A stretch of 64,000 nt of DNA, from contig JAAFIW010000001.1 of the NCBI GenBank assembly GCA_013297875.1, positions 62,001 through 126,000 of the forward strand, given 5' to 3'. Within the stretch, counting starts at the first letter, position 1. The number at the start of each line of letters is the position of its first letter. Positions 1 through 64,000 of this stretch are shown here, piece after piece. Below the pieces are notes generated by a model. The model did no database searches and had not been told where the DNA came from. It worked only from the letters and a program-made list of their open reading frames with translations. Source of the DNA: Comamonadaceae bacterium (GTDB lineage Bacteria; Pseudomonadota; Gammaproteobacteria; Burkholderiales; Burkholderiaceae_C). Both the position numbers and the translations under genes were made by a program.

Positions 1-828
1 GCGGTCAACTGCGGTGCCATTCCCGAAAACCTGCTGGAGGCGGAGTTTTTTGGTGCCCGCAAAGGCTCGTATACCGGTGCCACGCAAGACCGGCCTGGCT
101 ACTTTCAGGCGGCGGCCGGCGGCACCTTGTTTTTAGATGAAATTGGAGACTTGCCGCTGGCCATGCAAAGCAAGCTGCTGCGCGCCATTCAAGAGCGCCA
201 GGTGCGCAGTCTGGGCTCCACGCAGGAAGACCCGGTGGACGTGCGCATCGTCAGCGCCACCCACAAAGACCTGGCGGCCGATGTGCAAAGCGGGCACTTT
301 CGCCAGGATTTGTACTACCGCCTGAACGTGATTGAGGTGCTGGTGCCACCCCTGCGCGAGCGGCGCGAAGACCTGCCCGCCCTGTGCACCGCGCTGCTGG
401 CGCGCATTGCGCACGATTCGGGCATGCCCGTGCCCACGCTGTCGCACACGGTGCTGCTGCAACTGGCCGCCCACCCCTTGCCCGGCAATGTGCGCGAGCT
501 GGAAAACCTGCTGCACCGGGCGGTGGCGCTCAGCGATGGTGACGACCTGCAGGTGGACTTTGCGCCCACGCAGGCCACCCAGTCGATCGCCTTGCCCAGC
601 ACGTCTGGGTCCTCTGTGGACTCACCCGAGCCCCCGATACCGCCCGACCTGCAAGCCTGGCTGGACTGCCAGGAGCGCGACATTCTGGTTCGGGCCCTGC
701 AAGACAGCGGCTTTAACCGCACCGCCGCCGCCAGCCGCCTGGGCCTGTCGCTGCGGCAAATCCGCTACCGCATCGCCCGCCTGGGTATTGCGGTGCCCGG
801 TGGCGATGACAACGCCTTTGAAACCTGA
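1..828 (+). CDS. pilR: Sigma-54-dependent response regulator, PilR-like (5' end missing)
   Basis: The frame is open from base 1, so the receiver domain and the first part of the AAA+ domain lie outside the window. The remaining 275 residues carry the sigma-54 contact loop, which reads GSYTGA (fragment residues 22-27) instead of the usual GAFTGA, the Walker B stretch [10 protein letters not shown], the RLNV and GNVRELENL signatures of the ATPase core, and a C-terminal Fis-type helix-turn-helix ([19 protein letters not shown]). This is the architecture of an NtrC-class activator that opens sigma-54 promoters by ATP hydrolysis. The PilR assignment, activator of type IV pilin genes, rests on the C-terminal helix-turn-helix and on the adjacent ampD, a neighbour I recall from related genomes. 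Another NtrC-family regulator is possible. The stop overlaps the start of ampD by 23 bp. Confidence 0.75.
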
Positions 829-1417
829 GTCGAGCCCGCCTGGCGCGCCAGGAGCCTGGCACGACGGCTGGTATAGCCTGGCCCAGGCTTTGCCTTCCAG
901 CCATCACGGGCCCAGGCCCGACGGCTTGGCGGTCGACCTGATCGTGCTGCACTCCATCAGCCTGCCGCCAGGCCAGTACGGCGGTGACTTTGTGCAGCAG
1001 CTGTTTACCGGCCAACTAGACTGGGACGCGCACCCGTATTTCGCCAGCATTCACGGCCTGCAGGTCAGCGCCCATTTTTTCATCACACGCACGGGCCAGC
1101 TATGGCAATTCGTCAGCACCCACCGGCGCGCCTGGCATGCCGGGCAATCGCAATTTCAGGGCCGTACCAACTGCAATGATTTTTCGGTGGGCATCGAGCT
1201 GGAAGGCCTGGAAGGCCTGCTGTTTGAAGCAGCCCAATATGCCACGCTCAGCCAGCTGTGCGCAGCCCTGGCGCAACAGCACCCGATTGCCCATGTCGTA
1301 GGGCATGAACACATCGCGCCCGGTCGCAAGCAAGACCCCGGCAGCGGCTTTGACTGGTTGCACCTGCAAGCGGCACTGGGCTGGCCTGCCGACTGGTTTG
1401 TGCCATGTCAGGTTTAA
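806..1417 (+). CDS. ampD: 1,6-anhydro-N-acetylmuramyl-L-alanine amidase AmpD
   Basis: Cytoplasmic zinc amidase that cuts the stem peptide from anhydro-muropeptides during cell-wall recycling and so affects beta-lactamase induction in species with AmpR. The 203-residue product is slightly longer than typical AmpD (about 185). It has the amidase_2 fold with zinc ligands visible in VLHSISLP (first His) and in [14 protein letters not shown], where the second His, the Lys and the Asp correspond to the conserved C-terminal cluster. The ATG at 806 is chosen because residues from MTTPLKP run directly into the conserved HDGWYS segment; it lies inside the end of pilR, suggesting translational coupling. 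The frame is open far upstream, but that part is antisense-like noise over pilR. Confidence 0.92.
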
Positions 1418-1435
1418 TACATACATGGACTTTTT

Positions 1436-1489
1436 GCTATCGAAGTAATAGCTGCTTGAGAGCTCCCAGAAAGCACATAAAGTGCTTTT
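1436..1489 (+). terminator. Palindromic repeat and hairpin between convergent ampD and crp-like gene
   Basis: A GCTAT/ATAGC stem (1436-1452) followed by CTGCTTGAG is a variant of the short repeat found throughout the window. It is followed by a perfect stem AAGCAC-ATAAA-GTGCTT (1471-1487) ending in a short T run. The placement after ampD and before the convergent crp-like stop at 1508 fits a bidirectional terminator. The U tract is short, so efficiency is uncertain. Confidence 0.5.
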
Positions 1490-1507
1490 AGCGTGAAAAC
1501 CGCCAAC

Positions 1508-2179
1508 TCAGCGCGTTGGCAGCTTCCTCAGCAGGGTGACGCATTTGAAGCCCAGGCTCAGGTAGCCGTCGCGCTCCAGCTCTTTCATGATGCGGCTGAC
1601 CATTTCGCGGCTGGAGCCCACGCGGGCGGCAATGCCCAAGTGGGTGACAGGCCGGATGACCACCGGTTCGTCCAGCCCGCTGCCCGGTGGACACATGCTT
1701 TCCAGCACGTGCAGCACCCGGCCATACACGTCCAGCAAGGCCATGCTGCGGGCGGTTTCGGTGGCCTTGCGGGCACGGCTGATAACCTGGGTCACCAGAT
1801 CCATCGCAAAAGCAGGCTGGGCTGCCAGGTGCATGACCACCGCATCACGCGACAACACGGCGAACACACAGGCCTCAAGGGTCGTGACAGAGGCTGAGCG
1901 CAGACCGCCGTCCAGTGACATTTCGCCAAAGTACTCACCCGCCCGAATGGTGTTGTAGTGGATTTCACGGCCTGCGCCGTCCGTGGAAAACGCCTTCACA
2001 CTACCGGCCAGAACCACGTACAGCGAGTCGCCTGCCTCGCCTTCGCTCAAGACGCGCGTGGCTCTCTTGTAATGGCGAATCGCGCCGCGTCTGGCCAGGT
2101 CGCGCAGCGAGCCGGGCAGCTGGTGGAGCAGCGCGTCATCGTCAGCCGGTACGCGGTGGTTTCGCCTGGCAGAAACCAT
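1508..2179 (-). CDS. Crp/Fnr family transcriptional regulator
   Basis: 223 residues with an N-terminal cyclic-nucleotide-binding beta barrel (about residues 20-135, with EGEAGDSLYVVLAGSVK and the GEYFGEMSLDGG turn) and a C-terminal winged helix-turn-helix (VTHLGIAARVGSSREMVSRI, about residues 178-197). There is no N-terminal cysteine cluster, so it is not an oxygen-sensing FNR. The phosphate-binding arginine position of true CRP (RSA) is present as LRSASVTT, so nucleotide binding is possible. It is the last gene of a six-gene minus-strand run, 9 bp after the stop of the hybrid kinase. The neighbouring response regulator has a cyclase-like domain, but that domain looks inactive, so a direct cAMP link is not supported. 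Confidence 0.88.
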   Translation of the reverse strand: MVSARRNHRVPADDDALLHQLPGSLRDLARRGAIRHYKRATRVLSEGEAGDSLYVVLAGSVKAFSTDGAGREIHYNTIRAGEYFGEMSLDGGLRSASVTTLEACVFAVLSRDAVVMHLAAQPAFAMDLVTQVISRARKATETARSMALLDVYGRVLHVLESMCPPGSGLDEPVVIRPVTHLGIAARVGSSREMVSRIMKELERDGYLSLGFKCVTLLRKLPTR

Positions 2180-2180
2180 T

Positions 2181-2240
2181 GCTATCGATTAAATAGCTGG
2201 TTGAGCGTATGCATCAAGCACTGCAAGTGTTTTTGACCAT
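2181..2240 (-). repeat. Variant of the short palindromic repeat at the kinase 3' end
   Basis: GCTATCGATTAAATAGC (2181-2197) is followed by TGGTTGAGCG and a tail containing ATCAAGCACTGCAAGTG and TTTTTGACCAT. It overlaps the stop codon and last codons of the hybrid kinase and reaches to 2 bp from the start of the Crp-like gene. The tail differs from the other copies in the window, so it is a sub-family rather than an identical copy. Confidence 0.6.
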
Positions 2241-5200
2241 AAATCTGGCAAAACAGGCACCTGCGAGGCCGCTGACACCAGATCACCCGCCGCGGCCTGT
2301 GCTTCGATGTGCGCGCACACAGTTTGCAAGGCCACGGCACCGATGTTGCTGGCCGAGCCCTTGAGCGCATGCGCGGCACGCGACAAGCCTGGCAAGTCAC
2401 CCGCAGCGGCAGCCTGCTCGATGGCCTGGATACGCAGCGGCGCGTCGGTGGTGAACAGCCTGACCACATCGCGCGTCATGCTGCGCTCTTCGTCGTCAAA
2501 CTCGATGAACTCCAGCAGGCGGCTGTCGTCCAGCACGGTCAGGTTTGCAATGTCCAGCGCGGGTTCGATGGCCTGGGGTGTTGGGGAAGCGGGCTGAACC
2601 GATGCAACGGGTGCAGTGCTTGCCAACTGCGCAGTCCACTTCTCCAGGGCCTGCGCCAGCGCGGCCACTTGCAGGGGCTTGGTCAGGTAGTCGTCCATGC
2701 CGGCGTCCAGGCAGCGGTTGCGGTCTTCGTCAGACGCAGCAGCGGTCACGGCAATGATGGGCGGTGCCAGCTTGCCCCAGGTGGCCTGAATTTGCCGGGT
2801 GGCTTGCAAACCATCCACATCGGGCATGTTCAAGTCCATCAGGATGGCACCGATGGGCTGCGGCGTGCCGGTCACATGGTTGCGCATGGCGGCTGCCAAG
2901 GCATCGACTGCCTCGCGCCCGTCGGCAGCGGTCAAGATGCCATAGCCCAGTTTGCGCAGCATGGCACTGGCCACTTTCAGGTTGACTGCGTTGTCGTCGG
3001 CCACCAGCACGGTGATGTTTTTGCTCACGTCAATCGCGGGTGCCTGCACGTTTTGCAGCACCGCTGGGTCAGAGGACACGCAGCGGGCGATGGTGTCAAA
3101 CAACTGGCTTTGGCGCGCCGGTTTCAACAACCGTGCATCAAACAGCCGGGCCGACCCGTCGCTGGACGGCATAAAGCCCGAACTGAGCAGCACCAGCGGA
3201 ATGTCGCGCACCAGTGCGCGGGTCTTGATCTGCTGGGCCAAGGTCACGCCATCCATCTCAGGCATGTGCATGTCGGTCACGATCACATCCGGTACCCAAT
3301 GGGTCGTATGACCACCCGTTCCAATCGCCGGGTCCAGCACGTCCAGCGCCTGCGCGCCGGACTCGGCACTGGCCACTTCCATGCCCCACAGCTGTAACTG
3401 GCGGCGCAGGATGCGGATGTTGGTGGCGTTGTCGTCCACGATGAGTGCGCGCTTGCCACGCAAGGCGCCCGATTCCACATGCCCGAGTTTTACGGTGATG
3501 TGCGCCACCGGCGCAGCCATCGTGAACCAGAAGGTGGAACCCTTGCCCAGTTCGCTTTCTACGCCAATCTGCCCGCCCATGAGCTCCACGATGCGCTTGG
3601 AAATCGCCAGCCCCAAGCCGGTGCCGCCGTACTTTCGGGTGGTGGACGCATCGACCTGGGTGAACGCCTGGAACAACTGGTCAACCCGCTCGGGCGGAAT
3701 ACCGATGCCGGTGTCTGTGATGCGAAACTCAATGACAGGGTGGCCCCGGCCATCGTCGTCGTGCAGCAGGCGTGCATGCACCGCTACCTCGCCCTTTTCG
3801 GTGAACTTCACGGCGTTGTTGATCAGGTTGATCAACACCTGGCGCAAGCGGGTCACGTCGCCCAGCACCGCTGCAGGTAGACCGCCGGCGCGCGGCTCGG
3901 GGATGTCAATGATCAACTCAAGGCCCTTTTCGCGCGCGCGCGGCGCTGCAATGTCGCAGGCCTCTTCCACCGCGTTGCGCAAGGCCAGCGGCTCGCTTTC
4001 CAGATCCAGCTTGCCCGACTCGATCTTTGAAAAATCAAGGATGTCGTTGATCACCGCCAACAGTTGGTCGCTGGAAAGCCGGATGGTCTCCAGGTAGTCG
4101 CGCTGCTCGGCGCTCAGCGGTGTTTCGGCCAGCAAGGTGCTCATGCCCACCACGCCGTTGAGCGGCGTGCGGATTTCATGGCTCATGGTGGCCAGGAAAG
4201 CCGCTTTGGCGCGTGACGCGGCCAAGGCTTCCTCGCGCGAGGCCACCAGTTGCGTTTCATGTTCTCGTACTTCCGCTTCTGCGGCACGGGCGCGAGCGCT
4301 TTCTTCGTCGGCCTGGTGTTTCTCTTCCCGCAGGCGCAGCGCCACCGTGTTGAAGGCATTGGCCACCTGACCCAACTCATCGCGCGTTTCCAGCGTCAGC
4401 GTGTCTGAAAAGTCACCTGTGCGCATGCGTTCGGAGGCTTGGCGCAGCCGCTGCACGATGCCCATCACGCTGGCGTAAAACGCGAGCAACAGGTAGGCCA
4501 CCAGCGCCAGTGAGACGGCCGAAAATGCAACCGTCCACTGCTGCTTGCGCTCAAACCCCTGAATGCGCACCGCCAGCAATTTGTCCAGCTCTGCTGACGC
4601 GCGGTCGCCCAGAGCCCAGTTGGCTTGTTTGGCTTCGGTAATTTGGCTATCGACCCGTACTGCCAAAGCCCTCAGGTCACCGGAGCCAATCACTTCAATG
4701 CGCAGGGATTTGACCAACCGCGCCAGATTTTGGTCATATTGATTGGCCACTCCCTGTAGCTGCGCGGCCAGGTTGGTCGATTGGGTATTGGCATAGGCGA
4801 CCTTCAGGCCATTGCTCACGTTTTGCGCCTCTGCCTCCAACAAGCCGGCCAGGCGCGCAATCTCGGTGCGATCTTCAGCGCGAACTATTCCCCGATCCGT
4901 GACGCTGTTCAGCAGAAGTCTCAGTTCCACCAATTGATCTGCTGATGACGGCAGCTTCAGTAGCATGGTGTCCATCAGGTAGTAACTGTCCAGCTGCGGA
5001 TCCAGAATCAGGTTGCTGCTGTCACCTACATGGATATTGAGCTTGCTGACGTCGCGCAGCAGCTTTCTGTACAGCTCTGCTGGCAGCGTGTCGTCAGATC
5101 CAAACAACTTGCTGCGCAGGAACCGGTGGTTTTCCAGCAACACGGCCAGTGGCGATGCCGTGTTGAGCACCACGCCCAACTCTTTGTCTCGAGCCATCAG

Positions 5201-5542
5201 TTGGACAATCACATCATCGATCTGGCTTTGCTGGCGAACCAGATCGGGGCGAATGGCGGCCTTGTTTTGTGCGTAAAGCGTGGCCAGGTACTGGCCCTCA
5301 CCCACTTCGTGCTGCAAGTGCCGCACCTTGTGCAGGTACTGGTTGCCCTTGATTTCTTTCTGCGCAAATTCAATGCCGTCGTTGATTTCAGCTAACAGGA
5401 AATACAACACAGCGGCCAGCGGCAACACAAACAACAAACTGACCAGCGCGAACTTGCGCGGGTAGGTCAGCCGGTCCATCACCCAGCGCGCCGGGGCCAA
5501 CACCCCTTTGCCCGCGCGCTTTTTCGCCGTTGGCGCGCTCAC
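2189..5542 (-). CDS. Hybrid sensor histidine kinase with two receivers and an Hpt domain
   Basis: 1117 residues, BarA-like layout: N-terminal membrane anchor (about 30-55), long extracytoplasmic region, second membrane helix (about 338-358), HAMP linker, HisKA with phospho-acceptor His near residue 454 ([13 protein letters not shown]), HATPase with N box [10 protein letters not shown] and G boxes DTGIGIP and [10 protein letters not shown], receiver 1 (phospho-Asp in [11 protein letters not shown]), receiver 2 ([11 protein letters not shown], preceded by LVADDNAVN) and a C-terminal Hpt domain ([15 protein letters not shown]). The start codon is GTG at 5542 and overlaps the TGA of the upstream response regulator by 4 bp (GTGA), so the two are translationally coupled and probably partners. 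The last 15-20 codons are made by a repeat sequence. Confidence 0.93.
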
Positions 5543-6660
5543 AGCGCCAGACCCGTCAGTTCCGCCACATCCATCGGCGCGGTGAGGCCCGCCAGCTCCA
5601 CCATGGCGCGGCCACCCGTTTTCACGCCGCCCGTCACGCTGCGCAGCATGGAAGCGCTGGCGCTAATGGCCCATTTATGGGGTTGCGAGGCTTTGCGCAT
5701 GGCCATGGTGACGTTGATCGCTTCACCCACCGGCAGGATTTGCGCGGGTGTGCCGTACAACGGGTCTTCCGCAATGTGGGTCAGCGTGACCGATCCGCTG
5801 TGCAAGGCCACGGTCACGTCAAACGGCGGCAGATTGCGCCCTGCAAATTGGGTAGCCATGTATTGGCGCATGTTCCGGCTGGAGTCCACCAGGCCCAGCG
5901 CGGTGCGCGCAGCGCGCAGGCCGTGATTGACGGATTCGGTGTCCTGGCTGTCTACAAAAATCGCCAGCAAACCTTCGCCGACAAAGCGCATGTGGCGCGC
6001 GCCGAACAGGTGAACCGTGTCGCCTGCGCTGCTGTAAAACTTCTTGACCACGCTGGCCAGCTCCTGGCTGCTCATCTGCTGGGCCAGCGCGCCGTACTCG
6101 GGAATACCAGCAAACAGCACGGTGGCGCTGTCAAACTTTTCGTCGCCAGACTGCGGATCGCCGGTGGGCCAACGCTCGCTCAACTCGGCGGCCAGACGTC
6201 GTTCATACAGATCAGATAGTTGTTTGTGCTGCTCTTCCAACGCAGTCTGCACGGCCGTGCCCACGGCCATCGCACGCACGCTGGCCTGCATGACCAGCTT
6301 GTTCAACTGGGCGGACACGGCCTCGCGCAGCTCGGCAGGGCGAAACGGTTTGGTGATGTAGTCGTCAGCGCCGGTATTCATGCCAATGCGCATGTGGGCA
6401 CGCTCTTGCAGCGACGTGAGCAAAATGACTGGTATGGATGCAACAGAGGGGTTTTTTCGAACCGCCTCCAGCATTTCAAAGCCATTGACCTGCGGCATTT
6501 GCACGTCAGAAATAATCAGGTCGGGGCGCAGGTCGAACACCATTTCAAGGCCCAGCGCGCCGTTTTCAGCATCGGCCACCTGGTGGCCGTCCTTTTGCAA
6601 CACAGAGCACACCAGTTTGCGGGTACCCGCGTCGTCTTCCATCACGACGATCAAAGCCAT
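5539..6660 (-). CDS. Response regulator with degenerate class III cyclase domain
   Basis: 373 residues. The N-terminal receiver (1-125) has the acidic pair EDD near residue 8, phospho-acceptor Asp52 (ISDVQMPQVNG), Thr and Lys (KPF) of the active site. The C-terminal half (about 185-370) aligns by eye with adenylate/guanylate cyclase catalytic domains (VLFAGIPEYG, FVGEGLLAIF). Class III cyclases need two metal-binding Asp residues in FxDI and GDG; here the first is Gly and the second is Glu, so catalysis is unlikely and the domain may act as a binding or dimerisation module. It is coupled to the hybrid kinase downstream and follows the alpha/beta hydrolase with a 40-bp gap. Confidence 0.85.
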   Translation of the reverse strand: MALIVVMEDDAGTRKLVCSVLQKDGHQVADAENGALGLEMVFDLRPDLIISDVQMPQVNGFEMLEAVRKNPSVASIPVILLTSLQERAHMRIGMNTGADDYITKPFRPAELREAVSAQLNKLVMQASVRAMAVGTAVQTALEEQHKQLSDLYERRLAAELSERWPTGDPQSGDEKFDSATVLFAGIPEYGALAQQMSSQELASVVKKFYSSAGDTVHLFGARHMRFVGEGLLAIFVDSQDTESVNHGLRAARTALGLVDSSRNMRQYMATQFAGRNLPPFDVTVALHSGSVTLTHIAEDPLYGTPAQILPVGEAINVTMAMRKASQPHKWAISASASMLRSVTGGVKTGGRAMVELAGLTAPMDVAELTGLAL

Positions 6661-6700
6661 AGGGGTCTTTCTGGTTCCAACAGTTTGTAGTGCCAGCGCA

Positions 6701-7621
6701 CTACTTTTGAGCGATTATCACCAATGACTGCTGCATCAACTGTGCCTGAAAAGCCAAGTCTACGTGGGCTACTGCGGGCACGTGGCGGTTGTCGGCACCG
6801 GCCAAGGTGGCAGTGGACGCGGGGAACACGATATTGTCGCAATTGGAGTACCAGCAGGTGAACGGCACGCGCGCGTAGGTTCGCTGGGCCAGCTCGGCCA
6901 CCCAGGTTCCGTTCAATCGCATTTGCTGGCCGTTGCGCACGTGGCTAAAGCGCCCCAGCCAGGTGCCCCGGTGCGGCGTGCCAATGGTGATGATGTGGTG
7001 CACCCGAGCCGCCTCGTCGCCGGGCGGCACGGTGCGCAACCAGGCGCGCGCGGCCAGGCCGCCCATGCTGTGGCACACCAGCACCGGCGGCAGGCCGGTG
7101 GCGGCGATGACTTGCTGCACCGCGCGCTCGATGATGGGCGCGTAGTCGTCAATCGAGCCAAACACCGGCTCCAGGTTGACGGCAACAAAGACGTGGCCGC
7201 GAGCTTTGAGCTGCGCCAGCCAGGGTGTCCAGAGGCCTCGGTTACACACAAAGCCGTGGATCAGAACCACGCCACGCTGGCCGGGTTGGCCCGTCAAATG
7301 ATCGGGCACGGCATTGGCAAAAAAGGGCTGGCGCCAGCAAAACACCCGGGGTGCGGTAACGCACTCACCCGCCCAGGCCCGAATCAAATCCCACCAACTG
7401 GGTTGCGGCACCGGGTCGCTGGCGTTGATGAACTTGACTGCTACAAATTCAATAGCTAGTACAGCAGCATATCCCAGGGCGATCGCGACAAAACCTATAC
7501 AAGCCAGCCACGGGGAATAGTCCCAAAAGCCCACCAGCCAGACGCTGGCAAAGGCCAGCAGCCCCAAGGTGGTTAGCTGCTCCAGCCGAGCCAGGCTCAT
7601 GCCGCGTGCTGGCGCGCTCAC
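6701..7621 (-). CDS. Alpha/beta hydrolase, membrane anchored
   Basis: 306 residues with two N-terminal membrane helices (about 14-32 and 37-60) followed by a lipase-like alpha/beta hydrolase domain: oxyanion region VVLIHGFVCNRGLW, nucleophile elbow CHSMGG, and a His near the C-terminus (VAHVDL) as a likely triad member. Substrate unknown; esters or lipids are the usual class. The first start is GTG at 7621, overlapping the GMC oxidoreductase stop (GTGA); an in-frame ATG seven codons later (MSLARLEQL) is an alternative. A degenerate copy of the short in-frame repeat may encode part of the second helix (7439-7466). A GTAGTG/CACTAC hairpin (6687-6704) sits at its stop. Confidence 0.85.
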   Translation of the reverse strand: MSAPARGMSLARLEQLTTLGLLAFASVWLVGFWDYSPWLACIGFVAIALGYAAVLAIEFVAVKFINASDPVPQPSWWDLIRAWAGECVTAPRVFCWRQPFFANAVPDHLTGQPGQRGVVLIHGFVCNRGLWTPWLAQLKARGHVFVAVNLEPVFGSIDDYAPIIERAVQQVIAATGLPPVLVCHSMGGLAARAWLRTVPPGDEAARVHHIITIGTPHRGTWLGRFSHVRNGQQMRLNGTWVAELAQRTYARVPFTCWYSNCDNIVFPASTATLAGADNRHVPAVAHVDLAFQAQLMQQSLVIIAQK

Positions 7622-9246
7622 AGAACCGGAGCAGCTAAGGCCACGTCTTTGCCCGCCAGCCGCTTGGCCAAACCCTGCGCCAGCCGATTCACCACGCCGT
7701 AAATCGACAGCTGCGGATTGGCCCCAATGCTGGTGGGAAACAGCGAGCCGTCGTGGATTGACAGGTTGCTGATTTGCCAGTGCGTGCCGTCGGGCTGCGT
7801 CACGCCCAGTTTCTCGGTGCCGCCCAGGCCGCAGCCGCCCATCACGTGGGCGCTGACCACTTTGGTCAGCAGCGGCTTCATCGCCAGGCTAGCAATGGCT
7901 TCTTTGGTTTGTGCCCACGAGGTGTAGGGCGTGGCCATTTCATGCACCGGCAGCACCTGCTTGGCACCCGAAGCAAATTGAATCTCAGCCATGGACAGCA
8001 GCGCGCGGCGGGCACCATCCATCACATAGTCGGTCAGCGGGTAGTCCAGCGAGGGCGAGCCGTCACCGCGCAGGCTCACCGTGCCGCCGCGCGACTGGTC
8101 ATGAAAACCGTCGCGCATCAGCGCCAGCAGCACGTGGGTGTGGGGAAACTGCTTGAGCAGATCGGCCTGCTGCTGGCCGTAGCCGCTCACGGTGCTGGCA
8201 AAAATCACCGGGTGCAGCGGCGGCGCTTCCAGCTTGTAGCCAATCGGGCCGTCAATGGCTTGGGTTTCTAAAAAGTGGTCGCTGTAAATGGTTTGCGGCG
8301 CGCCATACCAGCCTTCGACCTTTTGTTCCATGATGGCCGCAGACGCGACCACTGGGTGCAAAAACGTGCGCTTGCCCAGCAAACCATGCGGATCGGGTGC
8401 CTGGGAGCGCAGCAGCAGCGCCGGGGAGTTGATGGCACCGCCTGCCAATACGTAGTGTTTTGCTACGATAGTTGTAGCTGCTTGAGCAGGTTCTGCCTGG
8501 GCGGAGTTCGGTTTTACCGCCACACACTGCAAGGCGGTGACTTTGCCGCCAGACAACTCGAACTTCTGCGCCCGCGTCTCCACCAGCAGCACCGCGCCAC
8601 GGTCCAGCGCGGCGGGAATGGTGGTCACCAGCATCGACTGCTTGGCGTTGGTGGGGCAGCCCATGCCGCAAGAGCCCAGGTTCCAGCAGCCTTTCACGTT
8701 ACGCGCAATCGACGCGGCGCTGATGCCCAGCTTGGCCGCGCCCCGGCGCAGCAAGTCGTTGTTTTCATTGGCCGCCACCAGCCAGGGGCCAATGCTCAGG
8801 CGCGCCTCGGCCTGCTGAAAGTACGGGGCCAGCGCATCGTTGCCGTAGGTGCTCAAGCCAAACTTGTCTTGCCAGTAGGCCAGGGTAGAGGTTGGCGTGC
8901 GAAACGAGCTGGTCCAGTTCACCGTGGTGGAGCCGCCCACGCAGCGGCCTTGCAGAATGTTGATGGCCTTGTCAGCCGTTTTGCGGGCCGCACTTTCCTG
9001 GTAGAGCTGCGGGTAGGCTTCTGCCTCGATCTGCTTGAAGTCGCTGCTGCTTTTCAGGGGCCCTTCTTCAACGATGACCACCTGCAACCCCGCCCGCGCC
9101 AGCAGCTCGGCGGTGACGCCTGCACCCGCACCCGAGCCAATGATGGCCACATCGCAAACCAATTTTTCAGGCCGCGCACCGTGCGGGCCACCAAACACTT
9201 TCCAGCCCCGCGCCAAACCGTCGCGAATGGGATCTTGAACAGCCAT
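7618..9246 (-). CDS. GMC-family FAD-dependent oxidoreductase
   Basis: 542 residues. The Rossmann FAD-binding motif is IIGSGAGAGVTAELLARAG near residue 35, followed by the acidic ribose contact in VVIVEEG. GMC features follow: GGSTTVNW, CPTNAKQSML, VLAGGAINSPALLL and the C-terminal catalytic stretch HVMGGCGLGG with NLSIHDGSLFPTS. Enzymes of this family oxidise alcohols (choline, sugars, sterols, long-chain alcohols); the substrate cannot be read from sequence. It follows a Tat-signal small protein by 13 bp, as in other periplasmic GMC dehydrogenases with a subunit-3 partner, though this large subunit has no clear signal itself. A copy of the in-frame repeat (8462-8490) encodes EPAQAATTIVA. Confidence 0.88.
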   Translation of the reverse strand: MAVQDPIRDGLARGWKVFGGPHGARPEKLVCDVAIIGSGAGAGVTAELLARAGLQVVIVEEGPLKSSSDFKQIEAEAYPQLYQESAARKTADKAINILQGRCVGGSTTVNWTSSFRTPTSTLAYWQDKFGLSTYGNDALAPYFQQAEARLSIGPWLVAANENNDLLRRGAAKLGISAASIARNVKGCWNLGSCGMGCPTNAKQSMLVTTIPAALDRGAVLLVETRAQKFELSGGKVTALQCVAVKPNSAQAEPAQAATTIVAKHYVLAGGAINSPALLLRSQAPDPHGLLGKRTFLHPVVASAAIMEQKVEGWYGAPQTIYSDHFLETQAIDGPIGYKLEAPPLHPVIFASTVSGYGQQQADLLKQFPHTHVLLALMRDGFHDQSRGGTVSLRGDGSPSLDYPLTDYVMDGARRALLSMAEIQFASGAKQVLPVHEMATPYTSWAQTKEAIASLAMKPLLTKVVSAHVMGGCGLGGTEKLGVTQPDGTHWQISNLSIHDGSLFPTSIGANPQLSIYGVVNRLAQGLAKRLAGKDVALAAPVL

Positions 9247-9259
9247 AACTCAACAAACC

Positions 9260-9766
9260 TTAAATTTTTAATGGGCCAGGGTAGCCAATCTGCTTCCACG
9301 CCGACGTGTCGGCAAAGTAGGCGCTGCCGGTGATGTCGTGCAGTGCATGGTAGGCCTGTTGGCGCAAACTCATGGACGCCAGCCGCATGCCCTGAAACGC
9401 CTGCTGCAACTCGCCCACCGTGGCACTGGCCCAGTCAGGCGACAGCCCGGCCAGCGCGCGGCGGCCCACGCCACTGGCCAGCAGGCCCAGCAGTTGCGAC
9501 AACTCGTCCTGCGCATGCGGGGGCAGGCCCAAGGTGAGTGCGTCCACCCGATCCAGCAGGCCGTTCAAGGCGATTTGCCTGGGGCCTTCATCAGCAGGCA
9601 AGGTGCCGTCCAGCATGCCCCGACCCACCGCCGCAAACACCAGGCGGCCCGCCGCACTGAGCTTGCCGGCCACCAAGCCGGGTTGGATGGTGGCAACCGC
9701 GCCACCGGCCACGGCCAGCAACACCGCGGAGGCGACACCTAACTTCAATAAGCTTCGTCTTTTCAT
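9260..9766 (-). CDS. Tat-signal small protein, probable partner of the GMC oxidoreductase
   Basis: 168 residues. The N-terminus MKRRSLLKLG is a twin-arginine motif followed by a hydrophobic core (ASAVLLAVAGGAVA), so export by Tat is likely. The rest is mostly helical, with no cysteine cluster or other motif I recognise. Position directly upstream of a GMC oxidoreductase and size match the small subunit (gluconate dehydrogenase subunit 3-like) that carries the FAD subunit across the membrane by hitch-hiking. That role is inferred from position and signal, not from sequence identity. It is the first gene of the minus-strand run ending at the Crp-like gene. Confidence 0.75.
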   Translation of the reverse strand: MKRRSLLKLGVASAVLLAVAGGAVATIQPGLVAGKLSAAGRLVFAAVGRGMLDGTLPADEGPRQIALNGLLDRVDALTLGLPPHAQDELSQLLGLLASGVGRRALAGLSPDWASATVGELQQAFQGMRLASMSLRQQAYHALHDITGSAYFADTSAWKQIGYPGPLKI

Positions 9767-9834
9767 GCGTTGACTATGGCATGGGCTTACGCAAAGGGCG
9801 TAGAGCCAAGTGTCTAGATAGACTCGGGGTTTGT

Positions 9835-10569
9835 ATGCAATCCGCTGAACGTATTCGCCAAGCCATTGCCCAGGTGTCGCTACAGCGACAAGCCTGTGCA
9901 GACCAGCCCGCTTTGGCGCAAGCCGTTTTGCAAGTCAAACGCTTTCAGTCGCAGCGCTTTGCAGGCACCTATGCCGACTTGCTGGCCAGCCCACAACACC
10001 GCATGGCCGCCCGTTTTTTTCTGGATGAGCTGTACAGCGACAAGGACTACACCGAGCGCGACGCGCAATTTGTGCGCATCAGCGGCCCCATGCAAACCTT
10101 TTTTCCCGCCCAGGTGGTGGCCACGGCCGTGGCCCTTGCACAGTTGCATGCACTGAGCGAGCAGCTGGACCACGCCATGGGCGTCAGCTGGCTGGCGCAC
10201 CCGCAGGGCGACCACGCCAGGCGCTATGTGCAAGCCTGGCGCAACGTAGGCCAGCGCGACCAGCGCCAGGCGCAGCTGACCGACGTGATGCAGATCGGCC
10301 GCGACATGACGCGCCTGACCCGCACACCCGGCCTGCGCCTGATGCTGAAAATGATGCGCGGCCCTGCTGCCGCCGCAGGCCTGGGCTCTCTGCAGCGCTT
10401 TCTGGAAAGTGGGTTTGACACCTTTGCCCAAATGTCTAGCCAAGCAGGTGGCGTGGAGAGTTTTTTGAGCACCATCGCCCAGCGCGAGGAGGCGCTGATC
10501 ACGCAATTGTTTGAGGCGGATTTTGTCGCCTGCGAGACTGCTCTGAACCAAGTCTTGGTAAGACCCTAG
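9835..10569 (+). CDS. Hypothetical protein with FFLDELY motif
   Basis: 244 residues, no signal or membrane segment, rich in Gln, Ala and Leu and predicted mostly helical. The stretch RFFLDELYSDKDY near residue 58 is a motif I have seen in uncharacterised proteins of this group; function unknown. The ATG at 9835 (MQSAERIRQ) is preferred over an upstream in-frame start at 9781, whose extra residues (KGRRAKCLDRL) look non-coding. It is divergent from the Tat-GMC run and lies 68 bp before fadD, which may be co-transcribed. Confidence 0.7.
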   Translation: MQSAERIRQAIAQVSLQRQACADQPALAQAVLQVKRFQSQRFAGTYADLLASPQHRMAARFFLDELYSDKDYTERDAQFVRISGPMQTFFPAQVVATAVALAQLHALSEQLDHAMGVSWLAHPQGDHARRYVQAWRNVGQRDQRQAQLTDVMQIGRDMTRLTRTPGLRLMLKMMRGPAAAAGLGSLQRFLESGFDTFAQMSSQAGGVESFLSTIAQREEALITQLFEADFVACETALNQVLVRP

Positions 10570-10637
10570 TGCCATGTTCCAGTGGCCTGCACACAATACC
10601 TGCCACATTCCCCGCAGATTTGCTAAAGGTTTTTGAC

Positions 10638-12323
10638 ATGGACAAGATTTGGCTGAAAAGCTACCCCCCTGGCATGCCGCACGACGTCAAGCCCGAGCAA
10701 TACCGCTCGCTGACGCAGCTACTGGAGGAGTCGTTCAAAAAAAACGCGAGCCGCCCCTTCAGTGTGTGTATGGAGCAGTGGATGAGCTATGGCCAGCTCG
10801 ATGATTACTCCGCCGCGCTGGGTGCCTGGCTGCAGGCGCAGGGGCTTGCGCCCGGCGCGCGCGTGGCCATCATGCTGCCCAACGTGCCGCAGTTTCCGGT
10901 CACCATGGCGGCCGTCTTGCGCGCGGGCTACACCTGCGTGAACGTGAACCCGCTGTACACGCCACGCGAGCTGGCGCACCAGCTCAAAGACTCGGGTGCC
11001 ACGGCGATTGTGATTCTGGAAAACTTTGCCGGCACCCTGGCCGAGGTGATCGAGCAAACGCCGATCAAGCATGTGGTGATGGCGTCCATGGGCGACCTGC
11101 TGGGCTTTTGGTATGGGAAGTGGCTGACGTTTGCCGTGCGGCACCTGGCCAAGATGGTGCCGCCGTTCAAGTTGCCTTTGGCCAACGGCTTGAAGGTCAC
11201 GCCGTTTAAAACCGCCTTGGCGCAAGGCATGGGCCTGTCGCTCAAACCGGCCGATGCCAATCTGGATTCGATTGCGTTTTTGCAATACACCGGCGGCACC
11301 ACCGGCCTGTCCAAGGGCGCGGTGCTCACGCATCGCTGCATCGTGGCGGCTGTGTTGCAGTCAGAAGCCTGGTTCAGCCCGGCGCTGTCCAAGGTGGGCG
11401 ACATCAGCAAAACCAATGGTGTGGCCGCTTTGCCGCTGTACCACATCTTTGCGCTCACCTTGAGCCTGGGCGCGATCCGCTGGGGCTCGATGCTCACGCT
11501 GATTCCCAACCCGCGCGACTTTGGCGGCTTCATTGCCACCTTGAAAAAGCGACCGTTTCACATGCTGCCCGCGGTGAACACCCTGTTCAACGCGCTGCTG
11601 CAACACCCCCAGTTCAAAACCGTTGATTTTTCGCAGCTGTATGTGTCGCAAGCTGGCGGCATGGCCGCGTCTGAAGGCACGGCCAAAGCCTGGCTCGCGG
11701 CCACGGGCTGCCCAATGATTGAAGGCTGGGGCATGAGCGAGACCTGTGCGATTGGCACCAACAACCCGGTGACCGCCACCACGTTCAGCGGCACCATTGG
11801 CCTGCCGCTGCCCGGTGTATCGATTGCTATCAAAGATGATGATGGGAATGATGTGGCGCTTGGACAATCCGGCGAAATCTGCATCTCAGGCCCCAATGTG
11901 ATGACCGGCTACTACAACCAGCCCGAAGAAAACGCCAAAGCCTTCACCGCCGACGGCTTCATGCGCACCGGCGACATCGGCGTGATGGACGAACGCGGCT
12001 ACACAAAAATAGTCGACCGCAAGAAAGACATGATCCTGGTCAGCGGCTTCAACGTCTTCCCCAACGAGCTGGAAAACGTGATCTCGCTGTGCCCCGGCGT
12101 CCTGGAATGCGCGGCCATCGGCATCCCCGACGAAAAGCAGGGCGAGGCCATCAAGGTGTTTGTGGTCAAGAGCGAGGCGTCCTTAAGCGAAGAAGACGTC
12201 GCCAAATACTGCCGCCAGAACCTGACCGGCTACAAAGTGCCCAAATACATCGAGTTCCGCGACGACCTGCCCAAGACCAATGTGGGCAAGATTTTGCGGC
12301 GCGAGCTGCGGGCGGGGAAATGA
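10638..12323 (+). CDS. fadD: Long-chain fatty acid-CoA ligase
   Basis: 561 residues, full length for FadD. It activates fatty acids to acyl-CoA through an acyl-AMP intermediate for beta-oxidation. Visible motifs: the P-loop-like YTGGTTGLSKGAVLTH, GWGMSETCA, the Asp of the adenylate site in FMRTGDIGVMDERGY and the hinge and Lys region DRKKDMILVSGFNVFPNE, ending with LPKTNVGKILRRELR, where the Lys is the adenylation Lys. ATG 10638 (MDKIWLKSYPPG) is the conserved FadD start; the frame is open upstream to 10569 but that part is not conserved in style. A REP-like repeat and a copy of the short palindromic repeat follow the gene. Confidence 0.93.
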   Translation: MDKIWLKSYPPGMPHDVKPEQYRSLTQLLEESFKKNASRPFSVCMEQWMSYGQLDDYSAALGAWLQAQGLAPGARVAIMLPNVPQFPVTMAAVLRAGYTCVNVNPLYTPRELAHQLKDSGATAIVILENFAGTLAEVIEQTPIKHVVMASMGDLLGFWYGKWLTFAVRHLAKMVPPFKLPLANGLKVTPFKTALAQGMGLSLKPADANLDSIAFLQYTGGTTGLSKGAVLTHRCIVAAVLQSEAWFSPALSKVGDISKTNGVAALPLYHIFALTLSLGAIRWGSMLTLIPNPRDFGGFIATLKKRPFHMLPAVNTLFNALLQHPQFKTVDFSQLYVSQAGGMAASEGTAKAWLAATGCPMIEGWGMSETCAIGTNNPVTATTFSGTIGLPLPGVSIAIKDDDGNDVALGQSGEICISGPNVMTGYYNQPEENAKAFTADGFMRTGDIGVMDERGYTKIVDRKKDMILVSGFNVFPNELENVISLCPGVLECAAIGIPDEKQGEAIKVFVVKSEASLSEEDVAKYCRQNLTGYKVPKYIEFRDDLPKTNVGKILRRELRAGK

Positions 12324-12341
12324 TAGCGTTCCCCCTGAATT

Positions 12342-12384
12342 AGCTCCTTCCCCTTCCGGGGGAAGGTTGGGATGGGGGCATGCG
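12342..12384. repeat. REP-like repeat, CTCCTTCCCC/GGGGGAAGG type
   Basis: AGCTCCTTCCCCTTCCGGGG followed by GAAGGTTGGGATGGGGGCA forms a short hairpin (CTTCCCC/GGGGGAAG). The same sequence occurs three times at 40063-40204. It lies 18 bp after the fadD stop. Confidence 0.75.
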
Positions 12385-12420
12385 CACTACAAAACCCCAT
12401 TTTTGAACCAAATCGCCCAA

Positions 12421-12463
12421 TAGCCCATGTATTCATTGCTCAAGCAGCTATCAATTCAATAGT
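12421..12463. repeat. Short palindromic repeat (intergenic copy)
   Basis: TAGCCCATGTATTCATTGCT followed by CAAGCAGCTATCAATTCAATAGT. It matches the repeat that elsewhere is inserted in genes, here 22 bp before the Bug protein start. The closing base of the stem is T instead of C. Confidence 0.75.
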
Positions 12464-12484
12464 GAATTTAACCAGGAAACGATC

Positions 12485-13447
12485 ATGCCAATCCACCGCC
12501 GCCGCCTCCTGCTCGCCTCCACCGCCACCCTGGCTCTGCCGGCCTTCGCCCAATCCGCCTTCCCCAACAAACCCCTCAAACTCCTCATCGCCTTCCCCGC
12601 CGGTGGCCCCACCGACATCACCATGCGCGCCCTGGCCGATAACGCCAGCAAAATTCTGGGCCAGACGGTGGTGATTGAAAACAAGCCGGGCGCAGGCGGC
12701 ACCCTGCCCGCCCAGCAGCTGCAAACTTCGCCCGCCGACGGCTACACCCTGGCGCAGATTCCCCTGGGCGTGTTCCGCCTGCCCTACACCACCAAGCTCA
12801 ACTGGGATCCGGTCACCGACATCAGCTACGTGCTCAACGTGACCGGCTACGCCTTCGGCCTGGTCGTGCCCGCCGACTCGCCGCTGCGCACCTGGACGCA
12901 CTTTGTCGGCTGGGCCAAAGCCAACCCCGGCATGCTCAGCTACGGCTCCACCGGCACCCTGACCAGCCCACACCTGACCATGGAACTGATCGCCCAAAAG
13001 CTCGGCCTGCAACTGCTGCACGTGCCCTACAAAGGCAGCGCTGACTTGATGCAATCCATCCTGGGCGGCCAGATCATGGCCGCCGCCGATTCCACCGGTT
13101 TTGCCCCCCAGGTAGCCGCCGGCAAGCTGCGCGTGCTCAACACCTGGGGCGAGCAACGCCTGGAAAAATTCCCCGACGCGCCCACCCTGAAAGAACTCGG
13201 CCTGGACCTGGTGCAAAACTCACCATTTGGCATCGGTGCCCCCAAAGGCACGCCCGCAGCCGTCGTCAAACGCCTGCACGACGCATTCAAACAAGCCATG
13301 GAACAAGACAGCTACAAAACGGCTCTCGCCCGCTACGACATGGTGCCCAAATACCTCAGCAGCGCGGCGTATACGCAGTTTGCGAAAGAGACGTTTGCCA
13401 AGGAGAAGGCGCTGGTGGAGAAGCTGGGGTTGTTGAAGGCGCAGTGA
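12485..13447 (+). CDS. Bug-family tripartite tricarboxylate transporter substrate-binding protein
   Basis: 320 residues. The N-terminal signal (MPIHRRRLLLASTATLALPA, cleavage likely after FAQS) starts with an RRR that could be read as Tat-like. The mature part shows the family signatures PNKPLKLLIAFPAGGPTDI and VVIENKPGAGG and the late GAPKGTPAAVVKRLHDAF. Bug proteins are periplasmic solute receptors expanded in Burkholderiales; many have no neighbouring TctAB permease, as here, and the ligand (a carboxylate or related compound) cannot be predicted. It is a single gene between fadD and the desaturase-type gene. Confidence 0.9.
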   Translation: MPIHRRRLLLASTATLALPAFAQSAFPNKPLKLLIAFPAGGPTDITMRALADNASKILGQTVVIENKPGAGGTLPAQQLQTSPADGYTLAQIPLGVFRLPYTTKLNWDPVTDISYVLNVTGYAFGLVVPADSPLRTWTHFVGWAKANPGMLSYGSTGTLTSPHLTMELIAQKLGLQLLHVPYKGSADLMQSILGGQIMAAADSTGFAPQVAAGKLRVLNTWGEQRLEKFPDAPTLKELGLDLVQNSPFGIGAPKGTPAAVVKRLHDAFKQAMEQDSYKTALARYDMVPKYLSSAAYTQFAKETFAKEKALVEKLGLLKAQ

Positions 13448-13510
13448 AGGTTCGGTAGGGGCAGTCAACTCGGCTTGGCCCCATTAGAACGGGCTTATTC
13501 GTGGTGAATA

Positions 13511-14314
13511 TCAGGACGCGCTTTTCTGTGCCGGCGTTTTAGTTCGCAATGCTGCACCGCGCTCGAGGAACGTCGACTCATAGTTGGGAAGCTCCGTGCC
13601 CAGCACACGATCCCAAAAGCGGAACATCAATGCATAGTTGCCCTTGAACGAAGTGTGGTGAAGGTTATGGAAGGTTGACGTGTTCACCCAGCGAAGCAGC
13701 GGTATCCGCAAGAGCCATCGCGGCAGAAACTCATAGCCGAGATGAGACATCACGTTGTTGGCTAAGCCTATTCCGTGAAGGACTCCGAGCATGGGGAGGT
13801 AGATGGGCACAAAAAGGACCACTGGCAATATCCAAGCACCCAGAATGAACGCCTCAAACCAATGGAACGAATACGAAGAAAACGGATTGACGTCAACGCT
13901 TTTGTGGTGAACGGCGTGTATGCGCCGAAATAGTTTGGGATGGTGCAGGAGGCGGTGCCAGAAGTAGAACCACGCGTCGTTGAACACGAGTAACCCGAAA
14001 AATGTGGCCAAGATCATGGGCCAGCCAATCGTGGCGGCGTCGAGGGTGAGCTGGGTGTATCCGCTTGCGTAGAGGAGCGAAATGGCCAAGGTGACGGGGG
14101 AGCCGGTCAGCAATACCAAGAGGGTATTTTTGACCTCAAAGGCGATCTGTTTGCCGTCGACGCGCCTTTTAGCCTGGATACGGGAGCCGCGAAATCGCTC
14201 TTCGCCCCACTTCCACAGAATGAGGAAGAGCAGGCCCACGATCAAAAAATACGTTCCGGCTTGGAATACAAAGCCCTGAACAAACATAAACAGCGGGTGA
14301 TCTTGTTGAAACAT
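13511..14314 (-). CDS. Sterol desaturase / fatty acid hydroxylase family protein
   Basis: 267 residues with four or more membrane helices and the histidine clusters of the di-iron membrane oxygenase family: FWHRLLHHPKLFRRIHAVHH in the middle and NTSTFHNLHHT near the C-terminus. These bind two irons and hydroxylate or desaturate lipid chains; the exact substrate is unknown. ATG 14314 is chosen because an AAGGAA Shine-Dalgarno sequence lies just upstream; the open frame to 14446 crosses the divergent promoter region. It is divergent from the TetR gene at 14439, with two matching inverted repeats between them, so TetR control is likely. Confidence 0.85.
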   Translation of the reverse strand: MFQQDHPLFMFVQGFVFQAGTYFLIVGLLFLILWKWGEERFRGSRIQAKRRVDGKQIAFEVKNTLLVLLTGSPVTLAISLLYASGYTQLTLDAATIGWPMILATFFGLLVFNDAWFYFWHRLLHHPKLFRRIHAVHHKSVDVNPFSSYSFHWFEAFILGAWILPVVLFVPIYLPMLGVLHGIGLANNVMSHLGYEFLPRWLLRIPLLRWVNTSTFHNLHHTSFKGNYALMFRFWDRVLGTELPNYESTFLERGAALRTKTPAQKSAS

Positions 14315-14347
14315 TGATAGGTTCCTTGGGTGTAATCGCATCTCATT

Positions 14348-14407
14348 GCAACTGGCGGTTGCTTTGTATGGTATGCGGCAAATCGAAAAATTGCAACTTT
14401 GAGTTGC
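14348..14407. promoter_or_regulatory. Two inverted-repeat operators between desaturase and TetR genes
   Basis: GCAACTGGCGGTTGC (14348-14362) and GCAACTTTGAGTTGC (14393-14407) are two 15-bp inverted repeats sharing the half site GCAAC, with starts 45 bp apart, in the 124-bp divergent intergenic region. This is the usual position and form of TetR-family operators. Binding is an inference. Confidence 0.6.
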
Positions 14408-14438
14408 TCTGTTGTTGTGACGGCAGTAACCTCGGGCA

Positions 14439-15038
14439 ATGCCCACAGCGCGTTCTCTTCAAGCAGCAGCCCCGCAGCCCCGCGGGAAAGCATTCGTGCG
14501 CGCAGTGCTCGACGTAGCGTTACAACAACTTGCGAAGGTGGGGTTCGAGCGTCTTTCCATACCTGAAGTAGCTGACCTGGCGGGTGTCAACAAGACAAGC
14601 ATCTACCGGCGTTGGCCAAGCAAAGCCGAACTGGTGCGCGACGCGTTAGACGCTGCAATGAACCATGCTGAACAAGCCCCTGACACGGGGGAGTTGCGGG
14701 GAGATCTTGTTGAGCTCGCGCGCAATGTTGCTTCCTTTGCGCAATCGCCTGCAGGGGCAGCGATCGTTCGCATCATGCACGCGGAAGGGGGCAATTCAGA
14801 ACTACGCGCGCTCGGGAACCGTGCGTACCGCGAGGCCAGCAAGCTCGGCCCCTGGGTGGTGCTCAACCGAGCTCAGGCGCGCGGCGAGCTGAACAGTGAT
14901 GCCAATTTTTCGCTGGTGCTGTTCACGATAGCGGGCGCGATCATGCATCGGGTGTTCGTAGAGCAACGGGATGTGCCAGACGAGTTCCTTGAGCAATTGG
15001 TCGACCTGGTGCTCTTCGGCGCGGTTGGTAAGCGGTGA
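14439..15038 (+). CDS. TetR family transcriptional regulator
   Basis: 199 residues. The N-terminal helix-turn-helix (about residues 20-65) includes LSIPEVADLAGVNKTSIYRR and the typical WPSKAELVRDAL. The C-terminal ligand-binding part is unremarkable. It is divergent from the membrane di-iron oxygenase gene, so it probably represses that gene and itself through the paired GCAAC inverted repeats between them. The inducer is unknown; a lipid-like compound is a guess from the neighbour. Confidence 0.88.
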   Translation: MPTARSLQAAAPQPRGKAFVRAVLDVALQQLAKVGFERLSIPEVADLAGVNKTSIYRRWPSKAELVRDALDAAMNHAEQAPDTGELRGDLVELARNVASFAQSPAGAAIVRIMHAEGGNSELRALGNRAYREASKLGPWVVLNRAQARGELNSDANFSLVLFTIAGAIMHRVFVEQRDVPDEFLEQLVDLVLFGAVGKR

Positions 15039-15138
15039 AGGTTGCAGTGATTTGTGGAATGTCTGATCACGCCCGAAGCGATTAGGGCCGCAGGTGCGAA
15101 AGGGATTCAGACTTCAAATTGAGACCAAATCGGCTTTT

Positions 15139-15180
15139 AGCCCAAGAATTTATTGCTTAAGCAGCTATAAAAAATGTAGT
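15139..15180. repeat. Short palindromic repeat (intergenic copy)
   Basis: AGCCCAAGAATTTATTGCTT then AAGCAGCTATAAAAAATGTAGT. It has lost perfect pairing (GCTAT against GTAGT). It lies in the 198-bp gap between the TetR stop and the convergent ctaB stop, which otherwise holds nothing I recognise. Confidence 0.6.
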
Positions 15181-15236
15181 GACTGATCACCTTTGCGTCG
15201 CAGGCATTTGGTGTGCGTTCAAAATTCTGGCCAAGC

Positions 15237-16106
15237 TTACAAAACATAGTGATCCACCAACAACGCCGCAAACAGCGCGCTCAGGTGGATCAACGAGAAG
15301 CGAAAGGTTTTGCGGGCCAGGGCGTCGGAGTAGTTGCGCCACAGGGCAAAGCCGTAGCCACAGAAGCCCACACTTAAAACGACGGCAGCCGCCAAATACA
15401 GCCACGAGCTCATGCCGTAGGCAAACGGCATCAGGCATGCGGCGAACAGCACCAGGGTGTAGAGCCAGATTTGCAGGCGGGTGAATTCGTTGCCGTGGGT
15501 AATCGGCAGCATGGGCAGGCCGGATTTGCGGTAGTCCTCGACCCGGTACAGGGCCAGGGCCCAGAAGTGCGGGGGCGTCCACAAGAAGATGATGAGGAAC
15601 AGGATGAGGGCTTCGGGGCCGACGTCGCCGGTCATCGCGGCCCAACCCAACACGGGGGGCATGGCACCGGATGCGCCGCCGATGACGATGTTTTGGGGGG
15701 TGCGGGGTTTCAAAATAACCGTGTAGATCACCGCGTAGCCAATGAAGGTGGCAAAGGTCAGCCACATGGTCAGCGGGTTGACCCAGAGGTACAAGATGGC
15801 TGAGCCGGCTGCGCACAGGGCGGCGGAAAAAACCAGGGTTTGGGTGTCGCTCAATTCGCCTTTGGCCGTGGGCCGCCAGGCGGTGCGCAACATGCGAGCG
15901 TCTATGCCTTTTTCCACAATGCAGTTAAACGCCGCAGCAGCGCCCGCCACCAGCCAGATGCCCGCGCAGGCCAACAACGCCAAACGCACATCGGCCCAAG
16001 CGGGCACGCCCGGCACCGCCAGCACCATGCCAATCAGCGCGCAAAACACGATCAGCTGCACCACGCGCGGCTTGGTCAGGGCGTAAAACTGTTGGACGAT
16101 GTTCAT
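15237..16106 (-). CDS. ctaB: Protoheme IX farnesyltransferase (heme O synthase)
   Basis: 289 residues, polytopic inner-membrane UbiA-family enzyme that adds farnesyl to heme b, the first step to heme A for the oxidase. The conserved polyprenyl-diphosphate/metal site appears as [16 protein letters not shown] (the family usually has Asp at the Glu position) and the second Asp-containing loop as [14 protein letters not shown]. Start ATG 16106 ([14 protein letters not shown]) is the conserved N-terminus; the frame upstream to 16310 crosses a repeat hairpin and is rejected. Last gene of the oxidase run, 166 bp after ctaA because of the inserted hairpin. No SCO1 gene follows within the window. Confidence 0.95.
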
Positions 16107-16133
16107 GGATGGCTGGAGACTAAGCAATAAAAC

Positions 16134-16249
16134 TTTTTGAACGCAGAGGACGCAGAGGTTTACGCAGAGTGCGCAAAAGAACAGCCAAAATTTTCTATGG
16201 TTTTCCTTTGCGCCCTTTGCGAAACCTTTGCGTCCTCTGCGTTCAAAAA
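16134..16249. repeat. Long inverted repeat between ctaA and ctaB
   Basis: Two arms of about 48 bp (16134-16181 and 16202-16249) are nearly perfect reverse complements, built around TTGAACGCAGAGGACGCAGA and separated by 20 bp. The sub-motif CGCAGAG is itself repeated within each arm. The transcript would form a very stable hairpin between two co-directional genes. Confidence 0.85.
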
Positions 16250-16272
16250 TGGGGTTGAGAGGCCATACGCAT

Positions 16273-17436
16273 TCATGCTGACAAACTCGATGCCCGCAAC
16301 CGCGATGCACTCAACGTGTCCACCGCCAAACGGCTTTCGCTGATGGCCCAGGTGAGCACGATGACCAAGGCCGCAGCGCCGCCGGTGTGCAATACAGCGG
16401 CAATCAACGGCCAGCCCAGGACCACATTGGACAGGCCTGTCAAAAACTGTAGCGCCAGCAGGCCTGCGAGCCAAGCGCTTTGGCGGCGCAGGGCGGGCAC
16501 GCGGCGCATGCGCCAGGCCAGCAGGCCCAGCACGGCGAACACGATGTAGGCGCTCAAGCGGTGGGTGTAGTGGATGGCGGTGAGGGCGGCAAAGCCAATG
16601 TTTTCGCCGTCGGCTGTTTTACCCAGGTGGCGCCAGATTTCAAAGCCTTGGGAGAAATCCATGTACGGCCACCACTTGCCGTGGCAGGTTGGAAAATCGG
16701 TGCAGGCCAGCACGGCGTAGTTGGTGCTGACCCAGCCACCCAGCGCAATTTGCAGCCACAGCAGCGCAAAGCCGCCCACCAGCAGCGCGCGGGTGGTGCT
16801 GCCAATGGGGGTGGGCACGCGCTCGGCCTGCGCATGCGACAGGCGTACCGCCTGCGCGCACAGCAGCATCAGCAAGACCAGGCCACCCAGCAGATGCAGC
16901 GTGACGATGGCAGGGAAGAGTTTCATGGTGACGGTGAGTGCGCCAAACGCGCCTTGCACGCACACCCAGACCAGGGTGAAGGTAGGCAGCCAGGGGCTGA
17001 CGGGCACACCGCCTTGGCGGTGGCGGCTGGCCAGCCAGGCGGCCACCGTCAGGGTCAAGATCAACACGCCCACGGCGGTGGCCATGTAGCGGTGAATCAT
17101 CTCGATCCAGGCCTTTTTGTGGGTGACCGGGCCCGTGGGCATAGCCGACTGGGCGGCGCTGATTTCTTCGCGCGCGCCCACGGGGCTGGCGCTGCCGTAG
17201 CAGCCAGGCCAGTCGGGGCAGCCCAGGCCGGAGTCGGTCAGGCGGGTGAAAGCGCCAAACAACACCAGATCAAAGGTGAGGAACAGGGTGAGCAAGGTGA
17301 GGGCTTGCAGGCGACGCGTGGGCGCGGCGTTTTTGTTGCGCAGCCAGATCCAGGCCAGCGGGCCCAGGGCACCCAGCAGGCCCACGCCCATGAGCGTGAG
17401 CACGGGGGACAGGTCGTACAGGGGTTGGGTGTCCAT
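16273..17436 (-). CDS. ctaA: Heme A synthase (COX15/CtaA)
   Basis: 387 residues with eight predicted membrane helices. It oxidises the C8 methyl of heme O to give heme A. Conserved features: [19 protein letters not shown] with its Cys pair and [12 protein letters not shown] with heme-ligand His in the first half; the second half repeats the pattern ([11 protein letters not shown] and [11 protein letters not shown]). The stop lies 166 bp before ctaB on the same strand, and its start is 3 bp after the stop of the SCO-like gene. Confidence 0.95.
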
Positions 17437-17439
17437 GGC

Positions 17440-18201
17440 TTATGGCTTGGCGGGAGGTGGCGGCAACACATCGGCGCGGCCTGCGATGTCCCACGAGGAC
17501 GAGGCACGCAACAGACGATCCAGGTCGCGCTTGGCTTTGGGGGCCTGGGCTTTGTCCAGCCCGGCGGGCATGCGCATCATCCAGTTGCCGATCGGGTCGA
17601 CCACGTACAAGTGATCGGCCAGTTGCCGGCCCGCTGCGGGCGCCAGCCAGGCGGCCAGATCCGCTGCGGGCACGCGCAACACGGTGGCCTGGGAAAGGGC
17701 GGGTGTTAGCGCCGCTGGCACAGGCGCGTTGTCGGGGATCAACCAGACCCAGTCGAGCCGGTCTTTTTCTTTGCCCAGGCTTTCGCGCACTTGGCGCTGC
17801 AGGTACAGGTGCTGCTCGCAAGCGGCGTTGCAGGCACCACCGCCTACGCTGACCAGCAGCCACTGACCTTTAAGGGCGCGCAGGTTTTGCGTTTTGCCTT
17901 GCAGATCGGTTGCGCTGATGGCGGGTGTGGGGCGCTGCGGCGTGATGAGCTCACCGAAATTGCGACGACCTTCAGGGCGCACCACGTAGTAGGTGAAGTA
18001 CGAAGCGATCACCGGTGCGGCGCAGATCAGCATCACGGCGATCATTTTCCAGCGGCCCAAAGGCCGATTCACAGGGCGGCCCGGCACCGCACCCAAAGCG
18101 TCTTGTGGGGTGGGCAGGCTGTGCACCGTCAGGTCCAGCGGCTGGTCGGCATCAGTGGTGTTTGGCACGGCGGCGGGGGGCGATGAGTTGGAACCAGACA
18201 T
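17440..18201 (-). CDS. SCO-like / thioredoxin-fold cytochrome oxidase assembly protein
   Basis: 253 residues. One membrane helix (about 52-72) follows a Pro-rich cytoplasmic tail. The periplasmic part has a thioredoxin-like pattern with LRALKGQWLLVSVGGGACNA and a CxxxC pair (CNAAC) as in SCO copper chaperones, plus WLIPDNAPVP and DHLYVVDPIGNWMMRMP resembling SCO DPxG segments. A role in copper or thiol handling for the oxidase is inferred from the motif and position between SURF1 and ctaA. The ATG at 18201 overlaps the end of SURF1 by 50 bp. Confidence 0.75.
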   Translation of the reverse strand: MSGSNSSPPAAVPNTTDADQPLDLTVHSLPTPQDALGAVPGRPVNRPLGRWKMIAVMLICAAPVIASYFTYYVVRPEGRRNFGELITPQRPTPAISATDLQGKTQNLRALKGQWLLVSVGGGACNAACEQHLYLQRQVRESLGKEKDRLDWVWLIPDNAPVPAALTPALSQATVLRVPAADLAAWLAPAAGRQLADHLYVVDPIGNWMMRMPAGLDKAQAPKAKRDLDRLLRASSSWDIAGRADVLPPPPAKP

Positions 18202-18937
18202 AAAGCGTTGCGATCAGCCCCGCAAGGGCAAACCATTGAAAGGCATAACCGTGGTGTTTTGCGATACCGGTGCTGGGTGCGGGCCAGTTGCGCTGCAAAC
18301 CATCATCCGGAGGGCCCACCGTTTGCAGCACGGTGACGGGCAGCAAGGGCAAACCGGTCTCAGCAGAAAAAGCGGGCAAGGCTAGATTTTGCCGGATACG
18401 CGATGACCCCTGGCCAGCGCTGGTTGACGCTGCCACCGATGTCGGCTCGTCAAACTCAAACAAGCGCGACGGCGCTGCGGCCACTACGCCTTGCAGCAAT
18501 ACATCACCCACAGGCGGCGGTACATCGGGCAGCGCACTGCGATCGACAAAGTTGCGTGGCACCCAGCCACGCTGCACCAGCACCACGGTGGGGCCGCCGG
18601 CCACGGCGAAAGGCGTCAACACATAAAAGCCGGGGCGGCCATTCATTTGCCGGTTGTCCAGAAAAACCTGGTGCGCAGGCAGCCACCGGCCCCGAGCGCT
18701 GACTTTTCGGTGCAGTTGAGGCGCTATTGATTCAATAGCTGTTTGAGCAGTTAATTCAAGGGCTGGCAGCTGTTTCTTTGCCTCAATGGCTTCAAACAGC
18801 GCCTGTTTTTGCGCCGCGCGCGACAACTGCCAGTTGCCCAAAGCCAGCGTGGCGGCCACGCCCAGCACGGCAGCCACGGTAACCAGCCAAAAGCGTGTGC
18901 GATTGGCGTTTGCCTTGGGGGTGTGTGGCAGGCTCAA
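18152..18937 (-). CDS. SURF1 family cytochrome oxidase assembly protein
   Basis: 261 residues, an N-terminal and a C-terminal membrane helix around a periplasmic domain, the SURF1 pattern (NWQLSRAAQKQALF, FLDNRQMNGRPGFYVLTPF, VLVQRGWVPRN, HHGYAFQWFALA). SURF1 helps insert heme A into subunit I. No ATG is available; the best start is TTG at 18937, 8 bp after a GGAG ribosome site. The start lies only 15 bp from that of the divergent small membrane protein gene. A copy of the in-frame repeat (18723-18764) encodes ALELTAQTAIESIA between helix 1 and the periplasmic domain. Confidence 0.88.
   Translation of the reverse strand: MSLPHTPKANANRTRFWLVTVAAVLGVAATLALGNWQLSRAAQKQALFEAIEAKKQLPALELTAQTAIESIAPQLHRKVSARGRWLPAHQVFLDNRQMNGRPGFYVLTPFAVAGGPTVVLVQRGWVPRNFVDRSALPDVPPPVGDVLLQGVVAAAPSRLFEFDEPTSVAASTSAGQGSSRIRQNLALPAFSAETGLPLLPVTVLQTVGPPDDGLQRNWPAPSTGIAKHHGYAFQWFALAGLIATLYVWFQLIAPRRRAKHH
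18723..18764 (-). repeat. Short palindromic repeat, in frame in SURF1
   Basis: Stem GCTATTGATTCAATAGC (18723-18739), then TGTTTGAGCAG and the distal GGGCT box (18760-18764). The coding strand reads TAQTAIESIA. Confidence 0.8.
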
Positions 18938-18952
18938 ACGATAATCTCCGTC

Positions 18953-19168
18953 ATGATTTATCTTGTGATGTTGGCCTTTGTGGCCATTTTGGGCAGCCTG
19001 GCCTCGGCCCTGTTCTTCATGATGAAAGACGGGCAAAACGGCAAAGCCAAGACCAGCAAAATGGTGCGTGCGCTGGCCATGCGGGTGGGGTTCTCTGTGC
19101 TGCTGTTCATTTGCATTTTGGTGGCTTACAAGCTGGGGTACATCCAACCGACGGGCATTCGTAACTGA
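18953..19168 (+). CDS. Small twin-transmembrane protein (DUF2909-like)
   Basis: 71 residues with two membrane helices (about 3-23 and 42-63) joined by a short basic loop (KDGQNGKAKTSKMVRALAMR). A protein of this type is normally found inside the oxidase clusters of Burkholderiales; function unknown. It is the only plus-strand gene within the oxidase block, divergent from SURF1 and convergent with ctaE, with a shared bidirectional terminator 24 bp after its stop. ATG 18953 is preferred to the upstream open frame, which is antisense to SURF1. Confidence 0.82.
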   Translation: MIYLVMLAFVAILGSLASALFFMMKDGQNGKAKTSKMVRALAMRVGFSVLLFICILVAYKLGYIQPTGIRN

Positions 19169-19191
19169 GAGTGCAACGCCTGCTGAAAGCA

Positions 19192-19217
19192 AAAAAAGCG
19201 CCTCACGGCGCTTTTTT
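19192..19217. terminator. Bidirectional intrinsic terminator
   Basis: AAAAAAGCGCC-TCAC-GGCGCTTTTTT is a perfect stem with A and T runs on both sides. It sits between the convergent small membrane protein gene (+) and ctaE (-). Confidence 0.92.
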
Positions 19218-19232
19218 GCTGGTGCGGGTGCG

Positions 19233-20123
19233 TCAGAGCCAGTACACCAAAATATAAAGACCCAACCACACCACGTCCACAAAGTGCCAGTACCAGGCCG
19301 CGCCTTCAAAGCCGAAGTGTTTGTCAGCCGTGAAATGGCCTTTTTGCAGACGCAAAGTGATGAACAGCAGCATCAGCATGCCCACGAACACATGAAAGCC
19401 GTGGAAGCCGGTCAGCATGAAGAAGGTGGAGCCAAAGATGCCAGAAGACAGCTTGAGGTTCAAGTCGGTGTAGGCATGGTAGTACTCATAGCCCTGCACG
19501 CCCAGGAAGGCCACGCCGAGCAACACCGTCAACCACATGAAGGCGATGGTGCGGCCACGGTGGTTTTCGCGCAGGGCATGGTGCGCAATCGTGAGCGTGA
19601 CGCCCGAAGTCAGCAGCAAAGCGGTGTTGATGGTGGGCAACCAAAATGGGCCCATGGTGGTAAAGGGCTCCACGATGCCTGCGGGGGATGCTGTGGCACC
19701 CACCACAGAACTGGGCCAGACAGCCTTGAAATCAGGCCATAGCAAGGCGTTGTCCAGGCTGCCCAGCGCAGGCACGGAGTGAGCACGCGCCCACCACAGG
19801 GCGGAGAAGAAAGCGCCGAAAAACATCACTTCGGAGAAAATGAACCAGCTCATGCTCCAGCGGAACGACAGGTCAATCTTGTGGCCGTACAGGCCGCCTT
19901 CGCTCTCGGCGATCGAATCGCGAAACCATTGGTACAAGATGACGAACAGCCACAGCATGCCGAAGGCCAGCGAGTAAGCACCCCATTGGGTACCGTTGAT
20001 CCATTGGCCAGCGCCCAGAATGATGAAGAACAGGCCAACGGACGCCATGAACGGATGGCGCGATGGCTGGGGCACAAAATAGTACGGCGCGGTGCCGTGG
20101 GCCGTGTGAGCAACTGAACTCAT
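19233..20123 (-). CDS. ctaE: Cytochrome c oxidase subunit III
   Basis: 296 residues, seven predicted helices, typical length for bacterial subunit III. Conserved segments: YYFVPQPSRHPFMASVGLF, SWFIFSEVMFFGAFFSALWW (the Glu of the helix III lipid/proton site), LTGFHGFHVFVG and the C-terminal AAWYWHFVDVVWLGLYI. ATG 20123 has a GGAGAG ribosome site; an upstream in-frame start at 20165 would overlap the DUF2970 gene. Terminal gene of the ctaC-D-G-E transcript, followed by a strong terminator. Confidence 0.96.
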   Translation of the reverse strand: MSSVAHTAHGTAPYYFVPQPSRHPFMASVGLFFIILGAGQWINGTQWGAYSLAFGMLWLFVILYQWFRDSIAESEGGLYGHKIDLSFRWSMSWFIFSEVMFFGAFFSALWWARAHSVPALGSLDNALLWPDFKAVWPSSVVGATASPAGIVEPFTTMGPFWLPTINTALLLTSGVTLTIAHHALRENHRGRTIAFMWLTVLLGVAFLGVQGYEYYHAYTDLNLKLSSGIFGSTFFMLTGFHGFHVFVGMLMLLFITLRLQKGHFTADKHFGFEGAAWYWHFVDVVWLGLYILVYWL

Positions 20124-20149
20124 GTTTTCTCTCCTCAACTCTTGAAAAA

Positions 20150-20353
20150 TTACTTGACCACCCAATTGACCAACACGATCAAACTCAACACAAACAGCAG
20201 CGTGCCAGCCAGGCCGACAACGATGATGTGAACCGGGTTGAGTTTGACCAGGTCTTCCTGGTAGTCACTGTTCTTGCGAATACCGATAAACGACCAGGCC
20301 ACTGCCTGCACGGTGCGCAGCAGCGAGCCTTTGCGGGCGGGCGACGAGCTCAT
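20150..20353 (-). CDS. DUF2970 family small membrane protein
   Basis: 67 residues: a short N-terminal helix with WSFIGIRKNSDYQEDL, the hallmark of DUF2970, and one C-terminal membrane helix (about 44-64). It overlaps the end of ctaG by 4 bp and is 26 bp before ctaE. DUF2970 proteins sit in this place in many betaproteobacterial oxidase operons; their role is unknown. Confidence 0.85.
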   Translation of the reverse strand: MSSSPARKGSLLRTVQAVAWSFIGIRKNSDYQEDLVKLNPVHIIVVGLAGTLLFVLSLIVLVNWVVK

Positions 20354-20970
20354 ACGCCCAAGCCCTTCACTGCCGTCTTAGCCACTGGCTCGCCGGTCGG
20401 TGCAGGCGGCGTTTTGCCGCCCACTTCAAAAAACGTGTATGACAGGGTGATCGTGGTCACGTCTTTGGACAGTTTGGGGTCGATCACAAACGACACCGGC
20501 CACTGCTTTTTTTCACCGGCTTCCAGCGTGTACTGGCTGAAGCAAAAGCACTCCAGCTTGTTGAAATGCGGTGCAGCCTGGTGCGGCGCGTAGCTGGGAA
20601 TGGCTTGCGCGGCCATGCGGCGGTTTTGCACGTTTTGAAACTCGTACATCACCGTGGCCAACTGGCCTGGATGCACTTGAATCGAGCGCTGCGCGGGCTT
20701 GAATTCCCAAGGGCCGCGCACATTGGCATCGAACTCGACGGTGATGGTGCGGCTGGTGTCGATCTGGCTGTTGCCGGGCAGTTTCACATCACGGCCCGCC
20801 GCGCCATTGCCGGGCACCTGCCGCTCGGACAGCGACAGGATGTTGATGCCGGTGACTTCACACAAGTGCTTGTAAATCGGGATCAGCGCGTAGCCAAAGG
20901 CGAACATGCCGACCGTGATCACGACCAGCTTGCCTACCATTTTGAGATTGTCTTTGTGCCGCGCGCTCAT
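20350..20970 (-). CDS. ctaG: Cytochrome c oxidase assembly protein CtaG (Cox11)
   Basis: 206 residues: one N-terminal membrane helix (about 12-32) and a periplasmic immunoglobulin-like domain that delivers copper to the CuB site of subunit I. The copper-binding pair is in ECFCFSQYTLEAGE, and an additional Cys occurs in HLCEVTGIN. FVIDPKLSKDVTTITLSYTF is the conserved C-terminal strand. The ATGA overlap with the DUF2970 gene suggests coupled translation. Confidence 0.95.
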   Translation of the reverse strand: MSARHKDNLKMVGKLVVITVGMFAFGYALIPIYKHLCEVTGINILSLSERQVPGNGAAGRDVKLPGNSQIDTSRTITVEFDANVRGPWEFKPAQRSIQVHPGQLATVMYEFQNVQNRRMAAQAIPSYAPHQAAPHFNKLECFCFSQYTLEAGEKKQWPVSFVIDPKLSKDVTTITLSYTFFEVGGKTPPAPTGEPVAKTAVKGLGV

Positions 20971-20985
20971 GGTTTTCCAGCCTGC

Positions 20986-21099
20986 TCAGCGCGAGGTCAG
21001 CACCACCATTTTGACCATGAAGCCAATGAAAAACACGGCCGCAATCGAGGCCAGAATCAGCCCCGTGCGCAGGTTGTTTTTCTTTTGTTCGGGTGTCAT
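20986..21099 (-). CDS. Cytochrome oxidase small assembly protein (37 aa)
   Basis: A short gene between ctaD and ctaG: MTPEQKKNNLRTGLILASIA, then a single membrane helix ending VVLTSR. A 37-residue protein with this N-terminal pattern (TPEQKKxNLRT) is a constant member of oxidase operons in Burkholderiales. ATG 21099 and TGA 20986; it is 19 bp after ctaD and 15 bp before ctaG, filling the gap exactly. It is easily missed because of its size. Confidence 0.85.
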   Translation of the reverse strand: MTPEQKKNNLRTGLILASIAAVFFIGFMVKMVVLTSR

Positions 21100-21118
21100 G
21101 CTCAGTTAACCGATCTTT

Positions 21119-22741
21119 TTAGCCGATCACGCGGGTTGCCGTAGCGTCCAGCTTGGGCGGTGTTTCAAAGGTATGGAATGGGGCCGGTGATGGCACTTCC
21201 CACTCCAGGCCCTCGGCAGCTTCCCAAGGTTTTTGTGGCGCTTTTTCGCCCTTGCCCATCATGGTGGGCAGCACGATGAACACGAAGAAATACACCTGAG
21301 CCAGACCGAAGGCAAACGCACCCACAGAAGCCAGTGCGTTGAAATCGGCAAACTGCATGGGGTAGTCGGCATAACGGCGCGGCATGCCGGCCAAGCCCAA
21401 GAAGTGCATCGGGAAGAAGGTCACGTTGAACGCAATCAGGCTCCACCAAAAGTGAATCTTGCCGCGCGTTTCGTTGTACATCACACCGGTCCACTTGGGT
21501 GCCCAATAGTAGTAACCAGCAAACATGGCGTAAAGCGACCCGGCCACCAGCACATAGTGGAAGTGGGCCACCACGTAGTAGGTGTCTTGCAGTTGCGTGT
21601 CGATGGGGGCCATCGCCAGAATCAGGCCTGTGAAGCCGCCCATGGTGAACACAAAGATGAAACCCACGGCAAACAGCATCGGGGTTTCAAAGGTCATGGA
21701 GCCCTGCCACATGGTGGCAATCCAGTTGAAGATTTTCACGGCTGTGGGTACCGCAATCAACATGGTGGCGTACATGAAAAACAGCTGGCCGGTCACGGGC
21801 ATGCCGGTGGTGAACATGTGGTGCGCCCAGACGATGAAGCTCAAGATCGCAATGCTGGAAGTGGCATACACCATGGAGGCATAACCAAACAGCTTTTTGC
21901 GGCTGAACGCCGGCACGATCTGGCTGATGATGCCGAACGCCGGCAAGATCATGATGTAAACCTCGGGGTGACCGAAGAACCAGAAAATATGCTGGTACAT
22001 CACCGGGTCACCGCCACCGGCGGGGTTGAAGAAGCTGGTGCCAAAGTGGCGGTCGGTCAGGGTCATGGTGATCGCGCCAGCCAGCACAGGCATCACGGCA
22101 ATCAGCAGGTAGGCGGTGATCAGCCAGGTCCAGGCAAACATCGGCATTTTCATCAAGGTCATGCCGGGGGCACGCATGTTCAAAATGGTCACGATGATGT
22201 TGATCGATCCCATGATGGAGCTGGCGCCCAGGATGTGCATCGCAAAAATACCGGCGTCCATCGACGGGCCCATTTGCAGCGTCAGCGGTGCGTACAGCGT
22301 CCAGCCCGCAGCGGGTGCGCCACCGGGCATGAAGAAGCTGCCAGTCAGCATCAAGGCAGCGGGAATCATCAGCCAGAAACTGAAGTTGTTCATGCGGGCA
22401 AAGGCCATGTCGGCCGCGCCAATTTGCAGCGGAATCATCCAGTTCGCAAAGCCCACAAAGCCCGGCATGATGGCACCGAACACCATGATCAGGCCGTGCA
22501 TGGTGGTCAGCTGGTTGAACAGCTCGGGGTTGACCAGCTGCAAACCGGGCTGGAACAACTCGGCACGAATGCCCAGAGCCAGCACGCCGCCGACCATCAG
22601 CATGGTGAACGAGAACAGTAGGTACAGCGTACCAATGTCTTTGTGATTGGTCGCAAACACCCAGCGGCGCCATCCGGTAGGGGCATGGTCATGGTGGTCG
22701 TCGTGGGCAGCGGGGCCGTGGTTGTCTAGAACTGCGCTCAT
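21119..22741 (-). CDS. ctaD: Cytochrome c oxidase subunit I
   Basis: 540 residues, twelve helices, the catalytic heme-copper subunit. The heme a ligand His is in [11 protein letters not shown], the CuB His with its cross-linked Tyr in [14 protein letters not shown], two more CuB His in [10 protein letters not shown], and the heme a3/a ligands in [10 protein letters not shown]. The D-channel pattern ([20 protein letters not shown]) and the K-channel Lys (TAVKIFNW) are present, so this is an A-type oxygen-reducing oxidase. It follows ctaC by 20 bp. Confidence 0.97.
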
Positions 22742-22761
22742 AGTGGTCTGTCCTGAAAAAT

Positions 22762-23940
22762 TTACTTGCGTGCGGTCTTCACGTCTGCGGGCTGAACAAT
22801 CTGACCGGTTTTATTGGACCAGTTGTTCTTGGTGTAGCTGATTACTGCAGCAATGTCGGTGTCGGACAGCTGCTTCCAGGCTGGCATGGCACCATTGTTC
22901 TGGCCGTTGAGCAAAATAGCAATCTGCTTGCCTTTGTCGGCATCCAGCACCACAGCCGATCCGTCGATCGCCTTGATTGGGCCTGCGCCCTTGCCGTTGG
23001 CCTGGTGACAAGCGGCACAGTTAGCAGCGTAGACTTTTTCGCCGCGCTTGGCGATGTCGTCCAGCGTCCACACCTTGGTCGGGTCATCCAGTTTGGCAGC
23101 TGCTTTTTTCCGCTCGCCGTCTACCCAAGTGGCGTATTCAGCGGCGGTCACCACCTTCACGTGAATGGGCATGTAGGCGTGCTCTTTGCCACACAGCTCC
23201 TGACATTGACCGTAATAGTTGCCGGTTTTTTCTGCACGGAACCAGGTGTCACGCACAAAGCCGGGAATCGCGTCCTGCTTGATGCCCAGCGAGTTCACGG
23301 CGAAGGCGTGGATCACGTCGTTGGCAGTGGTGATGATGCGGACTTTTTTGCCCACGGGCACCACCATTGGGTTGTCGACCTTGAACAAATAGTCGTCGGG
23401 GATGACGCCCTTTGCACCGTTATTGGACATTTCGCGGTGCGTGCTGTCCAGGGTGGAGATGAAGCTGATGCCCTCGCCTTCGCCCTTGATGTAGTCGTAA
23501 CCCCATTTCCACTGGTAGCCGGTGGTTTTGATGGTCAGGTCGGCATTGGTGGTGTCTTTGGAGGCCACCAGCACTTTGGTGGCCGGCAGTGCCATGAGGA
23601 TCACGATGATGAAGGGCACGATGGTCCAGATGATTTCAACCGTGACCGACTCATGGAAATTGGCGGGCTTGTGGCCTTTGGACTTGCGGTGCTTCCAGAT
23701 GGAATAAAACATCACCGCAAACACCGCCAGGAAAATCACCGTACACAAAATCATCATGAAGTTGTGCAGCCAGTGCTGCTCCTCAGCGATTTTCGTCACG
23801 GCCGGGTGCAGGTTCCATTGGCGCACGGCGGGACCACCGGGCAAGTCATTGACAGCGTAGGCGGCGCTGAACGCTGCAGTGGCTGTCCATGCACCTGCGG
23901 TTTGCAGCAAGCTTGTCAGTGGGTTGGAAATACGCTTCAT
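22762..23940 (-). CDS. ctaC: Cytochrome c oxidase subunit II with fused cytochrome c (caa3-type)
   Basis: 392 residues: signal/first helix region, two membrane helices, the CuA cupredoxin domain ([19 protein letters not shown] with its two Cys, His and Met), then a C-terminal cytochrome c domain with the heme site CAACH ([18 protein letters not shown]) and a later Met-containing [10 protein letters not shown] as the likely sixth ligand. The fused heme domain makes this a caa3-type oxidase that carries its own cytochrome c. ATG 23940 ([10 protein letters not shown]) is preferred; 14 codons more are open upstream and the ribosome site is weak. Confidence 0.95.
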
Positions 23941-23978
23941 CGTTGTCACTTGGTTCGTTTGCTTTTGACTTTTACACA

Positions 23979-24455
23979 TCACATGCCTCGAAGGGCCATC
24001 CTCAACTCTCGCGCCAGGGCTGGACGCAGCTCAGGTCGAACGTAGCGACCGACCACCACCGAGCGACCCTGCCCCGACACCTCAATCAACGATCGATCCG
24101 CAGCGCTGGGCTCAATGCGCACCCACTGGCGATTGAACGCAACCCGTTCACATCGGCCCGCTTGTTCAAACTCAATCACCAATTGCGCATCGTCCAGAGA
24201 AATCTTCTCGCCGTCTGCAGCGTGCCTTGCATAAAGCAGGAAAGCAGCGCCAACGGCCAGCAGCTCCAACGAGGCAAAGGGCAAAATCATTCGCGCGCCT
24301 TGAAACCAGAAAAACAGCCCGATGCCCAAAGACACCACGCACAGGGACGCATAAGCCCAGGCCAATTGCGTCGGACTGATCGAGCAATTGCGTTTGAGAA
24401 ACCAGACAATTCCCTGGCCTGACACGGCGGCAAAGCGAAAGACTGGGTTTGGCAC
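23979..24455 (-). CDS. DUF2244 family membrane protein
   Basis: 158 residues with two membrane helices (about 32-50 and 58-78) followed by a soluble domain containing RVAFNRQWVRIE and GRYVRPELRPALARELR, the DUF2244 signature. Function unknown. It lies 38 bp upstream of ctaC on the same strand and may be the first gene of the oxidase transcript. Confidence 0.85.
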   Translation of the reverse strand: MPNPVFRFAAVSGQGIVWFLKRNCSISPTQLAWAYASLCVVSLGIGLFFWFQGARMILPFASLELLAVGAAFLLYARHAADGEKISLDDAQLVIEFEQAGRCERVAFNRQWVRIEPSAADRSLIEVSGQGRSVVVGRYVRPELRPALARELRMALRGM

Positions 24456-24564
24456 GACGATAGTTGTACGTTGAAGAATCTACAGAATAATCCGGAAAAC
24501 AGCTTCGAATTGTAGCTTGGCTTGCTGGGACTTCTTCCTGCAAGCCAGCAACCCAGCGCGCTGC

Positions 24565-25461
24565 TCACCCTTTGCCTTTTGGGGCATCCAGCATGGCACG
24601 CATGTCGTCCATCGATATAGCGCTATGGGGTGCCAGCTTGATGCGGGGCACCGGTTTGAACGCGTGGCCGTAGACAATTTCAAAGGTCAGCGACAGGCGC
24701 GCGTCTTGCTTGCTGCTCAGGCGCTCGGTCAATTGCCGCTCCAGCTCGGTTTTCCAGGCCCGCCCGCGCAGCCCGGCAAACCGGCCAACATGCAGGTTGC
24801 GCCCCAGCGTGCGAAGCTCGGCCAGCAGATGCGCGGCGCTCGCCCAGCTGAGCGTGATCCGCTCCATGTCCATCACCGGCTCGGCAAAACCTGCTTGCAC
24901 CAGCATGTCGCCCCAATCATGCATGTCGGTGAACGCATGGCTGGGCGGCGGCCACCCCAGGGCCAGGTACAACTCGCGCAGCTCACGCAAGCTGTCGGGC
25001 CCCAGGCAGGAAAACATCAAAAACCCATCCACAGCCAGCAGCTTGTGCCATCGCGCGATCAAGGCCTGCGGGTCGGCGCACAGGTGCAAAGCCATGTTCG
25101 CCCACAGCATCTGCGCCCCTTGGGCTGGCGCTTCGTCAAAACGAAGCGTGGGCGCGGATTTGAACGACCACCATGGACTAGGTTTTACTATACTTTTTAT
25201 AGCTGTTTGAGCAATTTCCATATGGGCTGGTGCCATAAAACACTCAGAATTGGGGTATCTGGCGGCAATGCTGAGGTGGGTTTGCAAGCCACCGCGCTGC
25301 GGCTGCCAATGCACCCAGGTTTTGGGGTGCCGCGTGATCCACTGCAAACGCTGCGCCATGCGCTGGCCTACCTCTTCATGCAGCCAGGGAGACGGCTCGC
25401 TGGATGGCTGCGCCCAGCGTTCGGCGGCGGCGGCGTCAAGCGTGGGTGGTTTTTGTATCAT
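24565..25461 (-). CDS. SAM-dependent methyltransferase, BioC-like
   Basis: 298 residues. The N-terminus PSPWLHEEVGQRMAQRLQWI and the later ADPQALIARWHKLLAVDGFL and FSCLGPDSLRELRELY match the BioC branch of class I methyltransferases, which methylate malonyl-ACP to start pimelate synthesis for biotin. The nucleotide-binding glycine loop is not clearly recognisable, so activity is less certain. The in-frame repeat (25187-25230) encodes PAHMEIAQTAIKSIV in the middle of the Rossmann part. Start ATG 25461 (MIQKPPTLDAAAAERW). Divergent from comF. Confidence 0.72.
   Translation of the reverse strand: MIQKPPTLDAAAAERWAQPSSEPSPWLHEEVGQRMAQRLQWITRHPKTWVHWQPQRGGLQTHLSIAARYPNSECFMAPAHMEIAQTAIKSIVKPSPWWSFKSAPTLRFDEAPAQGAQMLWANMALHLCADPQALIARWHKLLAVDGFLMFSCLGPDSLRELRELYLALGWPPPSHAFTDMHDWGDMLVQAGFAEPVMDMERITLSWASAAHLLAELRTLGRNLHVGRFAGLRGRAWKTELERQLTERLSSKQDARLSLTFEIVYGHAFKPVPRIKLAPHSAISMDDMRAMLDAPKGKG
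25187..25230 (-). repeat. Short palindromic repeat, in frame in the BioC-like gene
   Basis: ACTATACTTTTTATAGC, then TGTTTGAGCA and the distal GGGCTGG box (25224-25230). Coding strand reads IAQTAIKSIV. Confidence 0.8.
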
Positions 25462-25525
25462 GGCGGGGCAACGGCCAGTATATTGAGCCCATGCATCACA
25501 CCCGTACCGCGCCGTGGAGCGGCCC

Positions 25526-26305
25526 ATGCGGCTAGATCAGCCGGGGCAACGCCTGGTCTCGCACCGCCTGTCCTGGCCGGCACGGCTGGCAGCCTATTTG
25601 CCCAGTCAATGCCGGATTTGCCGTGCCTGGCCCACCCAGCCGTTTTGCCAGGCCTGCGTGACCCGCTTTGCCCGGCCGGTGCCTCGCTGCCAGCGTTGCG
25701 CCTTGCCGCTGTTTGCCAGCGTCCTCGGGTCAGACGGTCAGCCACTGGCCCAGGCGGTCTGCGGCCAGTGCCTGCGCCAGCCGCCACCGCTGGCGGTGTG
25801 CCTGGCAGCGGTCAGCTACGCCTGGCCCTGGGCGTCTTGCGTGATGCAATTCAAGTTTGGTGGCCAGCCCGCGTTGGCCACGGCCTTGGCCACCTTGCTG
25901 CGCAGCACACCTTGGGTAGAACGGCAACTGGATCTGCACGACCTGGTGGTGCCCATTCCGCTATCGCAGCCACGTTTGCGCTGGCGTGGGTTCAATCAGG
26001 CCCAGTTGCTGGCGCAGGCCTTGTCACCACGCAAAACCCATTCTGAGCTGCTGCTGCGCATTCGGGACACCGCCACCCAAAGCAATTTGCCGCGTGCACA
26101 GCGGTTGCGCAACGTGGCGGGGGCCTTTGCCATGCAACCGCTGCTGGCACCGGCTGTGCGTGGCATGCGCGTGCTGCTGGTAGACGATGTGATGACCAGC
26201 GGCGCGTCCCTGCACGCCGCTGCCCAGACCTTGCTACAGGCCGGAGTCGCGCAGGTGGGTGCCCTGGTCGTTGCCCGCACCGATTTGTCGACCGCTTCAG
26301 AGTAA
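25526..26305 (+). CDS. ComF family phosphoribosyltransferase-like protein
   Basis: 259 residues: an N-terminal zinc-ribbon-like part with four Cys pairs (CRIC, CQAC, CQRC, CGQC) and a C-terminal phosphoribosyltransferase fold with the PRPP motif RVLLVDDVMTSGAS and the flanking VVPIPLSQPRLRWRGFNQA. ComF proteins are needed for DNA uptake in naturally competent bacteria, though many are of unknown role. ATG 25526 (MRLDQPGQRL) is taken; a GTG four codons earlier is possible. Trailing trmL starts 11 bp later. Confidence 0.9.
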   Translation: MRLDQPGQRLVSHRLSWPARLAAYLPSQCRICRAWPTQPFCQACVTRFARPVPRCQRCALPLFASVLGSDGQPLAQAVCGQCLRQPPPLAVCLAAVSYAWPWASCVMQFKFGGQPALATALATLLRSTPWVERQLDLHDLVVPIPLSQPRLRWRGFNQAQLLAQALSPRKTHSELLLRIRDTATQSNLPRAQRLRNVAGAFAMQPLLAPAVRGMRVLLVDDVMTSGASLHAAAQTLLQAGVAQVGALVVARTDLSTASE

Positions 26306-26316
26306 GGCTGTTTTCC

Positions 26317-26799
26317 ATGTTCAACATCGTGCTGGTGCAACCCGAGATACCACCCAACACAGGCAACGTGATTCGCCTGGCAGCCAATACCGGCTGCGCC
26401 CTGCACCTGATCGAGCCGCTGGGCTTTTCCATGGATGACAAGCACATGCGCCGGGCTGGCCTGGACTACCACGAATACGCCACGCTTGCACGCCACGCGG
26501 ACTGGCCAACGTTTTTGCGCGTGGCGCAACCGCCACCGACACGGATGTTTGCCATGACCACGCGCGGCTCCCGCAATCTGTATGAAGTCAGTTTCGCGCC
26601 GGGCGACTGGTTGGTATTTGGCTCCGAGACGCAAGGCCTGGCACCGCAACTGCGCGAGCAGTTTGCACCTGCACAGCGCTTGCGCCTGCCTATGCGCGAG
26701 GGTCAGCGCAGCCTGAACTTGTCAAATGCGGTGGCGGTCACGGTGTTTGAGGCTTGGCGGCAAAACGGCTTTGCGTCCATCGACTCATCGCCCGTGTGA
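26317..26799 (+). CDS. trmL: tRNA (cytidine(34)-2'-O)-methyltransferase
   Basis: 160 residues, minimal SPOUT methyltransferase that modifies the wobble nucleotide of tRNA-Leu isoacceptors. Family motifs: VLVQPEIPPNTGNVIRLAAN at the N-terminus, LDYHEYATL, WLVFGSETQGLAP and the C-terminal knot MREGQRSLNLSNAVAVTVFE. Length is typical. Probably co-transcribed with comF. Confidence 0.95.
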   Translation: MFNIVLVQPEIPPNTGNVIRLAANTGCALHLIEPLGFSMDDKHMRRAGLDYHEYATLARHADWPTFLRVAQPPPTRMFAMTTRGSRNLYEVSFAPGDWLVFGSETQGLAPQLREQFAPAQRLRLPMREGQRSLNLSNAVAVTVFEAWRQNGFASIDSSPV

Positions 26800-26990
26800 A
26801 GAAGTTGGCACCAGCAGGTCTCGCGGGCGACGCACCCGGCAATTACATGCGAACCTTCTGGTGACAAAACCGCCGTTCTAGAGAGGCGCTACAAGCTTGG
26901 GCCACGCCGGGTTAGCTACATTGATGTATTGGCGGGCAAACAGCCTTCCGCTTGAGACAATCCGTGAGCCTACAAAGCCCGCGCTACCAC

Positions 26991-27383
26991 ATGATCAAAC
27001 AGTTTTTTTCTTACGTCGCCCAGCAACTTCGCCCCGGGCATCCCCAGGCGGAGGGCTCCGGCTTTGGGGCAACCATTGCCTTGAATTCCAAGCCTGCCGA
27101 ATCACTCGATGATTTGCGCGAACGGGTGTGGTGGACCTTGTCCAATTGCGATCAACCCAACTGCAGCCGCCTGGCTACCCAAATAATCCACGCTCAAGAC
27201 GCTGCCAGTTTGTGGGCACTTCGCAGCGACATGTTTCAGTGCATTGCCCAGTCACGCGGTCAGGCGTATGCGATTGAGCGAATTGAGGATTTGCAACGCA
27301 GTTTTGTCGGCTGGCTACCCAGCAGTGTGCTGGCACGCAGCAGCGAGTTTGGGCAATCTGGTTTTCGGGCGTCCACGCGCTGA
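26991..27383 (+). CDS. Hypothetical protein, phasin-like length
   Basis: 130 residues, predicted soluble and mainly helical, without signal or catalytic motif. The stretch ERVWWTLSNCDQPNCSRLAT contains two Cys four residues apart. I do not recognise the family. ATG 26991 (MIKQFFSYV) is used, but a GTG at 26976 or an earlier frame start is possible. It is convergent with the MaoC gene, stops being 5 bp apart. The 190-bp stretch before it (26800-26990) shows nothing clear. Confidence 0.5.
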   Translation: MIKQFFSYVAQQLRPGHPQAEGSGFGATIALNSKPAESLDDLRERVWWTLSNCDQPNCSRLATQIIHAQDAASLWALRSDMFQCIAQSRGQAYAIERIEDLQRSFVGWLPSSVLARSSEFGQSGFRASTR

Positions 27384-27388
27384 TTGGC

Positions 27389-27841
27389 TCAATAGCGCCT
27401 GACAACCGACTCCGCCACGCAAACCGGTTTTTCGTCGCCCTGGCGCTCTACCGTCACCTGCCAGGTCGCTTGAACACCGTTGTTGGCAATGGCCTCGCAA
27501 GCCAGCAGCTTCATATGGCCCCGCAAGCGGCTACCCACCGGTACCGGCGCAATAAAGCGTACTTTGTTCAGGCCATAGTTCACACCCATGCGCGACTGGG
27601 TGATTTCAATGGCTGACTCGAAAAACAGCGGCAACAACGACAGCGTCAGAAAGCCATGTGCAATGGGCGCGCCAAACGGGCCTGAGCGGGCCTTGTCTTC
27701 ATCGACGTGAATCCACTGGTAGTCGCCAGTGGCCTGGGCAAACAGATTGATCTGGGTTTGGGTGATCGTGACCCAGTTGCTGACGGCCACGTCCTGGCCG
27801 ACCAGCGGGAACAGTTCAGAGAGGTTTTGCAGGGTTTTCAT
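27389..27841 (-). CDS. MaoC-like (R)-specific enoyl-CoA hydratase
   Basis: 150 residues, single hot-dog fold. The hydratase-2 active site is ATGDYQWIHVDEDKA, where Asp and His are the catalytic dyad, followed by GPFGAPIAHGFLTLSLLP. Such proteins hydrate trans-2-enoyl-CoA to the (R)-3-hydroxy form, linking beta-oxidation to polyhydroxyalkanoate, though the physiological substrate is unknown here. Adjacent to a ParA-type gene 23 bp upstream on the same strand. Confidence 0.9.
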   Translation of the reverse strand: MKTLQNLSELFPLVGQDVAVSNWVTITQTQINLFAQATGDYQWIHVDEDKARSGPFGAPIAHGFLTLSLLPLFFESAIEITQSRMGVNYGLNKVRFIAPVPVGSRLRGHMKLLACEAIANNGVQATWQVTVERQGDEKPVCVAESVVRRY

Positions 27842-27864
27842 GAAATTCGCAGGTTCGGATTCGG

Positions 27865-28482
27865 TTATTGGTCAAGCCACTCGCAGATGGGCACCCATTG
27901 GGCCAGGTCTTTTTCCACCCGTTTGCTCGCCAGGTCAAACAAGGTCAAGCCGCCAGCGGCCATGTGAACATAGTTTTGCGTGTCACGCAGATAGGACAGC
28001 ACCGGCAAACCCAGGCTGCTCACGAATTCACCCAATTTGTCGGCAGCAATGGTGCGCGGATCGACCCGCATGCCCACGATCGCCAGCGGCTTGTTGGCCG
28101 CTTTGCGGTGCTCGGCCAGTTCGGCCAGAAAGTCCTGGGTGGCAAAAATATCAAAAATGCTGGGCTGCAGTGGCACGATGACTTTGTCGGCCAGCTTCAA
28201 GGCGTCGTTAAATCGCCAGCCATGCAGGCCCGCCGGTGTGTCCAGCACCACATGGGTGGTGCCCTTGGGCGGTTTGCCCAAGCCTTGCTCGCCAACCGCC
28301 CAACTGCTGATGGGTCGGGCATTCGCAGGCCGTAAACCAAGCCAGCGCTTTGAGGATTGCTGCTTGTCCAGGTCTCCCAACATCACCGCATGGCCGCAAC
28401 TGGCAAAGTAGCCGGCAATGTTGGTGGACAGCGTGGACTTTCCGACGCCACCCTTGGGGTTGGCTACAACGACGATGGGCAT
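27865..28482 (-). CDS. ParA/MinD family P-loop ATPase
   Basis: 205 residues. Deviant Walker A NPKGGVGKSTLSTNIAGYFA at the very N-terminus, switch I/II region HVVLDTPAG, and LGDLDKQQSSKRW. It is short, with no N-terminal DNA-binding domain and no parB or parS nearby, so it is an orphan ParA-like protein, of the type that positions cellular cargo or acts in unknown processes, rather than a plasmid partition protein. Confidence 0.88.
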   Translation of the reverse strand: MPIVVVANPKGGVGKSTLSTNIAGYFASCGHAVMLGDLDKQQSSKRWLGLRPANARPISSWAVGEQGLGKPPKGTTHVVLDTPAGLHGWRFNDALKLADKVIVPLQPSIFDIFATQDFLAELAEHRKAANKPLAIVGMRVDPRTIAADKLGEFVSSLGLPVLSYLRDTQNYVHMAAGGLTLFDLASKRVEKDLAQWVPICEWLDQ

Positions 28483-28512
28483 GCAGTCTCCGTGGCTTAT
28501 GTTGAGTTTGAA

Positions 28513-28959
28513 TCAGAGCGCCAGCGCGACACCGCCGACCACCAGTGCCACACCTGCCACCAGCAGCAGCCCCACAGCGGTTCTGGATGTTTTGGCAACC
28601 AACACCGCATCGGCTGGATTCGTCGGGTTGTAATACACAGGCACGGTGGCACCCACAGCAAAACCTGCGAGCTTTTTCATTTCGTATTTTTTCAGGTTGG
28701 ACGACGACTCCACCAGTTCGTATTTGTCGTGGGTGTATTCCGTGCCTTGCACCGCGTAGCGGTATTGCACATAGGGCTGATACATGGTCGTGCCGTCCGA
28801 TTCGTGGGTTTGCAATCGGCTGACCAATACCTTGCCGACAGCGGTCGGCCAGCCCTGCGCAGCTTTTTGCTTGGCCAGCATTTGCTGAACGCCATAAAAC
28901 GCACCCAGCCCCAGCATGACCAGGAGTGCACCCCATATCAAATCGCTGTCAAAGCTCAT
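28513..28959 (-). CDS. DUF3592 family membrane protein
   Basis: 148 residues: N-terminal membrane helix (about 7-25), a beta-rich central part (KVLVSRLQTHESDG, YVQYRYAVQGTEYTHDKYEL, VPVYYNPTNPADAVL) that is the DUF3592 pattern, and a C-terminal helix (TAVGLLLVAGVALVVGG). Function unknown. The open frame continues far upstream but only across the opposite-strand KefF-like gene; ATG 28959 is the sensible start. 30 bp upstream of the ParA gene on the same strand. Confidence 0.82.
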   Translation of the reverse strand: MSFDSDLIWGALLVMLGLGAFYGVQQMLAKQKAAQGWPTAVGKVLVSRLQTHESDGTTMYQPYVQYRYAVQGTEYTHDKYELVESSSNLKKYEMKKLAGFAVGATVPVYYNPTNPADAVLVAKTSRTAVGLLLVAGVALVVGGVALAL

Positions 28960-29013
28960 AAAAATGACCGTTTGTTTGTCGCAAGCACCGATTTTTCTTA
29001 CAAACTCTACCGC

Positions 29014-29643
29014 ATGACCGAATTTGTTCAATCCCCAGTTACGACTACCAACATCTACCTGGTCGCGGCCCACCCCGACTGGCGTGACTCGCGGGTAAAT
29101 AAACAGCTGTTCGCTGCCGCCCAGCAAACGCCAGGCATTGACGCGCACGACCTGTACACCAGCTACCCCGATTACGCGATCGACGTGCCCGCCGAACAAG
29201 CCCGCCTGGCCCGTGCACAGTTGCTGGTGCTCATGCATCCCATTCAGTGGTACAGCATGCCGGCCCTCCAAAAGCTGTGGCTGGACGAGGTGCTGACCTT
29301 TGGCTGGGCCTACGGCCAAGGTGGCAATGCCTTGCAAGGCAAAGACCTGTGGCTGGTGGCCACCACTGGCGGGCCGGAAAGCTCCTACCACCCCAACAGC
29401 TACAACCGCTACCACTTTGAAGCCTTCTTGCCGCCTTATGAACAGACCGCAGCGCTGTGCGGCATGCGCTTTCTGCCGCCACTGATCCTGCACGGAGCGC
29501 ACACGGCCAGCAATGAAACGGTTGCCACCCACGTAGCGACTTTCACGCAACGCTTGACCAGCTACCCCAGCTGGGCCGCCTCCGCAGCCATTCAGAATGT
29601 CAGCGTGCCGGCCACTGACAGGCCCGTACACCAACCCGATTGA
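29014..29643 (+). CDS. NAD(P)H-dependent quinone oxidoreductase, KefF-like
   Basis: 209 residues, flavodoxin-like fold. YLVAAHPDWRDSRVNKQLF binds the flavin phosphate; HPIQWYSMPALQKLWLDEVL, FGWAYG and LWLVATTGG are standard in the KefF/MdaB branch. It precedes a KefB-type potassium efflux gene by 9 bp, the same pairing as KefF-KefC in enteric bacteria, where the soluble protein activates the channel. Start ATG 29014 is the first in the well-conserved region. Confidence 0.88.
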   Translation: MTEFVQSPVTTTNIYLVAAHPDWRDSRVNKQLFAAAQQTPGIDAHDLYTSYPDYAIDVPAEQARLARAQLLVLMHPIQWYSMPALQKLWLDEVLTFGWAYGQGGNALQGKDLWLVATTGGPESSYHPNSYNRYHFEAFLPPYEQTAALCGMRFLPPLILHGAHTASNETVATHVATFTQRLTSYPSWAASAAIQNVSVPATDRPVHQPD

Positions 29644-29652
29644 AACGACACC

Positions 29653-31503
29653 ATGGAACACGCCCCCGCCTGGCTGGTCAACAGCCTGATTTACCTGAGC
29701 GCTGCGGTGATTGCCGTGCCGCTGTCCAAGGCCCTGGGCCTGGGGTCCATCATTGGCTACCTGGCGGCGGGCATTGCGATTGGCCCCTGGGGCCTGAAGC
29801 TGGTCACCGATGTCGAGACCATTTTGCATTTCGCCGAATTTGGCGTGGTGCTGATGCTGTTTCTGGTGGGGCTGGAGCTGGAACCGAAGCGGCTGTGGAA
29901 CCTGCGACGCCCGATCTTCGGCTGGGGCAGCGCCCAGGTGCTGGCCTGCACTGCATTGCTCACCGCTGCGGGTATGGCGTTTGGCGTGGGCTGGAAGATC
30001 AGCCTGGTGGCGGCGCTGGGCTTGGCCCTGTCGTCGACCGCCATTGCCTTGCAGGTGATGGGCGAGCGCAACCTGCTGCCCACGCAAAGCGGGCAAGCCG
30101 GGTTTTCGATTTTGCTGTTCCAGGATGTGGCGGCTATTCCCATATTGGCGTTGCTGCCGCTGCTGGGCGTTGCAGCAGTGGGTTTAGAGCCAAATCAGGT
30201 ATCCGCCCATGGAAACACTGCTCAAGCAGCTATTAAAATAATAGCGGTTATGGCGGCCATTGTGCTGGGTGGGCGACTGGCCGTGCGGCCGCTTTTGCGC
30301 TGGATTGCCAAAAGCGACACGCCTGAAATTTTCACTGCGGCGGCCTTGTTGCTGGTGGTGGCGATTGCGGCGCTGATGCAATACATCGGCCTGTCGATGG
30401 CGCTGGGGGCTTTTCTGGCTGGCGTGTTGCTGGCCGAAAGCGAGTACCGCCGCGAGTTGGAAACCGACATTGAGCCTTTCAAAGGCCTGCTGCTGGGCCT
30501 GTTTTTCATTGCCGTGGGCATGAGCATTGACTTTGGCGTGCTGCTGAAATCACCCGGCGTGGTGGCTGCCGTGGTGCTGGGCTTTCTGCTCATCAAGGCG
30601 ATGGTGATTTACGGCCTGGCACGGTTGATGAAGCTGCCCTTTCAGGAGCGCCCGGTGTTCACCCTGCTGCTGGCCCAAGGCGGCGAGTTTGCGTTTGTGG
30701 TGTTTCAGGCGGCAGCGGGTGCCAAGGTGTTTCCGGCAGAAACCGCGTCGCTCTTGATTGGTGCAGTCGCCGTGTCCATGCTGCTCAGCCCGCTGGTGCT
30801 GGTGACCATTGACAAGTTGCTGCTGCCGCGCTGGGCCAACTGCGACGCGCCACAACTGGAGGAGATCAAGGAAGAGCAGCACGCGCCCATCATCATTGCT
30901 GGGTTTGGCCGCTACGGCCAGATCATTGCCCGCCTGCTGCTGGCCGAGGGCATACCGGCCACCGTGCTGGACCACGATGCCGACATGATTGAAGCGGCCA
31001 GGAATTTTGGCTACCGCGTGTTTTATGGCGACGCCAGCCGCCTGGACTTGCTGCGCACCGCAGGTGCAGACGAGGCCCGCGTGCTGGTGCTGGCGGTGGA
31101 CGATGTCGATCAGTCACTTGAAATTGCCGACCTGGTGCGCGAGCACTTTCCGCATCTGCAGGTGGTGGCCCGGGCCCGCGACGTGAACCACTGGAACCGC
31201 CTGCGCGACCGGGGCGTGAACCAGGTAGAGCGCGAGCTGTTCGAGTCCAGCCTGCGCAGTGGCCGCAGCGTATTAGAGGCGCTGGGCTACCCCGCGCACG
31301 AAGCCCGCCAGCAAGCCATGCGCTTTCGCCAGCACAACCTGGCACTGTTCGAGCAGCTGCGCCCGCACTACCAAGACCGTGCCAAGCTGATTGCCGTGGT
31401 CAAAGAAGGCCGTGCCCAGTTGGAAGAACAAATGGCCCGGGAGCGGCAAGAGCGCCAGGCCCGCGCCGGGCAAAAACCACCCGGCTGGAGCAGTGGCGAG
31501 TGA
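29653..31503 (+). CDS. Glutathione-gated K+/H+ antiporter, KefB/KefC type
   Basis: 616 residues: a CPA2 antiporter membrane domain of about 12 helices (residues 1-385) with the conserved GLELEPKRLW loop, a short linker, and a cytoplasmic RCK_N domain (from about residue 413) with the nucleotide-binding Rossmann motif IIAGFGRYGQIIARLLLAEG. The protein exports K+ during electrophile stress and lowers cytoplasmic pH. The repeat at 30205-30245 encodes SAHGNTAQAAIKIIA (residues 185-198), between two membrane helices. Ends in a basic tail. Confidence 0.93.
   Translation: MEHAPAWLVNSLIYLSAAVIAVPLSKALGLGSIIGYLAAGIAIGPWGLKLVTDVETILHFAEFGVVLMLFLVGLELEPKRLWNLRRPIFGWGSAQVLACTALLTAAGMAFGVGWKISLVAALGLALSSTAIALQVMGERNLLPTQSGQAGFSILLFQDVAAIPILALLPLLGVAAVGLEPNQVSAHGNTAQAAIKIIAVMAAIVLGGRLAVRPLLRWIAKSDTPEIFTAAALLLVVAIAALMQYIGLSMALGAFLAGVLLAESEYRRELETDIEPFKGLLLGLFFIAVGMSIDFGVLLKSPGVVAAVVLGFLLIKAMVIYGLARLMKLPFQERPVFTLLLAQGGEFAFVVFQAAAGAKVFPAETASLLIGAVAVSMLLSPLVLVTIDKLLLPRWANCDAPQLEEIKEEQHAPIIIAGFGRYGQIIARLLLAEGIPATVLDHDADMIEAARNFGYRVFYGDASRLDLLRTAGADEARVLVLAVDDVDQSLEIADLVREHFPHLQVVARARDVNHWNRLRDRGVNQVERELFESSLRSGRSVLEALGYPAHEARQQAMRFRQHNLALFEQLRPHYQDRAKLIAVVKEGRAQLEEQMARERQERQARAGQKPPGWSSGE
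30205..30245 (+). repeat. Short palindromic repeat, in frame in kefB-like gene
   Basis: GCCCATGGAAACACTGCTCA then AGCAGCTATTAAAATAATAGC. It is the only copy located in a plus-strand gene, and there the element is on the plus strand as well, so the encoded peptide frame is kept (TAQAAIKIIA). Confidence 0.85.
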
Positions 31504-31574
31504 CGAATTGCAAACGGGCCTGTTGATTGCTACCGTCAGAGCAAAACCACGCCACTGCCACAAATTCGTAAGCA

Positions 31575-31597
31575 AGTGTTTTTCATTGAAAAACACT
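31575..31597. other. Perfect A/T-rich inverted repeat after kefB
   Basis: AGTGTTTTTCA-T-TGAAAAACACT is a perfect 11-bp stem about 70 bp after the kefB-like stop. It overlaps the first NrdR-like box by 5 bp. It could be a weak terminator for the upstream transcript or part of the nrdA control region. Confidence 0.5.
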
Positions 31598-31639
31598 ACC
31601 TGTAGTGCTTGAGTTCCTATCTGCCACTAGCTATAGTGT
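31593..31639. promoter_or_regulatory. Pair of NrdR-like boxes upstream of nrdA
   Basis: ACACTACCTGTAGTGC (31593-31608) and CCACTAGCTATAGTGT (31624-31639) are two 16-bp palindromes with starts 31 bp apart, that is about three helical turns. Paired 16-bp palindromes with this spacing are the known target of NrdR, the ATP/dATP-sensing repressor of ribonucleotide reductase genes. The remaining leader to 31786 has nothing else I can name. Confidence 0.7.
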
Positions 31640-31786
31640 GCGCTGCAGCCTTTCAACAGGTCTCAACCGATGATAAAAAAAGTTGTTCGCAGTCCAGCAT
31701 AGGTTCCGCCCCTGATCCATCCTGAAGCTGCACCACACACACCACACACCCGCTTAACTGATCAGAACTGAGAAAGCCCAGTGCCC

Positions 31787-34723
31787 ATGTCCACAGCCAC
31801 AGCCACATTTGCCGCTCCTAAAATCATTGCACCTCCCCTGGTGACACGCGTACCCGTTGCCACCTCAGATACAGCCTCCGTTCCTAGCAACCCCCTGGCC
31901 AACTACCAGATCATCCGCCGCAATGGCGCAGTCGTGCCGTTTGAGCCCAACAAGATCGCCGTGGCCATGATGAAGGCCTTTCTCGCTGTGCATGGCACGC
32001 AAGGCGCAGCGTCGGCCAGCGTGCGCGAGACGGTCGACGGTCTGACCCAGGCGGTGATCCGCGCCATGGTGCGCTCGCGCCCCGGCGGAGGCACCTTTCA
32101 TATTGAAGACGTGCAAGACCAGGTGGAACTGGGCTTGATGCGCGGCGGTCACCACGAGATTGCCCGCGCCTACGTGCTCTACCGCGAGCGCCGCACCCAG
32201 GAGCGTGCGAAGCTGAGCCAGCACGCCGCACCGCAAGCGCTCACCCTGCATGTGTTGGACGGTGGTGAGCGCGTGGCGCTGGACTTGAACCAACTGCAGG
32301 CCTTGATTGCCAGCACCTGCCAGGGCCTGGGCGACGACATCAAACCCGACCCTATCCTGGCAGAGACCCTGCGTAATCTGTACGACGGTGTGCCGCTGGA
32401 CGAGGTGTACAAGGCCTCCATCCTGGCCGCCCGCACCCTGATTGAAAAAGACCCCGACTACACCTATGCCACGGCCCGGCTGCTGCTGCACACTATCTTC
32501 AAGGAAGTGATGGGGCGTGACGTCTTGCCGGCCGACATGGCCCAGGCCTACAGCGACTACTTTCCCGGCTTCATCAAAACCGGCGTGGAGGCCGAGTTGC
32601 TTGACGAAAAGCTGTTGCAGTTTGACTTGAAGCGCCTGGGCGCAGCCTTGAAGGCCGAGCGCGATCTGCAGTTTGACTACCTGGGCCTGCAAACCCTGTA
32701 TGACCGCTACTTCCTGCATGTGCGCAAGACCCGCATCGAGTTGCCACAGGCCTTCTTCATGCGCGTGGCCATGGGCCTGTCGCTCAACGAAATCGACCGT
32801 GAGGCGCGCGCCATTGAGTTCTACGAGGTGCTGTCCAGCTTTGACTTCATGTCCAGCACGCCCACGCTGTTTAACAGCGGCACCCTGCGTTCGCAGCTGT
32901 CCAGCTGCTACCTGACCACCGTGCCCGATGACCTGGATGGCATTTACGAGTCGATCAAGGAAAACGCCTTGCTGTCCAAGTTTGCCGGCGGCCTGGGCAA
33001 TGACTGGACACGCGTACGCGCCCTGGGCAGTCATATCAAAGGCACCAACGGTGAATCGCAAGGCGTGGTGCCCTTCCTGAAAGTGGTCAATGACACAGCA
33101 GTGGCTGTGAACCAGGGCGGCAAGCGCAAGGGCGCGGTCTGCACCTATCTGGAAAGCTGGCACCTGGACATCGAAGAGTTTCTGGAGCTGCGCAAAAACA
33201 CCGGCGACGACCGCCGCCGCACGCACGACATGAACACCGCCAACTGGATTCCTGATCTGTTCATGCGCCGCGTGATGGAAAAGGGCGAGTGGACCTTGTT
33301 TTCGCCCAACAACGTGCCCGACCTGCACGACAAGTTTGGTGCCGATTTCGAGAAGGCCTACGTCGCCTATGAAGAGAAGGCCCGACGCGGTGAACTCAAA
33401 CCCAGCAAGACCGTGCAGGCCAGCGACATGTGGCGCAAGATGCTGTCGATGCTGTTTGAAACCGGCCACCCGTGGATCACGTTCAAAGACGCTTGTAATG
33501 TGCGCAGCCCGCAGCAGCACATTGGCGTGGTGCATTCGTCCAACCTGTGCACCGAAATCACACTGAACACCAGCGACACCGAAACCGCCGTGTGCAACCT
33601 GGGCTCCATCAACCTGCTGCAGCACCTGCGCGCCGACGGCCAGGGCATGGACCACGAGAAGCTACAGCGCACCGCGACCACCGCCATGCGCATGCTGGAC
33701 AACGTGATCGACATCAACTACTACGCGGTGAAGAAAGCGCGCGACTCCAATATGCGCCACCGCCCTGTGGGCTTGGGCATCATGGGCTTTCAGGATGCGC
33801 TGTACCAACTGCGCATTCCCTATGCCTCGCAACAAGCCGTGGAGTTTGCCGACCAGTCGATGGAAGCCGTGTGCTACTACGCCTACTGGGCATCCACGGA
33901 GTTGGCCCGCGAGCGCGGCAAATACGCCAGCTACAAAGGCTCGCTGTGGGACAAAGGCGTGCTGCCACTGGACACGCTCGCCATGCTCAACCAGGCACGT
34001 GGCGGCTATGTTGAAGTGGATACCTCAGCCACGCTCGACTGGAACGCGCTGCGCAGCAAGATCGCGGCCGATGGCATGCGCAATTCCAATTGCGTGGCCA
34101 TTGCACCGACTGCCACCATCTCCAACATCATCGGGGTCGATGCATCGATTGAGCCCTGCTTTGGCAACCTGTCCGTCAAGTCCAACCTGTCGGGCGAATT
34201 CACCGTCATCAACCACTACCTGGTGCGCGACCTCAAACGCCTGGGCTTGTGGGACGATGTGATGGTGATGGACCTCAAGCACTTTGATGGCTCGCTGCGC
34301 CCGATCGATCGTGTGCCACAAGAAGTCAAAGCCTTGTATGCCACTGCGTTTGAAGTGGAGCCACAGTGGTTGGTGGAGGCTGCTGCACGCCGCCAGAAGT
34401 GGATTGACCAGGCCCAGTCGCTGAACATCTACATGGCCGGTGCGTCGGGCAAGAAGCTGGACGACACCTACAAGCTGGCTTGGGTGCGTGGTTTGAAGAC
34501 CACCTACTACCTGCGCACCAGCAGCGCCACACATGCAGAGAAATCCACGGTGCAATCGGGTCGACTCAATGCGGTGTCATCCGGTGGCGTGGCACCAAAA
34601 GGCTCTGGCATCAGCGCAGTGGACGCAGCCGCACAAGCGGCCACCATGCAGATGAGCACAGAGGCAGCGACCGACATCAAGTTCTGTGCAATTGATGACC
34701 CCGGTTGCGAGGCCTGCCAATAA
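31787..34723 (+). CDS. nrdA: Ribonucleoside-diphosphate reductase alpha subunit, class Ia
   Basis: 978 residues, longer than E. coli NrdA (761) because of an extended N-terminus that holds an ATP-cone (IIRRNGAVVPFEPNKIAVAM) and a probable second cone-like segment near residue 150-230. Active-site Cys residues: SSCYLT, the radical Cys in SSNLCTEITL, its partner in AVCNLGSINLL, and the redox pair in the C-terminal tail (PGCEACQ). Tyr residues for radical transfer are in KTTYYLRTS. ATG 31787 (MSTATATF) is preferred; a GTG two codons earlier is possible. nrdB follows after 133 bp. Confidence 0.96.
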   Translation: MSTATATFAAPKIIAPPLVTRVPVATSDTASVPSNPLANYQIIRRNGAVVPFEPNKIAVAMMKAFLAVHGTQGAASASVRETVDGLTQAVIRAMVRSRPGGGTFHIEDVQDQVELGLMRGGHHEIARAYVLYRERRTQERAKLSQHAAPQALTLHVLDGGERVALDLNQLQALIASTCQGLGDDIKPDPILAETLRNLYDGVPLDEVYKASILAARTLIEKDPDYTYATARLLLHTIFKEVMGRDVLPADMAQAYSDYFPGFIKTGVEAELLDEKLLQFDLKRLGAALKAERDLQFDYLGLQTLYDRYFLHVRKTRIELPQAFFMRVAMGLSLNEIDREARAIEFYEVLSSFDFMSSTPTLFNSGTLRSQLSSCYLTTVPDDLDGIYESIKENALLSKFAGGLGNDWTRVRALGSHIKGTNGESQGVVPFLKVVNDTAVAVNQGGKRKGAVCTYLESWHLDIEEFLELRKNTGDDRRRTHDMNTANWIPDLFMRRVMEKGEWTLFSPNNVPDLHDKFGADFEKAYVAYEEKARRGELKPSKTVQASDMWRKMLSMLFETGHPWITFKDACNVRSPQQHIGVVHSSNLCTEITLNTSDTETAVCNLGSINLLQHLRADGQGMDHEKLQRTATTAMRMLDNVIDINYYAVKKARDSNMRHRPVGLGIMGFQDALYQLRIPYASQQAVEFADQSMEAVCYYAYWASTELARERGKYASYKGSLWDKGVLPLDTLAMLNQARGGYVEVDTSATLDWNALRSKIAADGMRNSNCVAIAPTATISNIIGVDASIEPCFGNLSVKSNLSGEFTVINHYLVRDLKRLGLWDDVMVMDLKHFDGSLRPIDRVPQEVKALYATAFEVEPQWLVEAAARRQKWIDQAQSLNIYMAGASGKKLDDTYKLAWVRGLKTTYYLRTSSATHAEKSTVQSGRLNAVSSGGVAPKGSGISAVDAAAQAATMQMSTEAATDIKFCAIDDPGCEACQ

Positions 34724-34730
34724 GCACGCA

Positions 34731-34760
34731 TGCATCGCGCAGCACATGCACTGCGATGCA
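34731..34760. other. Hairpin between nrdA and nrdB
   Basis: TGCATCGC (34731-34738) and GCGATGCA (34753-34760) form a perfect 8-bp stem immediately after the nrdA stop, without a U run. It may protect or attenuate the dicistronic message. A second short inverted repeat (AATGAA...TTCATT) lies near 34800. Confidence 0.45.
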
Positions 34761-34856
34761 ATTGAGCAACATCTACACAACAAACCTTGGCAGTGATGCG
34801 AATGAACACTATTCATTTCGTAGCACTGCTCTCATAATCGGAGCACTGGAAAACTT

Positions 34857-36056
34857 ATGCTGACCTGGGACGAAGAAGTCACCCCCACACTGCCAACGCA
34901 ATTGCACAACGACCCCTTGGTGGGTCGTGAGGCAGCCGTCACGCCTGCCGCTGCTGCTGTGGTTTCCACAACCCTCTCGCAAGCCTTTACCTTCACGGCA
35001 CAAGCTGCCAAAGATGCGGCCAAGACACCCGCTGCCCATCGCCGTGTCAATGCTGCCGACAAGCGCATCATCAACGGCCAGACCGATGTGAATCAGCTGG
35101 TGCCTTTCAAGTACAAGTGGGCCTGGGAAAAATACCTAGCCACGTGCGCCAATCACTGGATGCCACAAGAGGTGAACATGACGCGCGACATCGCGTTGTG
35201 GAAAGACCCCAATGGCTTGACGGAAGACGAGCGACGCATCATCAAACGCAACCTGGGTTTTTTTGTCACGGCCGATTCGCTTGCCGCCAACAACATCGTG
35301 CTGGGCACTTACCGCCACATCACCGCACCCGAGTGCCGCCAGTTCCTGCTGCGCCAGGCCTTTGAAGAAGCAATCCATACCCACGCATACCAATACATCG
35401 TGGAGTCATTGGGTCTGGACGAAAGCGAAATTTTCAATGCCTACAACGAGGTGCAGTCAATCCGCGAGAAAGACCAGTTCCTGATCCCGTTCATCGAGGC
35501 CATCAGCGACCCCCACTTTCATACCGGCACCCACGAAAACGACCAGACCTTGCTCAAAAGTCTGATCGTGTTTGCCTGCCTGATGGAAGGCCTGTTTTTC
35601 TACGTCGGCTTCACGCAGATCCTGGCCCTGGGTCGGCAAAACAAGATGACGGGCGCTGCCGAGCAATACCAGTACATCCTGCGCGACGAGTCCATGCATT
35701 GCAATTTCGGCATTGACCTGATCAACCAGCTCAAGCTGGAAAATCCGCACCTGTGGACAGCCCCATTCAAGGTCGAAATCAATGCCTTGTTTCACAAAGC
35801 CGTCGAGCTGGAATACAAGTACGCCGAAGACACCATGCCCCGTGGTGTGCTGGGCATGAACGCATCGATGTTCAAAGGCTATTTGCGCTATATCGCCAAT
35901 CGCCGCGCCACCCAGATCGGTCTGGAAGAGTTGTTCCCTAATGAGACCAACCCCTTCCCCTGGATGAGCGAAATGATTGACCTCAAGAAAGAGCGCAACT
36001 TTTTTGAGACCCGTGTCATTGAATACCAGTCGGGCGGTGCCCTGTCCTGGGATTGA
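34857..36056 (+). CDS. nrdB: Ribonucleoside-diphosphate reductase beta subunit, class Ia
   Basis: 399 residues. Diiron-tyrosyl radical protein: carboxylate/His ligands are visible in [10 protein letters not shown] (Asp), [16 protein letters not shown] (Glu, His and the candidate radical Tyr), LMEGLFFY (Glu) and [10 protein letters not shown] (Glu, His). The C-terminal tail GGALSWD fits the NrdA-binding tail. The N-terminal 55 residues are Ala/Thr rich and longer than in E. coli NrdB. Directly downstream of nrdA, probably one transcript. Confidence 0.95.
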
Positions 36057-36138
36057 ACACAATGATTTTCAGAACCACGCCCGACGCTGACCGCACCCCA
36101 GAGTGTGGCGACGGCAGGCGTACCCGCGTTCATGGTGC

Positions 36139-36167
36139 TGGGCAGAGCATGTCAATGCACCTGCCCA
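36139..36167. other. Stem-loop in the nrdB-H1 gap
   Basis: TGGGCAG (36139-36145) pairs with CTGCCCA (36161-36167), enclosing a second stem GCAT/ATGC. There is no T run on either side, so it is not a classic terminator. The 197-bp gap holds nothing else recognisable apart from the promoter-proximal Shine-Dalgarno of the next gene. Confidence 0.45.
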
Positions 36168-36253
36168 ACATCATGAATCACTTCATACCTCGACCAACCG
36201 GTACGAAGTGCTTCTTTAGTTGAAACTTTTCAACTTGATCCAAGGAGAAAGAA

Positions 36254-36706
36254 ATGGCAACTGCAAAAAAACCGGCCGCTAAGAAGGTCGTCGCGAAGAA
36301 GGCTCCAGCAGCAAAGAAAGCTGTAGCCAAGTCGGCTCCTGCCAAAAAGGCAGCCGCTAAAAAAGCCGTGGTAGCAACGAAAGCGCCGGCAAAAAAAGTA
36401 GCAGCCAAAAAAGCAGCACCGGCTAAAAAAGCGGCGCCTGCCAAAAAAGCTGCTGCAAAGGCCGCACCGGCCAAAAAAGCTGCACCAGCCAAGAAAGCTG
36501 CAGCCAAAAAGGTAGTGGCCAAAAAAGCCGCTGCAAAGCCTGTCGCCAAAAAAGCCGCGAAAAAGCCCGCTGCGAAGAAAGCCGCGAAAGCACCCGCTGC
36601 CCCTGCTGCCCCCGCAGCAAAACCAGCCAAGCCTGCAGCACCCGCTGCCCAGACGACGCTGAACCCACAGGCAGCATGGCCGTTTCCAACAGCCAGCAAG
36701 CCCTGA
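36254..36706 (+). CDS. Histone H1-like DNA-binding protein
   Basis: 150 residues made almost wholly of Lys, Ala, Pro and Val in KKAAAKK/PAKKA repeats, without a globular domain, ending in a Pro/Ala-rich tail (QTTLNPQAAWPFPTASKP). Such H1-like proteins (HctB/AlgP type) bind DNA non-specifically and are common in this bacterial family. A strong ribosome site (AAGGAG) precedes ATG 36254. The many short DNA repeats make copy-number variation between strains likely. A terminator follows. Confidence 0.88.
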   Translation: MATAKKPAAKKVVAKKAPAAKKAVAKSAPAKKAAAKKAVVATKAPAKKVAAKKAAPAKKAAPAKKAAAKAAPAKKAAPAKKAAAKKVVAKKAAAKPVAKKAAKKPAAKKAAKAPAAPAAPAAKPAKPAAPAAQTTLNPQAAWPFPTASKP

Positions 36707-36732
36707 AGAACGCGCCCTCGGCGTTCACCCTC

Positions 36733-36762
36733 AAGCCCGGTGCCGCAAGGCCCGGGCTTTTT
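36733..36762 (+). terminator. Intrinsic terminator after the H1-like gene
   Basis: AAGCCCGG (36733-36740) pairs with CCGGGCTT (36752-36759), followed by a T run (TTTTT). Classic rho-independent form. Confidence 0.88.
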
Positions 36763-36790
36763 CACTGGGTTGAATCCAGATTCCGGGTTG

Positions 36791-36967
36791 AACCCAGAAT
36801 TTCCATTAGGGTTTGGATAGACAACGGATGCAGTTGCGAGTCAGTTTTGGCCCGACTGAGGAGCTCATGGCTTGTGCCATGGGCGACGAAGAGGGGCGAA
36901 AATGGCCGCAAATGCGCCGTTGGAATCCAAACAGCACCGCAGGTGCGCCTAATGGAAAATCTGGGTT
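36791..36967. repeat. Long-hairpin repeat, copy 1 (MITE-like)
   Basis: 177-bp element bounded by 20-bp terminal inverted repeats (AACCCAGAATTTCCATTAGG and its near reverse complement at 36948-36967). Inner arms also pair: GTTTGGAT...CAACGG with CCGTTG..ATCCAAAC, and CATGGC-TTGT-GCCATG at the apex. A second copy is at 52633-52810. No transposase gene inside. It lies 37 bp before amn. Confidence 0.85.
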
Positions 36968-37004
36968 GAAACCAATGTGTATCGCGCCTGGTCACAATCG
37001 GGCC

Positions 37005-38507
37005 ATGCTTGACTTACCCACTTTCGTGGCACCCAGCCGCTACACCGATCCCCTGGCAGCGCTCGCTCAGGTGCGTGCGATCTACGAACAACAAACCAGC
37101 CACCTGCGTGACGCCATGCAGCGTTTTGTATCGGGGGCAGCCGAGCTGGCGGGCAGTACGCGCGTGCGCGGTTGCTATCCGTTTGTGCGGGTGCACACCG
37201 ACACCGTGGCGCGCCGCAAACCGCTCGATTCAGCGGGCTTGAGTTACGGCTTTGTCGCAGGACCCGGCCGGTTTGAAACCACGTTGACGCGGCCCGATTT
37301 GTATGGCGACTACTACCTGACGCAGTTTGCCCTGCTGCTGCAAAACCACGGCGTCGAACTGGAGGTGGGCACCAGCAGCCAGCCCATTCCGGTTCATTTT
37401 TCGTTTGCCGAGCACGACCATATTGAAGGCACGCTGAGCCACGAGCGCCGCTTGCTGATGCGCGATGTGTTTGACCTGCCTGACCTCACCGCGATGGACG
37501 ACGGCATTGCCAATGGCACCTGGGAAGCCCGCGCCGGCGAAGCCCAGCCGCTGGCTTTGTTCACCGGCGCGCGGGTGGACTATTCGCTGCAGCGCCTGCG
37601 CCACTACACCGGCACCGCACCCGACTGGTTCCAGAACTTTGTGCTGTTTACCAACTACCAGTTTTACATCGACGAGTTCGTGCGCCTGGGCCATGAGGAA
37701 ATGCGCAAACCGGACAGTGAGTACATCGCGTTTGTCGAACCGGGCAATGTCGTCACACGCCGCGCAGGCCTGCCCGCTCAGGCCCATGACACCCTGGGTC
37801 AAGCGCCCCCTCGCCTGCCCCAGATGCCCGCTTACCACCTGATGCGCGCCGACCGCAGCGGCATCACCATGGTCAACATTGGCGTGGGCCCGGCCAACGC
37901 CAAAACCATCACCGACCACATTGCCGTGTTGCGCCCACATGCCTGGCTCATGCTCGGCCACTGCGCAGGCCTGCGCAACAGCCAGCAACTGGGCGACTAT
38001 GTGCTGGCCCACGCCTATGTGCGCGAAGACCATGTGCTGGATGCCGAGCTGCCACTGTGGGTGCCGATTCCCGCCCTGGCCGAAATTCAGGTGGCCCTGG
38101 AACAGGCGGTACAAGACGTCACCCAATGCCAGGGCGCAGACCTCAAACGCATCATGCGCACCGGCACCGTGGCCAGCACCGACAACCGCAACTGGGAGCT
38201 GCTACCCGGCAACCAACCCCAGCGCCGCTTCAGCCAGAGCCGGGCCATCGCCCTGGACATGGAAAGCGCCACGATTGCCGCCAATGGCTTTCGCTTTCGC
38301 GTGCCCTATGGCACCTTGCTGTGTGTCAGCGACAAACCTTTGCATGGCGAGATCAAGCTACCCGGCATGGCCAACCAGTTTTACCGCGAACGGGTCGATC
38401 AACACCTGCGCATCGGCATGCGCGCAGTTGAAATCCTCCGGGGCGAGGGCATCAAACGCCTGCACAGCCGCAAGCTGCGCAGCTTTGCCGAAGTGGCTTT
38501 CCAGTAG
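37005..38507 (+). CDS. amn: AMP nucleosidase
   Basis: 500 residues, normal for Amn. It hydrolyses AMP to adenine and ribose 5-phosphate. The N-terminal domain carries VRGCYPFVRVHTDTVARR; the C-terminal nucleosidase domain has MVNIGVGPANAKTITDHIAV, LMLGHCAGLR, LDMESATIAANGFRF and CVSDKPLHGEIKLPG, as in the phosphorylase-like fold with the ribose-binding Glu and catalytic Asp. ATG 37005 (MLDLPTFVAP) is chosen; the open frame upstream to 36813 runs through the repeat and is not gene. Confidence 0.94.
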   Translation: MLDLPTFVAPSRYTDPLAALAQVRAIYEQQTSHLRDAMQRFVSGAAELAGSTRVRGCYPFVRVHTDTVARRKPLDSAGLSYGFVAGPGRFETTLTRPDLYGDYYLTQFALLLQNHGVELEVGTSSQPIPVHFSFAEHDHIEGTLSHERRLLMRDVFDLPDLTAMDDGIANGTWEARAGEAQPLALFTGARVDYSLQRLRHYTGTAPDWFQNFVLFTNYQFYIDEFVRLGHEEMRKPDSEYIAFVEPGNVVTRRAGLPAQAHDTLGQAPPRLPQMPAYHLMRADRSGITMVNIGVGPANAKTITDHIAVLRPHAWLMLGHCAGLRNSQQLGDYVLAHAYVREDHVLDAELPLWVPIPALAEIQVALEQAVQDVTQCQGADLKRIMRTGTVASTDNRNWELLPGNQPQRRFSQSRAIALDMESATIAANGFRFRVPYGTLLCVSDKPLHGEIKLPGMANQFYRERVDQHLRIGMRAVEILRGEGIKRLHSRKLRSFAEVAFQ

Positions 38508-38566
38508 CCGGGCGCAGCGTTTTCAAGCCAAATCAGTCGTCAGTGCTTATTCATAGCGCTTAGACA

Positions 38567-38583
38567 GCTATAAATAATATAGC
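38567..38583. repeat. Short palindromic repeat remnant
   Basis: GCTATAAATAATATAGC, preceded by the degenerate CAGTGCTTATTCATAGCGCT instead of the TTGCTCAAGCA box. It is in the 86-bp gap between the convergent stops of amn and the efflux lipoprotein. Confidence 0.55.
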
Positions 38584-38593
38584 AAACGACACC

Positions 38594-40222
38594 CTACTCC
38601 CACCCACCCCCCAGCGCCCGGTACACCGCCACCAGCGCCACGCCCACGTCGGCGTTTGCGCTGGCAACTGCCGCACCTGCGTCCAGCGCTTGGCGCTGCG
38701 CGTCCAGCAGGCTGAGGGAATCACTGGCACCGGCTGCAAAGCGCTTTTGCGCCAGATCAGCGGCGCGCTGCGCGGCGGTGTTGGCGGTTTCGCGCGCGGC
38801 TGCGGTCAGCAGGCTTTGTCGGTAGGTGCTGAGCGCGCCTTCCGTTTCTTCCAGCGCCACCAGCAGGGTTTTGTCGAACCCGATCAGGGCCTGGTCGGCC
38901 CGCGCTTCGGCGGCGACGATGCGGGCGCGGGTACGGCCCAAATCCAGCGCACCCCAGGTGATGGAAGGGCCGAGGCTGAAGTTGAACGCGCCGCCTTTTC
39001 CCAACTCCCCAACGCCGGCGGCTTCCAAACCGGCTCGGGCACCGATGGAAATGCTGGGGTAAAGCTCGCCGGTGGTCACGCCCACGCGGGCGGTAGCCGC
39101 GGCCAGGCTGGCCTCGGCGCGGGCCAGGTCGGGGCGGCGGCGCAGCAGGTCGGCGGGCTGGCCGATGGCGACCACGGCAGGTGGCGTGGGCACGGGCTGG
39201 CCCCGCGCCAGTTCGCTGCTAGCCGCGCCCGCCGCGGGTTGGATACCGGTGAGCGTGGCCAGGCGCAGCAGCGTCCGATCAATCGCTGCGGCCGTGGGGC
39301 CGATGGCGGCTTGAGTGGTGGCCAGCAGGGTTTGCTGGCGGGCTACGTCCAGCTCGGTGCCCGCACCGGCGCGCAGCCGGGCGTCGATCAAGCGGGCGGT
39401 TTCCTGCTGGCTGGCCAGGCTGCGGTTCAGCGCATTCAGCCGGGCTTGCAGGCCGCGCAGTTGCAGGTAGTTGCTGGCCACTTCGGCAGCCACGGCCACG
39501 TGGGCAGCACGCACATCAGCCTCGGTGGCGCGCAGGTCGCCTTGCGCGGCTTCCACGCCGCGCTGCACGCGTCCAAACAGGTCGATTTCCCAGGCCAGAT
39601 TGGCACCCACAGACGCATACGGGCCCTGGCGGGCAGAACGGTCGGCACCCGGTTGCTGCACGGTGGAGCGCAGTTGCTCGGTGACCGTGGCCGACAGATT
39701 GACCGTGGGCAAGCCCGCCGCCTGCGCGCCCTGCAAGTTGGCCCGCACCTCGTTCAGCCGGGCCAACGCCAGGCGAATGTCCGGGTTGGCTTGTTTGGCT
39801 TGCAGCACCAAGGCGTTGAGTTGCGGGTCGTTGAAGCGCCGCCAGAACGCGGCGTCGACCTGGGCTGATTCAAAGCCTGCGGTTTGCAGGTAGGCGGCGG
39901 GCAGTGCGGGGGCTGGTGGCTGGTAGTTGGGGCCAACGGTGGTGCAGGCGGTCAGGCCGCCTGCCAGCGCCAAGATAGATAACTTGAGTGCTATGTTTTG
40001 TATAGCTGTTTGAGCAATGAATCTCTGGGCTGATGGCGCTTTTTGCTTGAAAAAGCGGGTTTGGCTCCTTCCCCTCCCGGGGGAAGGCTGGGATGGGGGC
40101 ATCTGCGGGTACCCGTTTATTTGCGTTGTGACGCTCGTGCCCCCATCCCACCCTTCCCCCAGCGGGGGAAGGAGCCTGATCTTTTCCCCCAGAGGGGGAA
40201 GGAGTCTGTTCAGGTATTTCAT
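38594..40222 (-). CDS. RND efflux outer-membrane lipoprotein (NodT/OprM family)
   Basis: 542 residues if read from ATG 40222, which overlaps the RND gene stop by 4 bp (ATGA). TolC-like outer-membrane factor: two repeats of helices and strands (NPDIRLALARLNEVRANLQG, PYASVGANLAWEIDLFGRV, RRPDLARAEASLAAATARVG). The lipobox is LTAC with Cys at residue 93, unusually far from the start. Residues 6-56 are encoded by three REP-like repeats and residues 57-78 by a copy of the short palindromic repeat; the usual signal-peptide core (LKLSILALAGGLTAC) follows. ATG 40102 within the repeat is an alternative start. Confidence 0.88.
   Translation of the reverse strand: MKYLNRLLPPLGEKIRLLPPLGEGWDGGTSVTTQINGYPQMPPSQPSPGRGRSQTRFFKQKAPSAQRFIAQTAIQNIALKLSILALAGGLTACTTVGPNYQPPAPALPAAYLQTAGFESAQVDAAFWRRFNDPQLNALVLQAKQANPDIRLALARLNEVRANLQGAQAAGLPTVNLSATVTEQLRSTVQQPGADRSARQGPYASVGANLAWEIDLFGRVQRGVEAAQGDLRATEADVRAAHVAVAAEVASNYLQLRGLQARLNALNRSLASQQETARLIDARLRAGAGTELDVARQQTLLATTQAAIGPTAAAIDRTLLRLATLTGIQPAAGAASSELARGQPVPTPPAVVAIGQPADLLRRRPDLARAEASLAAATARVGVTTGELYPSISIGARAGLEAAGVGELGKGGAFNFSLGPSITWGALDLGRTRARIVAAEARADQALIGFDKTLLVALEETEGALSTYRQSLLTAAARETANTAAQRAADLAQKRFAAGASDSLSLLDAQRQALDAGAAVASANADVGVALVAVYRALGGGWE
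39990..40032 (-). repeat. Short palindromic repeat in the efflux lipoprotein signal region
   Basis: GCTATGTTTTGTATAGC, then TGTTTGAGCA and the distal GGGCTG box. The coding strand reads APSAQRFIAQTAIQNIA, immediately before the hydrophobic core of the signal peptide. Confidence 0.85.
40063..40204. repeat. Triple REP-like repeat within the efflux lipoprotein 5' end
   Basis: Unit 1 (40063-40101) and unit 2 (40138-40176) form a long inverted repeat around GGCTCCTTCCCC...GGGGGCA; unit 3 (40181-40204) is a shortened hairpin CTTTTCCCCC/GGGGGAAGGAG. Same family as 12342-12384. All three lie inside the likely coding region of the lipoprotein gene. Confidence 0.85.
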
Positions 40223-43200
40223 ACCGCACCCCCCACTTTGTCCGTCAACACCGGCGGCTTGCGCGGCTGCCCGCGCGTCACCCACAGCCGGATCGCCACA
40301 TAAAACACCGGCGTTAAAAACAAACCAAACAAAGTCACGCCCAGCATCCCCGCAAACACCGCAATCCCCATCGCCTGGCGCATCTCCGCGCCCGCGCCGC
40401 TGGAAAAAACCAGCGGCACCACGCCCATGATGAACGCAATCGAGGTCATCAAAATCGGCCGCAAGCGCAGGCGGCAAGCCTCCAGCGCAGCTTGCACCAC
40501 GCCCTTGCCGTGGCTTTCCAGCTCGCGGGCAAATTCCACAATCAAAATCGCGTTTTTCGCTGACAAGCCCACCAGCACAAACAGCGCCACCTGCGTGAAA
40601 ATGTTGTTGTCGCCTTTGGTCAAATACACGCCCAACAGCGCAAACAAAATCGACATCGGCACAATCAAGATCACCGCCAGCGGCAGGGTCCAGCTCTCAT
40701 AGGTGGCAGCCAGCACCAAAAACACCAGCAGCAAACACAGCGGGAAGATGAACACCATGGTGTTGCCCGCCAGAATTTGCTGGTAGGTCAAATCGGTCCA
40801 TTCGTAGCTGATGCCCGGCGGCAGCACCTCTTTGGCAATGCGCTCCATCGCCGCCTGGGCCTGGCCAGACGACACGCCCCGCGCAGGCCCGCCGTTGATG
40901 TCGGCCGCCAAGTAGCTGTTGTAGCGCTGCACGCGGTCGGGGCCATAGGAGTCGCTCACGCGCATCAACGCGCCCAGCGGCACCATGTCGCCTGCGGCGT
41001 TGCGCACCTTCAGCTTGGCAATGTCGGTCGCCGCCGCGCGAAACGGCGCATCGGCCTGCGCAATCACTTGATACGTGCGGCCAAACTGGTTGAAGTCGTT
41101 CACATACACCGAGCCCAGGTTGATCTGCATGGCCTCGTAAATACTGGCCAGCGGCACGCCCAGTTGCTTGGCCTTGGTGCGGTCCACATCGGCAAAGAGT
41201 TGCGGCACATTGATCTGGTAGCTGCTGAACACACCGGCCAGCTCCGGCGTTTGCCAGGCCTTCATTTGCAGGGCCATGGTGGCCTCAAACAGCTTGTCGT
41301 AGCCCAGGTTGCCCCGGTCTTGCAAAAACAGCTTGAAGCCGCCGACTGCGCCCAGTCCGTTGACAGCGGGCGGCGGGAACACCGCAATGAAGGCGTCTTG
41401 AATACTGCCCAGGCGCTTGTTCACCTCGCCCGCAATCGCCAGGCCCGACTGGCCAGGGCCGGTGCGTTTGTCAAAGTCTTCCAGGCCAAAAAATACGATG
41501 CCGGCGTTGGACGAATTGGTAAAACCGTTGATCGACAAGCCCGAAAACGCCACCGAGTCTTTGATGCCCGGCACGCCCAGCGCAATGTCGCTCATGCGGC
41601 GAATCACCTCGTCGGTGCGCTCCAGCGAAGCGGCGTCGGGCAGTTGCGCAAAGCCCACCAAATACTGCTTGTCCTGCCCCGGCACAAAGCCGCCGGGCAC
41701 CAGTTTGAAAACCCCAAACGTGGCTGCGCACAGCGCCAGATACACCGCAAACATGATGGCTTTGCGGTTGAGCACGCCCGCCACACCTTTTTCGTAGCGC
41801 CGCGAAGCGCTGCCAAAAAAGCGGTTGAAGCCGCGAAAAAAGCCACCCAGCACCTTGTCCATGCCGCGCGAAAGCATGTCTTTGGGCGCGTCGTGACGGC
41901 GCAGCAGCACGGCGGCCAGCGCGGGTGACAGGGTGAGTGAGTTGAAGGCTGAAATGACGGTGGAAATCGCAATCGTCAACGCAAACTGTTTGTAAAACTG
42001 GCCCGTGAGGCCGCTGACGAACGCAATCGGCACAAACACCGCGCACAGCACCAGCGCAATGGCCACGATGGGGCCGCTGACCTCTTTCATGGCCTGCACG
42101 GTGGCGTCATGCGGGTTCAGGCCGTCGGCAATGTTGCGCTCCACGTTCTCCACCACCACGATGGCGTCGTCCACCACGATGCCAATGGCCAGTACCAGAC
42201 CAAACAGGCTGAGTGTGTTGATGGAAAACCCAAAGGCCAGCAGCAGCGCAAACGTGCCCACGATGGACACCGGCACCGCCAGCAGCGGAATGATGGAGGC
42301 GCGCCAGGTCTGCAAAAACACAATCACCACCAGCACCACCAGGGCCACGGCTTCCAGCAGCGTGGTGATCACCGCTTTGATGGACGCGCTGACGAACTGC
42401 GTGGGGTCGTACACCACCGCGTAGTCCACGCCCTCGGGAAAGTCTTTTTTCAGCTCGGCCATCTTGGCGCGCACATTGGCCGACAGTTGCAGCGCGTTGG
42501 AGCCTGGCGCTTCAAACACCGCAATGGCGGCGGCCGGTTTGTTGTTCAGCAGCGAGCGCAGGCCGTAGGTGGAGGCGGCCAACTCCACCCGGGCCACGTC
42601 TTTGAGCCGGGTGACCTCGCCGCCTGCGCCGGTGCGAATGATGATTTCCTGGAACTGCTCGGGCGTGTTCAAGCGGCCCTGGGTGTTCACGGTCAGCTCG
42701 AATTGCGCGCCTTTTGGCGACGGAGACGAGCCAATCACACCAGCCGCCACTTGCACGTTTTGCTCGCGAATTGCCTGGGTCACATCACCCGCCGTCAGCC
42801 CACGTGCCGCCACCTTTTCAGGATCGAGCCACACGCGCATCGCATAGTCGCCGCCGCCAAACAGAATCACCTGGCCCATGCCGGGAATGCGGGCCAACTG
42901 GTCTTTGACGTTGAGCACGCCGTAGTTGCGCAGGTAGGTGTCGTCGTAGCGGTCGTTCGGGCTTTTCAGGTGAACGACCATGGTGAGGTTGGGCGAGCTT
43001 TTCACCGTGGTCACGCCCACGCGGCGCACCTCTTCGGGCAGGCGCGGCAGCGCGCGTTGCACCCGGTTTTGCACCTGGGTTTCGGCCTGCTCGGCGTTGG
43101 TACCAATCTTGAAGGTGACGTTGATCGTGAGCGCACCGTCGGCGGTGGCCTGGCTGCTCATGTACAGCATGTTTTCCACGCCGTTGATGGCTTCTTCCAG

Positions 43201-43398
43201 CGGCGTGGCCACGGTTTCAGCGGTCACCTTGGGGTTGGCACCCGAGTACTGCGCCCGCACCACGATGGTGGGCGGCACCACCTCGGGGTATTCAGACACC
43301 GGCAGCTGGTTGATGGCAATGGCCCCGGCCAGAAACACGAAGACCGACAGCACCGCCGCGAAGATCGGGCGGTCAATGAAGAAGCGGGAGATGTTCAT
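40219..43398 (-). CDS. RND multidrug efflux transporter, HAE1 family
   Basis: 1059 residues, twelve helices with two large periplasmic loops, AcrB/MexB/MexF length. Starts MNISRFFIDRPIFAAVLSVF, the conserved N-terminus. The proton-relay Asp pair is in GIVVDDAIVVVENVER (helix 4), with NTLSLFGLVLAIG before it and AIALVLCAVFVPIAF after; GLSAKNAILIVEFARELE and RLRPILMTSIAFIMGVVPL are late signatures. It exports hydrophobic or amphipathic drugs by drug/H+ antiport together with the periplasmic adaptor and outer-membrane factor beside it. Substrates cannot be predicted. Confidence 0.95.
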   Translation of the reverse strand: MNISRFFIDRPIFAAVLSVFVFLAGAIAINQLPVSEYPEVVPPTIVVRAQYSGANPKVTAETVATPLEEAINGVENMLYMSSQATADGALTINVTFKIGTNAEQAETQVQNRVQRALPRLPEEVRRVGVTTVKSSPNLTMVVHLKSPNDRYDDTYLRNYGVLNVKDQLARIPGMGQVILFGGGDYAMRVWLDPEKVAARGLTAGDVTQAIREQNVQVAAGVIGSSPSPKGAQFELTVNTQGRLNTPEQFQEIIIRTGAGGEVTRLKDVARVELAASTYGLRSLLNNKPAAAIAVFEAPGSNALQLSANVRAKMAELKKDFPEGVDYAVVYDPTQFVSASIKAVITTLLEAVALVVLVVIVFLQTWRASIIPLLAVPVSIVGTFALLLAFGFSINTLSLFGLVLAIGIVVDDAIVVVENVERNIADGLNPHDATVQAMKEVSGPIVAIALVLCAVFVPIAFVSGLTGQFYKQFALTIAISTVISAFNSLTLSPALAAVLLRRHDAPKDMLSRGMDKVLGGFFRGFNRFFGSASRRYEKGVAGVLNRKAIMFAVYLALCAATFGVFKLVPGGFVPGQDKQYLVGFAQLPDAASLERTDEVIRRMSDIALGVPGIKDSVAFSGLSINGFTNSSNAGIVFFGLEDFDKRTGPGQSGLAIAGEVNKRLGSIQDAFIAVFPPPAVNGLGAVGGFKLFLQDRGNLGYDKLFEATMALQMKAWQTPELAGVFSSYQINVPQLFADVDRTKAKQLGVPLASIYEAMQINLGSVYVNDFNQFGRTYQVIAQADAPFRAAATDIAKLKVRNAAGDMVPLGALMRVSDSYGPDRVQRYNSYLAADINGGPARGVSSGQAQAAMERIAKEVLPPGISYEWTDLTYQQILAGNTMVFIFPLCLLLVFLVLAATYESWTLPLAVILIVPMSILFALLGVYLTKGDNNIFTQVALFVLVGLSAKNAILIVEFARELESHGKGVVQAALEACRLRLRPILMTSIAFIMGVVPLVFSSGAGAEMRQAMGIAVFAGMLGVTLFGLFLTPVFYVAIRLWVTRGQPRKPPVLTDKVGGAV

Positions 43399-43406
43399 TT
43401 AGCCTC

Positions 43407-43490
43407 CTCGTCATTCCCGCGCAGGCGGGAATCCAGACGCGAGCACTGTGAGACGCTGAGGTGGATTCCCGCCTTCGCGGGAATGACGAG
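43407..43490. repeat. Inverted pair of ATTCCCGC/GCGGGAAT repeats (dRS3-like)
   Basis: CTCGTCATTCCCGCGCAGGC plus GGGAATCCA (43407-43435) and its near reverse complement (43462-43490). Each half is itself a hairpin of the ATTCCC-N8-GGGAAT form known from dRS3-type repeats in many proteobacteria. Located in the 112-bp gap between adaptor and transporter genes. Confidence 0.85.
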
Positions 43491-43510
43491 AGACTCGCGT
43501 GCACTGTGGT

Positions 43511-44701
43511 TCATTTTTTGCCTTCCGCTTTAGCTGCGGATGCGGCTGAGGCAGGGGCGGCAGGCGGTGGCGCATCGGCCTCTTCCATTTTGATGGTCTG
43601 CGGGCTCAAAGGCGCGCCGGGCCGCACCCGCTGCAACCCATTGACCACGACCACTTCACCCGCCTTCAAACCGCCGGTCACCACGCGCAGCCCCTCGGCC
43701 ATGCCGCCCAGCTGCACGGGCCGGTAAGCCGCCTTGCCATCGGCCCCCACGGTGTAGACAAACTTGCGGCCCTGGTCGGTGCCCACGGCTTTATCGGTGA
43801 TGAGTACGGAAGATGTTTTGGCGCTGCCGCCCAGTTGCAGCCGCGCATACATGCCCGGAATCAGGCTGCCATCGGCATTGGGGAACACGGCGCGGGCACG
43901 CAGGGTGCCTGCCTTGGCGTCCAGCCGGGTGTCGATGAAGTCAATCGTGCCCTTGTAGCCAAACTGCACCTGACCGTTCAGCGCCAGATTCACCGCACCG
44001 CCCACGGCCAGCAAGCCGTCTTGCCCCGCCACCTTACGGCTGCGCAGCAGGGCCGCTTCGTCCACCTCAAAGTTGGCAAACACCTTGTCAGACGCCACTA
44101 CGGTGGTCAGCACGTTTTGCGACGACACCAGGTTACCCACGGTGATGTCGGCCTTGCCCACACGGCCCGCAATCGGTGAGCGCACCATGGCATAGTCGAT
44201 ACTTAACGCTATAATTTTAATAGCTGCTTGAGCAGCGTTTACATGGGCTGTTGACTGTTTTGATGCATTAATCCGCTCATCAGCCTCTTGCTGCGAGATC
44301 ACCTTGTCGGCCAACAGCTTCTCGGCCCGCACCCGCTCGCTGGCCGCCAGCTCGGCCTGGCTTTGGCGTTGTGCCAGATCGGCCCGCGCACGGGCCAGCT
44401 CGGCCTCAAAACTGCGGGCGTCAATGCGAAACAGCACCTGCCCCTTGGCCACCCGCGCACCGGGTTTGAACTCCACGCTGCGGATTTCACCGCCGATGCG
44501 CGAGCGGATGTCCACCACCTCGGTGGCCTCCAGCCGAGCGCTGTATTCCTCAGAAAGAGCTACATCTCGCGCGATGGCTGCTGCTACCGAGACCGGCGGG
44601 CCACCGGGCGGGCCGGGCTGTGCCGTGGAGGGACTGCAGGCGGACTGGATGGTGACTGCCGCCAAAACCACGGCAGCTCCAAAAAAGGGGCGAATTGACA
44701 T
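43511..44701 (-). CDS. RND efflux periplasmic adaptor (membrane fusion protein), lipoprotein
   Basis: 396 residues. Lipobox IQSACS (Cys near residue 22). Lipoyl halves are VVDIRSRIGGEIRSVEFKPG and YAMVRSPIAGRVGKADI around a helical hairpin rich in Ala/Arg/Glu, then beta-barrel and membrane-proximal domains (VFANFEVDEAALLRSR, GLRVVTGGLKAGEVVVVNGL). It bridges the RND pump and the outer-membrane channel. The in-frame repeat (44208-44250) encodes HVNAAQAAIKIIA near residues 151-163, at the end of the hairpin just before the second lipoyl half. Confidence 0.93.
   Translation of the reverse strand: MSIRPFFGAAVVLAAVTIQSACSPSTAQPGPPGGPPVSVAAAIARDVALSEEYSARLEATEVVDIRSRIGGEIRSVEFKPGARVAKGQVLFRIDARSFEAELARARADLAQRQSQAELAASERVRAEKLLADKVISQQEADERINASKQSTAHVNAAQAAIKIIALSIDYAMVRSPIAGRVGKADITVGNLVSSQNVLTTVVASDKVFANFEVDEAALLRSRKVAGQDGLLAVGGAVNLALNGQVQFGYKGTIDFIDTRLDAKAGTLRARAVFPNADGSLIPGMYARLQLGGSAKTSSVLITDKAVGTDQGRKFVYTVGADGKAAYRPVQLGGMAEGLRVVTGGLKAGEVVVVNGLQRVRPGAPLSPQTIKMEEADAPPPAAPASAASAAKAEGKK
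44208..44250 (-). repeat. Short palindromic repeat, in frame in the adaptor gene
   Basis: GCTATAATTTTAATAGC, then TGCTTGAGCA and the distal GGGCTG box. Coding strand reads AAQAAIKIIA. Confidence 0.85.
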
Positions 44702-45392
44702 GCAAGCTCCACGGATGGGTAAGCAGGGTGCGGGGCTGCCACAGGGCTTCGTTAGGTGTCAGAAGCTGCGCTGGTCCCTAGCAAAACGGAATGAATCAAC
44801 AAACAACTTGCTGCGTCGCAACAACGATGCCCAGTTTAGCGAAGCTGGCAGTTTTTTGCTGGTGTCTGACTTTCAACCTAGAAACAGCAGTTGACCGCTT
44901 ATCCTGGTAACTTTTGCCAATGAGATCAAAAACTGTCGCGTTGAGCGAGCTCACGACCTGGGTGACAACGCTACGCTCCCGATTGAGCCGCCCTGGCTGC
45001 GCTAGCCCGCATATTTCACCGGGGCAGCGTGGGCCGCGCGTTTTAGCGGGATGCAGGGGTGCGCAAGGTGACGACCCAATAGCACTTGCTACAAGGGAAG
45101 GAGGCTTGTGCGTTCCTGCGCCCGCCAAAACGATGCGGCACGCTTAAGCCGTTGTGATGGAATCCAATTTGGATTTGAGGAAAACACAGACTTTCCCAAT
45201 GAAAACGCTTCAAAACGGCGGTCCCGGTGAAATATGCGGGCTAGGCGAAGTGGCTCCTCCTAGCAGGCAAAAGCCTGCGTCGTCCACCGTCAAGCGCAGC
45301 GCAGGCAAGCCTGCTCAGGGCCTTGCCAGCCTACCCCTTGACAACCCACCCCTGACAGCCCACTCGGGCGCGTCCAACTGCTGTTTCTAGAT
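44702..45392. other. Gene-poor 691-bp region with IS-like ends
   Basis: No convincing gene: short open frames exist on both strands but none has a recognisable family or ribosome site. The region holds an inverted-repeat-bounded segment (45002-45244) and two small perfect hairpins, GCAGGC-AAAA-GCCTGC (45263-45278) and GCAGGC-AA-GCCTGC (45301-45314). It also must contain the promoter of the efflux operon near 44702-44900, which I cannot assign. Confidence 0.6.
45002..45244. mobile_element. Segment bounded by 22-bp perfect inverted repeats, no transposase
   Basis: CTAGCCCGCATATTTCACCG plus GG (45002-45023) and its exact reverse complement (45223-45244) bound 243 bp. It has the form of an IS remnant or non-autonomous element; I cannot name the family. 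A single related end (CTAACCCGCATATTTC) is at 48158-48173. Confidence 0.65.
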
Positions 45393-46343
45393 TCAAAGCA
45401 GCGATCGTCCAAACGGTGCGACCAGCTCCTGGTGCGGGGTGTTCAAATCCGGCTCGCGGCTCAAGCGCTCCAGCACAAAATCTGTGAATGTCCGGGTGCG
45501 TGCAGGCAGATTTTTGCGGTTGGGGTAGTGCAAATACACCAAGTATTGTGGGTCGATATGCTGAGTTAGTAGCGGCTTGAGCTGCCCGGCGCGAAACAGT
45601 GGCATGACCAGGGGCAAGGGTGCACAGATTAACCCCAGGCCTTGCAGCGCAGCCGTCACCAGGGCGTGAAAGTCGTTGACCGACAGATTGCCTTGAAAAG
45701 ACTTGTCCAGCGTAGCGTCTACGCCCAATAAAAACCAGGGAAACGGCTCGGCCCGTCCGGTAAGCCGCATGCGGATGCAGTTGTGCGCTGCCAACTCATC
45801 CAGCGCCTGCGGCCAGCCGCAACGCGCCAGGTAAGCGGGGCTGGCGCACACGACAAACGGCAAGGGCGAAATCGGGCGCGCCACCAGGCTGCTGTCGCGC
45901 AGCTGGCCCACACGAATGCCCACATCAAAACCCAGCCCGACCATATCGTTTACCGCATCGTCCAAGTGCAGCTCAATGTGCACCTTGGGGTTGCCGGCGT
46001 GAAACTCAGACATCAAAGGCAGTAAAAAACCCATGCCCAGCGGTGACACGCAGGTCACCCGTACCAGGCCGGACAGCGACTTGGTGCTGCCTTGCACCAC
46101 CGCCTGGGCCGCCTCCAGTTCACGCAAAGGCCCTTGGCACTGCGCATAAAAGGTTCGCCCCTCCTGCGTCAAGCTCAGCTTGCGGGTGGTGCGCTGAAAC
46201 AGCCGCACACCCAGTTGTCGCTCCAACGTTGCCACGTTTTTGCTCACCGCCACGGCGCTCACACCTTGCAGCTTGGCCGCCGCCGTGAAGCTACCACCGC
46301 TGGCCACGGCCACGAAACTGGTGATGCCTTTGAGACTTTTCAT
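45393..46343 (-). CDS. LysR family transcriptional regulator
   Basis: 316 residues. N-terminal winged helix-turn-helix (residues 1-60: GITSFVAVASGGSFTAAAKL, AVSKNVATLERQLGVRLFQR) and a periplasmic-binding-type effector domain of the CrgA/DsdC-like group (HLDDAVNDMVGLGFDVGIRV, LVARPISPLPFVVCASPAYL). ATG 46343 (MKSLKGITS) is the conserved start. It is divergent from the MAPEG gene at 46485, which it may regulate, as LysR genes usually control a divergent neighbour. Confidence 0.9.
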   Translation of the reverse strand: MKSLKGITSFVAVASGGSFTAAAKLQGVSAVAVSKNVATLERQLGVRLFQRTTRKLSLTQEGRTFYAQCQGPLRELEAAQAVVQGSTKSLSGLVRVTCVSPLGMGFLLPLMSEFHAGNPKVHIELHLDDAVNDMVGLGFDVGIRVGQLRDSSLVARPISPLPFVVCASPAYLARCGWPQALDELAAHNCIRMRLTGRAEPFPWFLLGVDATLDKSFQGNLSVNDFHALVTAALQGLGLICAPLPLVMPLFRAGQLKPLLTQHIDPQYLVYLHYPNRKNLPARTRTFTDFVLERLSREPDLNTPHQELVAPFGRSLL

Positions 46344-46484
46344 GGTGTTGATCTCACTGTGATTGCCAAAGAACCTCTGCAAACTTCCTGCAAAACTGCA
46401 GCGAAGGGTTCCTAACCTTGGGTTCACAGTGATGTTACCCATTGCCACCTAGGCAATCCCAAGTGCGCTTCATACGATGCACCC

Positions 46485-46886
46485 ATGAAACCTCTCGCCA
46501 TCACCCCCTACGCCGCAGCGCTGGTGTTGCTCTACGTGCTGCTAAGCGTGCGTACGCTGCTACTGCGCCGCCGCCTGCACATTGCTTTTGGCGACGCGGG
46601 CAACACCGCGATGCTCAGGGCCGTGCGCGCGCATGGCAACTTTGCTGAATACGTGCCGCTGTGCCTGCTGATGGTGTACGGCTGCGAGGTGCAGGGCCTA
46701 CCCTCGATCTGGATACACGTACTGGGCATAGCGCTGTTGGCCGGTCGCCTGGCCCACGCAACCGGTGTCAGCCACATCCGTGGAGTCGGTGCCTTGCGGG
46801 TGCTAGGCATGTCACTGACCCTGATCACCCTGCTGGTAACAGCTAGCTATTTACTGGTGAGCACAGCTCGCCAGTTTGCCAACTAA
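46485..46886 (+). CDS. MAPEG family membrane protein
   Basis: 133 residues, four predicted helices. The MAPEG signature is RAVRAHGNFAEYVPLCLLMV, with the Arg and Glu of the glutathione site region; RLAHATGVSH follows. Bacterial MAPEG proteins are glutathione transferase-like membrane enzymes of mostly unknown role. First gene of a plus-strand set of three small membrane protein genes divergent from LysR. Confidence 0.88.
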   Translation: MKPLAITPYAAALVLLYVLLSVRTLLLRRRLHIAFGDAGNTAMLRAVRAHGNFAEYVPLCLLMVYGCEVQGLPSIWIHVLGIALLAGRLAHATGVSHIRGVGALRVLGMSLTLITLLVTASYLLVSTARQFAN

Positions 46887-46920
46887 GGCAACTTCTTTCA
46901 CACACACAGCAAGGTTCACC

Positions 46921-47409
46921 GTGAATCAACTGATTGCCAGCCTGATGTTGAACATGCACATTTTTTACCTTGGCTACCGCTGGTTGCTACAACCCAAGAT
47001 GCACCTGTTAGGCCCAGCCAGTATCGTGGTGCCCATCTTGTTGCTGCACGGCATCTGCCATCTGTGCTCAATGATCAGCACGCCTGGTGTGATGCAATAT
47101 GGCATGCCCGAGCCGGTTGCCGTGCTATCGGCAATCGGTGATTTCATTGCGGCCGCGCTGGCCATGACCACCGCGTTCTTGATTCAACAAAAGCAGCCTG
47201 AACCCGGCCGTGACCTGGTGTTCAACCTTGTGGGCTCGCTGGATTTTTTAAGGGTCATTACACTGATTGGCATCTTTCAAACGGGCACTTTCATTGGAGG
47301 CGTTCACTGGATTCCCGCCTGGTGGGTGCCCATGCTGATCGTGGGGCATTGGGTGATTTTTCAGGTGCTGCGCGGCTTCAGGCGTGACGACATCTCTCGG
47401 GTGGCCTGA
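46921..47409 (+). CDS. Hypothetical membrane protein
   Basis: 162 residues from a GTG at 46921 (VNQLIASLMLNMHIFYLG), with about four membrane helices. I do not recognise the family. The frame is open from an ATG at 46876, but that start lies inside the MAPEG gene and its first residues are polar and unlike a conserved N-terminus; the next ATG is at the MLNMHIF segment. The next gene starts 2 bp after its stop, so the two are probably translated together and may form a complex. Confidence 0.6.
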   Translation: MNQLIASLMLNMHIFYLGYRWLLQPKMHLLGPASIVVPILLLHGICHLCSMISTPGVMQYGMPEPVAVLSAIGDFIAAALAMTTAFLIQQKQPEPGRDLVFNLVGSLDFLRVITLIGIFQTGTFIGGVHWIPAWWVPMLIVGHWVIFQVLRGFRRDDISRVA

Positions 47410-47411
47410 TC

Positions 47412-48131
47412 ATGTTGTCTATCGAACGCCCCGTGTTCGACGCGGTAACCGCCGTGGGCATGGGTATGCTGGCTTTTGGTATGTCGGTGGCCTGGGCAGC
47501 CCAGTTTGCCCGCCATGTGCGGCCGTATCTGAACCAAGTGGTGGCCGCACTGGTGTTGCTTTGGGTGGGCAGCCTGGTCGGTGACGCATCAGGCCTTTTT
47601 CGCAGAGTGGACATCATTCCACCGCCCTTTTTACTGACTGGTTTTGTATGCCTGAGCCTGGTCGCTGTGGCAGGCTTTGGCAAGGTGGGCACGCACTTGG
47701 CGCAAACCATGTCGATTCCGTCCTTGGTCGCGCTACAGATTTTCCGCATGCCACTGGAGTTTTTAATGTTGCGGGCCGCGACGCTATCCATCATGCCGCT
47801 GGAGTTTTCTATGCAAGGCTACAACCTGGATGTATTGACCGGCGCGGGTGCACTGGCGCTACGCATCTACATGGCCGCGACGCGGCGGCCACCACTGAAC
47901 CTGGTGCGTGTGTGGAACCTGCTGGGCATTGCGTGCCTCGTGGTCATCGCGGCACTGGCCGTGCTCACCTCGCCCTTTGTGCATGCCTTTGGCGATACGC
48001 CAGCCCATGTGAACACCTGGATTCTGTTCTTTCCCTATTCGCTACTGCCCATGTGTCTGGTCAGCGCTGCGGTGTTTGGCCACATTGTGTTGAGTCGAAA
48101 GCTGCTGTGGATGGGCCGGCAAAACGCCTGA
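47412..48131 (+). CDS. Hypothetical membrane protein, six to seven helices
   Basis: 239 residues, strongly hydrophobic, with helices at about 10-30, 38-58, 72-92, 100-120, 150-165, 175-195 and 205-230. No family recognised. It follows the preceding membrane protein gene with a 2-bp gap. A solitary IS-like end occurs 27 bp after its stop. Confidence 0.65.
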   Translation: MLSIERPVFDAVTAVGMGMLAFGMSVAWAAQFARHVRPYLNQVVAALVLLWVGSLVGDASGLFRRVDIIPPPFLLTGFVCLSLVAVAGFGKVGTHLAQTMSIPSLVALQIFRMPLEFLMLRAATLSIMPLEFSMQGYNLDVLTGAGALALRIYMAATRRPPLNLVRVWNLLGIACLVVIAALAVLTSPFVHAFGDTPAHVNTWILFFPYSLLPMCLVSAAVFGHIVLSRKLLWMGRQNA

Positions 48132-48157
48132 CACCCCCAATCTGCCCAAGCGATTTT

Positions 48158-48173
48158 CTAACCCGCATATTTC
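48158..48173. repeat. Solitary IS-like end
   Basis: CTAACCCGCATATTTC matches 15 of 16 bases at the end of the inverted repeats at 45002 and 45244. It is in the 71-bp gap between convergent genes, without a partner end in the window. Confidence 0.5.
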
Positions 48174-48202
48174 GTATCCAGACATAGCTGCGCTCGCAGC
48201 GA

Positions 48203-51200
48203 TCATCCCGGTTTTTTTGCGATACAGCGTCGCGCTGCCAACCCCGCCGCCGCCCGACGCAGCCCCTGTACCAGCGCCGCGGCACGCACAGGCTTGCTGA
48301 CGTAGTCATCCATGCCCGCGGCCAGGCAGGTCTCGCGGTCGCCCTCCAGGGCGTTGGCGGTCATGGCCACGATCCAGGGGCGTACCGGGGTCGGGTATTG
48401 GCTACACAACTCGTGGCTGGCCGCCAAGCCGTCGAGCACCGGCATTTGCACATCCATCAGGATCACATCGAAAGGCCTGCCCTCGCCGATGGATTGCGCC
48501 ACGGCGTCCAGAGCCTCCTGGCCATTGGACACCACACGCAGCTCATATCCCAAGCCGTTCAAGATCAGCGATGCCACGCGCTGGTTGACCAGGTTGTCTT
48601 CAGCCAGCAACAGGGTCAGGGGCAGTTCCTCAGCCAGCCGCGGTGGTTTGTCCAACGCCAAGGCGGTGGCGGGCTGAGCAGGTGCGATTGCAATGGCTGG
48701 TTCTCGCCGGTCAAACAGCTGTTGCAAGGCATCCAGCAAGGCAGCCGCCTTGACGGGCTTGGTCAGGGTGCGCGACACGCCCAGCCCAGCACCAGGGTCA
48801 CCACCAGGGCCGCCAGAGCTGAGTATCAGCACCGGTAGCTGCGTAGCGGACCAGCGCTGGCGAATGCGGGCCAGCAGTGCGTAACCGTCCATCACAGGCA
48901 TTTGCACATCCAGCACCGCCGCATCAAACACCTCGCCCGCATCCAGCCAGGCCAGGGCCTGCTCCGCAGACGCAGCAGCGCGGGCTTGCATGCCCCATCG
49001 GGTGGTTTGCAAGGTCAGGATTCGGCAGTTGGTGGCGTTGTCATCCACCACCAACAGGCGGCGACCCGCCAGGCTGCCGGTGTTTTTGGGCATGTAGGCG
49101 CTTGGGCCTGACGGCACGGCTTCCACCGGAATTTCAAATTGAAAATTCGATCCCACATCGGGCGTGGACTCTACCCAGATGCGCCCGCCCATCAGCTCCA
49201 CCAGCCGTTTGCAAATGGCCAGGCCCAGGCCCGATCCACCGTACTGTCGCGTGGTGGAAGCGTCCACCTGGCTGAACACCTGAAACAGCCGGTTTAAGCG
49301 ATCTTCGGGTATGCCAATGCCGCTGTCGCGCACCGAGCAATGCAAGCGCATTTGACCGGTGGTTTCAACCCGTTTGCAAGACAGCGAGACCAAAACCTCT
49401 CCTTGCCGGGTGAACTTGATCGCGTTGTTGATCAGGTTGATAAACACCTGGCGCAGGCGCGTGACATCGCCCAGCACCGCGCGGGGCACGTCGTCGTCCA
49501 GCCAGTACAAGAGATCAAGCCCTTTGGCCAGCGCCGGGCCGCTGGTGATGTCCAGCGCGCCTTCCACGCACTCAGCCAGATTGACCGGCAGGCGCTCCAT
49601 TTCCAGATGGCCCGACTCGATCTTGGAGAAGTCGAGAATGTTGTTGATCAAGCCCAGCAAGGCATCGCCGCTGGTGCGAATGGTTTCGGCAAATTCCCGC
49701 TGCTCCGCCGTCAGGGGCGTATCCAGCAGCAGGTCGCTCATGCCGATCACCGCATTCATCGGGGTGCGGATTTCGTGGCTCATATTGGCCAAGAACTCCG
49801 CCTTGGCCTGCTCGCCCGCCTGCGCCGCGTCTTTGGCGGTAATCAGCGCCGCTTCGCTGCGCTTGCGTGCGGTGATGTTGCGCCCGATGCCCAGCATGCC
49901 CACGCACTCGCCCGCCGGGTTGCGCATAGCCACTTTGGTCAGCTCGTAGTAGCCATGCTCGCCGGTGCTCTGGTTGGTGAATTCGGTGTCATAAGCCACG
50001 GGCTGGTCAGATGCCATGGCGAGCAAGTCGCTGGCACGGAAGCGCTCGGCCGCCTCCTGCCCAAAAAGCTGGTGAGCCGTTTTGCCAACAATTTGGGCTT
50101 CGGTCAGACCGTGTTGAGTGCAACACGCGGGGTTGCACAGCAGGTATGCGCCATCGGCATCCTTGAGCCAGACCCAGTCGGGCAAGGTGTTGATCAACGC
50201 CGTGATCTGGGCCTGTTTTTCCTGCAAGGCCTCCTGCACTTTCAGGTAACCCGTCACATCAGAAAAGGTACGCACGGCACCGCCTTCTGGCAAAAACTGC
50301 GTCATCACCTCTAGCGACCGGCCCAGCGCCTTGCGCAGGTAAGTGACCGGCCCTTCGGCATCGTTTGGTTCGCTGCCCACTGCGGCACGCGCAGCGGCGC
50401 TCCAGATTTGGGGGCCGTCTGATGGCAGTTTGCCGCCTTGTGTCCAGATGCTGTGCGCCATCGCCTCCACCAACTTGGTGTCGTCGCTGAAATCACCCCG
50501 CTCGATCTGCAGTCGAGCCAGTTCTTCGACGGTGGGCTGGGTGGCCATCAGGCCCTCAGAAAACCCCAGTAACTCGCGGTAGCGCCGGTTCGAAGTGGTC
50601 ACGCGGCCACTGGCGTCTATAGTGGCCAGGCCCTGGCTGATGTTGTCCAGCGTGACCTCCAGCTTGCGGGACTTTTCCGCCACTTCTTTCTGCGCGTTCA
50701 AATACGCCGTCACATCCGAATAAGTGCGCACCAAGCCGCCGTCTGGCAACATCGCAGAGGCGATTTCCAGCATCAGTCCCTGGTGGTTGCGTCGCAGAAA
50801 GATGCCCGGGCTAAACAGGCCCTGGGAATCCAACTCGATGCGGCGGCGCATGGCCTGGGCGTCTTCAGGGGTCAGGCCCGCACCATCAAAGTCGCCGCGC
50901 TGATCCTGAAAACGCAGCACCTCGGCAACATGCGGTTTGCCTTGCAGCAGTGACTCAGGCAGATCCAGCAGCTCCAGAAAGTACTGGTTGTACAACACCA
51001 CCCGCCCCGCAATGTCGATCCGGGCAATTCCGCGGCCCGCATTGTCCAGCGTGATCTGCAGTGCCTCGGTGCGCTCGCGCAGCAGGGCGTTGGTCGCAGC
51101 GGCTACCTGCTCGGCCTGGATTCGCAGGGTGACGTCTTCAACGGTACCTTCGTGGTAGATCAGATTGCCTGCAGCGTCGTGTACGGAATGAGCGTTCTCG

Positions 51201-51484
51201 CTGATCCAGAATATTTCGCCATTGTTGCGGCGCATTTCGGACACAAAATCACGCAAGTGCCCGTGCTGTAGAAGCAGCGTCCTGAATTCGTCGCGCCGCC
51301 CCGGCTGCACGTACCAACCGGCACCGCTGGATTGGGTGGTGGCCAGCATGTGCGCTTCGGATTCAAAACCAAATAGCTGGGCCATGGCGCGGTTGGCGCG
51401 CACCTGCCGACCTTGCGCATCGGTGCGATACGCTCCAATCGGCAGCAACTCAAAAAGGGTTGAAAAATCGTGTTCGGATGACAT
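48203..51484 (-). CDS. PAS-domain hybrid sensor histidine kinase with two receivers
   Basis: 1093 residues, no membrane helix, so a cytoplasmic sensor. Four PAS/PAC-type modules occupy about residues 1-545 ([75 protein letters not shown]). HisKA His is near residue 569 ([15 protein letters not shown]), followed by the ATPase domain ([21 protein letters not shown]), receiver 1 ([16 protein letters not shown]) and receiver 2 ([13 protein letters not shown]). There is no Hpt domain. It is similar in layout to the kinase at 2189-5542. It ends a minus-strand unit with rpe upstream. Confidence 0.93.
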
Positions 51485-51502
51485 GGCTATCGGAATGCAG
51501 TT

Positions 51503-52195
51503 TTATGCGACAGCCGCCAACGCACCCCGCATCTGCCGCACCACGGCCGCGTAGTCACTCTGCCCAAAAATCGCACTGCCCGCCACAAAGGTATCAGCCC
51601 CCGCCGCCGCCACCTGCGCAATGTTGCCGGCCTTGATGCCCCCATCGACCTCCAGCCGAATGTCTTTGCCACAGGCATCAATACGCTTGCGAACGGCTTC
51701 AATCTTCCTCAAGGCGCTATCAATAAAGGACTGACCGCCGAAGCCGGGGTTGACGCTCATGATCAGCACCAGGTCGATCTCGTCAATCATCCAGTCCAGC
51801 ACATCCAGGGGAGCAGCCGGGTTGAACACCAGGCCAGCCTTGCAGCCTTTAGCCTTGATGGCTTGCACGCTGCGGTGTACGTGGGGGGAGGCGTCGGGGT
51901 GAAAGCTGATGTAGTCAGCACCGGCGTCGGCAAAGGCCGCGGCCAGTGCATCCACCGGTTGCACCATCAAATGCACATCCACTGGTACCGGCGTGCCATC
52001 GGCAGTTTTGGCATGAGGCTTGAGTGCAGCGCAAATCATTGGGCCGAACGTCAGATTGGGCACATAGTGGTTGTCCATCACGTCAAAGTGAATCCAGTCG
52101 GTGCCGGCGGCGATCACGTCGCGCAACTCGTCACCCAAGCGGGCAAAGTCGGCAGAGAGGATGGAGGGGGCAATGCGGTAGGTGCGGGCAATCAT
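51503..52195 (-). CDS. rpe: Ribulose-phosphate 3-epimerase
   Basis: 230 residues, TIM barrel. Interconverts ribulose 5-phosphate and xylulose 5-phosphate in the pentose phosphate and, if present, Calvin cycles. Metal-binding and catalytic residues: [32 protein letters not shown] (His, Asp), SFHPDA (His), [10 protein letters not shown] and [10 protein letters not shown] (Asp). Length is standard. It starts divergently from apaG with a 51-bp gap. Confidence 0.96.
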
Positions 52196-52246
52196 CAGGC
52201 AATTGTCTCAGTTGTCGCGCCACGCCACACAGCTACCATGGTTGCC

Positions 52247-52633
52247 ATGACGACACACCAATTCACCGTGACCGTGCAGCCGCAGTACCTGCCCCAGCAG
52301 TCAGACCCGGCGCAGCACGTCTACAGCTTTTCTTACACCGTGACCATCACCAACACCGGCCAGGTACCCGCGCAGCTGATCTCGCGCCATTGGGTGATCA
52401 GCGACGCCAGTGGGCATACCGACGAAGTCAAAGGCCTGGCCGTGGTCGGCCACCAGCCGCTGCTCAAACCGGGCGAATCGTTTCAATACACCAGCGGCAC
52501 CCGGCTGCGCGCGCCGCACGGCAGCATGCATGGCAGCTACTTTTGCGTCGGCGAAGACGGGCACCGGTTTGACGTGGACATTCCTGCTTTTGTCCTGGAC
52601 GCGGGCGGCGACAACGCACGGGTTTTGCACTGA
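52247..52633 (+). CDS. apaG: ApaG family protein
   Basis: 128 residues, single fibronectin-III-like domain. Conserved ApaG segments: YSFSYTVTITNTGQVPAQL, SRHWVISDASG, VVGHQPLLKPGESFQYTSGT and GSMHGSYF. The role of ApaG is uncertain (linked to Co2+ resistance and Mg2+ efflux in enterics). ATG 52247 (MTTHQFTV) is preferred; an ATG three codons earlier is in frame. Divergent from rpe. A long-hairpin repeat copy begins at its stop codon. Confidence 0.93.
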   Translation: MTTHQFTVTVQPQYLPQQSDPAQHVYSFSYTVTITNTGQVPAQLISRHWVISDASGHTDEVKGLAVVGHQPLLKPGESFQYTSGTRLRAPHGSMHGSYFCVGEDGHRFDVDIPAFVLDAGGDNARVLH

Positions 52634-52810
52634 GCCCAGAATTTCCATTCGGGTTTGGATAGACAACGGATGCAGTTGCGAGTCAGTTTTGACCCGACTG
52701 AGGAGGCCCATGGCGCGCGCCATGGGCGACGAAGAGGGTCGAAAATGGCCGCAAATGCGCCGTTGGAATCCAAACAGCACCGAAGGTTCGCCTAATGGAA
52801 AATCTGGGCT
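52633..52810. repeat. Long-hairpin repeat, copy 2 (MITE-like)
   Basis: 178-bp second copy of the element at 36791. Its terminal repeats begin AGCCCAGAATTTCC and end AAAATCTGGGCT; copy 1 has AACCC and GGGTT, so the pair changed on both sides. The apex stem is CCCATGGC-GCGC-GCCATGGG. It abuts the apaG stop. Confidence 0.85.
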
Positions 52811-53007
52811 GAGTAGGCGATGCCCACGCTGGACAAAGACGCCTGATCTGCGCAGCACAACTGCTGCAAGGCAAAGGTGACACACCAGCCACATTTGCAC
52901 CACCGGCTTTACCGCCGAGTTTCGCCAGAGCATGCGCGCACCGGCCCGCGAAACCCAGCCGTTTCATGGGCCTGTAGACTGCATAAAATTAAGTCTAATC
53001 AACCATC

Positions 53008-53049
53008 AGCCCATGTAAATACTGCTCAAGCAGCTATATAAATAATAGC
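53008..53049. repeat. Short palindromic repeat (intergenic copy)
   Basis: AGCCCATGTAAATACTGCTC then AAGCAGCTATATAAATAATAGC, ending 14 bp before the stop of the DUF2007-type gene. The rest of 52811-53007 shows nothing I recognise. Confidence 0.8.
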
Positions 53050-53063
53050 ATTGAGCAGCCCCA

Positions 53064-53366
53064 TCAAACCGGCATCAACCGCCCACAGGCCCAGCACTGT
53101 TCAAACCCGCCCTCCACTTGCTCGCCGCACACGCACCGCCATTGCCGCTGAGGCAGGTTTTGCAAGTCGGCCAGCAGGGCGCGGGCTTGGGGTGCTTGTT
53201 CCTCGTGGCGCAGCCAGATTTCTGGCAGACACTGGTCGGGCGGCAACTCACCCATGGCGCTGCCCAGAAAGTAGCGCTGCACTGAGGCGTCAATGCCCGC
53301 TTCACGCAAGATGTCTACCCACATCGTGGCCACAGCGTGGTTGGGGGCCTGGGTTAGGCGAATCAC
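53064..53366 (-). CDS. DUF2007-type protein with C-terminal zinc ribbon
   Basis: 100 residues. The N-terminal 70 residues (MIRLTQAPNHAVATMWVDIL, SVQRYFLGSAMGELPP, EIWLRHEEQAPQARALLADL) match the DUF2007 signal-transducing-protein pattern, followed by a zinc-ribbon-like CVCGEQVEGGFEQCWACGR with four Cys. Function unknown. It overlaps the upstream DUF3717/DUF1289 gene by 4 bp. Confidence 0.8.
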   Translation of the reverse strand: MIRLTQAPNHAVATMWVDILREAGIDASVQRYFLGSAMGELPPDQCLPEIWLRHEEQAPQARALLADLQNLPQRQWRCVCGEQVEGGFEQCWACGRLMPV

Positions 53367-53803
53367 GAGGTGGCGCGCTCTGCAACGTATGCAGGGCTGC
53401 GTTCGCGCGACCGTTCGGCGTAACGATTAAACCGCCAAGCATCGCCCGCCAAGGTGATGCGTCGCCAGGTCTGGCGCTTGGCGGCAGGCTCCATCTCGGG
53501 CCAGTGCTGCACTTCTTCAAAACTGCGTCCGCAGCCCTTGCACACGGCATCGCCCTGGCTGGTGGAGCAAATCGCAATGCAGGGTGTGTCTTGCGTGGTG
53601 TGGTACCAGGTCAGCCACGCCTCCATGGCTTTTGGCGGAAAGCCCTGCACGGCCACATCGTCTTCGCGGTAGTACACCATCAACGCATACACCTCGGCCA
53701 GCGCGCGAATCGGCGCGGCCAGGGTGATGCCGTCGGGTGACGGCGATTTGTCGCGCCAGTAGTTGATGGCGGCTTCGATGTCGGTGATGTGGATGGCGGC
53801 CAT
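53363..53803 (-). CDS. DUF3717 and DUF1289 fusion protein
   Basis: 146 residues. The N-terminal half (HITDIEAAINYWRDKSPSPD, LAEVYALMVYY) is DUF3717-like, and the C-terminal half has the DUF1289 cysteine set PCIAICSTSQGDAVCKGCGR. Both are of unknown function; DUF1289 is thought to bind Fe-S or zinc. The combination in one chain is common in this family. Coupled to the downstream DUF2007 gene. Confidence 0.8.
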   Translation of the reverse strand: MAAIHITDIEAAINYWRDKSPSPDGITLAAPIRALAEVYALMVYYREDDVAVQGFPPKAMEAWLTWYHTTQDTPCIAICSTSQGDAVCKGCGRSFEEVQHWPEMEPAAKRQTWRRITLAGDAWRFNRYAERSRERSPAYVAERATS

Positions 53804-53917
53804 GGGGCCATCCTATGACAAATGACTTGCCCTTCGGGCTTTGATGACAGATGACCCATGCGCACACGGCTGTCCGGTCATCGATCACCCAGCCGCGCCA
53901 GCGGCCAGGTCATTCCA

Positions 53918-54880
53918 TCATCCGTGCGTGGCTTCTTTCGGTGCCGTCTTCACGCTCCAGATCATCGTGATCGCCAGAATGCCCACCACCACGCCCAATG
54001 ACACCGCGACAGGGATTTTGTAGATGTCAATCAACATCATCTTGCTGCCGATGAAGACCAGAATCACCGCCAACCCATACGGCAGCAAGTGGAATTTGGC
54101 CGCCACAGCCGCCAGCAGGAAGTACATCGCGCGCAGGCCCAAAATGGCAAACACATTGCTGGTCAACACGATGAACGGGTCGCTGGTGATAGCAAAAATG
54201 GCGGGGATGGAGTCAACCGCAAAAATCACATCGGTCAACGCGACCAGGCAGATCACCATCATCAACGGTGTGGCGATTTTTTTGCCGTTTTCAACCGTCC
54301 AGAAGTTCTCGCCATCGTAGTTTTTGCTGACCGGCAGGATGCGGCGCAGCAGTTTTAGCGCCGGGTTGTCGTCCAGGCTTTGCTCTTTGCCAGCAGCCCA
54401 CCACATCTTGATGCCGGTGAGCAGCAAGAACGCGCCAAACACATAGAGCACCCAGTGAAATTCGGCCAGCAACCAGCCACCGATCAGGATCATGATGGTG
54501 CGCAACACAATGGCCCCGATGATGCCGATCATCAACACCCGTTTTTGAAACTCGGAGGGCACCGCAAAGTACGTGAAGATCATCAGGAAGACAAAAATGT
54601 TGTCTACCGCCAACGATTTTTCAATCAAATAGCCGGTGAGAAATTCGAGCGATTTGGTGTTGGCCAGCTCGGCGTTGCCCGTGGTGTCTTTGATCGCCCA
54701 CCAGAACAAGCCGTTGAACAGGAAGCTCAGCGCCACCCAGACGATGGACCAGTTGATGGCTTCCTTCACGCCCACGGCGTGCGAGCCCTGCTTTTTCAGC
54801 ACAACAAAGTCGACAAACAGCGAGACCAGCACGATGACCACAAACGTGATCCACAGCCACAGAGGCGCGACGGTATTCAT
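53918..54880 (-). CDS. TerC family membrane protein (Alx-like, probable Mn2+ exporter)
   Basis: 320 residues, about nine helices. Conserved acidic membrane motifs of the family: LFVDFVVLKK, LIEKSLAVDNIFVFLMIF and VALTDVIFAVDSIPAIFAIT. Alx/TerC proteins are manganese exporters and contribute to tellurite or pH stress tolerance. The leader (54881-55076) carries a yybP-ykoY type manganese riboswitch and a hairpin able to compete with it, and the ribosome site AAAGG lies 6 nt before ATG. Strong candidate for Mn2+-induced expression. Confidence 0.93.
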   Translation of the reverse strand: MNTVAPLWLWITFVVIVLVSLFVDFVVLKKQGSHAVGVKEAINWSIVWVALSFLFNGLFWWAIKDTTGNAELANTKSLEFLTGYLIEKSLAVDNIFVFLMIFTYFAVPSEFQKRVLMIGIIGAIVLRTIMILIGGWLLAEFHWVLYVFGAFLLLTGIKMWWAAGKEQSLDDNPALKLLRRILPVSKNYDGENFWTVENGKKIATPLMMVICLVALTDVIFAVDSIPAIFAITSDPFIVLTSNVFAILGLRAMYFLLAAVAAKFHLLPYGLAVILVFIGSKMMLIDIYKIPVAVSLGVVVGILAITMIWSVKTAPKEATHG

Positions 54881-54884
54881 ACAA

Positions 54885-54923
54885 AACCTTTAGAAAACGG
54901 AAGTTGAAAGAACTTCCGAAAGG
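54885..54923 (-). promoter_or_regulatory. Expression platform of the alx-like riboswitch
   Basis: A hairpin CGGAAGTT-CTTTC-AACTTCCG with a following TTTTC (minus strand, 54918-54894) overlaps the 3' strand of riboswitch stem P1 (54916-54923) by CGG. The ribosome site AAAGGT could also pair with ACCTTT of the same strand. Either would give a ligand-dependent switch. Confidence 0.6.
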
Positions 54924-55076
54924 TCTTGCGGGAGAAAGAAACATGCGCGTGCAGGCTTCTTTTGGGAAAATCTCTGAGGGTCCGGCCACTATCAAGAAGA
55001 TAGCAACGTATTGACGGAACACCTGCGCTAGCGGCCTGAATCACTCCAAGGCCGCCGCTCGCTACTCCCCTTTCGG
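54916..55076 (-). promoter_or_regulatory. yybP-ykoY manganese riboswitch upstream of alx-like gene
   Basis: On the minus strand, stem P1 is CCGAAAGG (55076-55069) with CCTTTCGG (54923-54916). Between them are the conserved GGGGAGTAGC loop right after the 5' P1 strand, CCGTCAATACG in the middle, and GCAAGACC just before the 3' P1 strand. The three conserved blocks and their order match the yybP-ykoY class, which binds Mn2+. Confidence 0.92.
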
Positions 55077-55129
55077 TCGCTTATTCTCACCGACTTGCAC
55101 CACCAAAAATAATTGCCCCTGCTACTTGC

Positions 55130-55158
55130 GCGGATTAAACAAGCCGTTTAAAGTCCGC
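55130..55158. promoter_or_regulatory. Inverted repeat between the two riboswitches
   Basis: GCGGATTAAAC and GTTTAAAGTCCGC form an imperfect palindrome (29 bp, core TTAAACAAGCCGTTTAA) in the 81-bp space that must hold both divergent promoters. It ends where the plus-strand riboswitch begins. It could be an operator. Confidence 0.45.
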
Positions 55159-55326
55159 AAACGAAGGGGAGTAGTTCCCCATGCTGGCAGCGTCAGGGAG
55201 GTGCATCAAGCACCGCAGCCAGCGTGACAACAAGCCGTCAATACGAAGCAAACATAACGATGTCAAAGCTTCCGGTTTGTTGGGTGCGCATCTCAAAAAA
55301 TGCGCGCCGAGCAAGACCTTCGATTG
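55158..55326 (+). promoter_or_regulatory. yybP-ykoY manganese riboswitch upstream of YjbE-type gene
   Basis: P1 is CGAAGG (55162-55167) with CCTTCG (55317-55322). Conserved blocks in order: GGGGAGTAG, GCCGTCAATACGAAGC and GAGCAAGACC. Same class as the opposite-strand riboswitch, but the stems differ in sequence. The downstream hairpin GTTGTAA/TTACAAC (55405-55424) lies next to the ribosome site TTGGAG. Confidence 0.92.
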
Positions 55327-55436
55327 ACACCCGCATTGGGTTTGATCGAAGCGTGTTTGCAGGCACCTGTGTCGCATAGCACCCGTCTACCAAACTCTGT
55401 GTGGGTTGTAAAAATCATTACAACTTGGAGTTTGCT

Positions 55437-56150
55437 ATGGAGTTTTTGTCTACCGCGTGGTGGTCCGCCTTGCTGGCGATTATTTTGATTGACCTGGTTT
55501 TGGCTGGCGACAACGCCATCGTGATTGCGCTGGCCTCGCGCAATCTTCCCCCTCATTTGCAGAAAAAAGCCATCCTGTGGGGCACTGTGGGCGCGATTGC
55601 CGTGCGCTCGGTGATGACGCTGGGCGTGGTCTGGCTGCTCAAAATACCTGGCCTGATGCTGGTAGGCGGCTTGGGACTGATCTGGATTGCCTACAAGTTG
55701 CTGGCCGACCAGGGCAGTGACCAACACGACGGCCCCGTGGCCAGCACCTTTTGGGGTGCGATGAAAACCATCGTCGTGGCGGATGCCTTGATGGGTGTGG
55801 ACAACGTGCTGGGCGTGGCTGGTGCCGCCCATGGCTCCATGGATCTGGTGGTCATTGGCCTGCTGATCAGTGTGCCGATTGTGGTGTACGGCAGCACCCT
55901 GGTGCTCAAGCTGGTCGAGCGTTTTCCCATCATCATCAAGGTGGGTTCAGCCGTGCTGGCATTTACCGCCGCCAAAATGATTGTGAGTGAGCCTTGGCTG
56001 GACCCCGTGTTTGACCCGCCGGCCCTGATCAATACCGCTGCACGCTGGGGCACCTTTGCGGTTGCCATCGTCGGCGTGCTGGCCGCCGGTTGGTGGGTCA
56101 ACAAGCGACGCACACAAACGGCCGTTGTCGGCGACGGCGCGTCGACCTGA
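55437..56150 (+). CDS. TerC family membrane protein (YjbE/YkoY type)
   Basis: 237 residues, about seven helices. Family motifs: IILIDLVLAGDNAIVIALAS at the N-terminus, IVVADALMGVDNVLGVAGAA and FTAAKMIVSEPWL; acidic residues in the first two (DLVLAGDN, DALMGVDN) are expected to bind metal. Second, distinct type of TerC protein, divergent from the Alx-like gene. Its leader contains a yybP-ykoY riboswitch and a hairpin next to the ribosome site. Role: probably Mn2+ export or loading of exported metalloenzymes. Confidence 0.92.
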   Translation: MEFLSTAWWSALLAIILIDLVLAGDNAIVIALASRNLPPHLQKKAILWGTVGAIAVRSVMTLGVVWLLKIPGLMLVGGLGLIWIAYKLLADQGSDQHDGPVASTFWGAMKTIVVADALMGVDNVLGVAGAAHGSMDLVVIGLLISVPIVVYGSTLVLKLVERFPIIIKVGSAVLAFTAAKMIVSEPWLDPVFDPPALINTAARWGTFAVAIVGVLAAGWWVNKRRTQTAVVGDGAST

Positions 56151-56206
56151 CCTCATGTACTGCCTCGTTTTCCCGAGCCTTTCAACCTCAACCCAAGGAG
56201 CTTCTC

Positions 56207-56674
56207 ATGGACAAAATCATCGTGTATGTAGATGACGCAGCGTACGCGCAGCGCCAGTTAGCGCCCATGCTGGGTAGCGTCGGCGCAAACGCTGGCACCG
56301 GTGGCCCCACGCAATGGGTGCTGGTGGCCTGCGCCCCGCGCGTGACGCACCGCATCAGCAAGTGGGTGACCCACAGCGCCCGTGAAAACTGGCGCATGGG
56401 TTGGGCCGACAAGCTGTTCTCGCAACTGGTGCCGGCACTGCATCGCCAGGGCGATTCGGTCACGCCCATCCTGGCCAGAGGCCCCTTGCCCCAGCTGACT
56501 GAAGAGCTCAAGGCACAGCACGGCACACGGCGCGTGGTGGACGCACGTCGCCCCAAGTTTGGCCACGACCTGCCACCCATCAGCGCCAACCAGCCAGCCG
56601 ACACCCAAGGCCGATGGAGCCTGTCGGGTGCCGTGGCCGGTATGGGTGTGATGCTGGTGCTGGCCGGGGAATAA
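56207..56674 (+). CDS. Hypothetical protein with C-terminal membrane segment
   Basis: 155 residues. Starts MDKIIVYVDDAAYAQRQL, a USP-like beginning without the ATP-binding glycine pattern. The C-terminus (WSLSGAVAGMGVMLVLAGE) is a probable membrane segment. No family recognised. A strong AAGGAG ribosome site lies 7 bp before ATG 56207, 56 bp after the YjbE-type gene, so co-expression under the same riboswitch is possible. Confidence 0.7.
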   Translation: MDKIIVYVDDAAYAQRQLAPMLGSVGANAGTGGPTQWVLVACAPRVTHRISKWVTHSARENWRMGWADKLFSQLVPALHRQGDSVTPILARGPLPQLTEELKAQHGTRRVVDARRPKFGHDLPPISANQPADTQGRWSLSGAVAGMGVMLVLAGE

Positions 56675-56714
56675 GCCGGCCTGCGGTGGTGGCGCAGTGC
56701 TATCCTGCACCACC

Positions 56715-57068
56715 ATGAAACTCCTTGCCAAATGGCTGCTCAGTGCTGCCGCGCTTTTATTTGTCGCCTACGTGTACAGCGGCGTGGAGGTGCGCAGCTT
56801 TACCTCGGCACTGTTGGCAGCATTTGTGATCGGGCTGCTCAACACCTTTATTCGCCCGCTGCTGGTGTTGCTGACCTTGCCGGTCACGCTGGTTACCGTA
56901 GGCTTGTTTCTCTTCGTCATCAACGCGGCCCTGTTTTATGCGGCGGCGCAATTGCTGGAAGGCTTTAATGTCGCAGGCTTCTGGGCTGCGATGCTGGGGT
57001 CGGTGATTTATTCCGTACTGGGCATCATCACCGACTCAGCGCTCGAGCGCCTGTTCGCGAAGAAGTAG
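56715..57068 (+). CDS. Phage holin family 4-like small membrane protein
   Basis: 117 residues with four predicted helices (about 5-23, 32-50, 55-78, 87-108). The stretch AFVIGLLNTFIRPLLVLLTLP followed by a further hydrophobic block is the signature of the holin_4_2 family of chromosomal bacterial membrane proteins, which are not known to be phage lysis genes. ATG 56715 (MKLLAKWLL) is used. Convergent and overlapping by 33 bp with the M48 protease gene. Confidence 0.85.
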   Translation: MKLLAKWLLSAAALLFVAYVYSGVEVRSFTSALLAAFVIGLLNTFIRPLLVLLTLPVTLVTVGLFLFVINAALFYAAAQLLEGFNVAGFWAAMLGSVIYSVLGIITDSALERLFAKK

Positions 57069-58595
57069 CTCCACCTGCCGCGCGCGGGTGTCGATGATCG
57101 AGGCCTCAATATGGTCGTGGCGGGCCGGGTCATCACGCAGCAAACGCCGCCCCATTTCTTGCGCTGCCTTCAAGCGGTCGTTGGCAGCGGCGTAGTCCAG
57201 CCAGGCCACTTGGGCCTCTGCCTCTGCCCGTAGCGCGCGCTGGGCCTTGCTGCCAGCGGTGTAAGCCGTGGCCAACAGTTGCCACGCCCCCCCGTCACGC
57301 GGATGACCCGCTACCCAGCTTTGCAAGGCCTGCGCCACCTCAGTCTGCCGACCCGTCACCACGCCCGCCTGGGCGGCCAGCAGCAGCTCGGGGCGGCTGG
57401 TGATGGCGGCGGGCTCTGGCAAGCGCTGTAGCGCCCGCTCAGGTTGGCCCTGCGCCAGTGCAATCTCGGCCTGTAGCAAACCGGTCAGCCGCTGGGCAGA
57501 TGCATCGGGCAACGCGGGCTGATCGACCCACTTTTGCAACTGCTGTGCGAATCGGTTCGCGCCTGCGACATCACGCAGGCGCAAGCTGGCCAGCGCCGCG
57601 CCATACAGCACACCGGCCTGTGTTGCAAGCGATGTAGAAGTGCTCTTTGAAACCAGATCCACGCGGGCCCGCAGGGCATCCACCCCGGGGTTGGACAGCA
57701 CTTGGGCACGCGCCGTCAGCATGGCTGGCTGGGCGCTGTTCACAGCGGGCACGGCTTTGCTGCCGGGTGGCTGGCGCGACTGCATGTCGGCCATGCGCTC
57801 CGAGGTCAGCGGGTGGCTGCGCAGATACGGAAAAGCACCGCGGTCGTTGAGCCGACTGGCCTGCTGCAACTTGTCAAACATGCCCACAAAGCCTTGCGGG
57901 TCAAACCCCGCCTGGCCCGCAATGACAAACCCGACACGGTCAGCCTCGCGCTCCATATCACGTGAGAAATTGAGTTGGCCTTGTGCCGCCACCGCCTGGC
58001 TGCCGGCAATGACTGCATTGCCCACTTCTGCGTTTTTGCTGGCCGCCAGCGCACCCAGAATCATCGCGCCGATCAGCCAGGGCGTTTGCCGCTTCTCTTG
58101 TGTGATCAGCCGTGCAATGTGCCGCTGCGTGACGTGGCTCAGCTCATGCGCCAGCACCGCCGCCAGCTCGTCGCGGCTGCTGACCACGGCCAGCAGCCCC
58201 AGGTGCAGGCCAAAGTAACCGCCGGGCAGCGCAAACGCGTTCACGCTGCGGTCTTTGCCCAGAAACACCTCAAACGCAAACCGCTCGTGCAGCTCGTCGC
58301 TGATCTCGCCGCGCGCCCGCGCCGCTGCCAGCAGTGGCTGCCAGATGCTTTGCACATACTCCACCAGAACCGGGTCGTCGATGTAATCCGGGTCGCGGTA
58401 CAGCTCACGAGCAATGCGGTCACCCAACCGGCGCTCGGCACCCGCCGTCATCTCGCTGGTGTCGCCCAGGGTGGGCAGGGTAGATTGGGAATATGCCGGG
58501 TTGCCGAGGGAAATCGCTATAAATAATATAGCTGCTTGAGCAATATTCTTAAGGGCTGGTGGCCTGAAAGGCTTAAAACGGGGCATGTGGTTCAT
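57036..58595 (-). CDS. M48 family metalloprotease with TPR domain (BepA/YfgC-like)
   Basis: 519 residues. Zinc site [10 protein letters not shown] with a Glu downstream ([12 protein letters not shown]), followed by alpha-solenoid TPR-like repeats (about 300-500). BepA-type proteases act on misassembled outer-membrane proteins and lipopolysaccharide transport components in the periplasm. The signal peptide is unusual: the N-terminal [20 protein letters not shown] is encoded by a copy of the short palindromic repeat (58516-58558) and then the cleavage region AYSQSTLPT follows. Start: ATG 58595 or 58586, neither with a good ribosome site. Confidence 0.9.
58516..58558 (-). repeat. Short palindromic repeat in the M48 protease signal peptide
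   Basis: GCTATAAATAATATAGC, then TGCTTGAGCA and the distal GGGCTG box. It encodes the hydrophobic core [11 protein letters not shown] of the signal peptide. Confidence 0.88.
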
Positions 58596-58739
58596 CAGCA
58601 GGTGGGGAGCAAGCAAAGTCTGTTGGGTCTGACCTGGAATTCGGTGCGGCCTCTTTATGATGCCCAATCCGTGCAAAGGGTTCGTAAATTTCTCGTCACG
58701 CTCTTTCCCATCATCACCCATACCTCGCAACACCAGGCC

Positions 58740-59225
58740 ATGACCCCGACCCACCCCAGCCCCCTGACCCATTTTGACGCCCAAGGCCAGGCCCACATGG
58801 TCGACGTGGCCGCCAAGCCCCATACCCACCGGGTGGCCGTGGCCACCGGCCGCATCAGCATGCTGGCCAGCACCCAGGCGCTGATCGCCCAGGGCACTGC
58901 CAAAAAAGGCGACGTGCTGGGCATCGCCCGCATCGCCGGCATTCAAGCCGCCAAAAAAACCAGCGACTTGATTCCCCTGTGCCACCCCCTGGCCATCACC
59001 CGCGTGGCCGTGGCCTTCGAGCTGGAACCCGCTGCTGTTCAATGCACCGCCTCCGTGGAAACCGTGGGCCCCACCGGCGTCGAAATGGAAGCCCTGTGCG
59101 CCGTGCAAATCGCCCTGCTCACCATCTACGACATGTGCAAGGCCGCTGACCGCGGCATGATGATCGGCGAGGTGCGGGTGCTGGAGAAGCACGGGGGGAA
59201 GTCGGGGAGTTTTGTGGCGGGGTGA
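58740..59225 (+). CDS. moaC: Cyclic pyranopterin monophosphate synthase MoaC
   Basis: 161 residues, standard length. Second step of molybdenum cofactor synthesis (8-oxo-cyclopterin product of MoaA to cPMP). Conserved stretches: [20 protein letters not shown] at the N-terminus, [50 protein letters not shown] and [14 protein letters not shown] with catalytic Lys and Asp. ATG 58740; the open frame upstream overlaps the M48 signal region. No other moa gene is in the window. Confidence 0.95.
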
Positions 59226-59333
59226 GGGCTGTATTCAAAGCGGGCTCTTGCCACCGACCCCAATTTTTGACCCCAATTGCGTACTGTCAGCCGCGCGAAA
59301 GCAGTTGCGCTAAATGCCAAATTGCAGCCATGC

Positions 59334-59660
59334 CTACTTGCGCAACCCCAGTTGCACCCGCACCGCATCTTCCACCGCCTGCATATCGGCCTTGGTCAAC
59401 TCACCCAGCCTGGACTTCAAACGCAGCTTGTCCGCCGTCATCATCTGGTCTGCCATGGCCTTGCTTTGCACGCCTGCCACCATAACCAGCGCATTGCCGG
59501 GATAGACACGCTCCGTATTTGAAGACAGTGCAACCACGACAACGCGGGACAGGTTGCGGTTCGCCGCATCGTTACTCAGGATGACGGCAGGGCGTGTTTT
59601 GCGAATTTCACTACCTACTGCTGGGTCAACCTCAACCCACCAGACTTCACCGCGCTTCAT
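59334..59660 (-). CDS. Type II toxin, MazF/PemK family
   Basis: 108 residues. Hallmarks of the PemK/MazF ribonuclease: MKRGEVWWVEVDPAVGSEI, RKTRPAVILSND, and the C-terminal AVQLGL-like helix. It overlaps the antitoxin gene by 14 bp, the usual coupling. The toxin cuts mRNA when freed from the antitoxin. The stop is 108 bp from the moaC stop. Located between moaC and the pilin glycosylation genes, an accessory position. Confidence 0.92.
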   Translation of the reverse strand: MKRGEVWWVEVDPAVGSEIRKTRPAVILSNDAANRNLSRVVVVALSSNTERVYPGNALVMVAGVQSKAMADQMMTADKLRLKSRLGELTKADMQAVEDAVRVQLGLRK

Positions 59661-59880
59661 TGGCGCTGTCGCGAATCAAACCTTCAATCCACTGATTGGC
59701 TTGCGCTTCGTATTGCACATCAGCAGCCATAGCCCGATACCCAGCATCCAGATCGGGTGTATTGAGCACCAGTGGCCGCGCCAGCTCTTGCAAAAACTGA
59801 CTCACCTTGCCACGCCCCACCACCCGAAATAGCGCGTCGTAAACATCTTCATCCATCGTCAATGTCAATCGCTTTTGCAT
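59647..59880 (-). CDS. Antitoxin of a PemK/MazF module (ribbon-helix-helix)
   Basis: 77 residues. N-terminal MQKRLTLTMDEDVYDALFRV is a ribbon-helix-helix pattern for DNA binding and autoregulation, and the C-terminal AQANQWIEGLIRDSANEA should wrap the toxin. ATG 59880 is chosen because the first strand is at the start; ten codons more are open upstream. First gene of the toxin-antitoxin operon. Confidence 0.85.
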   Translation of the reverse strand: MQKRLTLTMDEDVYDALFRVVGRGKVSQFLQELARPLVLNTPDLDAGYRAMAADVQYEAQANQWIEGLIRDSANEAR

Positions 59881-59942
59881 GATGCACTCCAAAAGATACG
59901 TATTGTGCATTGTGCACCTGCGCGTCTGTCATGTATCGTCTG

Positions 59943-61463
59943 TCACGACCCCGCCACCCCCGTCTTGACCCGCCAGGCCTCATAGTCTTGCGGAAATGCC
60001 GCCCGAAACCGGGCCAGGTGAAACACCGCCTCATCCAGCCGCCCCAGCATGGTCGCGCTTTCAATCAGCTTTTCCACCACCCGCGCCTCGGGCGAGTAGT
60101 GCAACAAGCCTGAGGCCAGGTCATACACCTGCTGAGCGTTGTTCTGCGTCAGCGGCATCAACGACAGCTGCGCAAACCGCGCCGTGTCTTTAAAAAACCA
60201 GGTTTCACTGGACTTGGCCAGCGTGTCGTCCCGAAACGACGCCGCACGCGACTCCGGCGGTAAGTAAATCTGACTCACCCGCCAGTAATCCCACGCCACC
60301 ACACCCAAAAATGCTATTAAAACAATAGCTGCTTGAGCAATCAATCTCTGGGCGAGTGGCCGTTTTGGCTTGAAATCAGCTGCCACCGCTTCGCCCGCAC
60401 CTTCCAGCCCCGGCCGCCGCCACAGCATCCAGATACACAGCCCCACCGTCATCTGAAACGGCCCATACCACAGCGGGTACTCCACCAGGCTGTGCAGCCC
60501 AATCACCATCAACACCGTCCAAGCCAACTGCCGCGTGCGATCCGTCTCCGCCCACGGCTTCAAGCGAACAATGCGCCAGATCACCAACCCGCAAAACAGC
60601 ACAGCAAACGGCACCCCCAACTCCACCGCCAGATGCAGCGGCAGGTTGTGCGCGTTATCCAAAATGTCACAAAACCGCTCGCCGGGGTACAAGGTTATGT
60701 AATGCGCGTAATCCAGATTGCCCCAGCCCCAGCCGAGGAGCGGTTTTTGGGCGATGAGGTCGAAGACGTTGGACCACAGGGTGAGACGGCTGGCGCAGGG
60801 GGCGTCGCCGGCCTGGAGGCGGGCTAGGGCACCGTGGGTGGTGGGGTCCAGGCCCGCAGAAATGGGCAACAAAACCGTAGCAACTCCGTAGCCCAATACA
60901 CCCACTACCAAAACCCATCGGGCTGCTTTTATTCGCCAGGTACCCCACCACAGGGCTATCATGCAAATGCACGCGAACTGAAACAAACCCGTTCTGGAGC
61001 CCGACGCCGCATTCCCCCCGGCAAAAAAGCACGCTACAAGCAGAGCGGAGACTAAGTACCAAGTCTTTTCATTCAGTTTGTGGCGCATTGCGAAGCAAAA
61101 CAACGCCGCAAATGACAAATTTATCAGCGTAGCAAACTGGTTGCGCTGGCGCAGATTGGCAAAGGCTTCACCCGGATCCGTTTGGCTTACCCACGCAGAA
61201 AAAGTGCTGCTTAATCCAAAGTACTGACAAAGGCCGATCAAGCAGCTAGCAAATGCAGCAGCAAGCCACCCGAAAGCAATGGTTGCCGGTAGATTGACCC
61301 TCTGATGCGAACGATTCTCAACTTGCACGCAAGTCAAAGCGAAGGCCAGCGTACAAAGCCAAGCACTAATATTTGATACCGCACTTACCGAGGGGCCCAG
61401 CGCAAAAGGATTCAGCCAGGGAAGGGCAATTACGCTAGCCGCAAATAATTTCAAACCAATCAA
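59943..61463 (-). CDS. Wzy/PglL-type O-antigen ligase, probable pilin glycosyltransferase
   Basis: 506 residues, ten to twelve helices. Wzy_C/O-antigen ligase domain: a long periplasmic loop with GWGNLDYAHYITLYPGERF and DNAHNLPLHLAVELG, then HSLVEYPLWYGPFQM; PglL/PilO-type enzymes transfer oligosaccharide to pilin. Position after the pilin and TfpX/TfpZ-like gene supports that role. The start is TTG at 61463 overlapping the upstream stop (TTGA). A copy of the in-frame repeat (60313-60354) encodes the helix LAQRLIAQAAIVLI after the catalytic loop. The 3' half is more GC-rich than the 5' half. Confidence 0.85.
   Translation of the reverse strand: MIGLKLFAASVIALPWLNPFALGPSVSAVSNISAWLCTLAFALTCVQVENRSHQRVNLPATIAFGWLAAAFASCLIGLCQYFGLSSTFSAWVSQTDPGEAFANLRQRNQFATLINLSFAALFCFAMRHKLNEKTWYLVSALLVACFFAGGNAASGSRTGLFQFACICMIALWWGTWRIKAARWVLVVGVLGYGVATVLLPISAGLDPTTHGALARLQAGDAPCASRLTLWSNVFDLIAQKPLLGWGWGNLDYAHYITLYPGERFCDILDNAHNLPLHLAVELGVPFAVLFCGLVIWRIVRLKPWAETDRTRQLAWTVLMVIGLHSLVEYPLWYGPFQMTVGLCIWMLWRRPGLEGAGEAVAADFKPKRPLAQRLIAQAAIVLIAFLGVVAWDYWRVSQIYLPPESRAASFRDDTLAKSSETWFFKDTARFAQLSLMPLTQNNAQQVYDLASGLLHYSPEARVVEKLIESATMLGRLDEAVFHLARFRAAFPQDYEAWRVKTGVAGS
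60313..60354 (-). repeat. Short palindromic repeat, in frame in the PglL-like gene
   Basis: GCTATTAAAACAATAGC, then TGCTTGAGCA and CTCTGGGCG. Coding strand reads AQRLIAQAAIVLIA, inside a membrane helix. Confidence 0.85.
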
Positions 61464-62242
61464 AACCCGTCCACCTGAGCGAAAGAGATGGGTTTACCTT
61501 TTGGATCCAACAAAACAATCCAATCGGTCTGCTTATGGCTGAGCAGGGGCAAAAACTTTAATTGCTCTGGGGGGAGGCCAGTAGACTTGACTGCTTGTTC
61601 AAGTCGCGACGACAAACCTGGCGCGCTGGTATTCAAACTAGCCAGCGGCTTAGCTCTGCTTAAAACATCCGGCAGACTCAACTCATAGGCCTGCCACCAA
61701 TCCAACCGACTGCTTGGCTCATAGCCCTGTAGTGACAGATCGAGACTTTTAAATCTTTCGTCAGAATCTTTTGGAAGGCGAGTTCCAACCCAAATTGGTC
61801 CAAACCAGCCAACTCGAAGCTGATTTTGAGTAGTGCCATCAGATTTGACTTCGCCGCTCGTAGGCTGGGCCATTAAATCAGCCGCTGCGACAACTCGAAA
61901 GCGATCAACTTCGAACGCAATTGCAACAGGTCTTGCTATGGCAATGGAATGTAAACCATATGCTAAAGCCGCCAACTGAACCGACGCAACTAGCGCAACA
62001 TCCAAAATCAACTCTTTTCTAGATTTTTTCGGATTCAACAAAACAAGCGTTAGAAGCGGTCCACAGACTATATCGACTGCGACAACAAGAATAAACAAAT
62101 TAATACCACCTGCCATATTTCGATATGGGTACGGGTACCAAAAACCAAAAACAACCACGGCAGCGATTGAAGCCACCAGGCCGCTAGCTAGCAAATGTAG
62201 TAATGCACCACGCAAAGCGAAATAAAAACGGGTCTTAGTCAC
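61460..62242 (-). CDS. TfpX/TfpZ family type IV pilin accessory protein
   Basis: 260 residues. N-terminal half with three to four membrane helices containing FWYPYPYRNMAGGINLFILV, VDIVCGPLLTLVLLNPKKS and LAYGLHSIAIARPVAIAFEVDRF, a pattern typical of accessory proteins encoded beside a specific pilin allele; the C-terminal part is soluble. In Pseudomonas such proteins modulate assembly of their cognate pilin. GTG start at 62242, no good ribosome site visible; 43 bp after the pilin gene at 62286. Confidence 0.82.
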   Translation of the reverse strand: MTKTRFYFALRGALLHLLASGLVASIAAVVVFGFWYPYPYRNMAGGINLFILVVAVDIVCGPLLTLVLLNPKKSRKELILDVALVASVQLAALAYGLHSIAIARPVAIAFEVDRFRVVAAADLMAQPTSGEVKSDGTTQNQLRVGWFGPIWVGTRLPKDSDERFKSLDLSLQGYEPSSRLDWWQAYELSLPDVLSRAKPLASLNTSAPGLSSRLEQAVKSTGLPPEQLKFLPLLSHKQTDWIVLLDPKGKPISFAQVDGF

Positions 62243-62285
62243 TTAATTTTTAAATACTTGTGCGGGTTAAAATCGACAATACATT

Positions 62286-62834
62286 TCAGCGACATGTTGC
62301 AGGTGCGTACTTCGCCGGAATAGTTCCCAAAGCTGCCCCACCCATTCCACCGGCAGTAGCAACAGTATTGGTGGCAGAAGTGCAAGCCCAGTCAACTGAC
62401 CCTGATGAACCTGCAACGTGCGCCGCAGCCAGCGTGATGGGATTGGCCGGCGGAGCGCTGATGCGAACAAATGGAGACAATATTAACGTGCTAGCACTAC
62501 CCGCACCGACCGCCGAGTTGAATGTAATTGTAATAACACCCGTTGGTGGTGCATTGGCGTTTAATAGTATAGATACCACATATTTGCTGTTAGCCCCGCT
62601 ATTTCCGGCTTGGGCGTTCCAGGCAGTGGTTACTCTCGTAAGATCGTCAGTACTATTAAATCCGTCTGAAGCCACCGTAATTTTGGCACCCATTGCAAGA
62701 GACAAGCCTTCGGTGACCCGTGCTCGTATAGTGTAGTCCTGGTACGCAGGTAAAGCCACAGCAGCCAAAATGCCGATTATTGCAACAACAATCATCAACT
62801 CGATTAGCGTGAATCCGTTTTGACGTAGCTTCAT
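62286..62834 (-). CDS. pilA: Type IV major pilin-like protein (pilin copy 3)
   Basis: 182 residues. Class III prepilin signal: short basic leader MKLRQNG, cleaved by prepilin peptidase before F, then [20 protein letters not shown] and Glu5. C-terminal disulfide pair in VDWACTSAT and YAPATCR. The first 40 residues match the other pilins almost exactly while the rest is diverged. Ribosome site GAAGGTG precedes ATG 62834. Last pilin before the accessory genes, its transcript likely continuing into them. Confidence 0.92.
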
Positions 62835-62882
62835 AACACACCTTCAATTTATTAAACTTGTTTCTAATCGACCATTCGCCGC

Positions 62883-62907
62883 AAAAAAAGAGCGCCGCAG
62901 CGCTCTT
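62883..62907 (-). terminator. Intrinsic terminator after pilin copy 2
   Basis: On the minus strand AAGAGCGC-TGCG-GCGCTCTT (62907-62888) is followed by TTTTT. Positioned 22 bp after the pilin-2 stop, it separates pilin 2 from pilin 3. Confidence 0.9.
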
Positions 62908-62928
62908 TTCAAAACACCACAGTAGAAA

Positions 62929-63489
62929 TTAACGGCAAGCAGAAGGTGCGTATTTGGCAAGCAGAGTACCTAAACCTGCAGCAGGCATACCTGCAGCAAC
63001 GGACACTGTATCAGTTGCTGAATTACAGGCCCAATCTAGCGAACCGGTTGTGGGAGGTGTATTAGCTTGAGCTGCGGCCAAAGTTATTGCCGCGCTTGCG
63101 GCAGTCGCTGAGCCAGCTACTGAGCGAACGAACGGGGCGATCACAATTGATGCGCCGGTACCGCCACCCAAAGTCTGGTTGTAAATTACCGTAATAACGC
63201 CAGTCGTGTTTACAGCTTGAATACTTTGCACGTACTTACTGTTCGCACCAGTGTTACCTGCTTGAGCATTCCACTGGTCAACGATCCGAGCCAGATCGGC
63301 AGGGCTTGCAGAACCATCAACAGCGATGTTTTTCTTAATCGTATCAGCCAGCCCCAAACCTTCAGTCACACGCGCACGAATCGTGTAGTCCTGATACGCA
63401 GGCAATGCCACGGCAGCCAAAATACCGATGATCGCCACAACGATCATCAACTCGATCAGGGTAAAACCCTTTTGCATAGAACGCTTCAT
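62929..63489 (-). CDS. pilA: Type IV major pilin (pilin copy 2)
   Basis: 186 residues. Leader MKRSMQKG, then [20 protein letters not shown], with the conserved Glu5. C-terminal disulfide loop LDWACNSAT ... YAPSACR. Ribosome site GGAG 6 bp before ATG 63489. The C-terminal 140 residues differ from pilin copy 1 by one residue (DQWNAQ against NQWNAQ). The pilin subunit is exported, cleaved and built into the type IV pilus. Followed by an intrinsic terminator. Confidence 0.94.
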
Positions 63490-63574
63490 AAAAACTCCAG
63501 GATTAAGGTCAGAAAAACAAAGGGCTAATGGTTTCTTGCAAGCTGTGTCACGCTCCAAAACACCACAGTAGAAA

Positions 63575-64000
63575 TTAACGGCAAGCAGAAGGTGCGTATT
63601 TGGCAAGCAGAGTACCTAAACCTGCAGCAGGCATACCTGCAGCAACGGACACTGTATCAGTTGCTGAATTACAGGCCCAATCTAGCGAACCGGTTGTGGG
63701 AGGTGTATTAGCTTGAGCTGCGGCCAAAGTTATTGCCGCGCTTGCGGCAGTCGCTGAGCCAGCTACTGAGCGAACGAACGGGGCGATCACAATTGATGCG
63801 CCGGTACCGCCACCCAAAGTCTGGTTGTAAATTACCGTAATAACGCCAGTCGTGTTTACAGCTTGAATACTTTGCACGTACTTACTGTTCGCACCAGTGT
63901 TACCTGCTTGAGCATTCCATTGATTAACGATCCGAGCCAGATCGGCAGGGCTTGCAGAACCATCAACAGCGATGTTTTTCTTAATCGTATCAGCCAAGCC
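63575..64000 (-). CDS. pilA: Type IV major pilin (pilin copy 1), N-terminal part beyond the window
   Basis: 141 codons of the 3' end, reading from base 64000 to the TAA at 63575. Sequence matches pilin copy 2 at all but one residue (Asn for Asp before QWNAQAGN) and nearly all bases. The start and leader are outside the window. Together with copy 2 it forms a tandem duplication with a 646-bp unit. Confidence 0.93.

Follow-up and report, generated by a model that had tools for sequence, protein, structure and literature searches.

A probable IS1380-mobilised MITE with a strand-specific folded core that recurs between different transposon ends

The two long-hairpin repeats in the 64,000-nucleotide stretch of DNA analysed here (the window) are copies of one short element, a MITE that is likely to be mobilised by an IS1380-family transposase and to carry a selected, strand-specific folded core that acts in cis for the element's spread or tolerance. 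In the mechanism that we propose, an IS1380-family transposase would move the MITE in trans, acting at its CCCAGA ends, and insertion would duplicate 5 bp of a TTNAA-like target; the anatomy of these ends can be read directly, and the movement is deduced from it. Comparison of sequences shows that, on one strand, the core between the ends forms a long hairpin with a conserved tandem G.A loop below the apex. Lineages that spread keep this fold and inserted copies decay neutrally, the latter judged from 35 changes in one genome, and the same core also lies between at least three further sets of ends. Individual copies decay, yet the fold is retained in lineages and is common to elements with different ends; we therefore suggest that the core serves spread or tolerance in cis and not via one particular transposase, more likely as folded RNA than as folded single-stranded DNA.

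Both repeats lie where an earlier note on this DNA had placed them, with inverted ends of 18 bp. The lengths of 177 and 178 bp assigned to them were too wide, because the outermost bases are target-site duplications (TTGAA on both sides of copy 1 and CTGAG on both sides of copy 2), and the corrected limits are given in Table 1. The claim that the repeats fold along their full length was borne out for copy 1, where the RNA fold of -107.2 kcal/mol compares with a shuffled mean of -56.0 (z -12.4), and DNA folding parameters gave a z of -11.1. Copy 2 entered at the exact stop codon of the upstream ORF, which we take to be apaG-like, and the TGA lies within the duplicated CTGAG. Immediately upstream of copy 1, CTGGGTTGAATCCAGATTCCGGGTTGAA (window 36765-36792) looks like remnants of more element ends.

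Table 1. Features of the two element copies, in window coordinates.
Feature	Position	Strand	Basis
Left target-site duplication TTGAA, copy 1	36788..36792	.	Sequence read
Element copy 1, 173 bp, CCCAGA..TCTGGG	36793..36965	+	Sequence, genome copies
Left terminal inverted repeat CCCAGAATTTCCATTAGG, copy 1	36793..36810	+	17/18 bases as in IS1380-family element L332
Putative folded conserved core, copy 1	36819..36922	+	Core model R3 (this copy among its building rows), 80.2 bits, E 2e-18
Tandem G.A internal loop, 5' side (GAGGA)	36858..36862	+	Opposite 36885-36889; A5 rows
Apical hairpin, copy 1	36863..36884	+	Fold and alignment
Tandem G.A internal loop, 3' side (GACGA)	36885..36889	+	A5 rows
Side hairpin, 3' arm, copy 1	36934..36946	+	Helix 8: 98.5% of cells paired
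Right terminal inverted repeat, copy 1	36948..36965	+	18/18 bases as in L332
Right target-site duplication TTGAA, copy 1	36966..36970	.	Sequence read
Left target-site duplication CTGAG, copy 2	52630..52634	.	Includes TGA stop of upstream ORF
Element copy 2, 174 bp	52635..52808	+	Sequence, genome copies
Putative folded conserved core, copy 2	52661..52765	+	Core model R3 (this copy among its building rows), 75.1 bits, E 4.1e-17
Apical hairpin, copy 2	52706..52727	+	Sequence and alignment
Side hairpin, copy 2	52777..52789	+	G->T at 52788 breaks one pair
Right target-site duplication CTGAG, copy 2	52809..52813	.	Sequence read

By their anatomy both repeats are MITEs, that is, non-autonomous DNA transposons. 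They have terminal inverted repeats, they are short and multicopy (27 full copies in the source genome) without a conserved protein, and an autonomous element with the same ends occurs in another genome of the order (L332). Target-site duplications, which the earlier note had proposed to look for, measure 5 bp and are exact at 21 of the 27 full copies, with one mismatch at the remaining 6; the target sites are TTNAA or near variants. That the repeats share no open frame of note also held, since each frame is open in at most 24 of the 39 relatives, and a protein-coding role is thus unsupported. The element is not itself a member of the IS1380 family, whose members encode a PF13701 transposase: it spans 173 bp and has no conserved frame.

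The best candidate source of the transposase is an IS1380-family element with matching ends. L332 is a complete element of this family (PF13701) with CCCAGATTTTCCATTAG at both ends and the target-site duplication TTAAT; it agrees with copy 1 at 18 of 18 bases of the right end and at 17 of 18 of the left. A second complete IS1380-type example, L330, has the ends CCCAAATT. In the source genome itself, 14 contig ends (L087-L100) bear the CCCAAATTTTCCATTAG ends of a collapsed multicopy IS beside TTNAA-like sites. Eight of the 14 are the same coding end, the longest piece of which (328 bp) encodes the C-terminus of an IS1380-like transposase, and the C-terminus of the L332 transposase resembles it. 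This IS is incompletely assembled, and its end differs at one base in 17. Its other, untranslated end has an inverted AATTTGGG about 76 bp inside, and the assembly breaks at the IS. When the interior of L332 and the IS ends of the source genome were compared with the element, only chance-length alignments were found beyond the terminal repeat.

PF13701 was also found more often in genomes that bear the element (14 of 36) than in those without it (48 of 363; odds ratio 4.2, p 0.0003), a comparison that takes two 399-genome draws of the order as the same genomes, as their handles suggest. The remaining 22 carriers had no PF13701 match, although assembly collapse will hide some of these genes. 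Two candidates were rejected. Stretches of 4-4.5 kb around the two PF13701 genes of the source genome contain no CCC[AG][AG]A[AT]TTTCCATTAG-like end at up to 4 mismatches, and for an inverted CCCAGAATTTCCATC pair 13.6 kb apart in C32 the sequence past the motif is, by eye, unlike the element.

Within the source genome the copies behave as if unconstrained. The 34 element matches comprise 27 full-length and 7 partial copies, 40 of 67 first-look candidates having been scored. The earlier note had read three paired differences between copies 1 and 2 as covariation, and each of them has another source. The outer A:T against G:C pair reflects two different duplicated target sites, which mimicked covariation because TTNAA-like sites are themselves nearly palindromic. 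The change in the small stem compares two unlinked rare mutations in different copies: A149 stands with G154 (alignment columns) in 24 of the 27 full copies, C149 is limited to copy 1 and L003, and T154 is limited to copy 2, in which it disrupts one of the consensus pairs of that stem. The apical T.G to C:G change is one-sided. An alignment of all 27 full copies yielded 68 consensus pairs (RNAalifold), none of them changed on both sides. Among 35 rare substitutions, defined as present in one or two copies and counted once, 10 kept a pair (expected 8.7), 17 broke one (18.8) and 8 were unpaired (7.6), where the expected values were obtained by drawing at random 5,000 times on this consensus. Within this genome the pattern that the note had named as speaking against its idea is thus present. 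The rare substitutions are spread as by chance, and therefore single copies decay. The inserted copies show no sign of selection on the fold, though weak selection may have escaped notice in this small sample of young copies. In subfamily B of a second genome, UBA2239 (17 distinct rows), there were just 9 rare changes (3 kept, 5 broken, 1 unpaired), a number too small to be informative. Covariation within a genome was therefore dropped as evidence for the fold, on the absence of both-side changes and the chance-like rare mutations. At G000:C42:193325-193602 in the source genome (G000), a truncated copy adjoins a full one (L010/L030).

These counts bear on two other explanations. If the element were a host-useful RNA part, such as a terminator, an mRNA stabiliser or an sRNA gene, kept by host selection at many sites, then the intergenic position of 27 of the 28 own copies examined (by a crude gene caller) and the very stable fold would be in keeping with it; the 28th copy overlaps an ORF that starts at a TTG inside the element. 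However, rare mutations in these copies break pairs at the neutral rate, and the copies take mixed orientations relative to their neighbouring genes. We regard this explanation as very improbable. The 11 against 7 copies between codirectional genes show no clear orientation bias, such as a function in mRNA might lead one to expect, and this also counts against the folded RNA of our own reading. Secondly, the element could be an ordinary IS1380 MITE whose hairpin is the relic of an inverted duplication, with paired changes made by copying between the arms (quasi-palindrome correction) and no selection at all. The seemingly unconstrained mutation of the copies, without any covarying pair, is what this explanation expects, and one arm-copying event yields changes on both sides of a stem. 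We nevertheless consider it distinctly unlikely, on evidence from other genomes that is given below.

The element is found well beyond its source genome. Of 100 related genomes four matched: the source genome, two genomes with one weak match each, and G094, at 72% identity, a 3.1-Mb genome of another family that is inferred to be Gallionellaceae bacterium UBA2239. By end motifs G094 holds about 180 elements, with 183 and 186 per strand against none for a reversed control. Some of its end pairs stand 44 to about 120 bp apart and represent a shorter variant or scaffold gaps; one close-set pair (L038) encloses a run of N. At G094:C43:9833-10183 two elements are separated by 5 bp, as though the duplicated site had received another copy. 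A covariance model search of 399 genomes of the order located the element in 36 of them, which represent 24 of 159 genera, and among the matches listed the carriers include Thiobacillus, Nitrosospira, Sulfuricella, Tepidimonas, Formivibrio citricus and a Methylophilaceae MAG. In this search, as in those of the class (369 genomes) and the phylum (398), 7 to 9 candidates per genome were scored under strict filters, and copy numbers and negatives are to be read as bounds. Target-site duplications around the 39 relatives in alignment A5 were exact in 22, had one mismatch in 12 and more in 5, and the element would therefore move as a unit across genera. At four loci (L175, L177, L178 and L181) the ends are the same but the elements are longer, reaching about 200-230 bp, and the fold of L177 has a larger side arm. 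Against plasmids and phages the window element had no match at E 1e-5, nor did the IS end against plasmids.

Across genera the fold is strongly preserved. The MAFFT alignment A5 consists of 39 chosen rows from up to 30 genomes, drawn from 88 matches over 73 sources; the selection passed over weak matches, one truncated copy, variants in length, an additional copy of one genome, and palindrome matches on the second strand. Alignments A7 (41 rows) and A8 (55 matches, 53 sources) were picked likewise, and A3 combined 15 of the 27 own copies with 22 distinct UBA2239 copies. In A5, 39 of 59 pairs were kept with both sides changed, and 96.3% of cells were paired against 84.9% after shuffling and 35-43% with slid partners. 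The covariation of 0.375 against 0.154 in shuffled alignments was reached in 0 of 500 shuffles, a significance that is overstated, as the rows are chosen and related and the shuffle controls carry no correction for kinship. The idea that a fold is preserved here, in place of simple transposon decay, is thus partly supported: it survives for the comparison across genera and fails for single copies of the source genome. The two are combined, in a transposon that also has a conserved fold. We read this as selection that would act on the spread of the element and not on single copies.

The tandem G.A loop sits just below the apex. In A5 its G.A is found in 39 of 39 rows, A.G in 36, G-C in 36 and the last A.G in 37, and the position between G-C and the last A.G varies (G.A 17, A.C 17, A.A 4, A.T 1). 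Copying between the arms would erase unpaired loops, and yet this loop is nearly invariant over 39 rows. The side hairpin, likewise, is retained on one arm only, which tells against the ordinary MITE as well.

A third line of evidence is the preference for one strand. The plus strand was set by the orientation of the window, not by stability, and in the core set by homology to the model. It was the better folder in 38 of the 39 A5 elements, with a mean gain of 15 kcal/mol in that set, and in 16 of 16; the consensus energy was -84.0 for the plus strand and -40.5 for its complement. Of the 55 cores, 54 folded better on the plus strand under RNA and DNA parameters alike, although arm copying would be strand-neutral. 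Pairs found on the plus strand only had G.T in 72 cells and A.C in 4, and those on the minus strand only G.T in 1 and A.C in 38, counts in which the strand is favoured by construction. On the 46 pairs found with either strand folded the preference is weaker (G.T 58 against A.C 28 cells; inferred events 45 against 25), and on the 25 core pairs whose commonest state is Watson-Crick it was 71 against 11 cells. RNA or single-stranded DNA of one strand is suggested, because no preference for a strand would be expected of a cruciform or of a symmetric protein site.

The core might accordingly be folded single-stranded DNA that acts when its strand is exposed in replication or transfer and joins the ends for any transposase, as attC sites and the ends of IS200/IS605 elements act in folded single-stranded form. 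Such a core would fit action in cis with several transposases, would account for neutral decay after insertion, and shows the same strand preference with DNA parameters. IS1380 transposases, however, are thought to act on double-stranded ends, and we judge this form of the core to be somewhat unlikely.

The strand-specific core that we favour is not confined to IS1380-type ends. The core, of about 104 nt, occurs in other orders and in another class, between at least three further sets of ends. A search of the class matched 11 of 369 genomes, the source genome included. One of them (G810) has two kinds of element, one with the known ends (L342) and one that is CTAG-flanked and GAGSCTGTCSGA-ended (L352), the second being a type that five more genomes carry (G530, G553, G609, G669, G779). 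The ends are GAGCCTGTGTAAAAACCCC in G719 (L348) and TAGGGGGTGTTAACAATTACC in G805 (L351), the latter a type found once. G703 (L347, L355) has an IS1380-like left end, CCCG[AG]ATATTTCAT, followed by the core and no clear right end, and G576 (L350) has IS1380-like ends without a match to the core model. With a core-only model 38 of 398 genomes of the phylum matched, 27 of them in one family of another class, where the examined loci were of the CTAG type or of a further type, GAGCCACTTGCAAAACTC. GAGSCTGTCSGA and GAGCCTGTGTAAAAACCCC may be one kind, and three to four further kinds of ends are counted depending on this. A CTAG-type element (L392) with 80% identity to L363 is carried by pMPC6-328K, a conjugative plasmid of Pseudomonas sp. 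MPC6, at a site with no gene in the incomplete gene table; plasmid carriage is a possible route between genera.

In the 55 cores of A8, an alignment that was built with the core model and so leans toward it, 24 of 27 pairs were changed on both sides, with a covariation of 0.698 against 0.201, and 93.4% of cells were paired against 64.9% after shuffling and 35-52% after sliding. The loop letters GAG and CGA were both present in 15 of 16 cores of the IS1380 type and in 7 of 7 of the last group but in only 20 of 32 of the second, and that lower share counts against our reading. An ordinary MITE would not account for a single core between different ends. We tentatively propose that the core might be a phylum-wide folded module, of RNA or single-stranded DNA, which is not tied to one transposase and whose holders spread better. 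This proposal would count at least four unrelated sets of ends (the IS1380 type, GAGSCTGTCSGA, TAGGGGGTGTTAACAATTACC and GAGCCACTTGCAAAACTC), with the fold kept despite near-total change of helix sequence.

The usual view of MITEs is that they are insertion sequences with internal deletions, and that their interior is unimportant. Here the interior, with its compensated pairs and conserved G.A loop, is the part most widely shared, and it is the ends that change. If this holds, some MITEs would serve to carry a selfish, structured nucleic acid able to switch transposase, and the question arises what role a folded interior plays in a transposon without a transposase of its own.

Rfam 15 gave no match at the gathering score in the 64-kb window, and under permissive settings 16 loci yielded a single tRNA gene, a neighbour of an element, all else falling below the gathering score; the matches inside an element were mir-310 (30.4 and 28.9 bits against 48) and MIR9486 (25.4 against 100). 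Among the literature matches listed, from a coverage with most subscription journals outside it, no title or start of an abstract describes the element. Its nearest known system by the ends is the IS1380 family (PF13701, DDE_Tnp_1_4), with ends CCCAGATTTTCCATTAG (L332) or CCCAAATTTTCCATTAG and a 5-bp TTNAA-like target-site duplication as in L332 and L330; the element differs in having no transposase and in aligning only over the terminal repeat and chance-length stretches. The minus strand resembles CGTC-tagged REPs in that part of the set has CGTC ahead of the apical palindrome. As outlined in their description, such REPs measure 20-40 bp with a stem of 8-9 bp (PMC3733652), whereas the element is a 173-bp unit with inverted ends and target-site duplications. 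Its tag base also varies (on the plus strand A in 21, C in 17 and T in 1 of 39 rows), and we therefore do not identify it as a CGTC-tagged REP. Correia, ERIC/RU and other small mobile repeats are likewise short, non-autonomous and foldable; they were compared by description only, and the abstract that covers them makes no mention of a core shared between unrelated ends (PMC2229807). QMITE1 and QMITE2 of Coxiella burnetii are outlined as stable stem-loop MITEs, some copies of which are transcribed as sRNA (PMC5896051). QMITE2, of about 190 bp, is like the 173-bp element a foldable proteobacterial MITE, and is set apart, by description and not by sequence, through target-site duplications of 7-9 bp in place of 5 bp (PMC5896051). 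In the same outline QMITE1 is reported without relatives in other genomes, whereas the core described here is spread over the phylum (PMC5896051).
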